A DNA stretch of 64,000 nt from Karstenula rhodostoma CBS 690.94 (lineage: Eukaryota > Ascomycota > Dothideomycetes > Pleosporales > Didymosphaeriaceae), in assembly GCA_010093485.1 (NCBI GenBank), contig MU001497.1:66181-130180 (forward strand). Direction: 5' to 3'. Position 1 is the first letter of the stretch. Each line of letters starts with the position of its first letter. Made by a program: the position numbers and the translations under genes. The notes under the pieces were generated by a model, which had not been told where the DNA came from, searched no databases, and saw only the letters and a program-made list of their open reading frames with translations. Below, piece after piece: positions 1 to 64,000 of this stretch.

Positions 1-3000
1 TTAAAAAATACTACTAGATAATATTAAATCCTATTAGATTATATAGCCTATTTAGATTTTATATAAATAGGAGTAAAATAGTCTAAAGTAATTTTTTTTT
101 ACTTTAGAATTAAATATTATTTAATAGTAAGTAGTATTTATTTCTATAAGTTAGTATAATAAAATCTAAATTATATTATTTAGATACTATTAATATAAAT
201 AGTAGATTTATTTTTTTATAAACTAACTAGCGGTTTATACTAGAATTAAAGCTAAAGATAAAATATCTATAGAAATTATATATTTTAAAAGAGGTATAAT
301 TCTACTCTATATTTAATATTATATATAAATAAAACTAAGACTTAATACCTATAAAATTAGTAAAGTTACTAAAATTTATTAAGAATTACTTAGTTCTAGA
401 TATAGAGGTAGTATAGGTCTAAAGTATTTTATTAATATTATTACTAATTTCTTTATTTAGATTCTAGACTATTTAATAAGGAATCTTAATATCTAGTATA
501 TAGAGGAGGTAGGGTAATTACTAAGGAATAATAAAAAGTATAGCTTAATTAATAGAAATATTCTTACTAGTACCTTAAAATTAGATAGTATATAATATAG
601 GGCTACTATATAGAATTTTATATAATCTAATATTATTTTATATTAGCTAATCTTAAATAATATAAAATAGTATTAAATAGTATTATTTTCTATAAGTTAA
701 TACTCTATTTAAAATTAAATAGGATTAATAGTAATAACTAAAATAATTATAATTTTTATAACTAAGTTCTAGTACTATTATTTTTCTTATAAGTTATAAA
801 TTAGGTTTAGTAATAGTATTATATATACTATAGTATAATTAACTTACCTTATATAGAATATTTATAATTTAGTCTAGTCTTTAAAACTACTAGTTATCTA
901 ATAGTTTAATAGTATAATTCTATTAGTATATATATATAGAAAGTATTTATTTATATTACTTAAGTATAAGGTTTTAGAAAAATAATTATCTAGTAAGTTA
1001 TTTATAAATAGTAGAGTTACCTTTTATATTTATATACTTTATACTAGTAGTATTTATAGGTATTATTTATTATAAGTTATAGTAAGTTTTACTATAGAAA
1101 TAATTAGATACTAACTAAATATAGTTTTTATTAAGTTAGTATATACTAGTAATTTATAAACTAGTTAATATACTTATATTATTTTATAACTAAGCTATAA
1201 ATATAAAGGTATAGCTTAAAGTATAAAGATTTCTAGAGTAGAAACTAAATTTTAATACTCTAAAAGTCCCCTTTACTATATATAGTTCTCTAAAATAATT
1301 TAAAAAAGTTATTTATTAAGTCTAGTTAGTTTTTATATATTTACTAGAAGATATAATAATATTTATCTAGAACTAAGTTTTAACTTTTAGTCTAGACTAG
1401 ATTCTAATAATAAACTTTAGTTTTAATATTATATCTATATACTTATTAGTTTTAATACTTCCTAATCTATTATTCTATAATCTATTTAGTATTATTTTTT
1501 AATTAGAAAATCTAGATAATATTAAGCTTATTAAAGTAATTTATATAGGGATTTATTAAAAATCTAAATATTATTATATTAGTAGTTAATTCTTTAGATA
1601 CTAATAAAGCTATATCTATTACCTCTAGCTATATATATACTAATAGTAAAGGTATCTCTAGAGTATTATAAATAAAGGTAACTATATCTAGATAATAAAC
1701 TACTATTTAATAATAATAATACTAGAAATCTATAAATAAATATAATAATATCTAGATAATATTAATATAGAGCTAAAATATATATCTAAACTACTACTAA
1801 ACTATAGTACTACTAAAATTATTATAAACCTAATTAATATCTTCTCTAACTATATATAGAAGGGAGTAGAAGGTACCTACCCTTTATAAAGGTAAAAGAA
1901 TTTTTTAGGAGGTAGTTTTTAATAGTCTTAATATAATAAGGGCTACTATAATAAGGTATAATTAGTAAGATCTTAGTTTAAATAGTATTACTTTTCTAGA
2001 TAAATTATCTAATAATACTCTATATCTATTAGATCGAGATAATAATAATAAAAAAATAAATATTAATAATATAATAAATTAAATATAAGCCCTAATTCTT
2101 TAATAGTTATACTATTTTATTTTATTTTATAAGTATTAAATATAGTATCTTACTATCTACTATTATTTAATTCTAGTTTATTTTAAATATTATTAAATAA
2201 TATTAAATATACCTAAAAAGGGTAAGAAGTATACTATAGAAAATAGTATTACTAATAATATCCCTACTACCCCTATAGAAAAAGCTAAAAAGGTAGAATT
2301 AAATACTAAAAATTAGTAGAAACTAACTAAGTATTATATAAAGTAGAATAAAATAGTTAGAAATAATATTTTCTTTTTCTTTTTTTCCTTTAGAGTAAAA
2401 ATATAGAGTTTTACTAACCTAATTTTATATTAATTTATATATAATTATATTAAATAATAGTAAATAATATATATTCTTATTTTTAATATAATTATATATA
2501 ATAGCTAAAAGTATTTTTTATTTTACTTTAGACTTACTATCTATAGATATATTAGGAACTAATATAATATTATATTTATTACTAGAAAATAATATTAAAT
2601 AATATTAAATACTATAGTATAGTATAAAATAATTTTACTTTATATAGAATCTAATAGAATAGTTAGTTATAAATAATATAATTTTATTTTAGGCTTACTA
2701 CCTAGAGTTCTATTTATAACTAATCTAATATTATATTAATTACTAGAAAATAGGATTAAATACTACTATATTCTATATATTTATATAAACTAGTTTTTTT
2801 TTTTATATATAGTTATATAGTATATAATTTTATATATAGATTATAGCTCGTTTAGATTATTATAGAGAAGCTATACTTTAATATTTTATAGAATTATAAC
2901 TCTATATATATCTATAGAGATTTACTATTTACTATACTTAATAGTTTTATTACTTATTAAGTAGATATTTATATAAGAATTAAAGGTAATTACTATTTAC

Positions 3001-3107
3001 TATACTTAGTAGTTTTATTATTTATTACTTATAGTTTTATACTTATCTCCTCCCTTATAGTAGATAAGAATCTAATAAACTTATTAAGTAGATAGTTATT
3101 ATTATAA

Positions 3108-3480
3108 ATATCTACTAAGATTATATATCTTAGGGATAGTATAAGCTAGAGAGGTATAATTCTATTTTATATATAATTAAAGTTAGAATTTAATACTCTA
3201 AGAGGTTCTTAGAGCTATCTATTAGTTAATATTAAATAATATAATTTAATATTAAATACTATCTAATAATACTAACTAGTATCTTATTAGTAGTTTCTAC
3301 TAGAATTAGTATTATTATAAATACCTACTAAGATTATATATCTTAGGGGTAGTATAAACTAGAGAGGTATAATTTTACTTTATATATAGTTAAAACTAGA
3401 GTTTAATACTTTAAGAGATTCTTAAAACTACCTATTAGTTAATATTAAATAATATAATTTAATATTAAATACTATTTAAT
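3108..3480 (+). repeat. Two imperfect internal tandem units of about 200 bp
   Basis: Two similar stretches run from about 3,108 to 3,275 and about 3,311 to 3,480. Each begins around TATTATAAATAYCTACTAAG and ends with a copy of TTAATATTAAATAATATAAT. The same pair recurs in copy B at about 21,010-21,390, so it is part of the element. Function is unknown. Confidence 0.55.
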
Positions 3481-4507
3481 AATATAAGATTATTATAGTT
3501 AAGTTATAGTTAAAGTAGATAATTTAAATATTAATCTTAAAGCTAGAAGGTTTTATTAATTATTAAGTCTACTATCTTTTATATACTTAGATAATATAGC
3601 CAAATTATATAAATATAAATACTATTTTAGCTATATTTATAGACTATATATTATAGAATAAAATCTTATTAATATAGCTAAAATATATTTTATTATTTAA
3701 ATTAATAGTTTCTAAGACTCTTATTAGTAACTAACTAGATATTATAAAATTAACTATAGAAAGTATTATAGGGCTTTCTTAAAAGCTATTTATATAATAT
3801 TATAAATAAGAGTAATAAAAATTTTAATTCTTATTTTAAACTAATCTATACTATAGGTATCTAGTACTTAATAGAATTAAGTCTAGGTTAATAGCTTTTA
3901 ATTAGATAGGTATATATCTAGTACTTAATTAAATTAAGTTTAGGTTAATAGCTTTTAATTAGGTAGATATTAAAACTAGTAAGGCGTACTATTCTAGTAA
4001 TTATTAAGAATTTCCTTTACTTAATTAATATAGTTTCTTAAAAGCTATCTATATAATAGGATACTCTTAATTAAGATTAAGAGTAGTATAATAATATATT
4101 AAATATAAAAATAAATTACTAGTAAAATATAATAGTCCTTATTAGACTATAATACTACTATATAATTTAATATAAATAAAGGTAGATTAAGTATTATTAT
4201 TTATATTATATTTTTAATCTAACTAGCCTTTTATATATTATATAATATATAAATTACTATAGAATTATATTAAATAATATTAAATATAGGATATTTCTAG
4301 AAACTAATTTAATATTCTATAAAGTAGAATAAAATATTATAATATAGTATTTTTTTATATTAGGGTTATTATATAGGCCCTATCTCTATATAAACTAATT
4401 CTATATTATATCTATTACTATAGAATAATATTAAATAATATTAAATATAAAAAGTCTATAGAATATAATATAATTTTATATAAATAAAAAATTTTTTTTT
4501 TTATTTT

Positions 4508-4977
4508 AGGGTCTAGGTATCGCGTAAAATCTTAATATATTTTAGTAACTAAAATTATTTTTTTTAATTTAGAATTCCTTATTATTAAATTTTTTCACTT
4601 TAGGGTCTAGGTATTACGTAAGATTTTAGTATATTTTAGTAACTAAAATTATTTTTTTTAATTTAGAATTTCTTATTATTAAATTTTTTCACTTTAGGGT
4701 CTAGGTATCGCGTAAGATCTTGGTATATTTTAGTAACTAAAATTATTTTTTTTAATTTAGGGTTCCTTATTATTAAATTTTTTTACTTTAGGGTCTAGGT
4801 ATTATATAAAATCTTAGTATATTTTAGTAACTAAAATTATTTTTTTTAATTTAAAATTTCTTATTATTAAATTTTTTTACTTTAGGGTCTAGATATTATA
4901 TAAGATTTTAGTATATTTTAGTAACTAAAATTATTTTTTTTAATTTAGATCTAGATATTTTTTTATTTTAGCGAATA
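4508..4977 (+). repeat. 94-bp tandem array, copy A, five units
   Basis: Units start at 4,508, 4,602, 4,696, 4,790 and 4,884 with the motif AGGGTCTAGGTAT, an exact 94-bp period. Differences between units are C/T and G/A transitions. The array sits just inside the right end of the element. Its core CACTTTAGGG is inverted relative to CCCTAAAGTGAGG at the element tip (best seen in copy B), as expected of subterminal transposase-binding repeats (inference). Confidence 0.85.
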
Positions 4978-5025
4978 CACGGGCTATTATTTTCCTACTT
5001 AGGGCCCTAAAGTAAGGAGGCCTAT

Positions 5026-6560
5026 ATATATAGCTATTACTAAAACTAATACTTTAGAAATATTTACTTTTTTATTCTCTAGAAAAGCTATTTAAGTAGG
5101 TTATAATTAAAGAGATTATTACCCTATAGTAGAAAGGAATTTAAATAAAACTACTCTAATTATAAGTAATAGAATATTTACTTTTATTAAAATAAATATT
5201 TATATATAAACTTAATTAGAATAGTTAATTTAAAAACTATAAAACTTATATTATAGTTAAAAGAAATTTTTAACTAAAGAATATTCTATATTTAATCTAT
5301 ATTACTATACTTATAGTAAGGTTATTCTAAGTAGTAATAGTAATTACTATAAAATTTAACTTTAAAATTAAATAATATAATATTATAGAAGTATTCCTAA
5401 ATATTATAATTATAATAAATAATTCTATAACCTATAAACTTCTAAATAGGTTTAAAATACTAGAAATATATATAAAATTAAATTAAGCTCTTTATAGTTT
5501 AAAAAACTTACTACTTCTCTAGTATAAAGAGTTTTCCTACTTACTTAAAACTAAAGGGCTTAAAACTTTAAAAAAAAAATTTTATTTATTTCTTTTTAGA
5601 GATTAGAAAATTCTAGTACTATTCTATATAGATAATATACTACTTTTATATTATAATAACTATAGAGAGTAAGCTTAAATACTATAGAATAAAATTATAA
5701 ATAAATATAAGATTAAAGATAAAAAACTAGTTAAGTAGTTTTTTAGAGTATAAGTAATTAGAGACTAAAATAATTAAATAATTATACTTATATATAATAT
5801 ATATATTAATAAGATTATAAAAAGATTTAAGTTTTATAAAACTAGTAGCTTTCTACCTACTCCTCTCTTAATTAATAAGCTTAAAAAGAGTAAAAATAAA
5901 GTATTACTATAGTAGATTAAAAGTTATTAAAAAAAGGTTAGATTAGTATTATATATAGTAATTATACTATAACTAGATATTATATTTACTATATTAAAGC
6001 TATTCTTCTTCCTTACTAATCTAAATATAAAATATAAAGTAATAGTTAATTAAATAATTTTATATCTCTATAAGATATATTAGAAAATAATTTAGTTTAG
6101 TAAATATAATAGTTTAGATCTATTTATTTATAGAAATATATCTTTTATAGATAATCTATTAATAAAATAATTATTCTATAAATATATTACTCTATTATTT
6201 AGTAGTACTATTCTATAAAAGATAGCTTACTAAAGTATAATTATAATTTTAATTATAAAAATAGAACTTCTTATTCTAGAATATATTAGTAAAGAAGTAA
6301 TAGCTTTAAAATACTTTTTTACTAAACTTATACTAAACTTAGGATTACTCTAGAAAATCTACTATAATAACTAGTAAATAATTAAACTAGTAATTAGAAA
6401 AAATAAAAGAATTACTATATACTTTTACTATATTAATATCTAAAATATATAGCTATAATAAAAGTATATAAAGGGATTATTTAAAATTTTATATTTTAAA
6501 ATAAGTAAAATACCTATAAATAGTTTAATAAAAGTACTATTAAAGTAGTAGTTTACTAGA
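5026..6560 (+). pseudogene. Ty1/copia pol remnant (reverse transcriptase to RNase H)
   Basis: Forward translation, ignoring RIP stops, reads as the C-terminal half of a copia polyprotein. The RT catalytic box survives as VLFYIDNILL near 5,609-5,645, where the family has Y-V-D-D. It is followed by the connection segment and by RNase H-like sequence up to about 6,560. The reading frame holds over about 1 kb with stops that are explicable as CAA/CAG/CGA turned into TAA/TAG/TGA. The N-terminal part (gag, protease, integrase) is absent because copy A of the unclassified element lies immediately upstream. No LTRs could be identified by eye. The element is dead. Confidence 0.7.
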
Positions 6561-8408
6561 TTTATATAACTACTTAACTTTTAAGATATAAGTTTTATAA
6601 TTATAGATATAAAAGAAATAAAATAAGTAAAAATTTATTAAATTTAATTATAAAAAGTACTTTTTAACTAGAAAATAAAAGAAAAATAAAAGAAAAATAA
6701 AAGAAATCTATTCTATTTAAATATATTAAATATCTAATTAAAAAACTTATAAAGTTAAGTATACTATTATACTTCTAATATATTAGAGTATCTAAAATAT
6801 CTATATCTAAAACTACCCTAACTATAAATAGGAGATTTCTTAGTTTTAAAAAACCTATTATAATTATATAGATATTCTTTAAAATAATTAAAGTTAAACT
6901 ATTATTAATTTATACTATAATAACTAATATTTAGGCCTACCTTATAGAGTTACTATAAAGTATAATACTTATAAAGAGTAGATATACTATATTTAGAAAT
7001 ATATATAACCTTCTATAAGTCTATTTTTTAGCTATTTATAGAATAAACCTACTAGAAAGTAGATAGAATAAAAATAGGAGTAGTAAAAGTAAAAATAGAA
7101 ATAGAAGAAGTAGAAATAAAAGTAAAAATAAAAGTAGATAAAAATAAAATAAAAGTAAATAGAATAGAAATAAAAATAAAGGGAGTAAAAAAAAAACTAG
7201 TTATTAAATAGAGGTTTTATAAAAATATAAAAAGAGTTTTTTAATTTTTATTTTAATTTTTTAGTATAGTTTAAATATACTACTATAAATAATTAACCTT
7301 ATAAGCCTATATATAGTTAGTAAAAATCTAAATAATAAGAAAAATAAAAAAAGTTTATACTAGAATTTAAATTATTATAAAATAGAATAAAGTATATTAT
7401 ATATATAGCTAAAAATAGTAAACTATAATAATTAATAAAACTTAATTAGATAAGTAAAAAATCTAGTTTATATTAATTTATATAAGTATATATAATAGTA
7501 AAAATAATACCCTATCTACTAGTTTATAATATTATAATAGAGGCTATCTAATCTACTACTTAAAATACTTATTAAATAGCTAAGGTAGCTTATTAGCTAG
7601 ATAGCCCTAATATACTTTTCTTTTATAGCTAGGGAAGTATATAATACTATTAGAGGAGCTTAGCTAAAAGTATAGAAAGTAGACTAAATAAGAGAGTAAC
7701 TAGATTAATAAGTTATTTAAGAAATTATAGTAAATCTTTTAGTAATAGCTATTTATTTAACTTTAAGTCTTTTTTTTTATTTATATACTTTAATAGCGCG
7801 AGCTTTAGTAGTATTATTAGCTATTTAAAAAATATAAGTAGAGTATTAAAAAGTAAAAGGTAAGAATATACTATAAGATAGAATAATAGGGATAAAGAAA
7901 AAAAGTTTAAAAAATATAAAAAATATTTTTTTATTTTATTTATCTCTACTAGTTTATATTATATAATAATTACTTACCTTATTTATAATTATTTATTATA
8001 CCTAGTTATAAATCTATTACTATTTATAAATACTATATTAAATATTAAAAGACTTTTACTCTAGTTAATTAATATTATAATACTAATAATAGTATAATAT
8101 AAATAGGAAATTATAGTTTAAGCTATATATTTCTAAAGAAAAGTTAATCTAAATAATTAAATTCTATTAATAAATAAATAATAAGTACTATTTATCTAGA
8201 GGGTATATTAAGAATATAAATAATACTTAGTAATATTAAAATTTATAGAGTTCTAATTAGCCGTAATAAGGGGTATTTTAATTTAAATACTAAACTAATT
8301 TAGGATAAGTATAGTATATAACTAGTCTTTCTAGTAATCTTTTCTTATATAGTAATCTAATTAATTCGCTCCCTAAATAAAGGAATATTTAAGCTCCTTT
8401 TCTTTACT
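6561..8408. repeat. Unclassified RIP-degraded repeat DNA
   Basis: AT-rich sequence between the copia remnant and copy B. A purine-rich, low-complexity tract near 7,075-7,200 would translate as Lys/Arg/Ser-rich. No domain, LTR or inverted end could be recognised. Confidence 0.5.
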
Positions 8409-10045
8409 ATAATATTTAATATTATATATAAATAAAACTAAGGCTTAATATCTATAAAATTAATAAAATTACTAAAATTTACTAGAAACTACTTAGTTCT
8501 AGATATAGAGGTAGTATAAGTCTAAAATATTTTATTAATATTATTACTAATTTTCTTATCTAGATTCTAAACTATTTAATAAGGAATCTTAATATCTAGT
8601 ATATAGAGAAGGTAGGGTAACTATTAAGAAATAATAAGGAGTATAGTTTAATTAATAAAGATATTCTTATTAGTATTTTAAGATTAAATAATATATAATA
8701 TAGGGCTATTATATAGAATTTTATATAATTTAATATTATTTTATATTAGCTAATCTTAAATAATATAAAATAGTATTAAATAGTACTATTCTTTATAAGT
8801 TAGTACCCTATTTAAAATTAAATAAAATTAATAATAGTAATTAAAATAACTATAGCTTTTATAATTAAGTTCTAGTACTACTATTCTTTTTATAAATTAT
8901 AAGTTAGATTTAATAATAGTATTATATATACTATAGTATAATTAATTTATTTTATATAAAGTATTTATAGCTTAGTCTAGTCTTTAAAACTATTAGTTAT
9001 CTAGTAATTTAATAGTATAATTCTATTAGTATATATATATAAAAGGTATTTATTTATATTATTTAAATATAAAATCTTAAAAAAATAATTATCTAGTAAA
9101 TTATTTATAAATAATAAAACTATTTTTTATATTTATATACCTTATACTAGTAGTACTTATAGGTATTATTTACTATAAATTATAATAAATTTTACTATAG
9201 GAATAATTAAATACTAACTAGATATAATTTTTATTAAGTTAATATATACTAATAATCTATAAACTAGTTAGTATACTTATATTACCTTATAACTAAGTTA
9301 TAAATATAAAAGTATAATTTAAAATATAAAAATTTCTAGAGTAGAAACTAAATTTTAATATTCTAGAAATCCCTTTTACTATATATAACTCTTTAGAGTA
9401 ACTTAAAAAAGTTATTTATTAAGTCTAGTTAGCTCTTATATACTTATTAAAAGATATAATAATATTTATTTAGAACTAAGTTTTAATTCTTAGTTTAGAC
9501 TAAATCTTAATAGTAAACTTTAGTTCTAATATTATATTTATATATTTATTAACTCTAATACTCTCTAATTTATTATTTTATAATTTACCTAGTATTATTT
9601 CTTAATTAGAAAACCTAGATAATATTAAGCTTATTAAAGTAATCTATATAGGGATTTATTAAAAATCTAAATACTATTATATTAGTAACTAGCTTTTTAA
9701 ATACTAATAAAGTTATATCTATTACCTCTAGCTATATATATATTAGTAGTAAAGATACCTTTAGAATATTATAGATAGAGGTAACTATATTTAAATAATA
9801 AACTATTATTTAATAGTAATAATACTAGAGATTTATAAATAGATATAATAATATCTAGATAATATTAATATAAAACTAAAATATATATTTAAGCTATTAC
9901 TAAACTATAATACTATTAGAATTATTATAAATTTAATTAATATTTTCTTTAATTATATATAGAAGGGAGTAGAAGGTACCTATCCTTTATAAAAGTAAAA
10001 GGATTTTCTAGAAAATAGTCTTTAATAGCCTTAATAAAATATATT

Positions 10046-10070
10046 ACTAATTTACATAAACTAAATTAGT
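10046..10070 (-). other. 3'-terminal hairpin of the Helitron-like element
   Basis: Nine-base perfect stem ACTAATTTA / TAAATTAGT around the 7-base loop CATAAAC. It lies about 10 bp from the inferred 3' terminus (minus-strand reading) and just outside the inner inverted repeat. A hairpin shortly before the 3' end is a defining Helitron feature thought to signal termination of rolling-circle transfer. Confidence 0.85.
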
Positions 10071-10071
10071 A

Positions 10072-10084
10072 TATTTATAACGAA
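10072..10084 (-). repeat. Inner (3') copy of the 13-bp asymmetric inverted repeat
   Basis: TATTTATAACGAA here is the exact reverse complement of 19,833-19,845. This copy is subterminal, inside the hairpin, whereas the other copy is terminal. That is the arrangement described for Helentron/Helitron2 elements. Confidence 0.8.
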
Positions 10085-10451
10085 CCCTTATTACCTATAA
10101 AGATAAAAGAGGAAGTGTATAGTAACTATATAAGAATTATAGTATAGAAAAAAAAAGAATTTAAGAGAGTATAGTTAGTAGGGCTAAATAGGCTAGAACT
10201 ACCTAACTATACTAAAGAGGTATTTTACCTAGTATTATACTACTATTAAGGTAGTACTGAATTACCTACTAAACCCTAGAGAGCAGTATTTTCCTTAAAA
10301 ACCTAATTAATAAAAACCTATTACTACTATAAACTTTATTCTTTATATATAAGCACCCTAAAGTATAATTAGTAAATAGAGGTATTAGTTCTAATACCTA
10401 GCCTAATACTTATATATAAGCCTAGCGCTAGGTAAACTAAGATAGTATATT

Positions 10452-11141
10452 CTAGTAAGGACTAATTACCCTAGTAAGTTAGTAAATATACTAGATATCG
10501 CGCTTTATAATAGTAATACGCTTAGTATAGATATAGGCTAATAGTATACCTAAATTCAGTTAATAAATATAATAGAGTCTAATACTAGGACTAGTACTTA
10601 TACTTAAAAAAATAAACTAGAAAGGCCTTAGAGGCTTCCTAAAGAGCCACAATAGTACTAGGCTAGAAGTAAAGGCTATAGACTAGGTCTTTATTAATAG
10701 TCTTAGGAAGAGTATAGCAGGCAGAGTAGAAGACACTATAATTAATAGCTACCTCCCTTACTAGGCGCTAGAATAGTAGCTTAGGGATAAGTAGGTTAGT
10801 ATTCTTCTAGAACTGGTAGATCTTGCGAAGAGCTATAGCTAGAGAATATTAGCCTAATACTAGCCTAATACTAGTACTATACTTATTACTAAGTTTATAG
10901 TAGTAAGGCTTCTTAACGCTGCTAGTAGTTAGAGTAGATTGCTAAGCCTTAGTAGGTAAACTAAAAGTAGTAGTTTTATAAGGGGTCTTAGTAGCTATTA
11001 GATAACTAGATAGACTAGCTATAATATATAAGTATAGGGCTAATACTTAGGACTAATACCTAACTTACCTTAAGCCTTAGCCTTGCCCTTACCCTTACTA
11101 CTAATAGGGCGCGAAGGCTTAATCTTTCTATACAGCGCTAT
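10452..11141 (-). pseudogene. Histone H3 / CENP-A-like gene carried by the Helitron (decayed)
   Basis: Minus-strand translation gives a basic N-tail (ALYRKIKPSRPISSKGKGKA) starting at a codon that is now ATA, consistent with ATG changed by RIP. After a GTAAGT intron it continues to KKPYYYKLSNKY and then the histone-fold helices: ALRKIYQFQKNTNLLIPKLL, FQRLVREVA, FQPSTIVALQEASKAFLV and, after another probable intron, TKRITIIKRDI. These align with canonical H3 stretches such as alpha-N, L-FQRLVREIA, ALQEA-E-LV and KR-TI-KDIQ. Stops are all of the CAG/CAA to TAG/TAA type. The segment between VREVA and FQPS is longer than in H3, either from a 46-bp intron beginning GTCTTC or from a CENP-A-like longer loop 1. 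The ITI motif also leans to CENP-A, so the subtype is unresolved. It lies between the element's hairpin end and a divergently oriented cargo gene. Confidence 0.8.
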
Positions 11142-11905
11142 ACTAGTAAACTTATAGAGATTATTTATAGGTAGGATTAATTAAAGAGGGTTAATAGTTT
11201 ATAGTATTAAGGTAAAGAAGAGAGAGGGTAAAAGAGTAGAAACTATAGTACTTATATAGATTATATAATAGGCTTACTTAGCGCGCACGCGCAATATAAG
11301 TAAAAGCAAACTAGAAAAAAGTAAAGGTAAAAGGTAATAAATTAGAAAAAGAGCTCTATATTCGCAAAAACTTAACCTATTTAAGCTATTATAAGTATAT
11401 ATAGGGTATTAGGTAGTATTAGTCTATATAGTAAAAAAAGCGATAGAATATTCCTACTTTTAGGTAAGGCGTATTTACCTTTATTTTAGTAAGTAAGTTG
11501 TAAAGGCACCTTAGCGTTTATAGTAAGAATAAAAAGCAAATATATTCTAACTTTATAAAAACTTAATATATTTAAGCTATCTTAAGTATATATAGGGTAT
11601 TAGGTGGTATTAGTCTATATAGCGAAAAAAGCGATAAAATATTTCTATTTTTAGGTAAGGCATATTTACCTTTACTTAAGTAAGTAAAGGCGCCTTAGCG
11701 TTTATAGTATAAGTACTTAATAGATAGGTATATAATAGTAGGGTTTAATTATATAAGGTCTACTTATAATATTTATTAATAACTTCTTCTATTTACCTTT
11801 ACTACCTTTCTTCTACACTCTATATTACAGGACTATATAGTTACTTATCCTATACCTAATACCTACCTATTACCTTATACCTAATACTTACCTAATACCT
11901 CTACT
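11142..11905. repeat. Divergent intergenic region of the Helitron with a 191-bp direct repeat
   Basis: Two copies of a unit starting AAAAACTTAA begin at 11,366 and 11,557 (period 191). The second ends near 11,712 with GGCGCCTTAGCGTTTATAG. The repeat sits between the histone-like gene (minus) and the unknown cargo gene (plus), so it may be promoter DNA. Copies differ mostly by transitions. Confidence 0.7.
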
Positions 11906-13420
11906 ATAGCAGACCCACCTAATATTAAGAAGTATAAAGGCGCTAAAGAGTACTCTTTAAATAAGAGTATAAAGAAAAATATAGCTACTTAGGTAAAGAA
12001 GACTAGTAAAGAGCTTACTATAGAGCGCGATAAAACAGCAGATAATATATATTACTCTAAGTTCTAAAAGAATACCTTCCTACTAGCTACGCAGCTAATT
12101 ATTAATTAGCTACTAATAAGAGACCAGCCTAATATACTAAAACAGTTACGTATCTAGTTAAACAATATATATAATATAATATAGTAAGTTAAAGAAGTAT
12201 TAGGTAGTATTAGGTACTAATATATTTAATAGCTTTAATACTAGAACTACTTGGCGCTATAAGGTAGCAGCCCGTACTAGCTAAGATATTAGTAAAATTA
12301 AGGCTAAGTAGTTTATAGAGAAGTAAGTTTAGTATTTTAATATTTTTAGTTTCCCTACTCTAACTCTAATAATACTAATATCTACCTAACTACCTAATAC
12401 CTTAACTAATACTGGAGCCTTATTATTAAAGACTTTAGACTAGTAATTACTTAACCTATCTACTATTCTTAAGAGAAATAAGAAAGAAGAAGTTAAAGTA
12501 GACTAAAAGGCCTTTAGGTAAGAAGTTCTTAATACTAAAATTAGTATTAAGAATATAGCTACGCTTAATACCTAGATTATTATAAGGGATAAGACTACTA
12601 AATACTTTAAAACTCTATATAAGAAGTAGAACTATCTTTACTAGGGTTTTAAGATTTTTCTTAATAACCTATAGGATAAAGATCTCCTATTTATAAGTAT
12701 ATAAGTATTTTAAAACTAATACCTTACTAATACCTACTAGGTATAGATTAAGTAGATACTAGCTAGGTTAGATATATAAGTTTAGGATCTGATTCCAGTA
12801 AAGAGGATATTAGCTTAAAAGAGTATAAAGGTAAGTTCCTATTTAAACTATAGTATTCTTAACTAATTTAATATAGTACTATATACTATATAAGGCAACC
12901 TTATTAGCTATATAATATCTCTCTATATATAAGACTTTAAGAATTGCTTACCTACTATTTATAATTTTATAGTCTAAGTAGGAGAGGGTACTTATTAGTC
13001 TATTCTATATAGCCTAATTTACTGGCTTCTTCTACTAATCTATGGTCTGTGTAGTATACTAGAATATATATAAAGAGGGTATTACTCTACTACTTCCTAG
13101 TCTATATAAGAAGTATATACTATACTCTATTTTATAAGTAAAGTATTAGCTATAGTATTAGGTATTACTAATAAGTTAGGGACTATATATTTAGAGCGAG
13201 TAGATTTACTAGCAAAGAGGCTGCTTATATTCTAGATATAGTATTTAGCGATAAGGAGGATCTACCTAATAATATAGATTAAATTATAGATATACTTTAT
13301 AGCACTAAGGATAAGGACTAGGTAATAAATTAGCAGGAGGTATAGTATTAGGCATACTAAAAGGTATTAGGCCTTATAATAGCTAGAAAATAGTCCCTAA
13401 GTATAAAAGTAACTAATTTA
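11906..13420 (+). pseudogene. Unrecognised cargo gene of the Helitron (decayed)
   Basis: Starting from an ATA (probably a mutated ATG) at 11,906, forward translation gives a hydrophilic, Lys-rich protein beginning (M)ADPPNIKKYKGAKEYSLN. It continues through FLLATQLIINQLLIRDQPN to about 12,200. Coding-like stretches resume downstream, for example VLNTKISIKNIATLN near 12,530 and FRASRFTSKEAAYILDIVF near 13,200. Stops are of the Q-to-stop type, and introns are likely between blocks. It converges on the Rep-helicase gene. No domain was recognised. It could be a captured host gene or an accessory gene of the element. Confidence 0.5.
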
Positions 13421-13427
13421 ACCTCTA

Positions 13428-16400
13428 TTATTTATCCTTCTTTCTTACCTTTATATATTTCCTATTTTTAGACCTTAGATACTGGAAAGGAAAAGAAGTC
13501 TTAAATATAAAGCCTTTAATACTCTATACACGTAATAGGGTAATATATAGTAAACTAGTAATAAAGTCCTTTTTCCTAGATATAAGTATCCTAGCTAAAA
13601 TAAGACTAAAACCTTAGGACTTATATACTGTAATAGCCTATACTAAGTAGAGAGGAAACTGGACCCGCGTAATAACTACCTAGTTATAAAGGAACTCGCA
13701 AGATATAGGGAAGATAGGTATAGCTACCTTACCTACCTCTATAGTATATAGACCAGGCCCTATATACTAATTAAAGGTAGTAAGAATAGCTAAAGGGGGT
13801 TCCTTTATATAGTCTATAGTGGCTGGATACTATATAATATTATTAACCTCGCTAATAGCTCTATTAACAAGACCACGCTCAGTCTAAGTATTAGCTAGAA
13901 GTATAACCTTAGCACTAATAGAAAGGAGAAGTTTACTCTCTAGATTACTAGCTTCTATTAATAGTATTATTACGTGTATAGGGTTATTATATTTAGCGTA
14001 GTAGGCTAATACTGGCTGGTATTAGTCCTAAAGATAATTATAATTAATTATATTAACCTTATAGCGTTTAGCGTAGAGGTATATAGAATTATAAAAAGTA
14101 TCTATCTCTAAATCCAAAAGAATAGCCCTATAATAAGTTTGGAATAGTAACTAGTCCTACTAAGTACTTTTATTAACTTAAAGTTGTAAGAGGGTATTCT
14201 AAAAGTTGGCCTTACTATCTCCTTATTAGTGTTAAACAGTATTAAGAATAATAGTTTTTAAGAATTACTAGTAGAGCTACTTTACGCAGGTATTAATAGG
14301 TCCTTTACTTAGTAATGGATTATATAAAGGTCGCTGGGTAATAGGTAGTAGCTAGTAAAAGTCTCTAGATATAATAATATTTAGGCTAGCAAAAGAGAGG
14401 TATATAAATTAAGGATAGATTTTACTAAGTTAGGTACTAATCCAAGCTAGTATATTAAGACTAACTATAGACTTCTTATTAATAATAAGATAGTGTATAG
14501 AGAAGAAAGTAAACTGTAACTACTATAGAGTAGTAGTAGGTAGTGGTGGTATAATCCCTCCTATATATATAATTGGAATCCGGAAAAGGCTATTAATTAT
14601 TTGGCCATTAATTAGGAATATAGTAACTCTAGTAGGCGCAGATTAGATAATAGGAGATAGTATACCTGCTTCCTTAGCTAGTTAATTAAGGTAAGTTAAA
14701 ATTATTTTAATAACGTAGGTTTTACCAGTGCCAGCTTTCCTATTAAGATTAATAAGAAGCTATAGTAGTACCCTCCTACTAAGGATTATCTTAAAATAGT
14801 TTATTACTGCGTTAAAGGCAATCCTTTATTAAGTAGCCAGAGTATTAGGGTTAGTATTAGGCTATTCTACTCTAGTAATAGGATGTTCCTGGATTAACTG
14901 CTTCTAGTAGGTTAAACTACTTAGGTCCTAGTGGTTATTATATTCCTCAGTACCCTAGTCCTTAGTATAGTTAATAGGCCTAGACTCTAGTGCATCTTAG
15001 TTAACTAGTTTACTATTAATAGTAGGTCCTTAAGCTGCTAGCTTATCTAACTTAAATTGGTCTTAAATAGGTATTTCTTTAAGTTCTAGGTCCTCTACCT
15101 CTACCTAATTAAGATCATCTCTATAATAATTAATATACTTATAGGTATAATATATACAATAATAGTAATAGGCCTTAGTATTAGTCTTAAATAACTGCCC
15201 CTAAAAGTTGCGAATATTATCTATATACTAGAAGGGATAATAAAGTATAAGCTTAACACGATAGAAGTAGGCTGGATCTAATATAGGAGAGTACTGTAGA
15301 TAATAGAATAGAATACGTAGTTTAGCCCTAGGTTACCTAGAGGGGATCTTACTCTTATAATTAAAATATAGAAGGAAGTTAATATAGTAGAGGCTATTAA
15401 GTATAGATAGGCGTTCCTTATATTTCTAGAGTATTAACTTTCCACTCTAGAATAGAGTACTATTAGGATTAAGCTCTTCCTTATTTATCTATTAGACTTA
15501 ATAAAAAAAGAATATAGTAGACTATACTTCTTTAGGCTGGCAATTAATACTTATTATAACCTGTATAGACTGTATAAGTAGAAGGCTAAATAGTATATAT
15601 ATAACTTCTTAGGCTAAATAGTCTCTTTCCCTAATTGTTTTATTTATAAGCTTAGATATAAATAAAGTAAGAGTATAATTTTTACTTAGGTAGGGAAGAA
15701 TAGATACTGTAAGGTTTGCGTAGGAAATAGTATATTTTTTAGTCTTTAAGGTATATACACTAATATACTAAACTATACCAGCTATACTAGTATAGACTTA
15801 GATATTAGTATTAGCCCTCCAGCCCAATACTAACGCAGGATAGAAAGGGTTAAGTTATATATAATTATAGACAGGTTTAAAGCGTCTATATTACTTCCTA
15901 GGGGGAATAATAAAAGTAGGGTATAAATAAGTAGGCTAAGGAGCCCTAAACCTATAGGTTTCCTCTCCTATAGTAGTATTCTTCTAAAGACAGTAACTAG
16001 AAACACATTAGTATATATAATACCAGGTAAGGATTAATAATAGTTCCTAGTTATTAAACTTTATTTCTATAAAAGGAAGTGATAATAGTATCGCGGTATT
16101 AATTAGAATAATAGTACTATTAGATTATATTAGTTTAGGATAGATTACTAAAATAGTATTAGACTAGTATTAGGCCAGGCGTTTAATATCAGCCTCTATA
16201 GCTAAAGGGCCTAATTCTAGGTCTAGATCTAGAGTATTACCAATATAGTAGAGCCTATAGTTATAGGTACTCCCACGCCCCTACCATTTATAGCGATCCC
16301 AGGAGTCCTGGATATTAAGAAGAGGGATAAGGATATACTTTTTAAATATAGTAAATTAAATATAGAAATAGTAAGCTATAATATAAGGATATTCTTTTAG

Positions 16401-18250
16401 AAAGTCCTAAGCGAGTCTCCTCTATATATTTAAGGTTACTACCTGCCACTCCTTAAATCGTAGTATAAACCAGAGGAGATTATACCAAAAGTTATTAGTA
16501 ATAGAGAAAGTAATAAATAAGATAGGACTTTTTAACTACTTAATCTAGAAAGTATTAGGCAGGTATTAGGTAGTTAAGGTTATAATAACTTACTGTAGTA
16601 TTAAGCTTCCTACCTTTTTATTGCCAGTATAGCCGTGTTCCCTAGAGCTAGGCGCCTATATAAACAACAGAGTTAATTAGCGATACTCCTTAATTAGGCC
16701 CTAAAAAGGTAGCCTGAATATCCTTAGCCTATAATAGAAAACTATTAATACCTCGCCTAGCCATAAAACTAGCCTATATTGCAGATACCTTCTATATTAT
16801 TATATTAAATAGAGTAAACCAAAATTAAGGATAGTAAGTAAAATATCTATCTTTATAATAAAGAAGGTAATATATATAGGTAATAAGATTAACTTCTTAT
16901 AGACGAGGCTCATTATAATTACCTATACTAGTAGGGTATAGTAAAGGGAATATAAGACTTAGGTAATAAATACTTCTAGTAAACTTAGTAATTAGTATTA
17001 GGTAAATAGCTCCCATAAAGAGGTAAACACAGCTAGTATAAGAATAAATTTAGTCCTAAAGAGATTTAAACTTAGGGGCAGCTGCACCTAAATTAGGTAT
17101 AGCTAAGACCTCTAGAGACTTATCCTTATTCTTATATATATTATCTTTAGTACTAGCCTCTTTATTACTACTATATACGCTCTTACCTCCTCCTTATATA
17201 GAAGTAGTACTGGGTAGTATACTACCTATATTTAAAGGATAAGACTACTAGCTAAAGGAGGTATTAGATATAGTATTAGTTATTTAACTAAAACTAGAGT
17301 CTTTAGGACTAAGGTAAAGAACCTCTAGTTACTACTTAATAGAACTATTAATAGAAAGGGATACAAGAGCCTTATAGTTAATAGTAATATTTTAGTAGCC
17401 AGGATAATAGGTAACTAAAAATAGAAGCCACTACTATATAATAGAACAGCGTATATAGTAGTCCTTCTTAAATTAGTAATTAATCCAATCTAGGTTATCC
17501 CCCTTAGTCTAGGCAGGCTTTAGGATAATAATCTTAACCTCTTAAGAAAACTATAGAAGTTAAGAAAAAGGTGTTACTATATTAATAGCAAAGTTATAGA
17601 TATAGCCGCGATAATAGTATTAGGCCCCCCTATAGGTACGTATCTCTATAGTAACCTAAACCTAAGCAAGTAGGTATTCTTCTATATTAGTAAGAGGTGG
17701 TAATAATAAAGATAGAGGCCTTAAATCTATATTATTCCTACTTCTATATAATAGAATAAAATCTAGTCTATTATTCTTTATCTAATCCTAGTAGCAGTTA
17801 TTACACTCTCCCTAGATAATATAGAGGTTAAACCACTAGCGATTATAGATAGAGTAAGTACTTATCTAAATATTCTTAAGCTCCTAATAGAATACTAATA
17901 TATAGTTTAATTCTTTAGGTAGAAGTGTAAGTTCTTATAGATAGTCTAGATTTATAGGATCTAAAGGTTACTAAATAGGAGGATCCTACTAATATATTTA
18001 GTCTTTAGTAGTTATAAAGTCCTCTATAAAGAGGTCCCTACTACTAAATTTATCCCTACTACTTTTATCGCTATAATTAGGTACAGGACTATTAGAGGAG
18101 GTAAAGTCTAATACCTTACCTAATACCTATAGACCTAGGGATATAGGAGTAGGCTAGATAGGTATTTATACTATTATAAATTAAATAGATCTTGTATCCA
18201 AATCCTCTATATATAATAGTAAAGGAGTATATAGTGTTAATTATATTGTG
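13428..18250 (-). pseudogene. Helitron Rep-helicase (RepHel), RIP-inactivated
   Basis: Reading minus-strand 5' to 3', the N-terminal region near 17,600-17,830 contains CNNC and the block IEEYLLAQV, with RGYIYNF, resembling the DUF6570-type N-terminus of Helitron proteins (Q read where TAG/TAA stands). Around 16,620-17,000 follow FPLLYPTSIG and SVVYIGAQLQGTRLYWQ, typical of the Helitron_like_N domain. The Rep HUH motif is at 16,257-16,265, within WDRYKW-GRGSTYNYRLYY, where the family has H-N-H; both His read Tyr through C to T changes. The Pif1-like helicase follows: Walker A KAGTGKTYVIK (14,718-14,735 core), SAPTRV...LINGQIINSLF, then GPGLYTI, IPIFPIS, and AITVYKS-GFSL near 13,605-13,640. It ends at 13,428. 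Frames stay aligned over hundreds of codons with only RIP-type stops. The gene is dead but almost full length. Confidence 0.88.
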
Positions 18251-19832
18251 TTTGGCCTAGGAGAGGATATTAGAAGAGGGATCTAATAGGCCTTATATAA
18301 TAAATAATAGCTATCCTAAGATAACCTTTATAGGGTTAGTCTTATTAGGGTAAAGAGCTATAAAAGACTTAGTAAAGATAATAGAGTATAAGGTGTAGAA
18401 TATAGTTAAGTTATAGTATTAGTAGGCCCACTAATAACGCGGCGTTTAGAAAGAGGTATAATAGGAGTTAGTAGAGAATATTTTTATCTATAATATATAC
18501 AGCGTTTCTTTAGTTTTCTATTTATAAAGATATTAAGAATTAGATTAAGTAGATAACTGTATTTATAGTAGAGTAGTATAGGTCCCTGGCCTACTATTAC
18601 TAATTAATAGAGAGATAGTATATAGCTAGAATAGGTAGTATAATATAAAAACGCGTCTATAAAGTAGGTATTAGTCTAGGTATTAGATAAGGATACACGT
18701 AAAAAAAAAAAGGCAGGGTATAACTAATCTACTTTAAAAATTTATTTTATACTAATTTAGAAATATAATCTATTATAGGAGGAAATACTTTTATTCACTA
18801 TTATCTATATAATCTTAGAAGAAGGGGAGAATAATATCTTCTATAATAGACTTAAATTACTTAGCCTTATAAAGGCGCCACTTAGCCTATTCCTAGAGCT
18901 CTAGAACCTTATAAAAGAGGATATACTCCTAGTTAGAATTATTAGGATACTCCTTATACTACTAATGCTATCCTATAACAATTGTATAGTACTTAAGAAA
19001 GGTATACTAATAAGGAAGTAAAGTATTATAAAGAGAGTATTATATAGTATTTATAGTAGAATATAATAGGTTAGCTAGTAAAGATATATAGGATAATAGT
19101 GTACTTTTTAATATAGAAGGATATAGTATTGCGACTTTAGGGTAGGTAAATTTAGGGGGTAATAGCGCCTATAAATCCCTATTAATATTAGTTAAGATAA
19201 TAATAAGGAGGGATATCTATACTTTATTCTATCTATTATAGCTATAATATTATCCTAGATAAGTATATCTATATTATATATAATAGGCGCTTTAGTACTA
19301 GGAGAACTTCTACTCTATTAGAAGGTATTAGGAAGCACTATAGAAATAAAGGATATAGATAGTATTCTATAGGTATAGAATATCTTAGAGGATATTAAGG
19401 TAGATAAAGGAGATAGTATAAGACTGCTAGAAGTATTATTAAAGTTAAGTATTATAACAGCGTTGTGGTAAAAGGATAGATAAGGGATAAAGTTAAATTA
19501 AGTTAAAAAGGAGATTTTAAGTTTTTAAAGTATTAGTTAGTATTAGGCTAGACTAATACCTAAAGAAGGATCGCGTACTAGGTAAATATTTAGAAATATA
19601 TAGCTAAGTTTAATATTCTATAGCTAGAGCGGTTATAGATAATATATTAGTTATATTAGTGTTTAGGGAAATATTGTTATATCGCGTTTTAAGGACTAAT
19701 TAGAACGTGTAAAACGCCTTTTTTTAGCCAATAGAAAGCCTAAAATCCTCTATCCCGATTAGGCAATATATAGCCCTAAGGTTTAGCCGGCTATATAGAA
19801 GCTCTACTATAATAGTTTACTTCCTCACTTTA
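18251..19832 (-). other. 5' section of the Helitron, possible further decayed gene
   Basis: Between the RepHel start and the 5' end lies about 1.6 kb of intermediate-AT DNA. Minus-strand translation near 18,780-19,000 gives a hydrophilic, Gln/Glu-rich coding-like stretch (for example EYILFYKVLEL and SIIEDIILPFFQDYIDNSE). I could not assign it to a family. It may be an extra cargo gene or an unusually long leader. Confidence 0.3.
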
Positions 19833-19845
19833 TTCGTTATAAATA
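19833..19845 (-). repeat. Terminal (5') copy of the 13-bp asymmetric inverted repeat
   Basis: TTCGTTATAAATA ends the element at its right side. Host-repeat sequence ATAATAAGGGC resumes at 19,846. It pairs with 10,072-10,084. Confidence 0.8.
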
Positions 19846-22421
19846 ATAATAAGGGCTACTATAATAAAATATAATTAGTAAGACTTTAATTTAAATAATA
19901 CTATTTTTTTAGATAAATTATTTAATAATACTCTATATCTATTAGATTAAAATAATAATAATAAGGAGGTAGGTACTAATAATATAATAAATTAAGTATA
20001 AACCCTAATCCTTTAATAGTTATATTATTTTATTTTATTTTATAAGTACTAAATATAATATTCTACTATCTACTATTATTTAATTCTAGTTTACTTTAAA
20101 TATTATTAAATAATATTAAATATATCTAAGAAGGGTAAAAAGTATACTATATAAAATAGTACTACTAATAATACCCCTACTATCTCTATAGAGAAAGTTA
20201 AGAAGATAAAATTAAATATTAAAAATTAGTAGGAACTAACTAAGTATTATATAAAGTATAATAAAATAGTTAGAAATAATATTTTTTTTTTTTTTTTTTC
20301 CTTTTAGGGTAAAAATATAGAGCTCTACTAATCTAATTTTATATTAATTTATATATAATTATATTAAATAATAGTAAATAGTATATATTCTTATTTTTAA
20401 TATAATTATATATAATAACTAAAAGTATTTTTTATTTTATTTTAGATTTACTATCTATAAATATATTAGGAACTAATATAATATTATATTTATTACTAAA
20501 GAATAATATTAAATAATATTAAATACTATAGTATAGTATAAAATAGTTTTACTTTATATAGAATCTAGTAGAATAGTTAGTTATAAATAATATAATCTTA
20601 CTTTAGATTTACTATTTAGAATTCTATCTATAACTAATTTAATATTATATTAATTACTAGAAAATAGAATTAAATACTATTATATTCTATATATTTATAT
20701 AAACTAGTTTTTTTTTTTATATATAGTTATATAGTATATAATTTTATATATAGATTATAACTTATTTAGATTTTTATAGAAAAGTTATATTTTAGTATTT
20801 TATAGAATTATAACTCTATATATATCTATAGAGACTTACTATTTACTATATTTAGTAGTTCTATTACTTAATAAGTAGATACTTATATAAGAATTAAAGA
20901 TAATTACTATTTATTATACTTAGTAGTTTTATTATTTATTACTTATAATTTTATACTTATCTCCTTCCTTATAGTAGGTAAGAATTTAATAAGCTTATTA
21001 AGTAAATAGTTATTATTATAAATACCTATTAAAATTATATATTTTAGAGGTAATATAAACTAAAAAGGTATAATTCTACTTTATATATAATTAAAACTAG
21101 AGTTTAATATTTTAAAAAGTTCTTAGAGCTATCTATTAGTTAATATTAAATAATATAATTTAATATTAAATACTATCTAATAATATTAATTAGTATCTTA
21201 CTAGTAGTTTCTACTAGAATTAGTATTATTATAAATACCTACTAAAATTATATATTATAGAAATAGTATAAACTAGAGAGATATAATTCTACTTTATATA
21301 TAGTTAAAACTAGAGCTTAATACTTTAAGAGGTTTTTAAAGTTACCTATTAGTTAATATTAAATAATATAATTTAATATTAAATATTATCTAATAATATA
21401 AGGTTATTATAGTTAAGTTATAGTTAAAATAGATAGCTTAAATATTAATTTTAAAATTAGAAAATTTTATTAATTATTAAGTTTACTATCTTTTATATAC
21501 TTAGGTAATATAGTTAAATTATATAAATATAAATACTATTTTAGCTATACTTATAAACTATATATTATAGAATAAAATCTTATTAATATAGCTAGAATAT
21601 ATTTTATTATTTAAGTTAATAGTTTCTAAAATTCTTATTAGTAGTTAACTAGATATTATAAAATTAATTATAGAAAATATTATAGGGCTTTTTTAAAAGC
21701 TATTTATATAATATTATAAATAAGAGTAATAAAAACTTTAGTTCTTATTTTAAACTAATTTATACTATAGGTATCTAGTATTTAATAGAATTAAGTCTAA
21801 ATTAATAGCTTTTAATTAAGTAGATATATACCTAGTACTTAATTAAATTAAATTTAAATTAATAACTTTTAATTAGATAGGTATTAGAACTAGTAAGGTA
21901 TATTATTTTAGTAATTACTAAGAATTTTCTTTATTTAATTAATATAGTTTCTTAAAAGCTATCTATATAATAGAATACTTTTAATTAAAACTAAGAATAG
22001 TATAATAGTATACTAAATATAAAAATAGATTACTAATAAAATATAATAGCTTTTATTAGATTATAATACTACTATATAATTTAATATAAATAAAAATAAA
22101 TTAAATATTATTATTTATATTATATCTTTAATCTAACTAGCCTTTTATATATTATATAATATATAAATTACTATAAAATTATATTAAATAATATTAAATA
22201 TAGAATATTTCTAAAAACTAACTTAGTATTCTATAAAATAGAATAAAATATTATAATATAGTACTTTTTTATATTAGGGTTACTATATAGGCCCTATTTC
22301 TATATAAACTAATTCTATATTATATTTATTATTATAGAATAATATTAAATAGTATTAAATATAAAAAGTCTATAGAATATAATATAGTTTTATATAAATA
22401 GAAATTTTTTTTTTTTATTTT

Positions 22422-22850
22422 AGGGTCTAGATATTATATAAGATTTTAGTATATTTTAATAACTAAAATTATTTTTTTTAATTTAGAATTCTTTATTATT
22501 AAATTTTTTTATTTTAGGGTCTAGGTATTATATAAAATCTTAGTATATTTTAGTAACTAAAATTATTTTTTTTAATTTAGAATTTTTTATTATTAAATTT
22601 TTTTACTTTAGAGTCTAGGTATTATATAAGANNNNNNNNNNGAATTTCTTATTATTAATTTTTTTTACTTTAGGGTCTAAGTATTATATAAGATCTTAGT
22701 ATATTTTAGTAACTAAAATTATTTTTTTTAATTTAGGGTTCCTTATTATTAAATTTTTTCACTTTGGGGTCTAGGTATCGCGTAAGATCTTGGTATATTT
22801 TAGTAACTAAAATTATTTTTTTTAATTTAGGCCTAGGTATTTTTTTACTT
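22422..22850 (+). repeat. 94-bp tandem array, copy B, interrupted by an assembly gap
   Basis: Units start at 22,422, 22,516, 22,610, 22,672 and 22,766. The 62-bp spacing across the run of N at 22,632-22,641 instead of 94 shows that about 32 bp, or 32 bp plus whole units, is missing there. The final unit retains CG dinucleotides and GGGG, so it is less mutated than the rest. Confidence 0.85.
22632..22641. other. Assembly gap (10 N)
   Basis: Ten N characters lie inside the 94-bp tandem array. The true gap length is unknown, and repeat collapse is likely. Confidence 0.99.
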
Positions 22851-22911
22851 TAGTGAATGCACGGGCTATTATTTTCCTACTTAGGGCCCTAAAGTGAGGA
22901 GGCCTATATAT

Positions 22912-23283
22912 ATAGACTTGGATAATAATGGTGACGATAATAATAACGATACCAATACCGATGAGAGCGATAGCCTTGGCTCGATTAACGTCACGTCTGG
23001 CAGTGATACAGATAGCAGCGATCTGACCAGCTACCTGAGCGGCGACTTGAGCAGCGGCGGTTCAAGCACTGGGGATGATACAGGAGCTGCCGATGTCGAA
23101 AGCATTCGTTCAAAAAGCGGCTTCTCTTTTCAATACGGACAGGACGAACTTACAGTCGCAAAGAAGGAAATAGTGCCTGCACCTGAAGATGTGTTCTCAG
23201 AGTGCAACTGTGCGGAGTGTGTACCAGGAACGATTTTTTTCGCGAATAGCCGTAGTCTAACATGTAGACGTGGCCATCTGTAG
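22912..23283 (+). pseudogene. 5'-truncated gene fragment abutting the transposon (acidic, Asp/Ser/Gly-rich)
   Basis: The open frame continues from the transposon tail into unique DNA and has no ATG; the only near start is a GTG inside the transposon. The encoded stretch is Asp/Asn/Ser/Gly-rich low complexity (DLDNNGDDNNNDTN), then a short C-terminal part with CNCAEC and a second Cys. It probably represents the last exon of a gene whose upstream part was removed or displaced by insertion of copy B. It could also be a chance frame. The function is not recognisable. Confidence 0.35.
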
Positions 23284-24302
23284 TATTAAAACTTCGGTGT
23301 TGGCCTTTTTTAGTCGTTTTCGGGCGTCGTGTCGTCGCATTGTCCATGTTGTAAATATGGTCGTAATACTAAGACTGGTGTGCCACAAAGAAGACATTGT
23401 AGATGTGCAGTGATCATAACTAGCAAAAGGTTATTTTGTCATTGACTCGGAATCGCTGCCAGTGCCAAGTGCTCGGGAAGGATCTGGGGCTGGAACGATA
23501 TAGATCCTACACCGCGGTATTTAGTCCATCTGACGAGCTCGAGTTTTAACCAGCATCCGAGCGCTGCACACATGTGGACACCGTAGAGCGGAAAACACGG
23601 TTTGTTCGAACAGCAGTTACGGAGGTACGGCTGACGGCACCGTCGTTGTACTGTCGAATCCGTGGGCAGGCGGCACGACCAATTGTCGCCTCCAGGCCGA
23701 GACGCGTCCACGACTGCAGACGCGTGAGTCGAGCGTGACAGAGACATCCACGCCGCCGGGAGCGAGGATGCGACGTGCCGTAATGCCATCCCCCAGGCTC
23801 TTTTCGTGCGTCTGTCGAGCTTCCAGAAGACGCGCGGTCCGGGGTAGCAGTTGCCAATAGCTCCAGCGACAGGCCCACCTAAGCGCCTTGCGTCGAGTTC
23901 CGCCAAAGAACGTAAAAGATGTTAATTAATCGCAAGGTCGAGAAGCTGTACAAACGGTACATGCGCTCGATCAAGCGTTGGGCGGCGGTGTGCCATTCGC
24001 CCCCGACGCCCTCGCGACGGCAGTGCGGCCCGCTTTTTGGACCACCATGCACGCGCTAGGACGGAGCATCAGGACCGCATCCCGTTTCGAGCACCGCACT
24101 TGGAACTGGGGTGAACATCGCCAGTCTCGCCTGAGCGGCACATCGGTCTGGGATTCCACTCCAGGTTGGCGGGGCGCAAGTCTCGCATCCTAGTCTCCGA
24201 GTCAGAACATATACATATGGCCGTCTCTGTCGTCCTGCTCCGCTTTGCATTATAGCATTCCTGCTTACCATACCAAAACACTCGCATTGACTTGTCGGTA
24301 TC
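23284..24302. other. Intergenic region, no gene seen
   Basis: Normal-GC unique DNA between the transposon-cut fragment and the sugar transporter. Overlapping frames of 60-155 codons exist on both strands but none has family character, splice logic or a good start. The right part serves as promoter of the transporter. No TATA box stands out. Confidence 0.5.
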
Positions 24303-26042
24303 ATGTCAGATCTCAAGGATGATGCTCACGTGGTGGACCACAAGGTTCGTTGGTCTTTGTCGCTTTCTGGCACTCTGTTTGTTCGCACTACTGATCATCT
24401 TCCCAGACTGAGGTGGTAGAGGTCAAGACGCTCAAGGGCAGCGAAGCCTTCCACGAGGCAGAATCCTTGGAGCCGTTGCCAAGGTTTCATCTCCGAACGA
24501 TCGCCCTGGCTGGATGTCTGCTATTGGGTTTCTTCTGTCAGACCGTTAACGGTTTCGACGGCAGTCTCTTTGGTGGTCTGACCGGTGAGTTTAATGTGCA
24601 GTATCCTGCTCGTTCCATCAACGCGCTGACATGGTCCCACAGCCAACGACGAGTTCCTCAAGCATTTCCATGGTACGAAAGATGGCCCATGGGTTGCTTT
24701 AACCTCGGCCATGTACCAGATTGGTGCCGTTGTCGCTCTTCCGTTCGCGGGACCCATCATTGACAGCTTTGGCCGCCGCATGGGTATGATCGTGGGCGCA
24801 GTGCTCATCGTGGTCGGCACCATCGTTAACGGTATGACCATGAAGGATGCCTCGGTAGAGCACCTGAACGGACAGCTCAAGGGCGGTCGCTTTGTCCTCG
24901 GTTTCGGCGTCACCATCATCTCGGCCGCTGGTCCCATCTACGTCGTTGAAACTGCCCATCCTGCGATGAGGAGTGTCATCACGGCATACTGCAACACGTT
25001 CTGGTTCGTTGGATCTATCCTTGCCTCGGGCGCCGTTCGCGGCGCTCTCAACCTCGCCGGTAACACGTCCTGGGCACTCCCTCTCTGGCTGCAACTCGTA
25101 TTTCCCGCCCTCGTCATCATCTTTGTGTGGTTCGCTCCCGAGTCGCCGCGCTGGCTGTACGTTCACGGCAAGACGACGCAAGCCAAGCATGTACTCGCAA
25201 CGTGGCACGGCTACGGCAACCCGGAGTCGGCTTGGGTCAAACTTCAGCTCTCCGAGTACGAGGAGTTCCTCGAGCTCGACGGTGCCGACAAGCGCTGGTG
25301 GGACTATAGCGCGCTGTTCAAGACGGGTGCCAGCCGCTACAGACTTGCTTGCAACGTGTGCTTTTCCATCTTCGCGCAGTGGGCGGGCAACGGTGTGCTG
25401 ACATACTTCCTCCCCGCTGTACTCGACACGGCAGGCTACAAGAAGAGCGTCGAGCAGGCCGACATCAACTTGGGCTATGCATGCTTCCAGTTCGTCTTCG
25501 CGCTTATCGGCGCCGCGTTTGTCGAGAAGGTCGGCCGTCGCCCCATGTTCCTCCTCTCCATGGCCGGCTGCACGATTGTCTGGGTCGGTATGACGATTGC
25601 ATCTGCACAGTTCGCCAGCAGCAACGAAACCAACACTTCTGCCGCTAAGGCCACCGTCGCGATGATCTTCCTCTTCGGTGGAGTTTACTCCATCGGTATT
25701 ACTCCGCTGCAAGCCTTGTACCCCGTCGAAGTCCTCTCCTTCGAGATGCGCGCGAAGGGCATGGCCTTCTCCTCCCTGGCCGTCAACGCCGGTAATCTGC
25801 TCAACCAGTTCGCGTGGCCCATCTCACTTGCCAACATCGGCTGGAAGACGTACATTGTCTTCACCGTGTGGGACGGCATCATGGTTATCATATGGTACTT
25901 CCTGCTGCCCGAGACCAAGAAGCGCACGCTCGAAGAGCTTGACCTTGTCTTTGAGGCAAAGAACCCGGTTAAGGAGTCTCTACGAAAGAAGAAGATTGAC
26001 TTCAGCGCAGAGGGCCAGATCCTAGCTGTTGAGAAGTTGTAG
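24303..26042 (+). CDS. MFS sugar transporter (lactose/hexose permease type)
   Basis: Predicted plasma-membrane H+/sugar symporter of the MFS sugar porter family, 539 aa in three exons: 24,303-24,344, 24,407-24,584 and 24,643-26,042. Introns GTTCGT...CCCAG and GTGAGT...CACAG keep the frame. The joined protein has the N-terminal GFDGSLFGGLT motif, then MYQIGAVVALPFAGP and DSFGRR after TM2-3, PESPRWL before the central loop, VEKVGRRPMF in the second half and the C-terminal signature PETKKRTLEELD. About twelve hydrophobic segments are visible, and length is normal for the family. Lactose-permease-like members of this family occur throughout filamentous ascomycetes; the substrate cannot be told from sequence. 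It is the first intact gene after the AT-rich block. Confidence 0.9.
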
Positions 26043-27485
26043 GCGGGTGCGTTATAGGTTCGACACTGGGTCGCGTGCTGCAGGTTGCCTCGATAATTAT
26101 AGTTATTCGTGAAAACGAGTATATAACTGGCATGTCTTATTTTGCTATAGTCATTATATAATTTTAATTGGTTATCTCAACGTACTTCCAGCAAAACCTT
26201 TTCGGCACATGATGTGTGACTCGACTGACAAAACACTCTAGTAGCGTCATTGTCAAGTTCTCCACGTCGCAATGCGATGTAGTCCATATCATGGTACTCG
26301 TCAAGCGTCAAAGCTGATAATTACACACGCTTCTACACGTCGATTCCGGGTGCGAATAATGTTCGATGCTGGTAGGCTTACATAAGCATCCTTGCGCTGT
26401 CGCAGCGTTTGCAGCATGGCGAGATCACGACTAACCCGATCCGACACGCCAATACGAATACGAGGCGTAGGTGCAACGAGATTCACAAATGGTATTTGAC
26501 ATGAATGGATTCCTGAGCCGAAAGATAGAATCGACGATGGGAACGAGCTTTCAAATGTTACAATGATACATTTTACAATGGTTTCTATGGCTCCATTGCT
26601 CTCTTTTTGGGCAGCCTTTGTACCATGTCTGTCAAGGCGAGCGTGAGGCAGATGTGAGGCAGATGTGAGGCAGATGTGAGGCAGATGTGGAGGGCGGGGT
26701 TGGTAGTTGCGAGGATTCGTGTTACATCACCATGGTCCAGTGAGTGCTAGCATTGTCAACATTATCGCGCTGTTTCGCCGTTCCACTCCAGGAACCGGCA
26801 CCTCGGGCTACCCCAGCTCAACAAGGACGTCCCAAGGATGAAGGGAGGTGTTAGGTCGCCGTGTGCCGAATGGGACTAGTGTGCAATGCTAGGGTGGAAC
26901 AGGTGAGGTGCGTCCTACGATTCGCGTGGACGTGGCCACTTCAACAAAACAAAACCCCAACGAAAGATGACGTGATCGCTAAGCTTAACAATGCTGCTCG
27001 CTAAGCTCAATAATGGAGGAAGGCAAGTGCCGTTTAAACTTGCCTAAATAGCGATACGCTAGCACTTCTCAACCAATGGGAACTTTGTGCGCGCCGCCAG
27101 GCACCAGCATCCCAACGACTTCTCCTCGTCTAACTACATCATCAACCACACGCTGACGCTCAACAAAGGACTCCTCAACCACGGTCCCATTTTCGAACCC
27201 ACTCCAAAAAAAACATATAATAAGACAGCAGACCCTTAGTTAGGACTCGCCCTATCCGTTCCGACCTCACACACCCACCTTGACTCAAAATTACAGAACC
27301 AGACATACCTCGTCGACATTTCCCCTCGCAAATCACACTACGAGAACACCACCATTACTGCTGTACTTTGAATCAAGTTGTTATAGCTTTGGTATACTGT
27401 GGAAGAAAACAGCGCAACTCAAGTTAAGCCTAGCACTTGACCGTTCTGACCTTACCTCGACAACCTGACCAAGATAAAGTCCGGC
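26043..27485. other. Intergenic region with a short minisatellite
   Basis: About 1.4 kb without a credible gene. The first hundred bases act as the 3' region of the transporter. The end, which includes a TATA-like ACATATAATAAG near 27,214-27,225, is upstream of the next gene. The only structured element is the small tandem repeat at 26,643. Confidence 0.5.
26643..26686 (+). repeat. 11-bp minisatellite, four perfect units
   Basis: GTGAGGCAGAT is repeated four times without change, followed by a partial unit. It is short and intergenic. No function is apparent. Confidence 0.95.
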
Positions 27486-28166
27486 ATGTTCGGCTCCTCT
27501 GCTTTCGAGGGCATGTTCGAATCCTGTGACCTCGTGGACGATGACGAGACCGCCTTCTACGATCAAGCCCCAAGGTCGCGATGCATTGGTGTCGACGGGA
27601 AGGACAATCCGGGATACCTACCTATGATCAGGTCTGATGTCCGGTTCCGGCCAGAAGAGCCCCGCGTGGGCAAAGTGCCGCCGCCTGTTCTTACAGAGAC
27701 CCAAAAAAACGAAATCTACAAGCACTGGCAGAGTTCGGGAAAGATCGGTACTGCTATCTCATTCGGTGCGTTATCGTTCCGCGCGAGGCGAGAGTGTGAA
27801 ATATTGGCGCGACTGTACGAGCATGCAGATCCAGATTTTCAAGACGCCGTCATTGACGCGATAGCCGAATGGATGGACGACTACCAGCACGATACGGAGC
27901 GGCTATACCCCGTGGCCAAGAACTCATCATCGAAGCTTATGCAGCTGCTTGCGTTTCAGTATGCGCTTGTCACGCATCCCAACCTCTACGGGTTCCGGGT
28001 CCATGGGCCTATGGACGAACCAGAATTTGAGAAGATGGTAAAGGATTTCGTTGACGGGTTTTCGAAAGAAGAAACCTACCGGGATATATGGACAAACTTT
28101 ATGCAAGATGGTAGATGTCAATTTCACCAGCATAGAGCTGGTAAGTGCTGGAGGACGAAGTTATAA
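27486..28166 (+). CDS. Hypothetical protein, about 226 aa
   Basis: A single open frame with an in-frame ATG after a long leader. The product starts MFGSSAFEGMFESCDLVDDD and is mainly helical and polar, with ALSFRARRECEILARLYEHA and a C-terminal half containing LMQLLAFQYALVTHPNLYGF. No signal peptide, membrane segment or known domain was recognised. The last 15 codons (after NFMQDG) look less protein-like, and a GTAGATG donor there suggests that a final exon may lie further on. It is convergent with the M4-like peptidase gene 60 bp downstream. Confidence 0.55.
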   Translation: MFGSSAFEGMFESCDLVDDDETAFYDQAPRSRCIGVDGKDNPGYLPMIRSDVRFRPEEPRVGKVPPPVLTETQKNEIYKHWQSSGKIGTAISFGALSFRARRECEILARLYEHADPDFQDAVIDAIAEWMDDYQHDTERLYPVAKNSSSKLMQLLAFQYALVTHPNLYGFRVHGPMDEPEFEKMVKDFVDGFSKEETYRDIWTNFMQDGRCQFHQHRAGKCWRTKL

Positions 28167-28226
28167 TATTATTCTAGCCCCAGATCCTTCCTGAGCACTT
28201 GGCAATGGTAGCGATTCCGAGCCGAA

Positions 28227-29756
28227 TTATAGGATAGAAATCCCAACCTTTGCCCACGCCTGCTTAATAGTATTGTCTGTTTTGTATTCCTGCGCAGTTT
28301 CCATGGTCTTCTTCGCAAAACCCTTGAAGTTTATAGAACTGTCTTTGTCTTTTTGAAGGCCCATTATGGTTCGCCACCATATCTCCCCCATAAGCCCATA
28401 TGAGGGCTGGCCGGACAGATCTACGGCCTCCGCAAAGGCGCGCGATGGTATTGTAGACATATTATAGTACGTTAGGGGTTCGCTGCCTGCGAGCTGGGAA
28501 ATATGCGCGGCGGCTTTGTCCGAAATTAGACCCTTTGTCGGGTGGATATATGCCCATGCAGTACCAGGGTTCTTCATATCTCGAGAGCCCCTGCAGGCGG
28601 CGCTGACATGGGTTGCCTTGAAGATTTTGTCCGCAACCACCCAGTCACTAGCGGATGTGCTATTTCGCGCCGCCCAGTGCTTATACATAATGGCCACTAC
28701 GTCCGCCATGTGCTCCCACAGTGCGGTAGGTTCGTCGGCGCTTCCGGCACCTGTCCGAAAACCCAGATGCTCGAGCAATAGGCCGTGCGCGAGCTCGTGT
28801 GCCACACTGTAATGCAAGTAAATAAGATGTTTGTCCATGTTTGAATGTGCAGATATCTGGAAGAATGCCTGCTTAGAGGAATAAATAGATATAGAGGTGA
28901 GTGTTTAGGGAAATAGATATATAAAGGAATAAAGGTTTAAAGGAATACTAGGTTAAAGGAACACTAGGTTAAAGGAATAACAGGTTAAAGGAATAAGAGG
29001 TTAAAGGAATAAGAAGTTAAAGGAATAAGAGAATCTAGATTTAAAGGAATAAAGGTGTTAGGGAATAAAAGTTTTTAGGAATAGTGAAAAGGAAGACAAA
29101 GAAAAAAATATAAGAAACGTAAAACCCTACATAGTGGGATCCAGAGCAGGGAAATTGAAGATAGAGTTCTCGTCGGAGAAAACAACCATCTTCTGCTTCG
29201 GGAGCCACCATGCGTTTGGCGGCTTGTTTGCATAATGGTATGCCATCGTGATCATAGGTAGCGCTGGTACATGATGAATTTGGTCGACAATGAAGTCGAG
29301 AACGTCTCTAGCGCTGTTGTAAAGCGCGTTGGCGCAGCCGGAAGGATCCGCACTTGAGTTTATCGGAGGTTGACCCTCCGCCCGAACCAGTTTGCCTGGC
29401 AACGCCGACGGAGATCGGTCTGGCTTGCCATTGGGCATGAGCTTGTTCTGATGGTCATGAATATATCTTGGAGTGAAGTCTGCACCTCCTCTGAGGGAAT
29501 GGGTTTTTTTCGGCGCGGATCGTTCGGTCGGGGTCAAGCTCCGACTTGCGCGACGCTTCCGCGGACTCTCTGATGCTGACTCCTGCGATTCGACCGTACT
29601 TGGCGGTGACGGGTACATGATTTGCTCTACTGTGTCTATATGCGCCTCCTCGACCAGCACTGTGTCCGCTAACATGGTCCTTCGCTCTTCATCGGTCAAT
29701 GACGGATGTTGGGCCCATGCGGCCAGGAACTCTGCAGAGAGAAATTGGCATGACAT
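28227..29756 (-). CDS. M4 (thermolysin-like) metallopeptidase, two exons, exon junction unclear
   Basis: Exon 2 (to 28,227) carries the zinc site HELAHG (HExxH) and downstream EHMAD, whose Glu is the expected third ligand. It also has DMKNPG (compare R-S-M-K-N-P in the family) and SYGLMGEIWWRTI in the C-terminal helical domain. Exon 1 (29,756 to about 29,131) ends with features of the preceding beta domain: GKLVRAEGQPP, ANALYNSARDVLDF and KMVVFSDENSIFNFP. The start at 29,756 (MSCQFLSAEF) is preferred over the frame's upstream extension. There is no signal peptide or propeptide, and a basic PRKRRASRS stretch is present, unlike secreted M4 enzymes, so an intracellular role is possible. The obvious donor (GTAGGG, phase 2) and acceptors (TTCCAG or CTAAG, phase 0) do not join in frame, so the true splice sites differ or a frameshift is present. 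Confidence 0.6.
28905..29060 (+). repeat. 16-bp minisatellite between the exons of the M4-like gene
   Basis: About eight variants of GGTTAAAGGAATAAGA (16 bp) follow one another, degenerating at both ends. The array occupies most of the presumed intron. Confidence 0.85.
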
Positions 29757-30359
29757 ATTGGTCGGCGCGTAGGGTAGGAGGAGCTTGAGGAGCAGGGTGG
29801 GTCTGCCTTGGGATGGAGCGGGTAATGCGCGTGGGCAGCGGCGGTGAACGGTTTGTTGTTGTTGGCAGACGTCGTGGCGCGCATGCATGGTGAACAGGGA
29901 GGTCCGGAAAAAAGCAGGCTAAGTCATCATGCTTACTAGAACAGAAAGCGCGCTTGAGAGAACGAAGAAGTCACGCAGATTTCATTCAAAGCAGGCACTC
30001 ACCTGTCACCCTTACCGTGCCGTTTGTATTCGCAATCAGAAAGTGCAGATAGCTTGTTAGTCAGGCGGAGAAGGCTTTTCGCAGATTCGGGGCTTCTGTT
30101 AGTCGTCATGGGGCTCGCGCAATTAGCTTTAGTTGTGCACAAGCTATGTGTCCGTTTCCCTTAGAATGGAAACTGATAATCAAAGCAGGTTACTTCAATT
30201 GGTAAAAACCGCGGAGTTTTACTGATATAAAAAGACGCTTAACCCCACCTATAGTAAGCTTATAAAATTGATCTACAGAACTGTCGCACGTTCTAGCTCA
30301 AGACTGTACACAACTGCCCCCTTTTACAAGCTTGACTCGTTGGCTTCTGAATCCACGCC
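29757..30359. other. Divergent intergenic region, nothing specific seen
   Basis: About 600 bp between the start of the M4-like gene (minus) and the JmjC-like gene (plus), so it presumably holds both promoters. No clear TATA box or repeat was recognised. Confidence 0.5.
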
Positions 30360-31838
30360 ATGGTTAAAGAGGTTCGGCTTATCAACCGCAACAACATCGA
30401 GGACGCATTGAAGAAATATGACAACGATACCACGCGGCTTTTCCGAAGGCTTATGGGCACACAGAATGATCCGCAGAGTCAGAAGGTCATACAACATAAG
30501 GCTGCGATGCAAAATGGCGAACTTCGTCGCAAGTTCGGACGCGAAAAAAGCGATATCCCAGGAATGGAAAGGGAGAAGAGCTCAGAGCTGTTCAAGAAAC
30601 TAGTTGAGGATGTGCAGGACGATCAGACTTTGAAAACCTTGCTGGTCGTCGCGTTGAGCGCCGTGAAGGATGATGATGTGACCTGTTATTATGTTCCAAC
30701 CGCGACTGAAACAATGAGTACAGAAAGTAGTGGCAACGGAGAAAGTGAGTCAGACGATGATACCAGTCCTCAGAATCTTGTAGAAAAGGTCTTACGGGAG
30801 AAGGGAAGCCTCCACGCCCTTCCATGCGAAACCCTGGGGGGTGCTCTAGAAGGTGTTATACAAGAGAAAGGACAAGACCGAAATGTTGTACAGATCGAGT
30901 ATGCCAAATGGAACGTGGTGCCACCGGGCAATTTGAACGGATTGGACTACACTTCGGAGAATCACGATACATACATCACCATTATCAGGGGTGAGCTGAT
31001 TTGGATCTTCTGGCCTCGCACGGCAGAAAACATCGAGGTAATGCAACAGGCCTATCAAAGAAAGGCAGATGGCATACCAGAGGAGACCAAGGCGATAACA
31101 GACCAGCTCAAACACGGCGTGATCCTCGGCCAACGGGCTGGGGAATGTTTGCGCCTGCCGCCCTTGTGCATCTACATGTGCGTGCCGACTGAGTTCACTG
31201 TGCTCTCTAGGTATCAGCTGATGTCTGCTCTCCACTTCGTCGATTCGCTGGAAGTATCAGCAGAATTCCACCGCTCATTTCTCGCAACTTACGGGGCTGC
31301 AAGAGCTAAACAGCTATTCCACGGATACAGTAAAAACCGGCGAGACATGATTTGCAGAATTTTGAGACGCGATTTTGAATCTTACGAGCCAGGGGCGTGG
31401 GCGCAAAATACCAATAAACCGGGCCCAATGAGAGATTTGATTCAGAAGTGGGACACGGTGAAGCACAATGTCGCAAAGCTGCTGAGTTACGAGGATGCAG
31501 TAATAGTGCGACAGGTCTGGATCGATACGTTGAGGGTACTGAGGAATGGCCAGTGCGCAGTTTGCGGCGCATCCGGAGACCTCTACGATGCAGGTCAGCA
31601 TTTTGACGAGGTTCACGGGTTTGATGCGTTTTCTGGGCACGAGGAAGCGGGCCATCAGCAAATATCAGGAATGGGGGGATATGTCCTCGGTGATGCATAC
31701 GAGACTCCCGATGGCGCGAATGGGGAAGAGGCGGAGCCAGCCACGCGCGGATATCCACTTGGTGAGCCCTTCCAAAATGGCATGCCCTATGGTTTGTTCA
31801 CACCCGAAGGTTACGATCCGATGTCGTTCGATGAGTAG
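30360..31838 (+). CDS. JmjC/cupin-like protein with a C-terminal C2H2-type finger, 492 aa
   Basis: Single-exon gene from a clear ATG. Residues 1-150 are charged and mostly helical. Residues about 180-290 resemble the double-stranded beta-helix of JmjC-like fungal proteins: HDTYITIIRGELIWIFWP, about 45 residues of loop, then KHGVILGQRAGECLRLPP. In active JmjC dioxygenases an H-x-D/E pair and a distal His bind iron. Here H202-D203 is in place, but the distal position reads CIYM without His, so catalysis is doubtful. Residues 399-419 form CAVC-x11-H-x4-H, a possible zinc finger. The C-terminus is Gly/Pro-rich. It may be a chromatin-associated or lineage-specific protein. Domain calls are by motif resemblance only. 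Confidence 0.6.
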   Translation: MVKEVRLINRNNIEDALKKYDNDTTRLFRRLMGTQNDPQSQKVIQHKAAMQNGELRRKFGREKSDIPGMEREKSSELFKKLVEDVQDDQTLKTLLVVALSAVKDDDVTCYYVPTATETMSTESSGNGESESDDDTSPQNLVEKVLREKGSLHALPCETLGGALEGVIQEKGQDRNVVQIEYAKWNVVPPGNLNGLDYTSENHDTYITIIRGELIWIFWPRTAENIEVMQQAYQRKADGIPEETKAITDQLKHGVILGQRAGECLRLPPLCIYMCVPTEFTVLSRYQLMSALHFVDSLEVSAEFHRSFLATYGAARAKQLFHGYSKNRRDMICRILRRDFESYEPGAWAQNTNKPGPMRDLIQKWDTVKHNVAKLLSYEDAVIVRQVWIDTLRVLRNGQCAVCGASGDLYDAGQHFDEVHGFDAFSGHEEAGHQQISGMGGYVLGDAYETPDGANGEEAEPATRGYPLGEPFQNGMPYGLFTPEGYDPMSFDE

Positions 31839-32338
31839 AACCCGCCAAGGGGGGGTTATCTTGAAAGAGATACAGAGGGTGAGCGAGATGGGTGAGTGGT
31901 AGTCAGCACTCGTGCACGGAAGAACGGGCGAAGGTGGACACTAAGGGAGTACGTCTTGACGGGATCTGGGCACGTTCAGCAGGCGGATTGCTGATGAAAG
32001 TGTGTTGACTTGACGAGAGGTTGTTGTTCAGGTGCCGGAGCCATTGCGTTGGCATGTGACGGAACGGAGCAAGTAGTGAATAAATGACAGATGTTCTGAT
32101 TGAGTCTTGTTTGACGAGAGCTGAGCAGAATCGAGGTAGACCAAGATGAGGGAGGAAGGAGGCTGTCTGTTGTCGGTGCACGAATAAGGTAGGGTAGTCA
32201 TTAGCATGTCGGCGCTGATGCCTGCCAAACGCCGACCAGCCTGGTGCCAAGAGATATTTTCTTGCGGACCTCCGTGCTCCACGACGCATCGCAGCGCACC
32301 TCCACCACGCGCAATTGCATCGCGCGCTCAGGTCCAGC
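31839..32338. other. Intergenic region upstream of the bL28m gene
   Basis: 500 bp between two plus-strand genes. A minus-strand frame here (31,903-32,595) overlaps the bL28m gene and looks like a shadow. No regulatory motif was recognised. Confidence 0.5.
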
Positions 32339-33769
32339 ATGCCCCCCCGGTGTCTCGCCCTCTCAGGCACCCTCGCCAAACCTCCAACTTTCGCGCGGAG
32401 CCCCCACTCGTTAGCGCGCACCTTCACCAGCACCGCGTCGGTTCTTGCCGCGAACCCTCTCAAACGGAGAAAGGGCGGCGACCTCGGGTCGCACCTTCCC
32501 AAATATGTCATCCCGCAGAACATAGAAATACCAGAATACCCGTACGGCCCCTCGCGGCTGTTCAAGCAGCAAGACAAGGGCCTGTACGGCGGCAAGTCGA
32601 TTCACTTTGGCAACAACGTCTCCAAGAAGACGGAGACCACGACGCGGCGGTACTGGAAGCCCAATGTGCTCGACAAGGCGTTGTATTCGGTGGGCCTGAA
32701 GAAGAAGATCAAGCTGCGAGTCACCTCGAGCGTGATCAAGACCATCGACCGCGAGGGTGGGCTAGATGAGTACCTGCTCAAGCAGAGCGACAGCCGCATC
32801 AAAGAGCTCGGCCCGCTCGGCTGGGCGCTGCGATGGACGCTCCTGCAGCGACCCTCCATCATACGGCGGATGCGCGCCGAGGCCGCCGCGCTCGGCGTGC
32901 CGCAGGACGAGATTGACGCGCAGTGGCCCGAGCCTGCCTCTGAAAACATGACACCCGAAGAGTTTGAAGCCTTCGACGAGGCCGCTCTTGACGCGCTCGA
33001 ATACTTGACAGAAGGACGTGCGGCTAAGGAAGAATTGAAAGCCATGAAGGAGCTTAAGAAAACGAAGATGCAGCTCGTGATCGAGGCCAGGCGTTTTTAC
33101 AAAAAAGTTACCAACGCGGGAAAACAGTACGTTAATCGTGAATTCGTGGACACTGTTGAGCAAGGCGTCAAGCTCGCCATGCTCAGGCATGATCAACGGT
33201 CCGAAGACGCAAAGCGCAAATTCGAGCATTTCAAAGCCAGGCTGGAGGAGAAGCATGGAAAGACGTTCGAGAACGACAAGGAGCTTCGTCACGCCATCGA
33301 GAAATATCGCAAGGATATGAGGAGGGAGGTTGAGGAGAACCATGCAGGTGACTACCGAGCATACCGGAACACGATGAACCCCGCGGGTGCTGCCAAGTTT
33401 GAGATGGCCGTCGCAGAAGCAGGTAGTGAAGCGCTATTGAAGGCATCGCGCAAAGCCACCGCCATTAAAGAGATTGCCGATTCCGAGCGAGCGCTTGAGT
33501 CGGAAGATACGTCTCCGGAAGAGCGTCTGCGCATTGAATCGGCTCTCGAGAAGGCACAGCAGGTCATCGACGCTGAGAACAGGGCAGTTTACGTCGAGCA
33601 GTCTCTGGCTAGGTGGGAGCAGGATAACCAGGAAAACTGGCCGTTGGGTTACGTGTCTAAAGAAGAAGGCTTGGGCGAAGCCTATGAGGAAACTGTACAG
33701 GTTGGCGACGCACAAGGGTGGGCTGCATTGGCACAGAAGGAGTCAATGGGCGAACAGCCACGCATATAG
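32339..33769 (+). CDS. Mitochondrial large-subunit ribosomal protein bL28m (yeast Mrpl24 family)
   Basis: Component of the mitochondrial large ribosomal subunit. The start is the ATG at 32,339 (MPPRCLALSG); the frame opens earlier only at a TTG. The N-terminus is rich in Arg/Ser with few acidic residues, as expected of a mitochondrial presequence (LARTFTSTASVLAANP). The L28 core follows at about residues 55-135: LYGGKSIHFGNNVSKKTETT, RRYWKPNV and KLRVTSSVIKTIDREGGLDE. The 476-aa product is longer than yeast Mrpl24 because of a Glu/Lys-rich, probably coiled-coil C-terminal extension (about 200-450). There is no intron. Confidence 0.88.
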   Translation: MPPRCLALSGTLAKPPTFARSPHSLARTFTSTASVLAANPLKRRKGGDLGSHLPKYVIPQNIEIPEYPYGPSRLFKQQDKGLYGGKSIHFGNNVSKKTETTTRRYWKPNVLDKALYSVGLKKKIKLRVTSSVIKTIDREGGLDEYLLKQSDSRIKELGPLGWALRWTLLQRPSIIRRMRAEAAALGVPQDEIDAQWPEPASENMTPEEFEAFDEAALDALEYLTEGRAAKEELKAMKELKKTKMQLVIEARRFYKKVTNAGKQYVNREFVDTVEQGVKLAMLRHDQRSEDAKRKFEHFKARLEEKHGKTFENDKELRHAIEKYRKDMRREVEENHAGDYRAYRNTMNPAGAAKFEMAVAEAGSEALLKASRKATAIKEIADSERALESEDTSPEERLRIESALEKAQQVIDAENRAVYVEQSLARWEQDNQENWPLGYVSKEEGLGEAYEETVQVGDAQGWAALAQKESMGEQPRI

Positions 33770-34277
33770 ACGTGGAGATGGGGTTTTGTAAACTATTGTG
33801 TGCATTTTGTGTATGAGTAGCCATTTGCGATCCATAGGTGCGGCTTGTGAATAGATAACCTGTATGGACTACCAAGGCTCAACTTTCTGCTGTACAGCTT
33901 TTACATGATAACAAAATTTGCGCGCGTGTGCATTTGGAAAAAGCTTACTCCATCCCCACAACACGGAATCCTACCAACTTACCATCTCTTCCCATTGCGC
34001 TTATCGGCTCCATTGCCCTGCTAGCCGCCCCCCCCGTTCCTCTCTACTAGCCATTCCTGTGTAACATCATATCCACACATAATTACTTGTTTGCAAGCCC
34101 AGGCGTGTGCATGAGGGTTGATCGCTTGGCTAAAACAATAGGAGACGAGTGCGATACGTTTTTACGGTGTGGGGAGGGTGATGTCTTAGGGAAAGAGTGA
34201 CCATGCAAGGAGCGATGATCCAAGAAGAAGCGATATTGTAAGGACAGATCGATGCTCTAAATAAGTTTCCCATTTTC
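33770..34277. other. Convergent intergenic region, nothing specific seen
   Basis: About 500 bp between the 3' ends of the bL28m and first HET genes, containing a homopolymer-rich stretch (CCGCCCCCCCCG near 34,026). No gene or RNA was recognised. Confidence 0.5.
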
Positions 34278-36296
34278 TTATATGAGAGTGAAATTCTCCT
34301 TGTCCACGGTTTGGAACATCTCTTCATCAACAATGAACGCAGCCCCTATGCGCTGATAAGCCTGCACGGGTCCATGAGCTTCCCGAACAAGAAGGGCAAG
34401 AAATATCGGCACAAGGCCTCGCGTAGGAGAATTACAGACCTCCTTCATGAGGAGCAAGCTCGTATAAACATGACGATCTTCCTCCAAGTCTTCATCGTCA
34501 TCGAGGACTACAAGACCGACGACTCTGAGCGTTTCGGGGTCAAGAAGATGATGAGCCACACCACCAATCAGCAAGTACTGCAAGGACGGGATTGAGTTAG
34601 GGGTTGTGAGTCCTGCAAATAACGGTAACTGAGTAGCTTCGCGCAGGGTGAGCTTGTCTTTCTTCATGACGATTTTGCTGACCTGACAGTTGACTACCAG
34701 CGTTGAAGGGTCCTTGGCTTCAACTGTCGAGCGTATAGTGATCCTATCCCGCGGCACCCTCTTGGGGACTAGCATGACACAAGGACCCTGCGTCGACGCC
34801 CAGGACCAACTGGGGAAGCACCACAACTCTTGAGGCCTCGTGGTGCGGCTCGCAACCCAGAACAACTGCTGGGGCATTTCTCCAGTCCACACGCCGCTAA
34901 CGTACTGGTCCTTTCGCCCGCGCTTCATTATGCGCGCTATCCCTTCCACAGCAGCAAGCTTGTCGGATAGGTATGTGAGCTTTCGCAGTGTATACTCGTC
35001 GATGATATCATCCCAGTCCCGTGCCGCGGTCCCCATCACCAGATGGCCGTCTTCGCACATCGCCCAGCCGTCCAACACACGGCAGGACCACATCATGCCT
35101 TTGTTGGTAAAGTGTACGAGGCGGCGTGCGAGTGCCCATTCCTGGAGTACCCACCCTCGTTCTCCTAGAGGTTCACGAACTGGCATCAATCTCACGGTAT
35201 GGCGTTTCGTGCTTAGCTGGATGTGCCCATGAGAGACTCCGTCTTCCCTCACGTAGGGTATTTCAATGAATGGCTCGGGTGAAATGCGCGTTAGGAAGCA
35301 ACCTTCACTTGAGTCACAGGCTCCCGAGGCTGCAATGACCAGGGCTGCGTCACTATATATCTGCCCCATACTCGGCGCCTCTGTGTTCCAGTCGTCCAAA
35401 TCATCTTGAATGATGCATAAGCTGTCGATCCAGAGATACTGTAGGTTGACTGCGCGTGCTATGGAAACAGCGTCTTGGAACGTTCTGGGTAGTTGCGAAA
35501 GCTGGATCCCTGCCAGGTGTTGGCTCAGCGTGCCCTTGGTAGTGCGAAGGGGTTGCTTTTCAGGAGGGCCCCAGCGGTAACTAAGCGTTGCGTAGTCGGC
35601 TCGGAGACCATGTGATTCTATGAGACATACGACCGCTACATCTTGATGAAAGCGAATATCGAGTATGCGAGTCGGTAGTTTCGGCTTAGTGGCTGCCGTG
35701 GTTCCCGTATCATTATACTGGCGGCACTTCTCGTGTCCAGAGGCGCATTCATTGAACCAGCCTGTAAGTTTCGATAACGTATCAGATGCTGGCGCTTCCA
35801 GGAGCGGTTTTGTACCAAAAACATCACCTGAAGTGGCTGCGAGGCTTCCTGATTATGGTTTAGATCTATCGAAATCAAGACGTGACGATGTTGTACCTAC
35901 GGCAGCTGTCACAGAGAAGTCTAAGCTAAATTCCTGTAAAAGGCCCAGCTGAGCAGTCAAAGCAATTTGCATTTGAAAGATCTGCAGACCGCTGTCGTCC
36001 GATGCATGACGAAACGCATTTCCGCCTTTTGCCTGGATCGATATACTCCGGGACTCCACCGGCCAAGTTTCGGACGCTCGTCGCGCTACATCTTCGCTGG
36101 GAAGACCTTGTTTGATAAAAGAACATAATTTGCAATCTTCATCAATGGAATACAGTTCGCGATAGTCGGTTCCAAGTTGAAAGCGCTGCACGAGCTGGGA
36201 CGAAGGTGCATCGCATGATGGGAACTCGAGACTCTGGTAGCGAGACTTGATGAACAATGTATTGACGATGGTCTGGCAGTTGGTGCAGAATTCCAT
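34278..36296 (-). CDS. HET-domain protein (heterokaryon incompatibility), 627 aa
   Basis: Two exons, 36,296-35,897 and 35,761-34,278, joined across a 135-bp intron (GTACAA...TTACAG) in phase 1. The ATG at 36,296 (MEFCTNC) is used; the frame upstream opens only with GTG. The N-terminus has the Cys-rich FCTNCQTIVN and CKLCSFI typical of HET-module proteins. Exon 2 begins GWFNECASGHEKC and contains the HET blocks LPTRILD, YATLSYRWG, LRTT, LPRTFQDAV, YLWIDSLCIIQDD and MGQIYSDAALVIAA, followed by RGWVLQEWALARRLVHF. Family members control nonself recognition and programmed cell death on hyphal fusion; the partner is unknown. Both halves read through cleanly, so the gene looks functional. Confidence 0.88.
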
Positions 36297-36616
36297 GGTA
36301 AACACGGGCTTTGAATGCTGTTACGCAACGCGTCCATGCTGTGGTGGGTTGTGCAAGAAAACGAAAATCACGGCTGCGCTTACATGCATGCGCCTCCTTA
36401 CCTGTTTGGTGGCTGATGCCTGATCTGATTCAGGCACCAGGTGGGTCCGAGTGTCAAAGCCCCTTCCAGAGATCGCGCTATCATGCTATTCGAACCCCCG
36501 ATCTCCTTCAATATGACCCACCAGGACACAACGCTGAACTTGTTCATGTTATCATCTATCGAATGGTTCAGGAATGAGTTCAGCGATGGGAAGTCATAAT
36601 ATGTGCTTCATTACAG

Positions 36617-38038
36617 CCCTACCTGTGGATGTCGTCTATTGTATCCTCGATTTTATCCCTTACGAATCGCACTTGCAAGAGAATCGCGGTATACTCTAGC
36701 GATATCTTAAAGCGCCATCAGGAAGCTTACAAGAAATACCGAGTTACATCAGACATTGAACCAACCACCATCCCGACCAGCGTATTCGGACGCGATGATC
36801 CACTACTTGCGTGGCATGTCCGCTCAATCGAGATCTGGTATGAGCGCAGGAGCTAGGTAGATTGGAAGGGGCTCGATTTCGACCAGAGTTGGCATGAGGA
36901 GAATAGCCCCACAGTGTGCCGTGGAAGTGGCACGATGATGAGATTGATGAATACCTAGAAGTTCTTGAAGACCATTTCCCTACGATGGTTGAAGTTGGCG
37001 AACCGGGTTCTCAATCGGAAGCCCGTGGGCAATTTGCAGATGGTGTCGACGGTATCCTGAAAGGATTTCTAATCGCGTATTGCCCTAGACTGAGGAACAT
37101 CACGTTCGTGAAAACGGATCGTAATGGCTGTTCCACGCTCGAATGGCTTTGAACAATGATTCAGGGCAGCAAATTGCACAAGAGCCATTGGCCTCTTAGT
37201 CTCGGTCGCATTGAAAGCGTTACCGTCGGCGTCGACTCAGGTACATGGATGTCAGAAAGACGCGCCGAGACAGGCACGTCCATGGAAACTATCTCCATTC
37301 TACTTCAGCTGCCTCGCATAACCTCGATATACTATAACGAAATCCAACCCCCAGACCAAGACGAACAAGTGGACTTTTCGGCGATGATGCCCCCCGCATT
37401 CCTCCACAGTGAAGCATATATTCCTAGACGGCTGCGGTAACATGCCGTACGCCTTCCAGTACGCACTTACTGCTACCCCGCGCTCTCTCGAAACTTTCAC
37501 GCTGCGTGCCGGTTTCCATCAGCATTCTCGCATAGATGATGCCGATCTGATCGTATTAGGTCTCAGTAACGATCAAGCTGGTTCTTTACATACCTGGATG
37601 TTCAATGGTCTATATACAGGGCAGACGATCCAGGGGCACGGATGCTCCATCTATCGTAACGAAGAGCTCGAGAGAGCTATCAATCTCAAGACTGTGGCTA
37701 TCAATATTTCGGATTTAGAGCCGGACTGCCATGATTGCGCGTCTGATGAAAACGATGAACATACGACCGAAGAAGAATCTCGCGCGTACTTTATCAAGTA
37801 CTTCCGCAAAGCCGCATTCCCTCCCCTTATCGAGAGGATCGTGTTTTGGGGCTTGGTCAACGAGTCCCACGTCACCAAATGCAAAGGGAAATTTCTCGAG
37901 TGGCTCGAAGATGCACTCATAGATGTCGTACAGTCGCCGCCCTCGATAGAAGAAGTGGACGACCCATCGATGGATGGAGGAAGTGGACGAAAATCATCAA
38001 GAGGAATACGACGAGCGTTCAGATGCTACAGAGTCTGA
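36617..38038 (+). pseudogene. F-box protein pseudogene
   Basis: An F-box-like start, LPVDVVYCILDFIPYESHL, is followed by a frame change into TCKRIAVYSSDILKRHQEAY. The natural continuation seems to have lost a few residues between the two, i.e. a small deletion with frameshift. In-frame stops follow after SIEIWYERRS (36,854) and after CSTLEWL (37,150). The reading continues in another frame from about 37,408 (VKHIFLDGCGNMPYAFQYAL) to 38,038. The body, with WHVRSIEIWYE and LPRITSIYYNE, resembles the leucine-rich-like region of fungal F-box proteins. With at least two frame changes and two stops it cannot make the full protein. Confidence 0.65.
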
Positions 38039-38779
38039 ATCTGGTCCTACTAAGCCTGGTTGGTGAAATCTTAAAGCCGTCTACATGATGGATAGGCGCG
38101 CCGCTGTACAGCTGGAAGCATAGAACATCGCCAGTCTTTCGGTTTCAGGCTGGGCCTACGGATAACGCTGTCCAGTACAACATTATTTCCTACGTGGAGG
38201 TGCTAATTATTCGAGCGACAGTCCTCGCGAACAAATATCTTTCCTGCATGATCCACGCCGAAACAGGACAATTCGATGATACAAAGCGTAGCCTACAAGT
38301 ATGGATCATGATTGAAGGGTGTTCCAACATGTAACATTTGCTGGTCTGGATTAAATCCGATTCTCTGTGCGGACTCGACAATGAACTATTCTTCCCAGCT
38401 TCTTTCGTACGTGATGTTTTCCCTTCGTCCGAGCGGGCTCATATCACCCCACACTACTCGAACACTATCCTGGACCTCTCCCCATGAGCTCATTGCTTTT
38501 CGGGTCGTCAGCGGGTTAGCGTCAGGATGATGGATTGAGCGAGTGTGGTTTTGTGTTTGTGTCTGCTCAAGAGTCAAGGTTGGACAGGGGTTTGGCTAGG
38601 TGCAGCCTTAGTAATAGATCGACCAGAAAAGACGACATTTATGGGACAGGACGTGTGGCCAAGACGACAGATGCGCGGAGCTCATGAACTACGCTACACT
38701 GAGTTTCCAACATAATGTCTATATCTATTTACGATCGCCGGCTGGGTCATGCAGCTCTCCAACAGAGTTCGCAACACTT
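38039..38779. other. Intergenic region, no gene seen
   Basis: About 740 bp between the F-box pseudogene and the PTH11-like receptor. Only short, unconvincing frames are present. Confidence 0.45.
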
Positions 38780-40142
38780 TTAATCAACCTTTGGGTCCTC
38801 TTTTTTGTCTCTTGTCTGCTTTATGTTGGTCTGACTGCTGTAAGATCCATCATCCAGCTCAATATCGCTATCCGCTCTCTCCCACCCATGTTTGTGACCT
38901 CGACCATGCGTGCTTGTCCGTACCCTGCTGAGTGACTTGATTTGTCCGTTTGATCCCGGTCCGTAGTTGTTGCTTCGGCTTTCAGATAGACTGGTTGACT
39001 TAAGTCTGAGAACGCCACCGAAAAGAGGCTTGAGTGAAGATGCGCATGCGGCAATGATTCCCAGTTTCACCTGGATGAATCCCCAGAACTGGATATCGTT
39101 CGTACTATCACTGAGTTAGTGGCCCTATGTGTTGACGCAAAGTTACTAGCGTCGCACAATGACTGATCGGGATCACCCCTCTTTGTGTTCTGCATGACGG
39201 TTTTGATAATACCAGCCACAACGGCCCTTGGCTACAGTCAGACTTGTCCGAAATTGCGAGCCTCTCGTGTTCGAGAAAATGGAAGCTTACACGTATCCCA
39301 AGCTCAATATGCAGATGAGATAGATGCGGGTTTTGCGCTTCATGTGCAAGCCCAGGATGACGGGCACAGGGACTGTCGCGAAGCAGATATCGGTGAATAT
39401 GTTGCAGGCTTTGTATCCTCAGTCAGTCCATGGTAAGCCTTCGCTATGTCTTCGAAGAGGGGAAAACCAGAATTGGCTTACTTGTGTTTATCAGCGCGAA
39501 CCCCTTGTGCGTTTTCGTAGGAAGGCATTTCGCTTTGAGGCCCTTATTCCAGAATCCAGCCACGGGTTTGCAAACCGCAGCCCATTCGCCCCACGAGATG
39601 ACTGTGTACAAACAGACGAAAGCTGTCGAAGTCTTAGCGGCGCTATCTTCAGGTGTGTGTGCTTCCGCAACGCAAATACAGCGTTTTACCGATGAGCCCC
39701 CAAATTACTCTGGTGTACAGCGGAGGGGTACCGAGGCGGAGGAGCGTGCATCCGATTGATAGCTTGAGAAGCGACATGCCTCCAATCGTCGAGACGATGG
39801 CTTGTATGAAAGTCACCTTCAGATACTCATGGTAATCTGCTTTCTCGAGTATATCTGTGTGGTGGCCCAGGCCGTGCTGTGCCGCGAGAATATATGTCAC
39901 CATGCCCCCAAGTAAGACACAGGCCTGCGAGCGCGGTCAGGTTAGGCGTCGATCAAGATGAGAATTGCAGTGTTACATACCGTGGAGGCCAACATCAAGG
40001 CATCATCTGTACCAAACGCTTTCGCGATGATGATTCTGGCATACGTGCGCATGCCAACGAAGAGCAGAGCAACGACATGGAAAGCTGCCGTGACGCCGAG
40101 GAGGTAGCCCAAATTGCTTTCTGCGCCACGCGCCGGGTCCAT
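38780..40142 (-). CDS. PTH11-like / rhodopsin-domain seven-helix membrane protein
   Basis: Family: fungal integral membrane proteins with the rhodopsin-like domain shared with Pth11. Start ATG at 40,142 (MDPARGAESNLGYLLG). Inferred exons are 40,142-39,981, 39,924-39,690, 39,622-39,482, 39,408-39,291, 39,226 to about 39,165, and a last exon ending at 38,780. Visible hallmarks: RTYARIIIAKAFGTDDALML, GLGHHTDI, IGGMSLLKLSIGCTLLR, CKPVAGFWNKGLKAKCLP, CNIFTDICFATVPVPVILGL, VVAGIIKTV and WGFIQVKLGIIAACASSLKP. The hydrophilic tail is Ser/Lys-rich. The first four splice junctions keep frame. The last one (after MQNTKRG) could not be resolved, so a lesion there is possible. Confidence 0.65.
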
Positions 40143-41425
40143 ATTTTTGGGCGCTATGGCGATGGGAAACGGCAAGAAATCGAAATATAGTCGGGTGGAG
40201 GATTTCTGGTACTATACATAAAGGATCTTTCCAGACCAAGGATTCATGGTGTTTCATCTTCCTTCCGACTTTCACATGCAGCATGATGAACTCATCTGTT
40301 TGAGAATGGAACTCGGTAAAGACTTCGCAATCAATCAGTGATCTCGTTTTTTGATCCTCTCAACCAACTCTCTTTGAAAAAAGACCAGCTATGGGCTTTG
40401 CGTTCCTGGGTTCGCGAACACTCCGATGCACAGGTTTTAGCTGTAAGCAACTTACACAACATTAAAGCGGAGCCTTTGTATGACCCGCCGCATCCGCGTC
40501 CGCTTCAGGTCGGGATAAAACGCTCCGGAATTTAAAATGCACTAATCAACGTTGAAATGGCGGCCCGGCGGCACGGTCAGAGGGTTATTCGATCGGCGTT
40601 TGCTGGGTTCATCCTACCCAAATGAATCTGCCAACGAACTCGCTCAAAACTCGAACGCTTGCGAAACTACAACCACGAGAATAATATTCAAGCATCCTAT
40701 CATAGAGTTTTGCATTTCCTGGCTGACCACGCATTAAGGGACCTGTAAATCACAATGCATATACACCCTCCTGGGAGATTCGGGTGCGTAGCATGGTTTG
40801 GGTGATTAGACCTTTTTGTGGTCTTTTACAAGGAGAGAATCCCTGCCACACTAGGCACCCGAACAGGTGTATTGTTACTTGGACCCGTTTTACAAGTGAT
40901 ATCGTATCCTTACCAGGTCGTTTCTCAGTAGCTCAGTCGAGCAATGTAAACCTCTACTCTATAAAATCTAAATGTCTGCTAACAACCCATTGAGCTCTTG
41001 AAACGCTAACCTGCACCGAACGTACGATTTTCCCCACAACCTCCCCCCAGTCGTTCCTTTGGTGTTCCTACAAATGACGACCAACCGAAGACCCATGTAC
41101 TGTACATCCGGACCGCGACAGCCGCCTTAACGCCCGTCTTGGCACAAGGGGCGTCTCAATATAACCTTCTATAGACGGTTAAGCAATGGATCGCGGGACA
41201 TAACCGCGTAATTCTATCAAATCCTTCAATATGGTCCCGTACCCGCTTCTAAATGGCTATCTTCAAACAGGCTCCGCTGACCACGATCTTATTCCTATCA
41301 GGAATAAATCCCTGCATGAATCAGCTGCAGTCGTTCCAGGATATATATAACCGCCAACTTGGATCAGCAAATCTTGTTCTCATACGCCGCCAACCCCTGA
41401 CCGTACCGAGTACCTCCACGTGAAG
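40143..41425. other. Intergenic region, mostly empty; promoter of the tyrosinase at the right
   Basis: About 1.3 kb without credible coding. Its last 100 bp contain a TATA-like box, listed separately. Confidence 0.5.
41341..41350 (+). promoter_or_regulatory. TATA-like box upstream of the tyrosinase gene
   Basis: ATATATATAA lies 76 bp before the ATG at 41,426 in an otherwise mixed-composition region. The position suits a TATA box, but it is unproven. Confidence 0.4.
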
Positions 41426-42825
41426 ATGCGCATGTTTCACGCTGTAGCCGCCGTGCAGCTGCTCGCTGCTCGGCTCATGGTTGCCCTTCCTATCGATTCG
41501 GCGAATACCCCGGCCATAGAGATATACCCAACGGCCGACCCACTGGACGCTCTGGCCTAACTACAGCACCTAGCGACTGATACGCTCGCGCAGAACGAGG
41601 CGGTTACTAAGAGGGCTCCGAAGGGTTGCTCGTTGTCAAATACGGCGGTGCGCAAAGACTGGTGAGTTGATCAGGCGCACAGTTTTGCTTTTTTGACCTT
41701 GCAAAGGGAGTACATGAGCAATACCGAGCGCAAGGCCTACATCAGTGCTGTGCAGTGTCTCCAGAAATTGCCATCCAAGTCGGACCCGACATGGGCTCCC
41801 GCAGCCAAGACTCGGTACGATGACTTCGTTGCCATCCACGTGAACCAGACCATGTACATCCATAGCAACGGTCTGTTCCTCACGTGGGACCGGTACTTTG
41901 TCTGGGCGTACGAGCAAGCCCTACGTAACGAATGTGGCTACAAGGGCTACCAGCCGGTACGTCTCATCGCGGGCCCTTCTTCTGGAACAGAGCTAGCTTC
42001 CCGGGCTCCCCAGCTCAATAGACTCCCTTCTTCTGGCCCTGTATCCACCTGACATTCCCCAGTACTGGAACTGGTTCGCCCACACCGACAATATCTACAA
42101 GTCACCTGTATTCGATGGCAGCGACACCAGTCTTGGCGGAGACGGCGAATTCTTCTCGCACAATGGAAGTCTCGCCGGTGCTCGGACAATCGTCATACCA
42201 TCGGGACAAGGTGGAAGATGTATCAAGAGCGGCCCTTTCAAGAAGTACGACTTCCCCATGGTGTGATCTCGCAGACAACTGACCTCTCCACAGCACGCAA
42301 GCGAACATTGGCCCCATCTCACCGGGGATGCAAGGTTTCACTGACCTAGTCCCCGACATCACGGTGCAGAACCACCGCTGCGTGCGCCGCGACCTCAGCA
42401 CCTACATCCCGAAGAAGTGGTTCACGACGGCCAACCTCTTGAACGTGACCATCGGCGCCGGTTCCACGACACACAAGCTGTTCTGGACCGAGATCCAGGG
42501 CCGTTACCCAGATGGGTTTTTGGGCATGCATACCTCCGGCCACTACACCATGGGCAGCGACGCAACGGATCTCTACTCGTCTGTCAACGACCCCGCCTTC
42601 TGGCTCCACCACGCTATGCTCGACCGCACCTACTGGATCTGGCAGACGCTCTACCCGTCCGAGGCGAACAAGGTCGCGGGCACCTTGACGCTGCAGAACA
42701 GGCCTCCCACTCGTGACGCCACCGTCGACGAGCCTCTGGACTTGGGCGTGAATGGCGATACAAGGCTGATCAAGGATATGTTCGATACCTTTGGGGGTAC
42801 CCCTTTGTGCTATATTTACGCGTAA
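41426..42825 (+). pseudogene. Tyrosinase / polyphenol oxidase with premature stop and altered copper ligand
   Basis: Four exons fit in frame: 41,426-41,661, 41,707-41,956, 42,063-42,244 and 42,294-42,825 (399 codons plus stop). The N-terminus is signal-peptide-like (FHAVAAVQLLAARLMVALP). The tyrosinase core is unmistakable: AIHVNQTMYIHSNGLFLTWD for copper site A, ECGYKGYQPYWNW, then GMHTSGHYTMGS and PAFWLHHAMLDR for copper site B. Two defects stand out. Codon 45 is TAA (41,558-41,560) where the frame otherwise runs on, explicable as CAA to TAA. The third copper-A His of the W-H-R motif is Asp (GAC at 41,888-41,890). Copper-B histidines are intact. Probably non-functional as a tyrosinase, unless splicing avoids the stop and the Asp is tolerated. 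Confidence 0.75.
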
Positions 42826-42936
42826 GCAGGCGCGATGACTCCAATCGTTAAGCATAGCACCAGATAGTAGCATATAGTGTTTAATATCCAAAGCCACATC
42901 TCGTCTCGTACTTTTCATTTCTCCACCCTACATATA

Positions 42937-43675
42937 CTACCACGGCAGCTCCTCCCCACTCCGATGCCACCACCTCCCACTCTCCTGCACCCCCTTCACC
43001 CTCAACACGCGCCACAGATCCCCCACCGCCTCATCCGCCTCCACCGCCTGACTCCCCACTCCCTCCTCCCCCACCGTCATCCCCGTCCTCACAATCCCCG
43101 GATGCAGCAACACAACCGCGACGCCCTTCCCCCTCAAATCTACCGCCAGGCTCTTGAACACCGCATTCACCGCCGCCTTACTCGCACGATACGCATACTG
43201 CCCACCACTCGCATTATCGCCGATACTCCCCATCCTACTACTCATAACGGCGACTTTGGGCTCCGTGGCGAGCAAGAGGTACGGCAGGAGTGCCTGGGTG
43301 AGCAGCAACGGGCCGTAGGTGTTTACGGCGAAGGTGTGCTCGAGGGTGTGCAGGGTGAGGGTGTCGAGGGCGTCTTTTTGGGGGGATGCCATGACGCCTG
43401 CGATGTTGAGGAGGAGGTCGATGGGGCGGCGGCCGAGGGCGGATTTGAAGGTTGTGATGGAGGTTGGGGAGGTTACGTCGAGGTGGTGGGTTTCGCAGGC
43501 TAGGGAGGCGATGGGGCCGGTGGTGGTGAGGTCGGCGGCGATGACGGTGTAGCCCTGCATGTGGTTAGGGGGGATGGTACGGCGGGGTGGGGGGCTTGCT
43601 CGCCTCGTTGATGAGGAGTTTCGCGAAGGCGTGGCCGATGCCGGAATTGGCGCCTGTTACTACTGCGAGGGGCAT
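42937..43675 (-). CDS. Short-chain dehydrogenase/reductase (SDR), 229 aa
   Basis: NAD(P)-dependent oxidoreductase with a classical Rossmann fold. Exon 1 (43,675-43,604) gives MPLAVVTGANSGIGHAFAKL with the cofactor motif TGxxxGIG. Exon 2 (43,554-42,937) continues GYTVIAADL, LDV, LLLNIAGVM (NAG-like), MSSRMGSI (catalytic Ser region), YAYRASKAA (YxxxK) and HPGIVRT. The two exons join in phase 0 only through a 49-bp intron with a GC donor (GAG|GCGAGC) and an ATGCAG acceptor containing a CTAAC branch site. It is convergent with the tyrosinase. The substrate is unknown. Confidence 0.82.
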
Positions 43676-44251
43676 GCTTGTGTTATGTTGGAATTATATT
43701 GGGTTTGGAAGGTCGACACAAGCTTTTGTGGTGGGAGAAGGTCGTGTAAGTGTGGGTATCCGCGTGTATGACGTTCTCTTACACCACGATGAGGGGTCCC
43801 ACCATTTGCTAGTGTTCAGGGCCGTCCCGCCGCTAGCGTCCGCCTACCAACCGATTAGCGGTACTGTCTCAAACTTTATTTACTCTTCGTTCATAACAAG
43901 GTACAGGGTTTGAGTAGTGGATCGAAACTGAGGTTGCAGTAGTGATCAGATTATGCAATCTAATTAACCATCTTCGCATCTTACTGGGGCAGAATTTCGC
44001 AGGCTGGCGGGCTGGAGCTGTGCGAGCTGCCAGGAAAACGTCTATAAAAACAGCACAGAGCACACAATAAGTGACAATGTTCATGGGTGGGCTCTTGATG
44101 GACCCGGAACTAATCCTGGAGGGTAGTCTAGCCATTGTATGACTCCATCTGAGAGAATGTTCTTTACTTTGCACATCGGAGACATATTTTATATCCATTT
44201 ATTCCATCTAACGCCTACCCTCACGCAACCCTTCGAACTTATCTTTCCCGA
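43676..44251. other. Intergenic region, nothing specific seen
   Basis: 576 bp between the SDR start and the 3' end of the GH30 gene. It presumably holds the SDR promoter. Confidence 0.45.
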
Positions 44252-45953
<1,702 letters not shown>

Positions 45954-46737
45954 GGTGTGCAGGCGGCTGAACACTGTCGCAAGTCAAGGCAAAAGCTAGA
46001 TCTACTGTGGTCTTGTGCATATTATAGAACAATTGATGTTGTGGGGCCTACTGGGCTCGTATCCGCTTGTGACGGGTCCTTTGATCTAGGCAGATGAAGA
46101 CGTCTAAAAGTGCACCCGGTAGTGCACGAGAACCGAAACACGAACCTCATTACTCTGAATAGATCACTCTCGAATGTGTAGAAGGTGAGCCAAGATCTGA
46201 GAATAGCCTACCCCACAACTCCTTTATACCGAGAGCGCAGTGTAGCACTTTAGCCGCAGGGTAATCCAGGGTTGCTGAGCAGCACATGCGTTCTCCCATG
46301 CGGCGGTGGGCGGGTGGGACACATGGTGGGGTTGTTATTCGTGGGTTTTTAGGTTTGGCGTAATTTGCTGAATGACGGTGTAACCGCGGTATGTAGATCT
46401 ATTGTATGAGAATCACTACGCATAGCAGAAAAGAAAGCACGATACTTGGCCTCTGACGTGGTGACTATAAGAGCTGGAGATATCAGACACACGACGTGAA
46501 GTCCGGTGCATGCACAGTATAAGGCGAGCCTGGGGCGAGCCTGGACGTTAGCCGGCGGAAAATAGCAAAGACATACCATCACTGACGTGGGCTCGGGCCT
46601 ACTCTGAAGATCGGATTTTCATTAATACATGCTTGCCTGTACATGCTTAGAAGCAACTGACCTTAGAAACGCCGACTCCAATGCGCACTCTCCAACTGGC
46701 TAGTCCTGTGTGCCGGTCGACGATGTTGTGGCAGCGT
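45954..46737. other. Intergenic region, nothing specific seen
   Basis: About 780 bp upstream of the GH30 gene and downstream of the Snu66 gene. No coding or repeat was recognised. Confidence 0.45.
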
Positions 46738-48756
46738 TTACTGAAGTCGCACACCAGCGAATTTGTTCTTCTTCGCCTGCTGATCTTGCGCATTGCTGAG
46801 GCCACCGGCACGCGTGTCCAATGAGTTCTCTGCGATCTTCCTCTTCTCCTGCTCAATCTTGTCAAGATGCTTTTTCGTCTTCGTGTTTCCACTGCCCTTG
46901 CCGTGGAACTGGTGGCTAAGCAGCTTGAACGCCTCTTTCTCATTGAGCTGCCTGCCATGTTCGTCCGTATGTGTGAGCTGGAACGTCGGCTTGTATTCCT
47001 TATTGTAAATATCCGCAAGTTTGCGGGCAACATCTTTCTCGGATTTCGCGTTGGCCTGGCGATTGTTTTCCTCGCGATCGCGTGCGGACATAGCCGCCCA
47101 ACGTGCAGAGTTGCGCTGGCGTTCGCGGTCCTCTCTGCGTTCCCGTTCAACTTCCTCTTCGGCTCTGAGTTTATCGGCAAGGAACTTTTCGCGGGAGCGC
47201 CAGAGTGAGTTCTTGTCGGGACCTTCCGTGTTTGCGACGAGGCCTCGCTGTTTGAGAAGTGCAAGCGTGGCACCAATACCGCCACTGACTAGTTTCTCGT
47301 CATCGAGACCTGTGCCTGTGATTTCGGCTGATTTCGCCCGTGATGCACTCCGTTCGCGATCCTCGGCTTCCGCGACTTCTGCATACGACTGCGCCATGTC
47401 AATGTCGCCCTCGTCATCGACATCGACTGCCGGAGAGTCGACGTCCTTGGGAATCTGGCTGCTCTTGCGTCGCTGTCGCCTTCGCGCCTCCTCTGCTTCG
47501 TCCCCTGCATTGGCGCCGAGGTTGTGAACGAATTCGGTAGTCTCATCAATGATAAGAGCACCTGCATCTTCTTCGGCGATTTCTGTGGTATCCACGACTT
47601 CGCCGGGCGTTTGTGGTGCAGAGGTTGCTTCCTCGCGAAGTTGTCGAGCTAGATCTTCTGGGCGCATCTTGCGCTTCTTCAGCGCTTGTCGACGTTGCGC
47701 GGCCAGCTGCGCCTGCAGATCGTCATCGTCTACGAAGGATTCGTCGAAGAGGTTCTTCTTTGCCTTCTTCGGCACAAGCTTGGTCTCTGACTCGTCCACT
47801 TCCATTTCTTCGGTGGGCTCGTCTGGCACCGCGACCATGTCTTCATCGTCCTCAATGCGCCTTCGCTTGGACGACTTCGACTTCTTCTTCTTTGGCTTCT
47901 TCATCTTCACCTCCGAGATGTCCATGTAGTCGTTCACAGGAGTGTCTTCCTGCAGGATGTCGAGACTGATGGCGACCCGCTTGGGCTGAGCCGCGCCTGT
48001 AGCTTCTGCCTGCACCTGTTCCACCGTCCTGCCCTGACCATCGAGTGTGAATGCGTTTCGCTTTTTGCCTTCGATCTCTTCGTCATATTGAGCAAGGATC
48101 GACTTCTGGCCGTCGTCGTTCGGATCGTACGCGCGCTTCCGCTTCTTCGAGTCGAGCTTCTCCTGCAGACGCTCGCGCTCCTTCAGAGAAACGGCTTCGA
48201 GCTCGTCGTCCTCTTCTGCGTCGACGGCAGTGTCTTTGAGCACCAGGACCTGATCCTCGCCATCTTCGAACTGGTCGACCTCGTGGCCAACCCTGACGCC
48301 GGCCAAATCAGCCTCGGTGTATTGCATCGCCTCCCTCGCCTGGCGCTCGCGCTCCTCCAGCTCCTTCTGCATCTGCTCGGCCTTGGCGATCTTCTTCTGG
48401 CGCTTCTTGGAGCTCTTGAGCCAGGCCATGTCGTCCTCGTCTTCGGCAGCATCGGCCAGGCCCTGGCCCTCGAGCTTTGCAAAGCGCGCGGCCTTCTCGC
48501 GCTCCTTCTTTATGGCGACCAGGCGATCTTCGCGTTTCTTCTTCGCTGCTGCCTCGTCCTGCAGCTTCTTCCAATTGTCGAAGCCGGCGGCCTGGCGGGA
48601 CTCGATGGTGCTTGCGGCCTCCTCGTCGGAGTCGTCACCCGCCTGCGCTGGCTTGAAGGCCGGGCCGGAGGGAGCTGCCGCGCCAGGGACCGGCAGAGGG
48701 GCCAGTCCCATGGACAGGCGGATCTTGTTCGCCTCCTCGATGGAGAGGTCCGCCAT
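46738..48756 (-). CDS. U4/U6.U5 tri-snRNP protein Snu66 / SART-1 family, 672 aa
   Basis: Nuclear pre-mRNA splicing factor of the tri-snRNP. A single exon from the ATG at 48,756 (MADLSIEEANKIRLSMGLAP); the frame extends upstream but opens only with TTG. The N-terminal SIEEANKIRLSMGLAPLPVP, DMAWLKSSKKRQKK and LKDTAVDAEEDDELE blocks, and the C-terminal end (YKPTFQLTHTDEHGRQLNEK, AFKLLSHQFHGKGSG, GLSNAQDQQAKKNKFAGVRL), are hallmarks of SART-1/Snu66 proteins. The middle is highly charged Lys/Glu/Asp repeat-like sequence, much of it coiled coil. Confidence 0.92.
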   Translation of the reverse strand: MADLSIEEANKIRLSMGLAPLPVPGAAAPSGPAFKPAQAGDDSDEEAASTIESRQAAGFDNWKKLQDEAAAKKKREDRLVAIKKEREKAARFAKLEGQGLADAAEDEDDMAWLKSSKKRQKKIAKAEQMQKELEERERQAREAMQYTEADLAGVRVGHEVDQFEDGEDQVLVLKDTAVDAEEDDELEAVSLKERERLQEKLDSKKRKRAYDPNDDGQKSILAQYDEEIEGKKRNAFTLDGQGRTVEQVQAEATGAAQPKRVAISLDILQEDTPVNDYMDISEVKMKKPKKKKSKSSKRRRIEDDEDMVAVPDEPTEEMEVDESETKLVPKKAKKNLFDESFVDDDDLQAQLAAQRRQALKKRKMRPEDLARQLREEATSAPQTPGEVVDTTEIAEEDAGALIIDETTEFVHNLGANAGDEAEEARRRQRRKSSQIPKDVDSPAVDVDDEGDIDMAQSYAEVAEAEDRERSASRAKSAEITGTGLDDEKLVSGGIGATLALLKQRGLVANTEGPDKNSLWRSREKFLADKLRAEEEVERERREDRERQRNSARWAAMSARDREENNRQANAKSEKDVARKLADIYNKEYKPTFQLTHTDEHGRQLNEKEAFKLLSHQFHGKGSGNTKTKKHLDKIEQEKRKIAENSLDTRAGGLSNAQDQQAKKNKFAGVRLQ

Positions 48757-49392
48757 GGCGAATGATTCGGGGGGGTTGGGTAGGTGTGTAGGGTCGCTGC
48801 GGTGCGAGCAAGGGCGAAAAGGCGAGCAAAGGGGTGGCCTGTTCTTATCAACGCAATAGGCAATCTGCAATCACGTCCAGGTGGATGTGTAGTTGGGCGT
48901 CACGCGTGTGTCCCAGAGCGGTGTTCGGTGAGGGTGGCAGTCGCGGTCGCACTCGGCAGGCGCCTGCTGCCCCAAGCTTTCTGCTAGCGCGCCAAGATTT
49001 CGCGACTATAATAAATTTCTACAGACGGCCATCCTCTCTTTCCTACCCAACGACCTGTGCCAACGATCCCGTCCATCTTTCGGGGTGTGTTCGGTCGACG
49101 CGTTGGCAGTTCGTCCGCCACAAGGAGCCATCTTTATTATGATGTCAATTTCCGGCCGACAGGTCTGAGAGAGAGTCGGTAGCGTTCGGAAGCCTGAGTT
49201 CGCGGCAACGTTTGAGCTCGGTGGAAGGCGCTGCCAGGGCCACTGATTCCTACTCCCTTATGCTAGGCCGTCGGCCATTGATGCTTGGGAATAACCCAGT
49301 TGCCTACATTCTTTTGCGCAGATGCGTGATATTTTCTTTGCGCCGTGCCTGATGGGCGTTGTGAGGCACATGTATGTCGTCTACGAGCGGCC
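48757..49392. other. Intergenic region upstream of the Snu66 gene
   Basis: About 640 bp holding the promoter of the Snu66 gene and the 3' region of the Pth2 gene. Nothing specific was recognised. Confidence 0.45.
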
Positions 49393-50027
49393 TCATAGCA
49401 GCTTCAGATTGCCCGTCACCTGGTCGATGACGCCCTTCGGCGCCGGTCCGATGCCCAGCACTGTTGCGCTCCCGCTCGCAATCTGCGTCCGCCCTGCATC
49501 GTGAATGACCTGTGCAACCAGCCCCAAGCTCAGCGCCTGCGCCTGCAGCACCTCGAGCTCCTCCTCGCTCTTGACCTGAAGCGCCACCTTCATCTGCCCG
49601 CTGCGCTCCCATCGCTTCAAGACCGCAGAGTGCGGTGACCGCCGGAGGAACTGCTTGTAGCACGCGAGCGTCGCATGGCCGCACTGGGCTCCGATTTTGC
49701 CTGCGTATACTGTCAGCGACCGCGCGGGGCAGCACGCCGAGCGCAAAAGAGCGTACCCTTGGTCATTCCAAGATCAGTCCGCACAATCAGCACGAGCTTG
49801 CACTCTTCGCTGTGGCCGGGGAACTCGCTCGGTGCGCTGTCATCGTCCTCGTCGCTTGATTCATCCGATTCCAGAGCCTTCTCTTTGCGTGCTGAAGACG
49901 CTGCGATGGGGCTGCCCCCGAATAGACCCAGCGATTTCGCTTGTCCGAGCAGGTAGCCAGTGACGAGCCCAATAATCGCACAGGCAGTTGCGACGTTCGC
50001 CATGGAAGGCTGCGCGGAGTCCGGCAT
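49393..50027 (-). CDS. Peptidyl-tRNA hydrolase 2 (Pth2/Bit1 family), 192 aa
   Basis: Cleaves peptidyl-tRNAs released from stalled ribosomes. Two exons, 50,027-49,757 and 49,700-49,393, with a phase-1 intron (GTACGC...ACGCAG). The N-terminus has one hydrophobic segment (VATACAIIGLVTGYLLG) that would anchor it in a membrane, as known for the mitochondrial outer-membrane Pth2. An acidic linker (ESDESSDEDDD) follows. The enzyme domain runs KLVLIVRTDLGMTKGKIGAQ (K, GK and GHA catalytic region), CGHATLACYK, GQMKVALQV, VIHDAGRTQIASGSATVLGI and GPAPKGVIDQVTGNLKLL. Length and all core motifs are as in the family. Confidence 0.92.
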
Positions 50028-50299
50028 GGTGAGGTACGGATCGATGGCCGATGTCTGTAGCTATGAAGTGTTTTGTCGGGTTGTGTATGCTCGTCGCAGC
50101 ATTCAAGGCACGTTATCGTCGGTCGTGTATGTGCGGCGAGTTGAACACGCCTTCCGTTCGGAACCACTGCTCGCTAGCGCATCCGAGGTGCACGTCATTC
50201 CGATCCTTTCACTCAATACTAGAGATCCCAACGAACTGGGCTTTCGCGCACTTCCGTTTTCGTCGGACCAACGGATACTTTCTCCGTGTCTTTCCCCCA

Positions 50300-50575
50300 A
50301 TGATCTCGCCGGACAAGAACCGCAAACAGGTACAGAAGGGAGAAGATGCTGTACTGTCGTCTTATACGTATCGTAGAAACCCAAAGTGGTGTGACGAATG
50401 TGCTATAAAGGAAAGAGAATCTCTCCAGAGCGATGAGTACACAAAGGCGCAGGTAGCAAAGAGGGCAGCTCCTTTCTTTGGCGGACTGGAATCTGCACAA
50501 AAATGGGTAGAGTTGCAATTCCCGAACCTTGTCGTTGACGACGACGGCGACGACTTCTTCGGCATCGGCTATTGA
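50300..50575 (+). CDS. Small hypothetical protein, 91 aa
   Basis: A short open frame from ATG 50,300 (MISPDKNRKQVQKGEDAVLS). Its contents are protein-like: RNPKWCDECAIKER with a CxxC pair, AAPFFGGLESAQKWVELQFP and an acidic DDDGDDFF end. The frame also extends upstream to 50,051 but that part is less convincing. No family was recognised. It is transcribed away from the Pth2 gene and could share its promoter region. Confidence 0.4.
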   Translation: MISPDKNRKQVQKGEDAVLSSYTYRRNPKWCDECAIKERESLQSDEYTKAQVAKRAAPFFGGLESAQKWVELQFPNLVVDDDGDDFFGIGY

Positions 50576-50888
50576 CGGACGGTTACGTCAAGATCTGTAT
50601 GCATTCGAGATGGAGGGCCGATGTGCTCAGTGTGGACGATCTTTTCAGCAATCAACAACAGTGCTCTACTCTCACCAACAACCTTGGACGTCACCGCAGA
50701 GCCCTTTGTCGTTTTTTCCATGCACCACTTCCCTCGTCGATTTACCCGCGAAGTGGTCAAGAGCAGCTCGTGGAAATGCCTCGTATTCGGCCGGCTTTAC
50801 GATATGGTACCCGCATAGCTCGCAGCATCTCGTATTCGCTACTCCAAGTCTTGTTCCTCTTAACGTCAAACGACACTTCAGCCATTCC
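50576..50888. other. Short convergent intergenic region
   Basis: 313 bp between the small plus-strand frame and the 3' end of the Nudix gene. Nothing was recognised. Confidence 0.4.
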
Positions 50889-51773
50889 CTACTTGATTTG
50901 TCTCGTTCTCTTCAAATACTCATACAAACTCCACGCCGCGAGCGTCTTCCCATCTCTCGCCCCCACCTGCAGCAGCTTCTCGTAGTTAAGCAGCCTAATC
51001 CGAATATGCTCTCTCTCCGACCTCTCGCCCCCCAATTTCCCCCTCAGCCCATCAATCTGCATGCGATCCATCTCCTTTTCCCACAGATAAATACTAATAA
51101 ACTCGTCGCACCCACCGGGACTCGGATACATCGCGTTCTGCAGTGACTCCTCCGTCTCGTGGCCCTTGAGCGCAAGCTCCGTCATGTTGATCAAATCCTG
51201 CTCTTTCAGCTTCAGTCCGACCTCCTCTTCCAGCTCGCGCGCGGCCGTCCCGCCGAAGCTGTCATCTTTCGGATCGATCATACCAGCCGGGATTTCCATG
51301 AAGCTAAGGCTGCCGGCGGGGATGCGTGCCTGCTCCGTCATAATGACATACCGCTCGTCGAGGGAGTCGGTGGGCCGGACGATTATGAGCACGGCGACGC
51401 TGCCGCCGCGCAGGAAGACGACGGCGGGGATGTCTTCGCCTTTGGCGTTTTCGACTTTCGCTCTGAGTTTGATAAAGAGAGGGCGCTTCTGATGTGGAAG
51501 TGCTTCTAGACGTCCTACTAGGTCGTAACTCTGGATCTCGATGCTTTTGAGCTCGTAGGGATCCGCGTTGAACTCGTGGTCGCTGAATTTCTGGCGCTTC
51601 AAGGAGGATTGCAGGGTCTTTTGCCAGGTATCGAAGCCCCGGAAATTTAAGATCTGGCTCTGGGTGATGCCGGAGTCGTGGGTTACGGGGACGGTGTTGT
51701 CCCAACCTGGGAGGGAGAAAGACTCGAGATTGGGTTCACTCGGCGGTGATGCGCCTGCGGTTGTGTCGTCCAT
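50889..51773 (-). CDS. Nudix hydrolase (ADP-sugar diphosphatase-like), 294 aa
   Basis: Hydrolyses nucleoside-diphosphate sugars, probably ADP-ribose or ADP-glucose by resemblance to the ADP-sugar branch. Single exon from MDDTTAGASP. The Nudix box is present as GMIDPKDDSFGGTAARELEE followed by EVGL, matching G-x5-(E/D)-x7-R-E-x-x-E-E-x-G with Asp in the first acidic position. The preceding strand has IMTEQARIPAGSLSFMEIPA, typical of ADP-sugar enzymes (Q-x-R, E-x-P-A-G). The C-terminal part has SPGGCDEFISIYLWEK, compatible with the S-P-G-x-x-x-E loop of this branch. It is divergent from the second HET gene. Confidence 0.87.
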   Translation of the reverse strand: MDDTTAGASPPSEPNLESFSLPGWDNTVPVTHDSGITQSQILNFRGFDTWQKTLQSSLKRQKFSDHEFNADPYELKSIEIQSYDLVGRLEALPHQKRPLFIKLRAKVENAKGEDIPAVVFLRGGSVAVLIIVRPTDSLDERYVIMTEQARIPAGSLSFMEIPAGMIDPKDDSFGGTAARELEEEVGLKLKEQDLINMTELALKGHETEESLQNAMYPSPGGCDEFISIYLWEKEMDRMQIDGLRGKLGGERSEREHIRIRLLNYEKLLQVGARDGKTLAAWSLYEYLKRTRQIK

Positions 51774-52299
51774 AAGGATCCAGGCTGCTCGTCCCTCGCC
51801 ACTATTTGGTAGGTGCCAAATTTTTGCACCTCACCACGATTTGGTAGAGGTGAATGAGGTATAGGAAATGGGATTTTGAGGTGATTTGGGCCCCCGATCA
51901 GTCGCAAATTATGGATATGGACAGTCAGAGCGGGGTCCAGGTAGCGTAGTGCAGGTGTGTGCCGACTAGGCTGTAAGAGACGACTCGATATTCAGCCTGG
52001 CCTATGGGCATGGGAGACACCAGGTCGTATAGTTGTATTGGTGGCTTTTGTTCCAGGATGAATGACTGCAGGATATCGATGACTGTCGCGATCCAAGACC
52101 ATTGGTGGGTATTTCAGCTGAGACATTTTTCCTTCTCCATAGAGGGGAAGCGGGGCCATGAAGGATTGTGGCTATCGAAGTCGGTTGTCCCCAGCAACTC
52201 CACTTAATTGATAAGCATGCGCATGCACCCCTGGGGGCCAAACCACGCATCTTTATGTGCGTTCCGCGCACCCTCAGCCTTGTCCCCTTTGCTATAATC
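51774..52299. other. Divergent promoter region
   Basis: 526 bp between the Nudix and HET gene starts. It includes the inverted repeat AGGTGC...GCACCT (51,811-51,831) and the word ATTTGGTAG twice (51,804 and 51,839). These are possible regulatory sites but unproven. Confidence 0.4.
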
Positions 52300-54768
52300 A
52301 TGATTTGCACGACCTGCTACTGTATGCTTCGAGGGCAGACGGGACGACAATGGCGCGGGACGTTCGACATCCATTTCAATCATCATCAAACCCTGTACAG
52401 CCTCGAGCGCTCGGCGACCATGAGCTGCTGCATCTGCCGCATCATATGGGACGAATTGACAGAGAAGTACCAAGGCACAAAATTGGCAAAAGTATTACAG
52501 AAGAACTTACGAACGTCTTCAAACGTGGATCACCTACTAGAACTCCATCGCAAACAAACGGATTCAGAGCGCCAAGTACAATTTGTGCGGGCTTTCCTGT
52601 CTGAGCTCCAGGGAGGACAAGATAACGATCTCTACCGCCTAGACTTCCGACTTGTCGAATCCGACTCCAAGAGACTGGCCACGTTTCTTCTAGAGAAATC
52701 CAGTAAGTGGTCGCGCTAATCATGACCAGGGTTTGCTCTAATCAAATCTTCAGAAAACGAGCCAGACTCGGAGATCTACACACCCTTAACCGACAGCACA
52801 GATTCCGAAGAGGTCCTACAGCTGGCACGATTCTGGCTGAATAGATGTCTTGGCCCAGACCACCCTGAGTGCCCTAACGAGACTTTCAATGATAGTGTGC
52901 GCTTATACCCATCACGGTTGCTTGAGTTACCTGATTCCGACGACCGTGGAAAACCATTTGGTTTCTTATCAAAAAGTAGGAACGGGCAAGGGAATAAGGT
53001 GGAACTGAACGAAGAGGAGGTCCGCTTAGTTGTCACAGCTGGATGCCGAATCCGTCCTTACCAGGCCACCAACGGCAAGGATCTGGATTCGCGGCGCAAT
53101 ACTTTGTCGAGCATCAGGTCTCCGATAGAAAATGATTCCGAGAGTCAGCTCAATGGATCTGCAACACCCACGAACGACAGACCGTCGTCAACGAAGCTCC
53201 GGGTTACAGGAATAAAGTTCGAAGACGATGAACGACCGCGCGGACATTATGTAACACTAAGTCATTGCTGGGGGGAGGCAAAGTTCACGAAGCTTACGAA
53301 GGAGAATCTGGAAGACTTCAAGAAAGGGATCCCGCTCAGCTCACTCCCCTCGACGTTCCGCCAAGCGATCCACTTCGCTCGCCGCCTTAATCCATCAATC
53401 CGCTACATATGGATAGATTCTCTGTGTATCGTTCAAGACAGCAAGGACGATTGGAACCGCGAGTCGGTAGAGATGTACAGCGTATATCGAAACTCGTACT
53501 GTAACATATCAGCGACTGCCGCGTCCGACAGCACACATGGCATGCACTTCAGCCGGGACCCACATCACCTATGGGAAGACGAGATCAATCTGAACACCGA
53601 AGGTATCCCCCGAGCGCTGGACGAGAGAGTACCGAGACGTAACCTCGGCCTTGAACCCCTTATTCGCCGATGCAAGATCCAGGACGCATCCTTCTGGGAC
53701 CGGCAAGTCGACGATGCGCCAGTCAACCGACGCGCGTGGGTTCTCCAAGAAAGACTGCTAGCCCCAAGAGTCTTACATTTTTGCAAAGACCAGATCGCTT
53801 GGGAATGTCCGCACATCGATGCAGCCGAAAGTTATCCTTATGGCGTGTCTAAAATGGAGCTCCGCGCCGGCACGGTTGGTGAACGGACGCGGCTCAAAGC
53901 TTTGGTACCGGGTGGATATGGGCCCACAGCGCTTGCCATTGGACGCACAGAGAACGCCTATGCCGCACATGAAGACTGGAAGAGCATAGTGGAGAGATAC
54001 TCGCGGACCAGTCTTACGAAGTCTAACGATAAGCTTATCGCTCTTGCCGGTATTGCTGAGCTTACGTCCAAGCGCATGGGCGACCGACTAATATACGTGG
54101 CGGGCATGTGGGAGAAGTTCCTCGCCAGCCAACTGCTGTGGTATGTTGAGCCGAAATACGAGGACGAGGGTTTCAAGTATCCCCAGAAGCGCCCCGACCC
54201 TAAAGATCCCGAGTGCTGGCGCGCTCCTACTTTTTCGTGGGCGGCCGTAGATGCACCGCAAGGTATTCGGTGCCCAGAGACGGTACGAGAAGACGACCTG
54301 CAGCTATCAGTTCAGAAGATACACGTGCGACCTGCTTTTAACGGGGACTTCAAGTTCGGCGCTATAGCGTCAGACTGCTACATTGACATCCGCTGCTCCC
54401 TGATAGAAGTAGAGATTCAGAAGGTTATTGGGCCGCCGAATGAAGTCATTGTGGACGATGGCGTTGAGAGGACAGTGAGGTACACTTGGAAGGTGCCTGG
54501 AAATGACGGGAAGCCGATTGTATCGAATCTGTATCTTGACAGTCCGCATGATGACTTCGAGATGATACAGAGGGACGGAAACGTTTTTTGTATCCCGGCG
54601 CATAAGAAGGCGAGTGGCCAGCTAATCTGTTTGTTAGTTCAGCTATATGAAGACGGCAGACCGGCGACGTATCGGCGCATAGGGGTCGCGGATGTGCCTG
54701 CTTTCTGGACGGGGAAGACTTTTCTCATGGCTGCTCCTACGGAGGAGACGACCATACGGCTGGTGTAA
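52300..54768 (+). CDS. HET-domain protein (heterokaryon incompatibility), 805 aa
   Basis: Two exons, 52,300-52,702 and 52,754-54,768, with a 51-bp intron (GTAAGT...CTTCAG, phase 1). ATG 52,300 (MICTTCYCMLRGQTG) is chosen because the Cys-rich HET N-terminus starts there; the frame further up opens with GTG and carries no family similarity. Residues about 1-140 include HFNHHQTLYSLERSATMSCC and ICRIIWDEL. The HET domain has LPSRLLELPD-type residues (PSRLLELPD), HYVTLSHCWG, LPSTFRQAIHFARRL, IRYIWIDSLCIVQDSKDDW, SATAASDSTHGM, RRAWVLQERLLAPRVLHFC and DKLIALAGIAELT. Full length and apparently intact. Nonself-recognition role by family. Confidence 0.9.
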
Positions 54769-54895
54769 GATGCGACCACGATGACAAGTGGTTATTGGCT
54801 GGATACATTGCTTGGCCAAATCTATGTTGAGTTGGGATAGTTGAAGTGACACATACTACCTTCCGTATATTTGGATTTTGGAACGGGATCCAGTT

Positions 54896-55715
54896 CTAGC
54901 CTATCATATCTGCGGCAGCGGATATAGTTGCCGCTGTCTCCTCTAAGGCACGATTTGCTCCAGGGTAATCTTTCTGCGCCAGACTTCCCTGAACGCTGGG
55001 CAGAAAAACTTCATCATACCCGAACCAGAGGCCAGGTGCGAAGACCTGGATGCGGTCAGCCAGAACTCCATTTTGCAGAAGAGGAGGAGGGTTCAAAACA
55101 TACCTGGTGTCTGTACCACGGTCGTCCCTTCAAGTCGGACCCTTTTTCCAATAGAAAGGCGCGCTCAAGGCTTATGAGCTGGTTGTTGACTGTTTCGAGA
55201 CTGTCATCTTCTATGCCGTTGTCAAGCTCCGCCTTAAATCGCGAAGCCTCTGCTGTGAACCCGTCCAGCTCTTCTTCAAACGCGGCTGTGACCAGCTGGG
55301 GGTTTTGGTCCTTCAAGTGTTTGAAGTTCCGAGAAAGTGCAGCAGGATAGTCTGTCACATCAAACGGTATGAGCTTCGCGCAAGCCAGCTTGACAGCAAC
55401 GAGACTCCACAACTGCGCCATAGCCTTGTTCTTGCGGAACCCGACATCGCCAAACCTGTCAATCCAGTAGTAGCTGTCGTAATTCGAGTGGTAAAGATAA
55501 ACACCCTGACCCTGACGATTGAATAGCATGTCGACCGACGGGATACCAAAATGGTGTGCAAACGCTGTGTAATCGCTTCCAGTCCCAAGAAGCGCAAGAC
55601 TCGGCTTGTCGATTTCTGCTGCGCTGCGTCGGAGATCCTCGAGCCAGTCGTCAAGGATGGTTTTGTCGTCGTAGATAGGTGATGGAACAGCCGCTGCAAT
55701 AGAATGAAGAACTCC
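54896..55715 (-). pseudogene. 5'-truncated M28 peptidase (glutamate carboxypeptidase II-like), C-terminal half
   Basis: Minus-strand exon about 55,715-55,104 and last exon 55,045-54,896 (intron GTATGT...ATCCAG, frame kept). The protein reads PSPIYDDKTILDDWLEDLR, LALLGTGSDYTAFAHHFGIP, VYLYHSNYDSYYWIDRFGD (the His is the last zinc ligand of this family) and ends with the dimerisation domain, RHQ-VFAPGLWFGYDEVFLP and GANRALEETAA. The N-terminal half with the other zinc ligands (H-x-D, D-E-E) is absent. Upstream the same strand reads through antisense to a different gene. It is cut at about 55,700-55,725 and cannot be an active enzyme. Confidence 0.75.
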
Positions 55716-56669
55716 GTACGGCCTAGGCCATATCACCAATACTGCCATCAAACCCTGGGAGTACATCTTATTGATTCTCGGACTTCTGAGTATGCTTGTC
55801 GGGATCGCCTGGTTGTTCATCATGCCCTCAACACCTAGCAAAGCCAAATTTCTGACCCATGACGAGAAGGTCATCGCTGTGCAGCGAGTCGCTAAAAACA
55901 TGATGGGGATTAAGAACTACCAGTGGAAGTACTATCAGATGTGGCATGCCGTAAAGGATCCCAAGACCTTGCCTTCGTCTTCTTGACTATGCTTCCCAAC
56001 GGCGGTCTCACCAACTTTAGCTCCTTGGTAATTCAGGGTCTTGGATTTGATCGTTTCGGTACTCTGCTGATTGGCATGCCGTCGTCCATTGTCAGTTCAG
56101 GAAGCATGGTCGTCTGGGGACTTTTCTCCATAAAATACGGACATCTACGAACCTGGGGCATGATCATCCCACTTCTTCCCGCCATCGCAGATATCGCAAT
56201 TGTCTATGGTACGATGAACACCGACGCCAACAAGTACGGCCGTGTGGTGGCCTACTGGCTCATTAACTCATACGCTGTCACTGTAAGCAACCCTCGAAAA
56301 CAATTCTTACCCTGACCTAATGCCTGGCAGTGGCCTTTCCTTTTGACTATTATCGGCCAGAACGTCGCCGGTCATACAAAGCGCGCCTTCACTAACGCCC
56401 TCATGCTCATCATATTCGCAGCGGGTAACATCGCAGGGCCATTCTTCTTCCGCACCCAAGATGCTCCTCACTACGTTCTGGCCATCACGACGATCCCGGT
56501 ATGCTTTTCCTTGGCTCTGTTTTGCGCACTAGGTCTGCGGCTGTATATGATATGGGAGAATCGTCGACGCGAGAGAGTCTTTGGGCTGCTTCAAACGGTG
56601 AATGATCAAGTGGACGGCATGCGCTTGGGTATGCATGACAAGAAGAATTTAGAGAACCCCGACTTCTGA
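55716..56669 (+). pseudogene. 5'-truncated MFS transporter (Dal5/allantoate-permease type) with a frameshift
   Basis: The frame starts abruptly with RTPYGLGHITNTAIKPWEY just after an in-frame TGA and continues as TM6-TM12 of the anion:cation symporter branch: IMPSTPSKAKFLTHDEKVIA, MLPNGGLTNFSSLVIQGLGF, LRTWGMIIPLLP, then after an intron (GTAAGC...TGGCAG) GQNVAGHTKRAFTNALMLI and GNIAGPFFFRTQDAPHYVLA. The last residues are LENPDF. TM1-TM5 are missing. In addition the frame shifts between AVKDPKT and LAFVFLT near 55,970, best explained by loss of one base. The gene is broken. Confidence 0.75.
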
Positions 56670-57271
56670 TACGTGCTATAGAGTACGTAGAATTCAATAA
56701 CTGGGTGAGCTCAGCAGTGGATGTAAGCTACATACTCGTACAGTTATGAAAGTCGTGTGTAGATCCTCGGAGTCCGTCGTGAAATCATGCAATATACGCT
56801 CTTCAAATTGTCGGCTCTAGATCGTTCACAGTTCGAACGCGGGCTCCCATTACAATGATGTTACACCTCGTACATTCGTCGCCTCTGGCCACGATACAGT
56901 TGGAGCAACTCGGACCATCGCATGAGAATGAGCACGCCGTGATGCATCGTAAGATGAGACCGCTGCCAGTAACACTGCGCGCCTTGCAAGGCACCCTGGT
57001 CGTTGCACTGTAAGGCAAATTCGATTGATCAGCCCCGTCCACCGAACAACAACTTCGTCAAAATGCGACTTCTTCTGTCTATACGGGGAGGCGCTACATG
57101 CAGCCAATAGAGAAATGCCATGGTATGCACAGCCCCCTCCGCCTCTTACAGAAGTGCATTATAGAGCTTAGTGGTTGACCAGGATGATAGCGAAAGTGGC
57201 GCAGCCCTCTAGAGCTTGTTGTATATCCGTCTGGTGTACTACCCCGCCATTGTCTCGTAGACAATCAAAAC
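56670..57271. other. Intergenic region, nothing specific seen
   Basis: About 600 bp between the truncated MFS gene and the NADAR gene. It is presumably the promoter of the latter. Confidence 0.45.
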
Positions 57272-58049
57272 ATGCCGAAAAGCAAGCGCAAAATTGTGGC
57301 TAAATCGAAAGCCCCTACCAGATCCAAAGCACTTCCCGGTATCCAGGGCCCCTCGACATTAGACCCGGTCTTCTTCTACAAACCTGATACTTCGGGTGAA
57401 TACGGGTTTCTTTCGCCCTGGTGGTATTCTCGTTTCACTGTAAAAGACGAAGTTTATATAAATGCCGGACAATTCATCCTAGCAGAGAAAGCACGTGCAT
57501 TCGGTGATAAGGCAAGTGTCCGAAGAAGTTGACATCTCATTGTAATGCTTATAGGCGCGTAGAAAGCACGCCAAAGAATTTTGGAAGAATCCGAAACCGA
57601 GGTTTTGATATCTCTGGGCGAGAACATTAAAGGTCTTGAGAAGTCGTGGCGTCGTCGTAGGTCATATTTCTTCTAGAACGCTCTCTCATGCAAGTGGTCA
57701 GACTTCCTATACTAACGACCATCTAGGAGCGACTCGAATTGCTCAGAACGCAAATATTCACAAGTTCCTTTCGGACGACACTGAGAGTCGAGATCTACTG
57801 AGGCAGCTGAAGAATCTCGGTGAACGAGAGCTGGTCTTCGCCGATCCATCGGATGCCGTTCTTGGGATAGGATTGAGTGCTACTGAAGCAACAGAGGTAG
57901 ACCGAGCGCAATGGGGCGCCAATGTGTCTGGGAAGTCGATCGAAGCAATTAGAGCGACGAAAGCGTGCAAGGATCAGAAGGCGTCGGATCACAGAGGGTT
58001 TGACACTTCGATATTTGATGTAGGTGGAAGACTGAGCATTCATTGGTAG
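57272..58049 (+). CDS. NADAR (YbiA-like) family protein, 218 aa
   Basis: NADAR proteins include YbiA-type N-glycosidases that act on riboflavin-pathway intermediates and, in some lineages, on ADP-ribosylated targets. Three exons fit: 57,272-57,511, 57,563-57,656 and 57,727-58,049. The first intron has a consensus GC donor (AAG|GCAAGT). The protein starts with a Lys-rich tail (MPKSKRKIVAKSKAPTRSKA), then FYKPDTSGEYGFLSPWW, AGQFILAEKARAFGDK, ARQRILEESETEVLISLG, IAQNANIHKF and the strong family end motif ELVFADPSDAVLGIG. The usual Ala-Glu-His stretch before the Ala-x-Lys motif reads Ala-Gly-Gln here, so a key acidic residue may be missing. Expression and activity are unknown. Confidence 0.7.
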
Positions 58050-58432
58050 AGAAGGAGGCTTTGACCGTTGGTTGCGTGCTAACAACTTCTCCGTTCTCCG
58101 CCCTTGCCCACTACGCATGCAGCAGAGCTTGTTATTATCCTATCCAGTGCTACAGTACGCATAGAACCGACTTCGGAATATGAATCTTCCCGGAGCTGAA
58201 GATAGAGGCGCGAATTCGCGGCTTAACGACGTTGCCTTACACATGCGTGAACACAGCGCCGGACCATCATTCTGCTTTCTCATGCATTCGCTCAGCAACA
58301 TCGCTATTTCACGCATGCAGCCCACAGGAGAAGTCGAGTTGATTCATCCAGAACTTGTTCATTGACACGTATATACATCTCGAAGCATAATCTCTCCCAC
58401 ATCTGCTACCACACTCCTTCCACTGAGCGCAC
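58050..58432. other. Convergent intergenic region, nothing specific seen
   Basis: About 380 bp between the NADAR and CE5 3' ends. A 61-codon frame here has no family character. Confidence 0.4.
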
Positions 58433-59166
58433 TTATGTGATCTTGCTCTTAATGAAAGTCAGTGCCTGCGAGCCGTACTTGTTAACGTACTGCTGGTGCG
58501 AGTTTGCATCGTTTCCGGTGCAGCAGTAGGGGTCGGTGGAGTCGCAGTAGCTCTTGATGATGCTCGTGCTGGCCGGCGAGCACTGGAAGCCCGCAGGACG
58601 GGCGGCGAAACCCTGCGCGGTGCAGGTTCCGACGTTGTACGGGAGGCCGGCGCGATTGTGTGGGTCGCCCATGAAGATGGCGGCTTTCACGGCGTTGAGG
58701 GCGTTGCCGCTGAGCGTGGAGCCGGCGCCGCCGCAGAGAGCGTTGTCCATGATTTGTCCACCCTTTAGAGAGCGGGTTAGCGTGAGCTCTGTTGCTGAGG
58801 ACTTGGCTGTGTGAAGGGACGTACCTGGGAGTAACCAATGAGTACAATTTGCGTGCTAGGGCACTTCTGGTTGTAGGCAGTTACGGCCTTGACGACTGCT
58901 GTGGTTCCCTGGGTGGCAGAGTTTTCGTAGCTGACGCCTCCGCACGATGACTGGCCACCGCAGGCTGGGTAGACAATGGCTTCAGAGCCGGTACCTGGGT
59001 ACGCAGAAACAACCTGGTTGACGAGGCCACCAGCAGTACCGAAACCGGGACCGACGGTCGTCTCACGTGCGCCGAAGACGTAGACTTTCGGGCAGGACTG
59101 GCGCGGCTCCACTGGGTTGGCGGCCGCGACAGCAGCGAGGGAAAGGGCCGCGATGGTGAACATCAT
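58433..59166 (-). CDS. Secreted CE5 esterase (acetylxylan esterase / cutinase-like), 223 aa
   Basis: Extracellular serine esterase acting on acetylated xylan or, less likely, cutin. Exons 59,166-58,825 and 58,762-58,433, with the intron (GTACGT...CTAAAG) splitting the nucleophile motif. Signal peptide MMFTIAALSLAAVAAANP. The mature part runs CPKVYVFGARETTVGPGFGT, YPACGGQSSCGGVSYENSA and IVLIGYSQGGQIMDNALCGG with the nucleophile Ser in G-Y-S-Q-G. It continues FMGDPHNRAGLPYNVGTC, YCDSTDPYCCTGNDANSHQQ with catalytic Asp and His. The paired cysteines and the GYSQGG with multiple disulfides fit acetylxylan esterases of CE5 better than cutinases (inference). An intact candidate plant-cell-wall enzyme. 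Confidence 0.9.
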
Positions 59167-60697
59167 GTTGGCGATGTGGCAATGCTGTTAAGCTGTTGTA
59201 GAAGCTCAAGCTGCTATGTCGTGATGAAAGCGACTTTGAGCGTGCTTCACGAAGTCTTTAAACAACACGTCGAGTCAAGCTTCTGAGCGTTGGCCTCCCG
59301 TCTTTAGGCAAAAAGCACGTAGGCTGAAACAATGTCAATCTCATCGGTGGGGTTTGTTGTGCGCTTTGCTAGGTGAGTAGAGGCTTAGCCATGGTAGTCC
59401 GTTCATCCGTGATGTGCAATCTATTCGCTGCGTCACGATTCGAGATGCGCAGGGGTCTGGAATATATTATTATGGGGGGCAAGCGAACCGATTCTGGGGT
59501 GCATAAAGGAGCCGACCGGGGAGCGCACGGCATCCTGGAATAACCGATAAGAAGACCCGGTAAACCCGGTTTGTATATACGCAGCGTTCGTCTGCTGATC
59601 TGTATAGGGTCGGGCCGACAGTTTACAAGGTGGCTAAACGGGTGTCCAGTTCGAAATCCCCCGTTATTAACACATCAGACTGCGGGGTGGGAAAGCTTGT
59701 GTAGAGCCGCAAGTGGTCCCGCTTCTTTTTGCACGACCATTGGGTTCACGCCGCGTTTCGGATTTGAGGACAACCCCCTGTACAATCTCAACTTTAGACA
59801 AGCAAGGTAGAAATACCAGAGACATCACAGAGATAGACCTACGTGCATGACGATTGTGGATGTCGATAGAATTGTCCCCGCCATATTCCCAGCCTGTCAG
59901 GATGTCGGCTCAACGTGCGCTTGCCGTCATCTATCCGAAACAGGATCAATGCGTTCGAAACGCTAGCAGGCCCGCACGTGGACAATAGAAGGGTGATGAG
60001 ATCTGCAACAGGAACGAGAAGGCTACGGCACAATTCGACAAGTTCATTAGCACTTGAGAGAGTTCCTCGGCGGAAGGATGAGAATACTCCTTAGCAAAGC
60101 CTAGGTCATCACTACTTTGGGCCTAGATTATTCCTGGCGCACTCTAGCGCTAAATAGACCCAGAGTGCCGTCTTATTACAGCGCGCCGCACTATATTCCT
60201 ATCAACCACCAGTTATAGGAGGTTTTAAACGCCTCTCGTAGGCGTCCGCAGTCTATCATTTGCCAATCCTTACTCGAACTCATTTAATCTCAATTTGTTA
60301 CTAGAGAACTACTTCTCTTCTCTAGATTCGTAGGACCTACTGTCGTTGTTACAGATGTAACTAGACTTTGGAGCTCCTATGGAGTGAACAATAGAGGAGG
60401 TGAATATGCGCCATATCCCAAGCAAGTCTTCGGAAAAATGTCGACGGGTCCTACAGCCACAAATTTCATCACTGGACACTCACCCTTGATACGAACTAAG
60501 CTCTCTAACACAGTAACAAACCGCACTCAACGTCCTCTGTAACGCAAGCCTTCGTTCGAATCAAGCGCTAAACTCCTCATTCATAATATATTACAACAGA
60601 TATCTACACACCTAGCCTTCCCACCGGAACATCGTCCGCACGCAGCTCCGAACTTTACTACTACCTCCTACCTCTCTGTTCTTTGACTATGCTCCAC
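59167..60697. other. 1.5-kb intergenic region, no gene seen
   Basis: Between the CE5 start and the 3' end of the AAA gene. The left part is the CE5 promoter, with no obvious TATA box except ATATATTATTATG near 59,462. Several short frames around 59,571-60,033 have no family resemblance. No tRNA or repeat could be supported. Confidence 0.45.
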
Positions 60698-63600
60698 CTA
60701 CGGCCTCACCCTAACCACGTCCTCATTCGTTTCCCCCCTAACACCAATCCCAAACATATGCTTCGTCTTCTTCCCCTTCTTATCCCCGTACTTCTCGTCG
60801 AACTTCTTGATCGCATTCAAACTACTCATATTCTCGCTGATACTGGCTGAAATCTCCGACAGCGCGGCGTCGAAGTGGCGGGAAAAGAGGATGCGCTTGT
60901 CGGGGAAGACGTAGTCGAGCCCGCGGATGAGGTGGGACGGCTTGGGCGCGATGGTGGATGTTGGGGGCGCAGGTTCTGAGTCGGATGGCGTGGGGGGAGC
61001 GGCGGCGGCGGCGGCCTTGGCAGCGGTTTCGTTTTCCTCTTTTACGCAGGCGAGGGCGGCGCTGACAGCGAGGTTCTTGAGGTCGGAGCCGGAGTAGAAG
61101 GGGGTACGCTTGGCGATGGCGTCCAAGTCTACTAAGTCATCGAGCTGCTCGCCGCGGAGGTGGATTTTGAGGATTGCCGCTCTGTCTTTCTCGGTGGGCA
61201 GGTCAACGAGCAGTCTCCTTGGCAGTCGCCGGATAACCGCGTCGTCGAGGTCGAATGGTCTGTTCGTAGCGACCATGACGAAGACACTTAGATCGTTGAG
61301 GCCGTCCCACTCCTTGAGGAACTGGTTGAGGATGTCGCGGTGCGAGGAGCGTTCGCGGCCGACGTCGCGCGACGAGAAGACGGCGTCTGCCTCGTCAAGG
61401 AAGACGATGCAGGGTGACAGTTTGCGGGCCAGCGAGAAGATGGCAGTGACGTTCTTCTCACCCTCGCCGACGTACTTGTCCATGATCTGGCTGCCAGAGA
61501 CCTCAAGCACGGTGGAGCCGCTCTCCTTCGCGACGGCCTTTGCTAGCAGCGTCTTTCCTGTTCCTGGCGGACCGTACAGCAAGGCTCCGGATATCTTCTC
61601 AGTGGCAAGGATACCGTAGTTGAAAGCATCTGGCCTCAGCAAGGACAGGCTTGTGATAGTGCGGATAGAGTCGACGGTATCGGTGGGAACATGGATCTGG
61701 TCGAAGGTGGTCTTGATCTTGGAAGGATTGGCGATGCCAGGCATTAAGCGCTTCTCGTGCTTGGTGGCAGTCAGGGAGATGTTGTTGAGTTTGAGTTCAA
61801 GCTCACGATCGTGGTTGTCGGTTGTTGATCTAGACCTCAATGTCTCATTTAATTTTCTTCGAAACTCTTTCGCGGAAGAATCGTCGCCCGGGCGAGGAAG
61901 CATAGCTTGTCGTCTAATGTGATCAAACTTGACCTGATCGCTGGATTGTAGCATGCCTATCGCGAGTGCGACGTGCGCACCGGTCAAACGCTCGCTTACA
62001 GGATCCAAGCTATGTAGACCCAGCGCAGTCAAAGCTATGCGATGGACCTCATCATACGTGAGGATCCTGCTGATGGATGCCTTTGAGAGGCTGGCCAGCG
62101 CTGGACCTGCGCGGCTGTCGTCTGTTGCCCTCGCCGACAGGTGCTGTGCGGCGGTCGGGTCTAAGCGTCGCAGCATGTCGAAGATATGGTGGACGTTCAC
62201 CCTCCGGTACTTGGACGAGTCTTTTGACAAGAGAGTTGAAGGCAGAGTTCCAACCAAGTCGTGCATGTTACCCGCCCGCTCTACAGGCACCACGATGGTC
62301 CTGTAAAAACCTGCTTCGCCCTCAGACTGGAGGCCCTGGACGCCGCTCTTGGAGAACTCAGGGGTAAGATCTGCTGACGAAGTGAGGCCAACGATCATGA
62401 CGCGCTCTCCTGCTAATCTCCGCTTGCGGACTATTTCCTCGAGTTTTTGTAGTATCCTACCGCCGTAGTGAGTGGCATTTAGCTCCTTGAAGTCAGGAAC
62501 ACAAATGATCTTAGTATTGCCTGGGGTCTTCGAATCGGTTGAAGGAGTGACGGTGTTGATTTTTACTGAAAGGCTAAATCCCATTATCGCTTTGCTCGGT
62601 AGAGAACAATCGATATTTATGTCATCGTGCGTGGGTGCAGGCGTAGAGGGAGTCGTCAATAGGGAGCTAAAGAAACCAGCCTTCGGCGGACGCGGACTTT
62701 GCTCGTCGATGCTCGGAGCCGAGTCGGCAGGATCTGAGCTTGGGAGAGATGAAGTTTGGGATCGTTTGGTCTCAGAAGCGTCAATCAGATGCTCCAGGAC
62801 GTTCGCAATCTTCAAGTCCTCCAGCTGGGACTCGGCTGACGACTGTGAACGAGGCTGGGCGTCGTTTGCATTATGTGAATCTTGGTTAGGCGATTGAAGA
62901 GCCTTGAGGGCGTTCGAAAACGCGTTGGGGAGGACTATAGAGATGGGCATCTTGAAAACATCAGAAGGAGGCTTGGGCGGCTCGGGAAACATGGAAGAAA
63001 ACGATGAACGCGGTGGTGTCGCGTCTTCCTGCTCGTCGCCAAAGTCTTCCCGGCCTGCCTCGTCGAACAGGTCGCTTTCAAGATCGGAACTGAGCCGGTA
63101 TGTCTCGTAGGCTAACGAGCGGATCGAGTGCGGTGAAGGGTCCGGCAGATCGCCTAGGTAGTCGCCTGCAATCTCAGCAAGGTCCTGTGCCCACAGAGTG
63201 ACTACGTCGGCGCCCTGCAGGCGTGCGATTCCCCCTACGAGACCGGCCAGCTCCTTGTCCTTCCCGTTGGACGGACAGTGCAATATCAAGTTCGTCTTTG
63301 CCGCTGGGAAAGAATCACTTGACGCGGGCTGCGGGACAGAAAGAGAGGCGGCAATGGTAGCTTCGATCTCGGCTTTCACGAATGGCGGGACAAAGCCTGC
63401 TTTCTCCATGCCAAAAGCATCAAAACCCTCGGCGTTGTGCTTGCCCTCCAAACGCTCAATGACGCGTTCGAGCCTGCGCATGGTTTCGTCGGTCCACCCC
63501 CCGGGTGTGCGGGCAAGGGCAAGATGTTGAACGGCAGCGCGGAGTTCGGTGCTGTCAATGTCCAACTTCCGTTTTATCCTGACGGGGTCTTGCTCCAGAT

Positions 63601-64000
63601 GTTCCTTCTGCAGCCAATACTGGCGGTGGGGCATGGATGCGATGCCATCGCCGCCAACTTCCAGATCCAGGAGCACTTCTTCGGTGTCGGGCAGTCCCAG
63701 CGTGGCTGCCCACTGCCTCACAAAGCGCCTCTTCTCGTCGTTGCCGAGGCCGCCGCCCCATGCCTGGAAGAGGAACTCGGACAAGAGCTGCACCGCGGCG
63801 CCTCGGGCATGTATCGGGATGGAACAGGTTCCAGATTCGTCGGTGCCGCGGCGCTGCAGTTCGAGGACGAACTGGCGCAGGCGCTTGTTGGTGGGGACTT
63901 CGTCGCTGAGGCGGATGCATTCGTGGGTGAACCAGCTCGGGACGACGACAGGCGGGAGGTCCTGGGCGCGGTTTCTTCGCTGTGTCCGGCGCAGGGCCGA
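60698..64000 (-). CDS. Large AAA+ ATPase (Msp1/ATAD1-related), 5' end beyond the window
   Basis: The minus-strand frame is open from the right edge to the stop at 60,698 (about 1,100 codons visible), with no ATG needed inside; an apparent start near 63,793 is a GTG. The N-terminal part is polar with Ser/Pro-rich linkers. The AAA module lies in the C-terminal third: LLYGPPGTGKTLLAKAVAKE (Walker A), pore-loop-like YVGEGEK, CIVFLDEADAVFSSR (Walker B), MVATNRPFDLDDAVIRRLPR (sensor 1 and arginine finger) and FYSGSDLKNL (sensor 2 region). The RRLPRR motif is typical of the Msp1/ATAD1/katanin-spastin clade. Fungal proteins of this size are usually annotated as mitochondrial AAA ATPases; location here is not proven. 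Confidence 0.85.
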   Translation of the reverse strand, partial: SALRRTQRRNRAQDLPPVVVPSWFTHECIRLSDEVPTNKRLRQFVLELQRRGTDESGTCSIPIHARGAAVQLLSEFLFQAWGGGLGNDEKRRFVRQWAATLGLPDTEEVLLDLEVGGDGIASMPHRQYWLQKEHLEQDPVRIKRKLDIDSTELRAAVQHLALARTPGGWTDETMRRLERVIERLEGKHNAEGFDAFGMEKAGFVPPFVKAEIEATIAASLSVPQPASSDSFPAAKTNLILHCPSNGKDKELAGLVGGIARLQGADVVTLWAQDLAEIAGDYLGDLPDPSPHSIRSLAYETYRLSSDLESDLFDEAGREDFGDEQEDATPPRSSFSSMFPEPPKPPSDVFKMPISIVLPNAFSNALKALQSPNQDSHNANDAQPRSQSSAESQLEDLKIANVLEHLIDASETKRSQTSSLPSSDPADSAPSIDEQSPRPPKAGFFSSLLTTPSTPAPTHDDINIDCSLPSKAIMGFSLSVKINTVTPSTDSKTPGNTKIICVPDFKELNATHYGGRILQKLEEIVRKRRLAGERVMIVGLTSSADLTPEFSKSGVQGLQSEGEAGFYRTIVVPVERAGNMHDLVGTLPSTLLSKDSSKYRRVNVHHIFDMLRRLDPTAAQHLSARATDDSRAGPALASLSKASISRILTYDEVHRIALTALGLHSLDPVSERLTGAHVALAIGMLQSSDQVKFDHIRRQAMLPRPGDDSSAKEFRRKLNETLRSRSTTDNHDRELELKLNNISLTATKHEKRLMPGIANPSKIKTTFDQIHVPTDTVDSIRTITSLSLLRPDAFNYGILATEKISGALLYGPPGTGKTLLAKAVAKESGSTVLEVSGSQIMDKYVGEGEKNVTAIFSLARKLSPCIVFLDEADAVFSSRDVGRERSSHRDILNQFLKEWDGLNDLSVFVMVATNRPFDLDDAVIRRLPRRLLVDLPTEKDRAAILKIHLRGEQLDDLVDLDAIAKRTPFYSGSDLKNLAVSAALACVKEENETAAKAAAAAAPPTPSDSEPAPPTSTIAPKPSHLIRGLDYVFPDKRILFSRHFDAALSEISASISENMSSLNAIKKFDEKYGDKKGKKTKHMFGIGVRGETNEDVVRVRP

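Follow-up and report, generated by a model that had tools for sequence, protein, structure and literature searches.

Histone sequence in a Helentron has already been published for a mosquito. The passages of Thomas et al. 2014 on Helentron-Cq-32A of Culex quinquefasciatus describe parts of two histone genes, 244 bp and 87 bp long (83-84% DNA identity to the host genes), in eight copies, with a premature stop, a frameshift and indels in the histone sequence, and they present histone capture by a Helentron as otherwise undocumented (PMC4067079). As far as those passages describe the mosquito element, the locus analysed here is alike in that a rolling-circle element holds histone sequence which was amplified along with it. 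It differs in that the histone sequence is a split gene with the introns of H3, whose frame was open in exons 1 to 3 before RIP, in its copy number of at least 47, and in the strong remodelling of the tail and loop 1. The domain match given in the mosquito study, smart00428, is presumably the SMART H3 model.

FoHeli1, FoHeli2 and the Helitrons of Chaetomium globosum, in the sections that describe their ends, share with the present element an asymmetric inverted repeat, the 3' terminus ATATTTT and insertion after TNAT, followed in elements of this type by T or A (PMC5148889). According to the same sections, a 3' hairpin is common to FoHeli1, FoHeli2 and our element, the 3' repeat is set back by 38-51 bp in the FoHeli and C. 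globosum elements and by about 36 nt here, and FoHeli1 and FoHeli2 measure about 6 kb and 5 kb, compared with 9.8 kb for the present element with its DUF6570 domain and H3 gene (PMC5148889). The word 'histone' is absent from the main texts of the Fusarium (PMC5148889) and Pleurotus (PMC4289320) Helitron papers; a fungal co-option screen contains it three times, and of 12 passages from that study none deals with a captured histone (PMC10799480). The first-pass annotation of this locus had named no described case of a centromeric-type H3 as cargo in a fungal Helitron, which holds among the matches listed, where a nearly whole, intron-bearing H3 gene in a fungal Helitron appears to be without description; for Helentrons in general the claim gives way to the mosquito fragments (PMC4067079). 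Among the matches listed, no title or abstract opening mentions a whole histone gene in a Helitron.

Transposons carry enzymes that undo silencing marks. For fungal DNA transposons and Helitrons that bear TET/JBP genes, the relevant passages propose that the element-borne modification gene serves escape from silencing (PMC12730594). By analogy, we regard these as the nearest functional analogue of our element, with the difference that they encode an enzyme which removes methylcytosine, whereas the gene described here specifies a structural histone (PMC12730594). The model for the effect that we propose is Neurospora hH3-K9L / K9R, where, in the part of the study on these alleles, an H3 without K9 acts beside wild-type H3 and has a dominant effect; those are laboratory point mutants of normal H3 (PMC3248561), whereas our gene differs from H3 throughout the N-terminus and in loop 1. 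If our reading is true, a structural H3 without the silencing lysines would represent a different transposon tactic from that of mark-removing enzymes. Even as passive cargo, an intron-bearing and nearly whole histone gene would have been amplified by a fungal Helitron.

The window, a 64,000-nucleotide stretch of Karstenula rhodostoma DNA, is AT-rich and RIP-saturated in its first 23 kb: CpA+TpG counts come to 5 in the 10 kb of the left flank, 205 in the 9.8 kb of the element and 5,317 in the 40 kb of the genic part. The features of the element are as follows.

10035..19849, minus strand: complete element of the Helitron2 type, 9815 bp with 29% GC, its 5' end on the high-coordinate side
10046..10070, minus strand: 3' hairpin, 9-bp stem and 7-nt loop, 10 nt before the 3' end ATATATTTT
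10071..10083, minus strand: 3' copy of the asymmetric inverted repeat, 13 bp, TTCGTTATAAATA, set back from the end
14328..14744, minus strand: PIF1-like helicase, E 1.2e-4, below the cut-off in the damaged window copy
16269..16878, minus strand: Helitron_like_N in two frames, 16878-16579 (profile 1-110) and 16541-16269 (profile 107-184 of 191)
17365..17745, minus strand: DUF6570, Pfam 1.2e-8, above the cut-off, upstream of the Rep and helicase domains
19833..19845, minus strand: 5' copy of the asymmetric inverted repeat, 13 bp, TATTTATAACGAA

The DUF6570, Helitron_like_N and PIF1 domains are consecutive on one strand, which they share with the H3-like gene, and together with the 3' hairpin they bear out the Helitron-like setting that the first-pass annotation had proposed. 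Judged from its sequence, the element is assigned to the Helitron2 type. Both Helitron_like_N pieces (E 0.072 and 0.0022) fall below the Pfam cut-off in the RIP-damaged window copy, and a PDB search with three frames of 13.8-18.0 kb gave no match at E<=0.1. Folded as DNA, the 3' hairpin reaches -6.2 kcal/mol (z -2.23), which 6 of 200 shuffles equal or surpass. The 5' end, where some members of the Helitron2 group also have a hairpin, has no convincing one here (fold z 0.14). Target site probably accounts for the TTAT at the outer edge (19846-19849) and for the final A (10035). TTAT stands at the 5' side in all eight copies for which both ends are available, where it could also be element sequence, and the base after ATATATTTT is A in seven of the eight and T in the other.

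In two copies, neither strand of the roughly 2 kb between the H3-like gene and the helicase (11900-14200) gave a meaningful Pfam match. The 11.9-14.2 kb stretch, which corresponds to the divergent cargo gene of the first-pass annotation, matched nothing at E<=1 in the window copy and in one other copy except Sda near 14.1 kb, at chance level (E 0.05-0.11). Low-stop frames shift in this stretch, which suggests that another gene was lost there. Adjoining the H3-like gene, the element also contains a direct repeat of about 160-170 bp (11366-11525 and 11546-11709), at which the copy on contig C3 has lost 101 bp.

The first-pass annotation had read H3-fold blocks on the minus strand at 10452..11141, and both the blocks and, to within a few bases, the coordinates are correct. 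We found a split histone H3-like gene on the minus strand (11141-10445) with at least four coding pieces, interrupted by RIP-type stops and beginning at 11141 with the first codon of exon 1.

11069..11141, minus strand: exon 1, translated in frame 0, new basic N-terminus
11019..11068, minus strand: intron 1, GTAAGT...TATAG, 50 nt, phase 1
10887..11018, minus strand: exon 2, equivalent of the H3 tail from K14 to T45, without K27 and with no K9-position lysine at its start
10839..10886, minus strand: intron 2, 48 nt, phase 1, within codon T45; other copies read GTAAGTATAG...CTCTAG
10604..10838, minus strand: exon 3, alphaN, alpha1, loop 1 with 18 extra residues, alpha2
10445..10578, minus strand: C-terminal part, TKRITIIKRDI..., frame 0

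The blocks quoted earlier lie in two frames (F*RLVREVA and AL*EASKAFLV in frame 2, TKRITIIKRDI in frame 0). An unspliced 5-kb translation matched Pfam Histone with E 0.0048, under the cut-off; the spliced 191-residue product, which follows our best splicing judgement with X placed at the stops, matched PF00125 with E 6e-10 (39.9 bits, cut-off 26.4) and PDB histone H3 chains with 1.6e-15, and the histone reading of the first-pass annotation stands after this profile check. We scored a residue as RIP-compatible if the codons observed can be derived from the H3 residue through no other changes than C to T or G to A. By this measure 74 of the 93 aligned core residues are compatible with host H3 (44 are identical), and 2,000 shuffled H3s reached a mean of 16.9 (sd 3.5, maximum 29). 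This shuffle test and the Pfam Histone match rule out a chance resemblance to H3.

The first codon of exon 1 is ATA in 30 of 30 copies, and we infer that it was an ATG which was lost through RIP. In other copies, introns 1 and 2 are bounded by GT and AG; the window copy has ATAAGT at the 5' end of intron 2. Exon 3 is 58% identical to the host H3 exon when TAG is counted as Q, and its predicted structure (mean pLDDT 58) was too poor for use. A third intron, with the 5' site GTATAAGT at 10603, is likely. At the junction of exon 3 and the C-terminal part we found no good splice sites in the right phase, and a normal intron would not fit into the 25-nt gap left by the adopted reading. Because this junction could not be placed on good in-phase splice sites, the C-terminal part may already have been damaged. 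A motif like GTATTAG / TACTAGTATTAG is common to the introns of the H3-like gene (10886-10839, 11068-11019 and 10603-10550) and, judged by eye, also occurs elsewhere in the element.

Compared with H3, the gene has a new basic N-terminus encoded by exon 1, a loop 1 that is longer by 18 residues, and a core of which at least 20% is changed. Lysines 9 and 27 are missing as aligned; the sequence before K14 is poorly conserved, so that the absence of K9 depends on the alignment and on the intron as an anchor. Neither the residue aligned with K9 nor the first residue past intron 1, which is K9 in H3, can have been lysine; K9 would fall at 25/26, and the closest residues compatible with lysine are 22 and 35. 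For K27, both candidate residues are incompatible with a lysine before RIP. RIP changes C to T and G to A, and the lysine codons AAA and AAG can therefore arise, and never vanish, by RIP; the losses of K9 and K27 would thus be older than RIP. At the positions that correspond to K14, K18, K36 and K37 the residues are compatible with lysine, and K23 is ambiguous, with a lysine-compatible residue two places off. Not every silencing or activating site is gone, because K4 of H3 is aligned with a lysine-compatible residue.

In the one assembly that we searched (44.3 Mb in 29 contigs), H3-like copies occur in at least 47 places, 40 from a DNA search and 7 more from a peptide search. The counts of H3-like and Rep places are lower bounds, as DNA searches report about 40 places. 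The 3' end of the element lies within 60 bp of its expected distance at 36 of the 47 places, and a Rep segment lies within 400 bp of its expected distance at 26 of them, which rules out that the H3 segment is a separate, later insertion; it belongs to copies across the family, a point that the first-pass annotation had raised as a possibility. Seen from the Rep side, an H3 match lies no more than 400 bp off the expected distance at 26 of the 40 places listed, and at 9 the nearest same-strand H3 match is off by 1.8-8.2 kb, as an insert or a neighbouring copy would produce. The other 5 of these 40 places have no H3 match within 20 kb, and since at least two of them have the middle of the element at the expected distance, family members without the H3 gene may exist.

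We compared eleven other copies with that in the window. Five are gap-free from end to end (9,814-9,818 bp) with 90-93% identity, one has a single gap, one has a 101-bp deletion, two show no gap within the 8,965 bp retrieved, and each of the last two is broken by an insert, near 12074 in one and near 13108 in the other. In a base-by-base comparison of seven copies, 1,833 of 1,901 variable columns were C/T or A/G, as were 262 of 269 in the 801-bp H3 region of 30 copies. Because the variable columns are almost all of these two kinds, the copies must have been nearly identical before RIP. The copy on contig C17 (959341-960141) is nested in another copy, its flanks matching element positions 14078-15135 and 15123-17277; the family thus inserts into itself.

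RIP has put stops into the H3 frame of all 47 copies, and the only stop-free matches are the host genes for H3 and CENP-A. The adopted H3 reading has 12 stop positions, each of which is a stop in at least 29 of 30 copies. Reversing RIP by aligning copies would not work, as many sites are converted in every copy. The base 3' of variable cytosines in seven copies was T in 961 cases, A in 423, C in 417 and G in 32, and this excess of T presumably reflects that most CpA had already been converted in all copies, as in a very heavy, second-phase RIP.

The stops themselves carry information on the earlier state of the gene. Seven fall within the 93 aligned codons, five on a Gln and two on an Arg of H3 (P about 5e-6 if random), and because the core stops occupy these positions, the frame was open before RIP. 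Length changes relative to H3 in exons 2 and 3 preserve the frame. Transversions relative to host H3 affect 12 of 93 codons at position 1 and 15 of 93 at position 2, and at third positions 4 of 39 twofold-type and 14 of 54 fourfold sites; RIP-incompatible differences number 14, 17 and 22 of 93 at positions 1, 2 and 3. These counts weakly suggest that the protein changed at about half the rate of silent sites, which would mean mild constraint at most, in tests of low power. We estimate that, when the burst took place, the H3-like gene coded for a protein of the element and was under relaxed or diversifying evolution.

Our tentative preference, at somewhat less than even confidence, is that the captured H3 was kept as a gene of the element, remodelled and multiplied with it, and possibly acted as a dominant anti-silencing histone. 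A Helitron2-type element of a filamentous fungus would have captured a canonical H3 gene at the DNA level, with its introns, and this gene would have stayed protein-coding beside the Rep/helicase of the element while it acquired a new N-terminus, lost K9 and K27, gained 18 residues in loop 1 and changed in at least 20% of its core. The H3-bearing element would then have spread to at least 47 copies, near-identical in those compared, before RIP broke every copy found. The product, if expressed, would enter nucleosomes as an H3 without K9 and K27 and could dominantly block heterochromatin silencing, which would open a window for expression and movement of the element. The strongest form of this idea, namely that a Helitron lineage encodes such an H3 to counter heterochromatin and RIP-linked silencing in a dominant-negative manner, strikes us as rather unlikely.

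Passive capture is the chief rival, a real possibility if a less than probable one, and our estimates for it and for the preferred reading are near each other. On this explanation, H3 was caught once, brought no benefit, drifted near-neutrally and was copied only through early multiplication of the element. Helitrons and Helentrons do catch genes, including the histone gene fragments present in eight copies in Culex according to the passages cited above (PMC4067079). Codon positions 1 and 2 of the H3-like gene change fast relative to fourfold sites, as drift would predict, and the C-terminal splice that cannot be placed fits a gene without a function. However, such divergence without selection also predicts frameshifts and stops of a non-RIP kind, and there are none in exons 2 and 3.

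An improbable alternative is that the histone was maintained for another job, either in chromatin on the circular intermediate or in the targeting of insertions to AT-rich heterochromatin. Changes in loop 1 are typical of specialised H3 variants, and the copy in the window, to which this observation is confined, sits in AT-rich, RIP-saturated surroundings; however, these surroundings may merely reflect RIP of the repeats that lie there.

The comparison with the host genes bears on the origin of the captured sequence. A search of the assembly with host H3 recovered one H3 gene, one CENP-A gene, one tail-like stretch and the window copy. The CENP-A gene was named from its own sequence, which has a longer, Trp-bearing loop 1 and a divergent tail; a Trp within loop 1 and a tail that does not resemble the H3 tail are hallmarks of CENP-A/CenH3. 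Phase-1 introns interrupt codons R8 and T45 of host H3, whereas host CENP-A is continuous around T45, with an intron that follows QRLV. The H3-like gene follows host H3, with a phase-1 intron in the T45 codon and an uninterrupted QRLVREVA from which the CENP-A intron is missing. It also keeps the H3 tail residues VKKP, its loop-1 residue is compatible with Phe and not with Trp, and its tail aligns with that of H3 at a score of 51.8, compared with a mean of 32.9 (sd 4.1, maximum 47.6) for 200 tail shuffles. Among 25 columns that discriminate H3 from CENP-A, 14 fit only H3, 3 only CENP-A, 4 both and 4 neither, and RIP-compatible core residues number 63 of 93 for CENP-A (36 identical) against the 74 for H3. 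The long loop 1, the divergent N-terminus and the three columns that fit only CENP-A would speak for a centromeric origin. Relative to H3, loop 1 is extended by 18 residues in the H3-like gene, far more than the 3 in host CENP-A. Capture of a centromeric-type H3, as the first-pass annotation had proposed, is largely contradicted by introns, tail and discriminating columns, and we consider it very improbable. With a recognisable K14-K37 part of the tail, and K9 and K27 missing as aligned, the gene reads as a derived, not a canonical, H3.

At the positions that read ESV..AY in host H3, the Helitron copy reads EAS..AF; because of this difference, the captured gene may have come from another fungus, or may have changed here at a later time. 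The tail-like stretch found in the assembly search (locus L063, contig C5, about 320,033-320,170, minus strand; VARQKQTARKSTGGPALRKQLASKAARK) lies in a 397-residue frame without a Pfam match at E<=0.01. It resembles the N-terminal tail of H3, with 63% identity to H3 1-48 (E 2e-6), and may be a histone-tail mimic.
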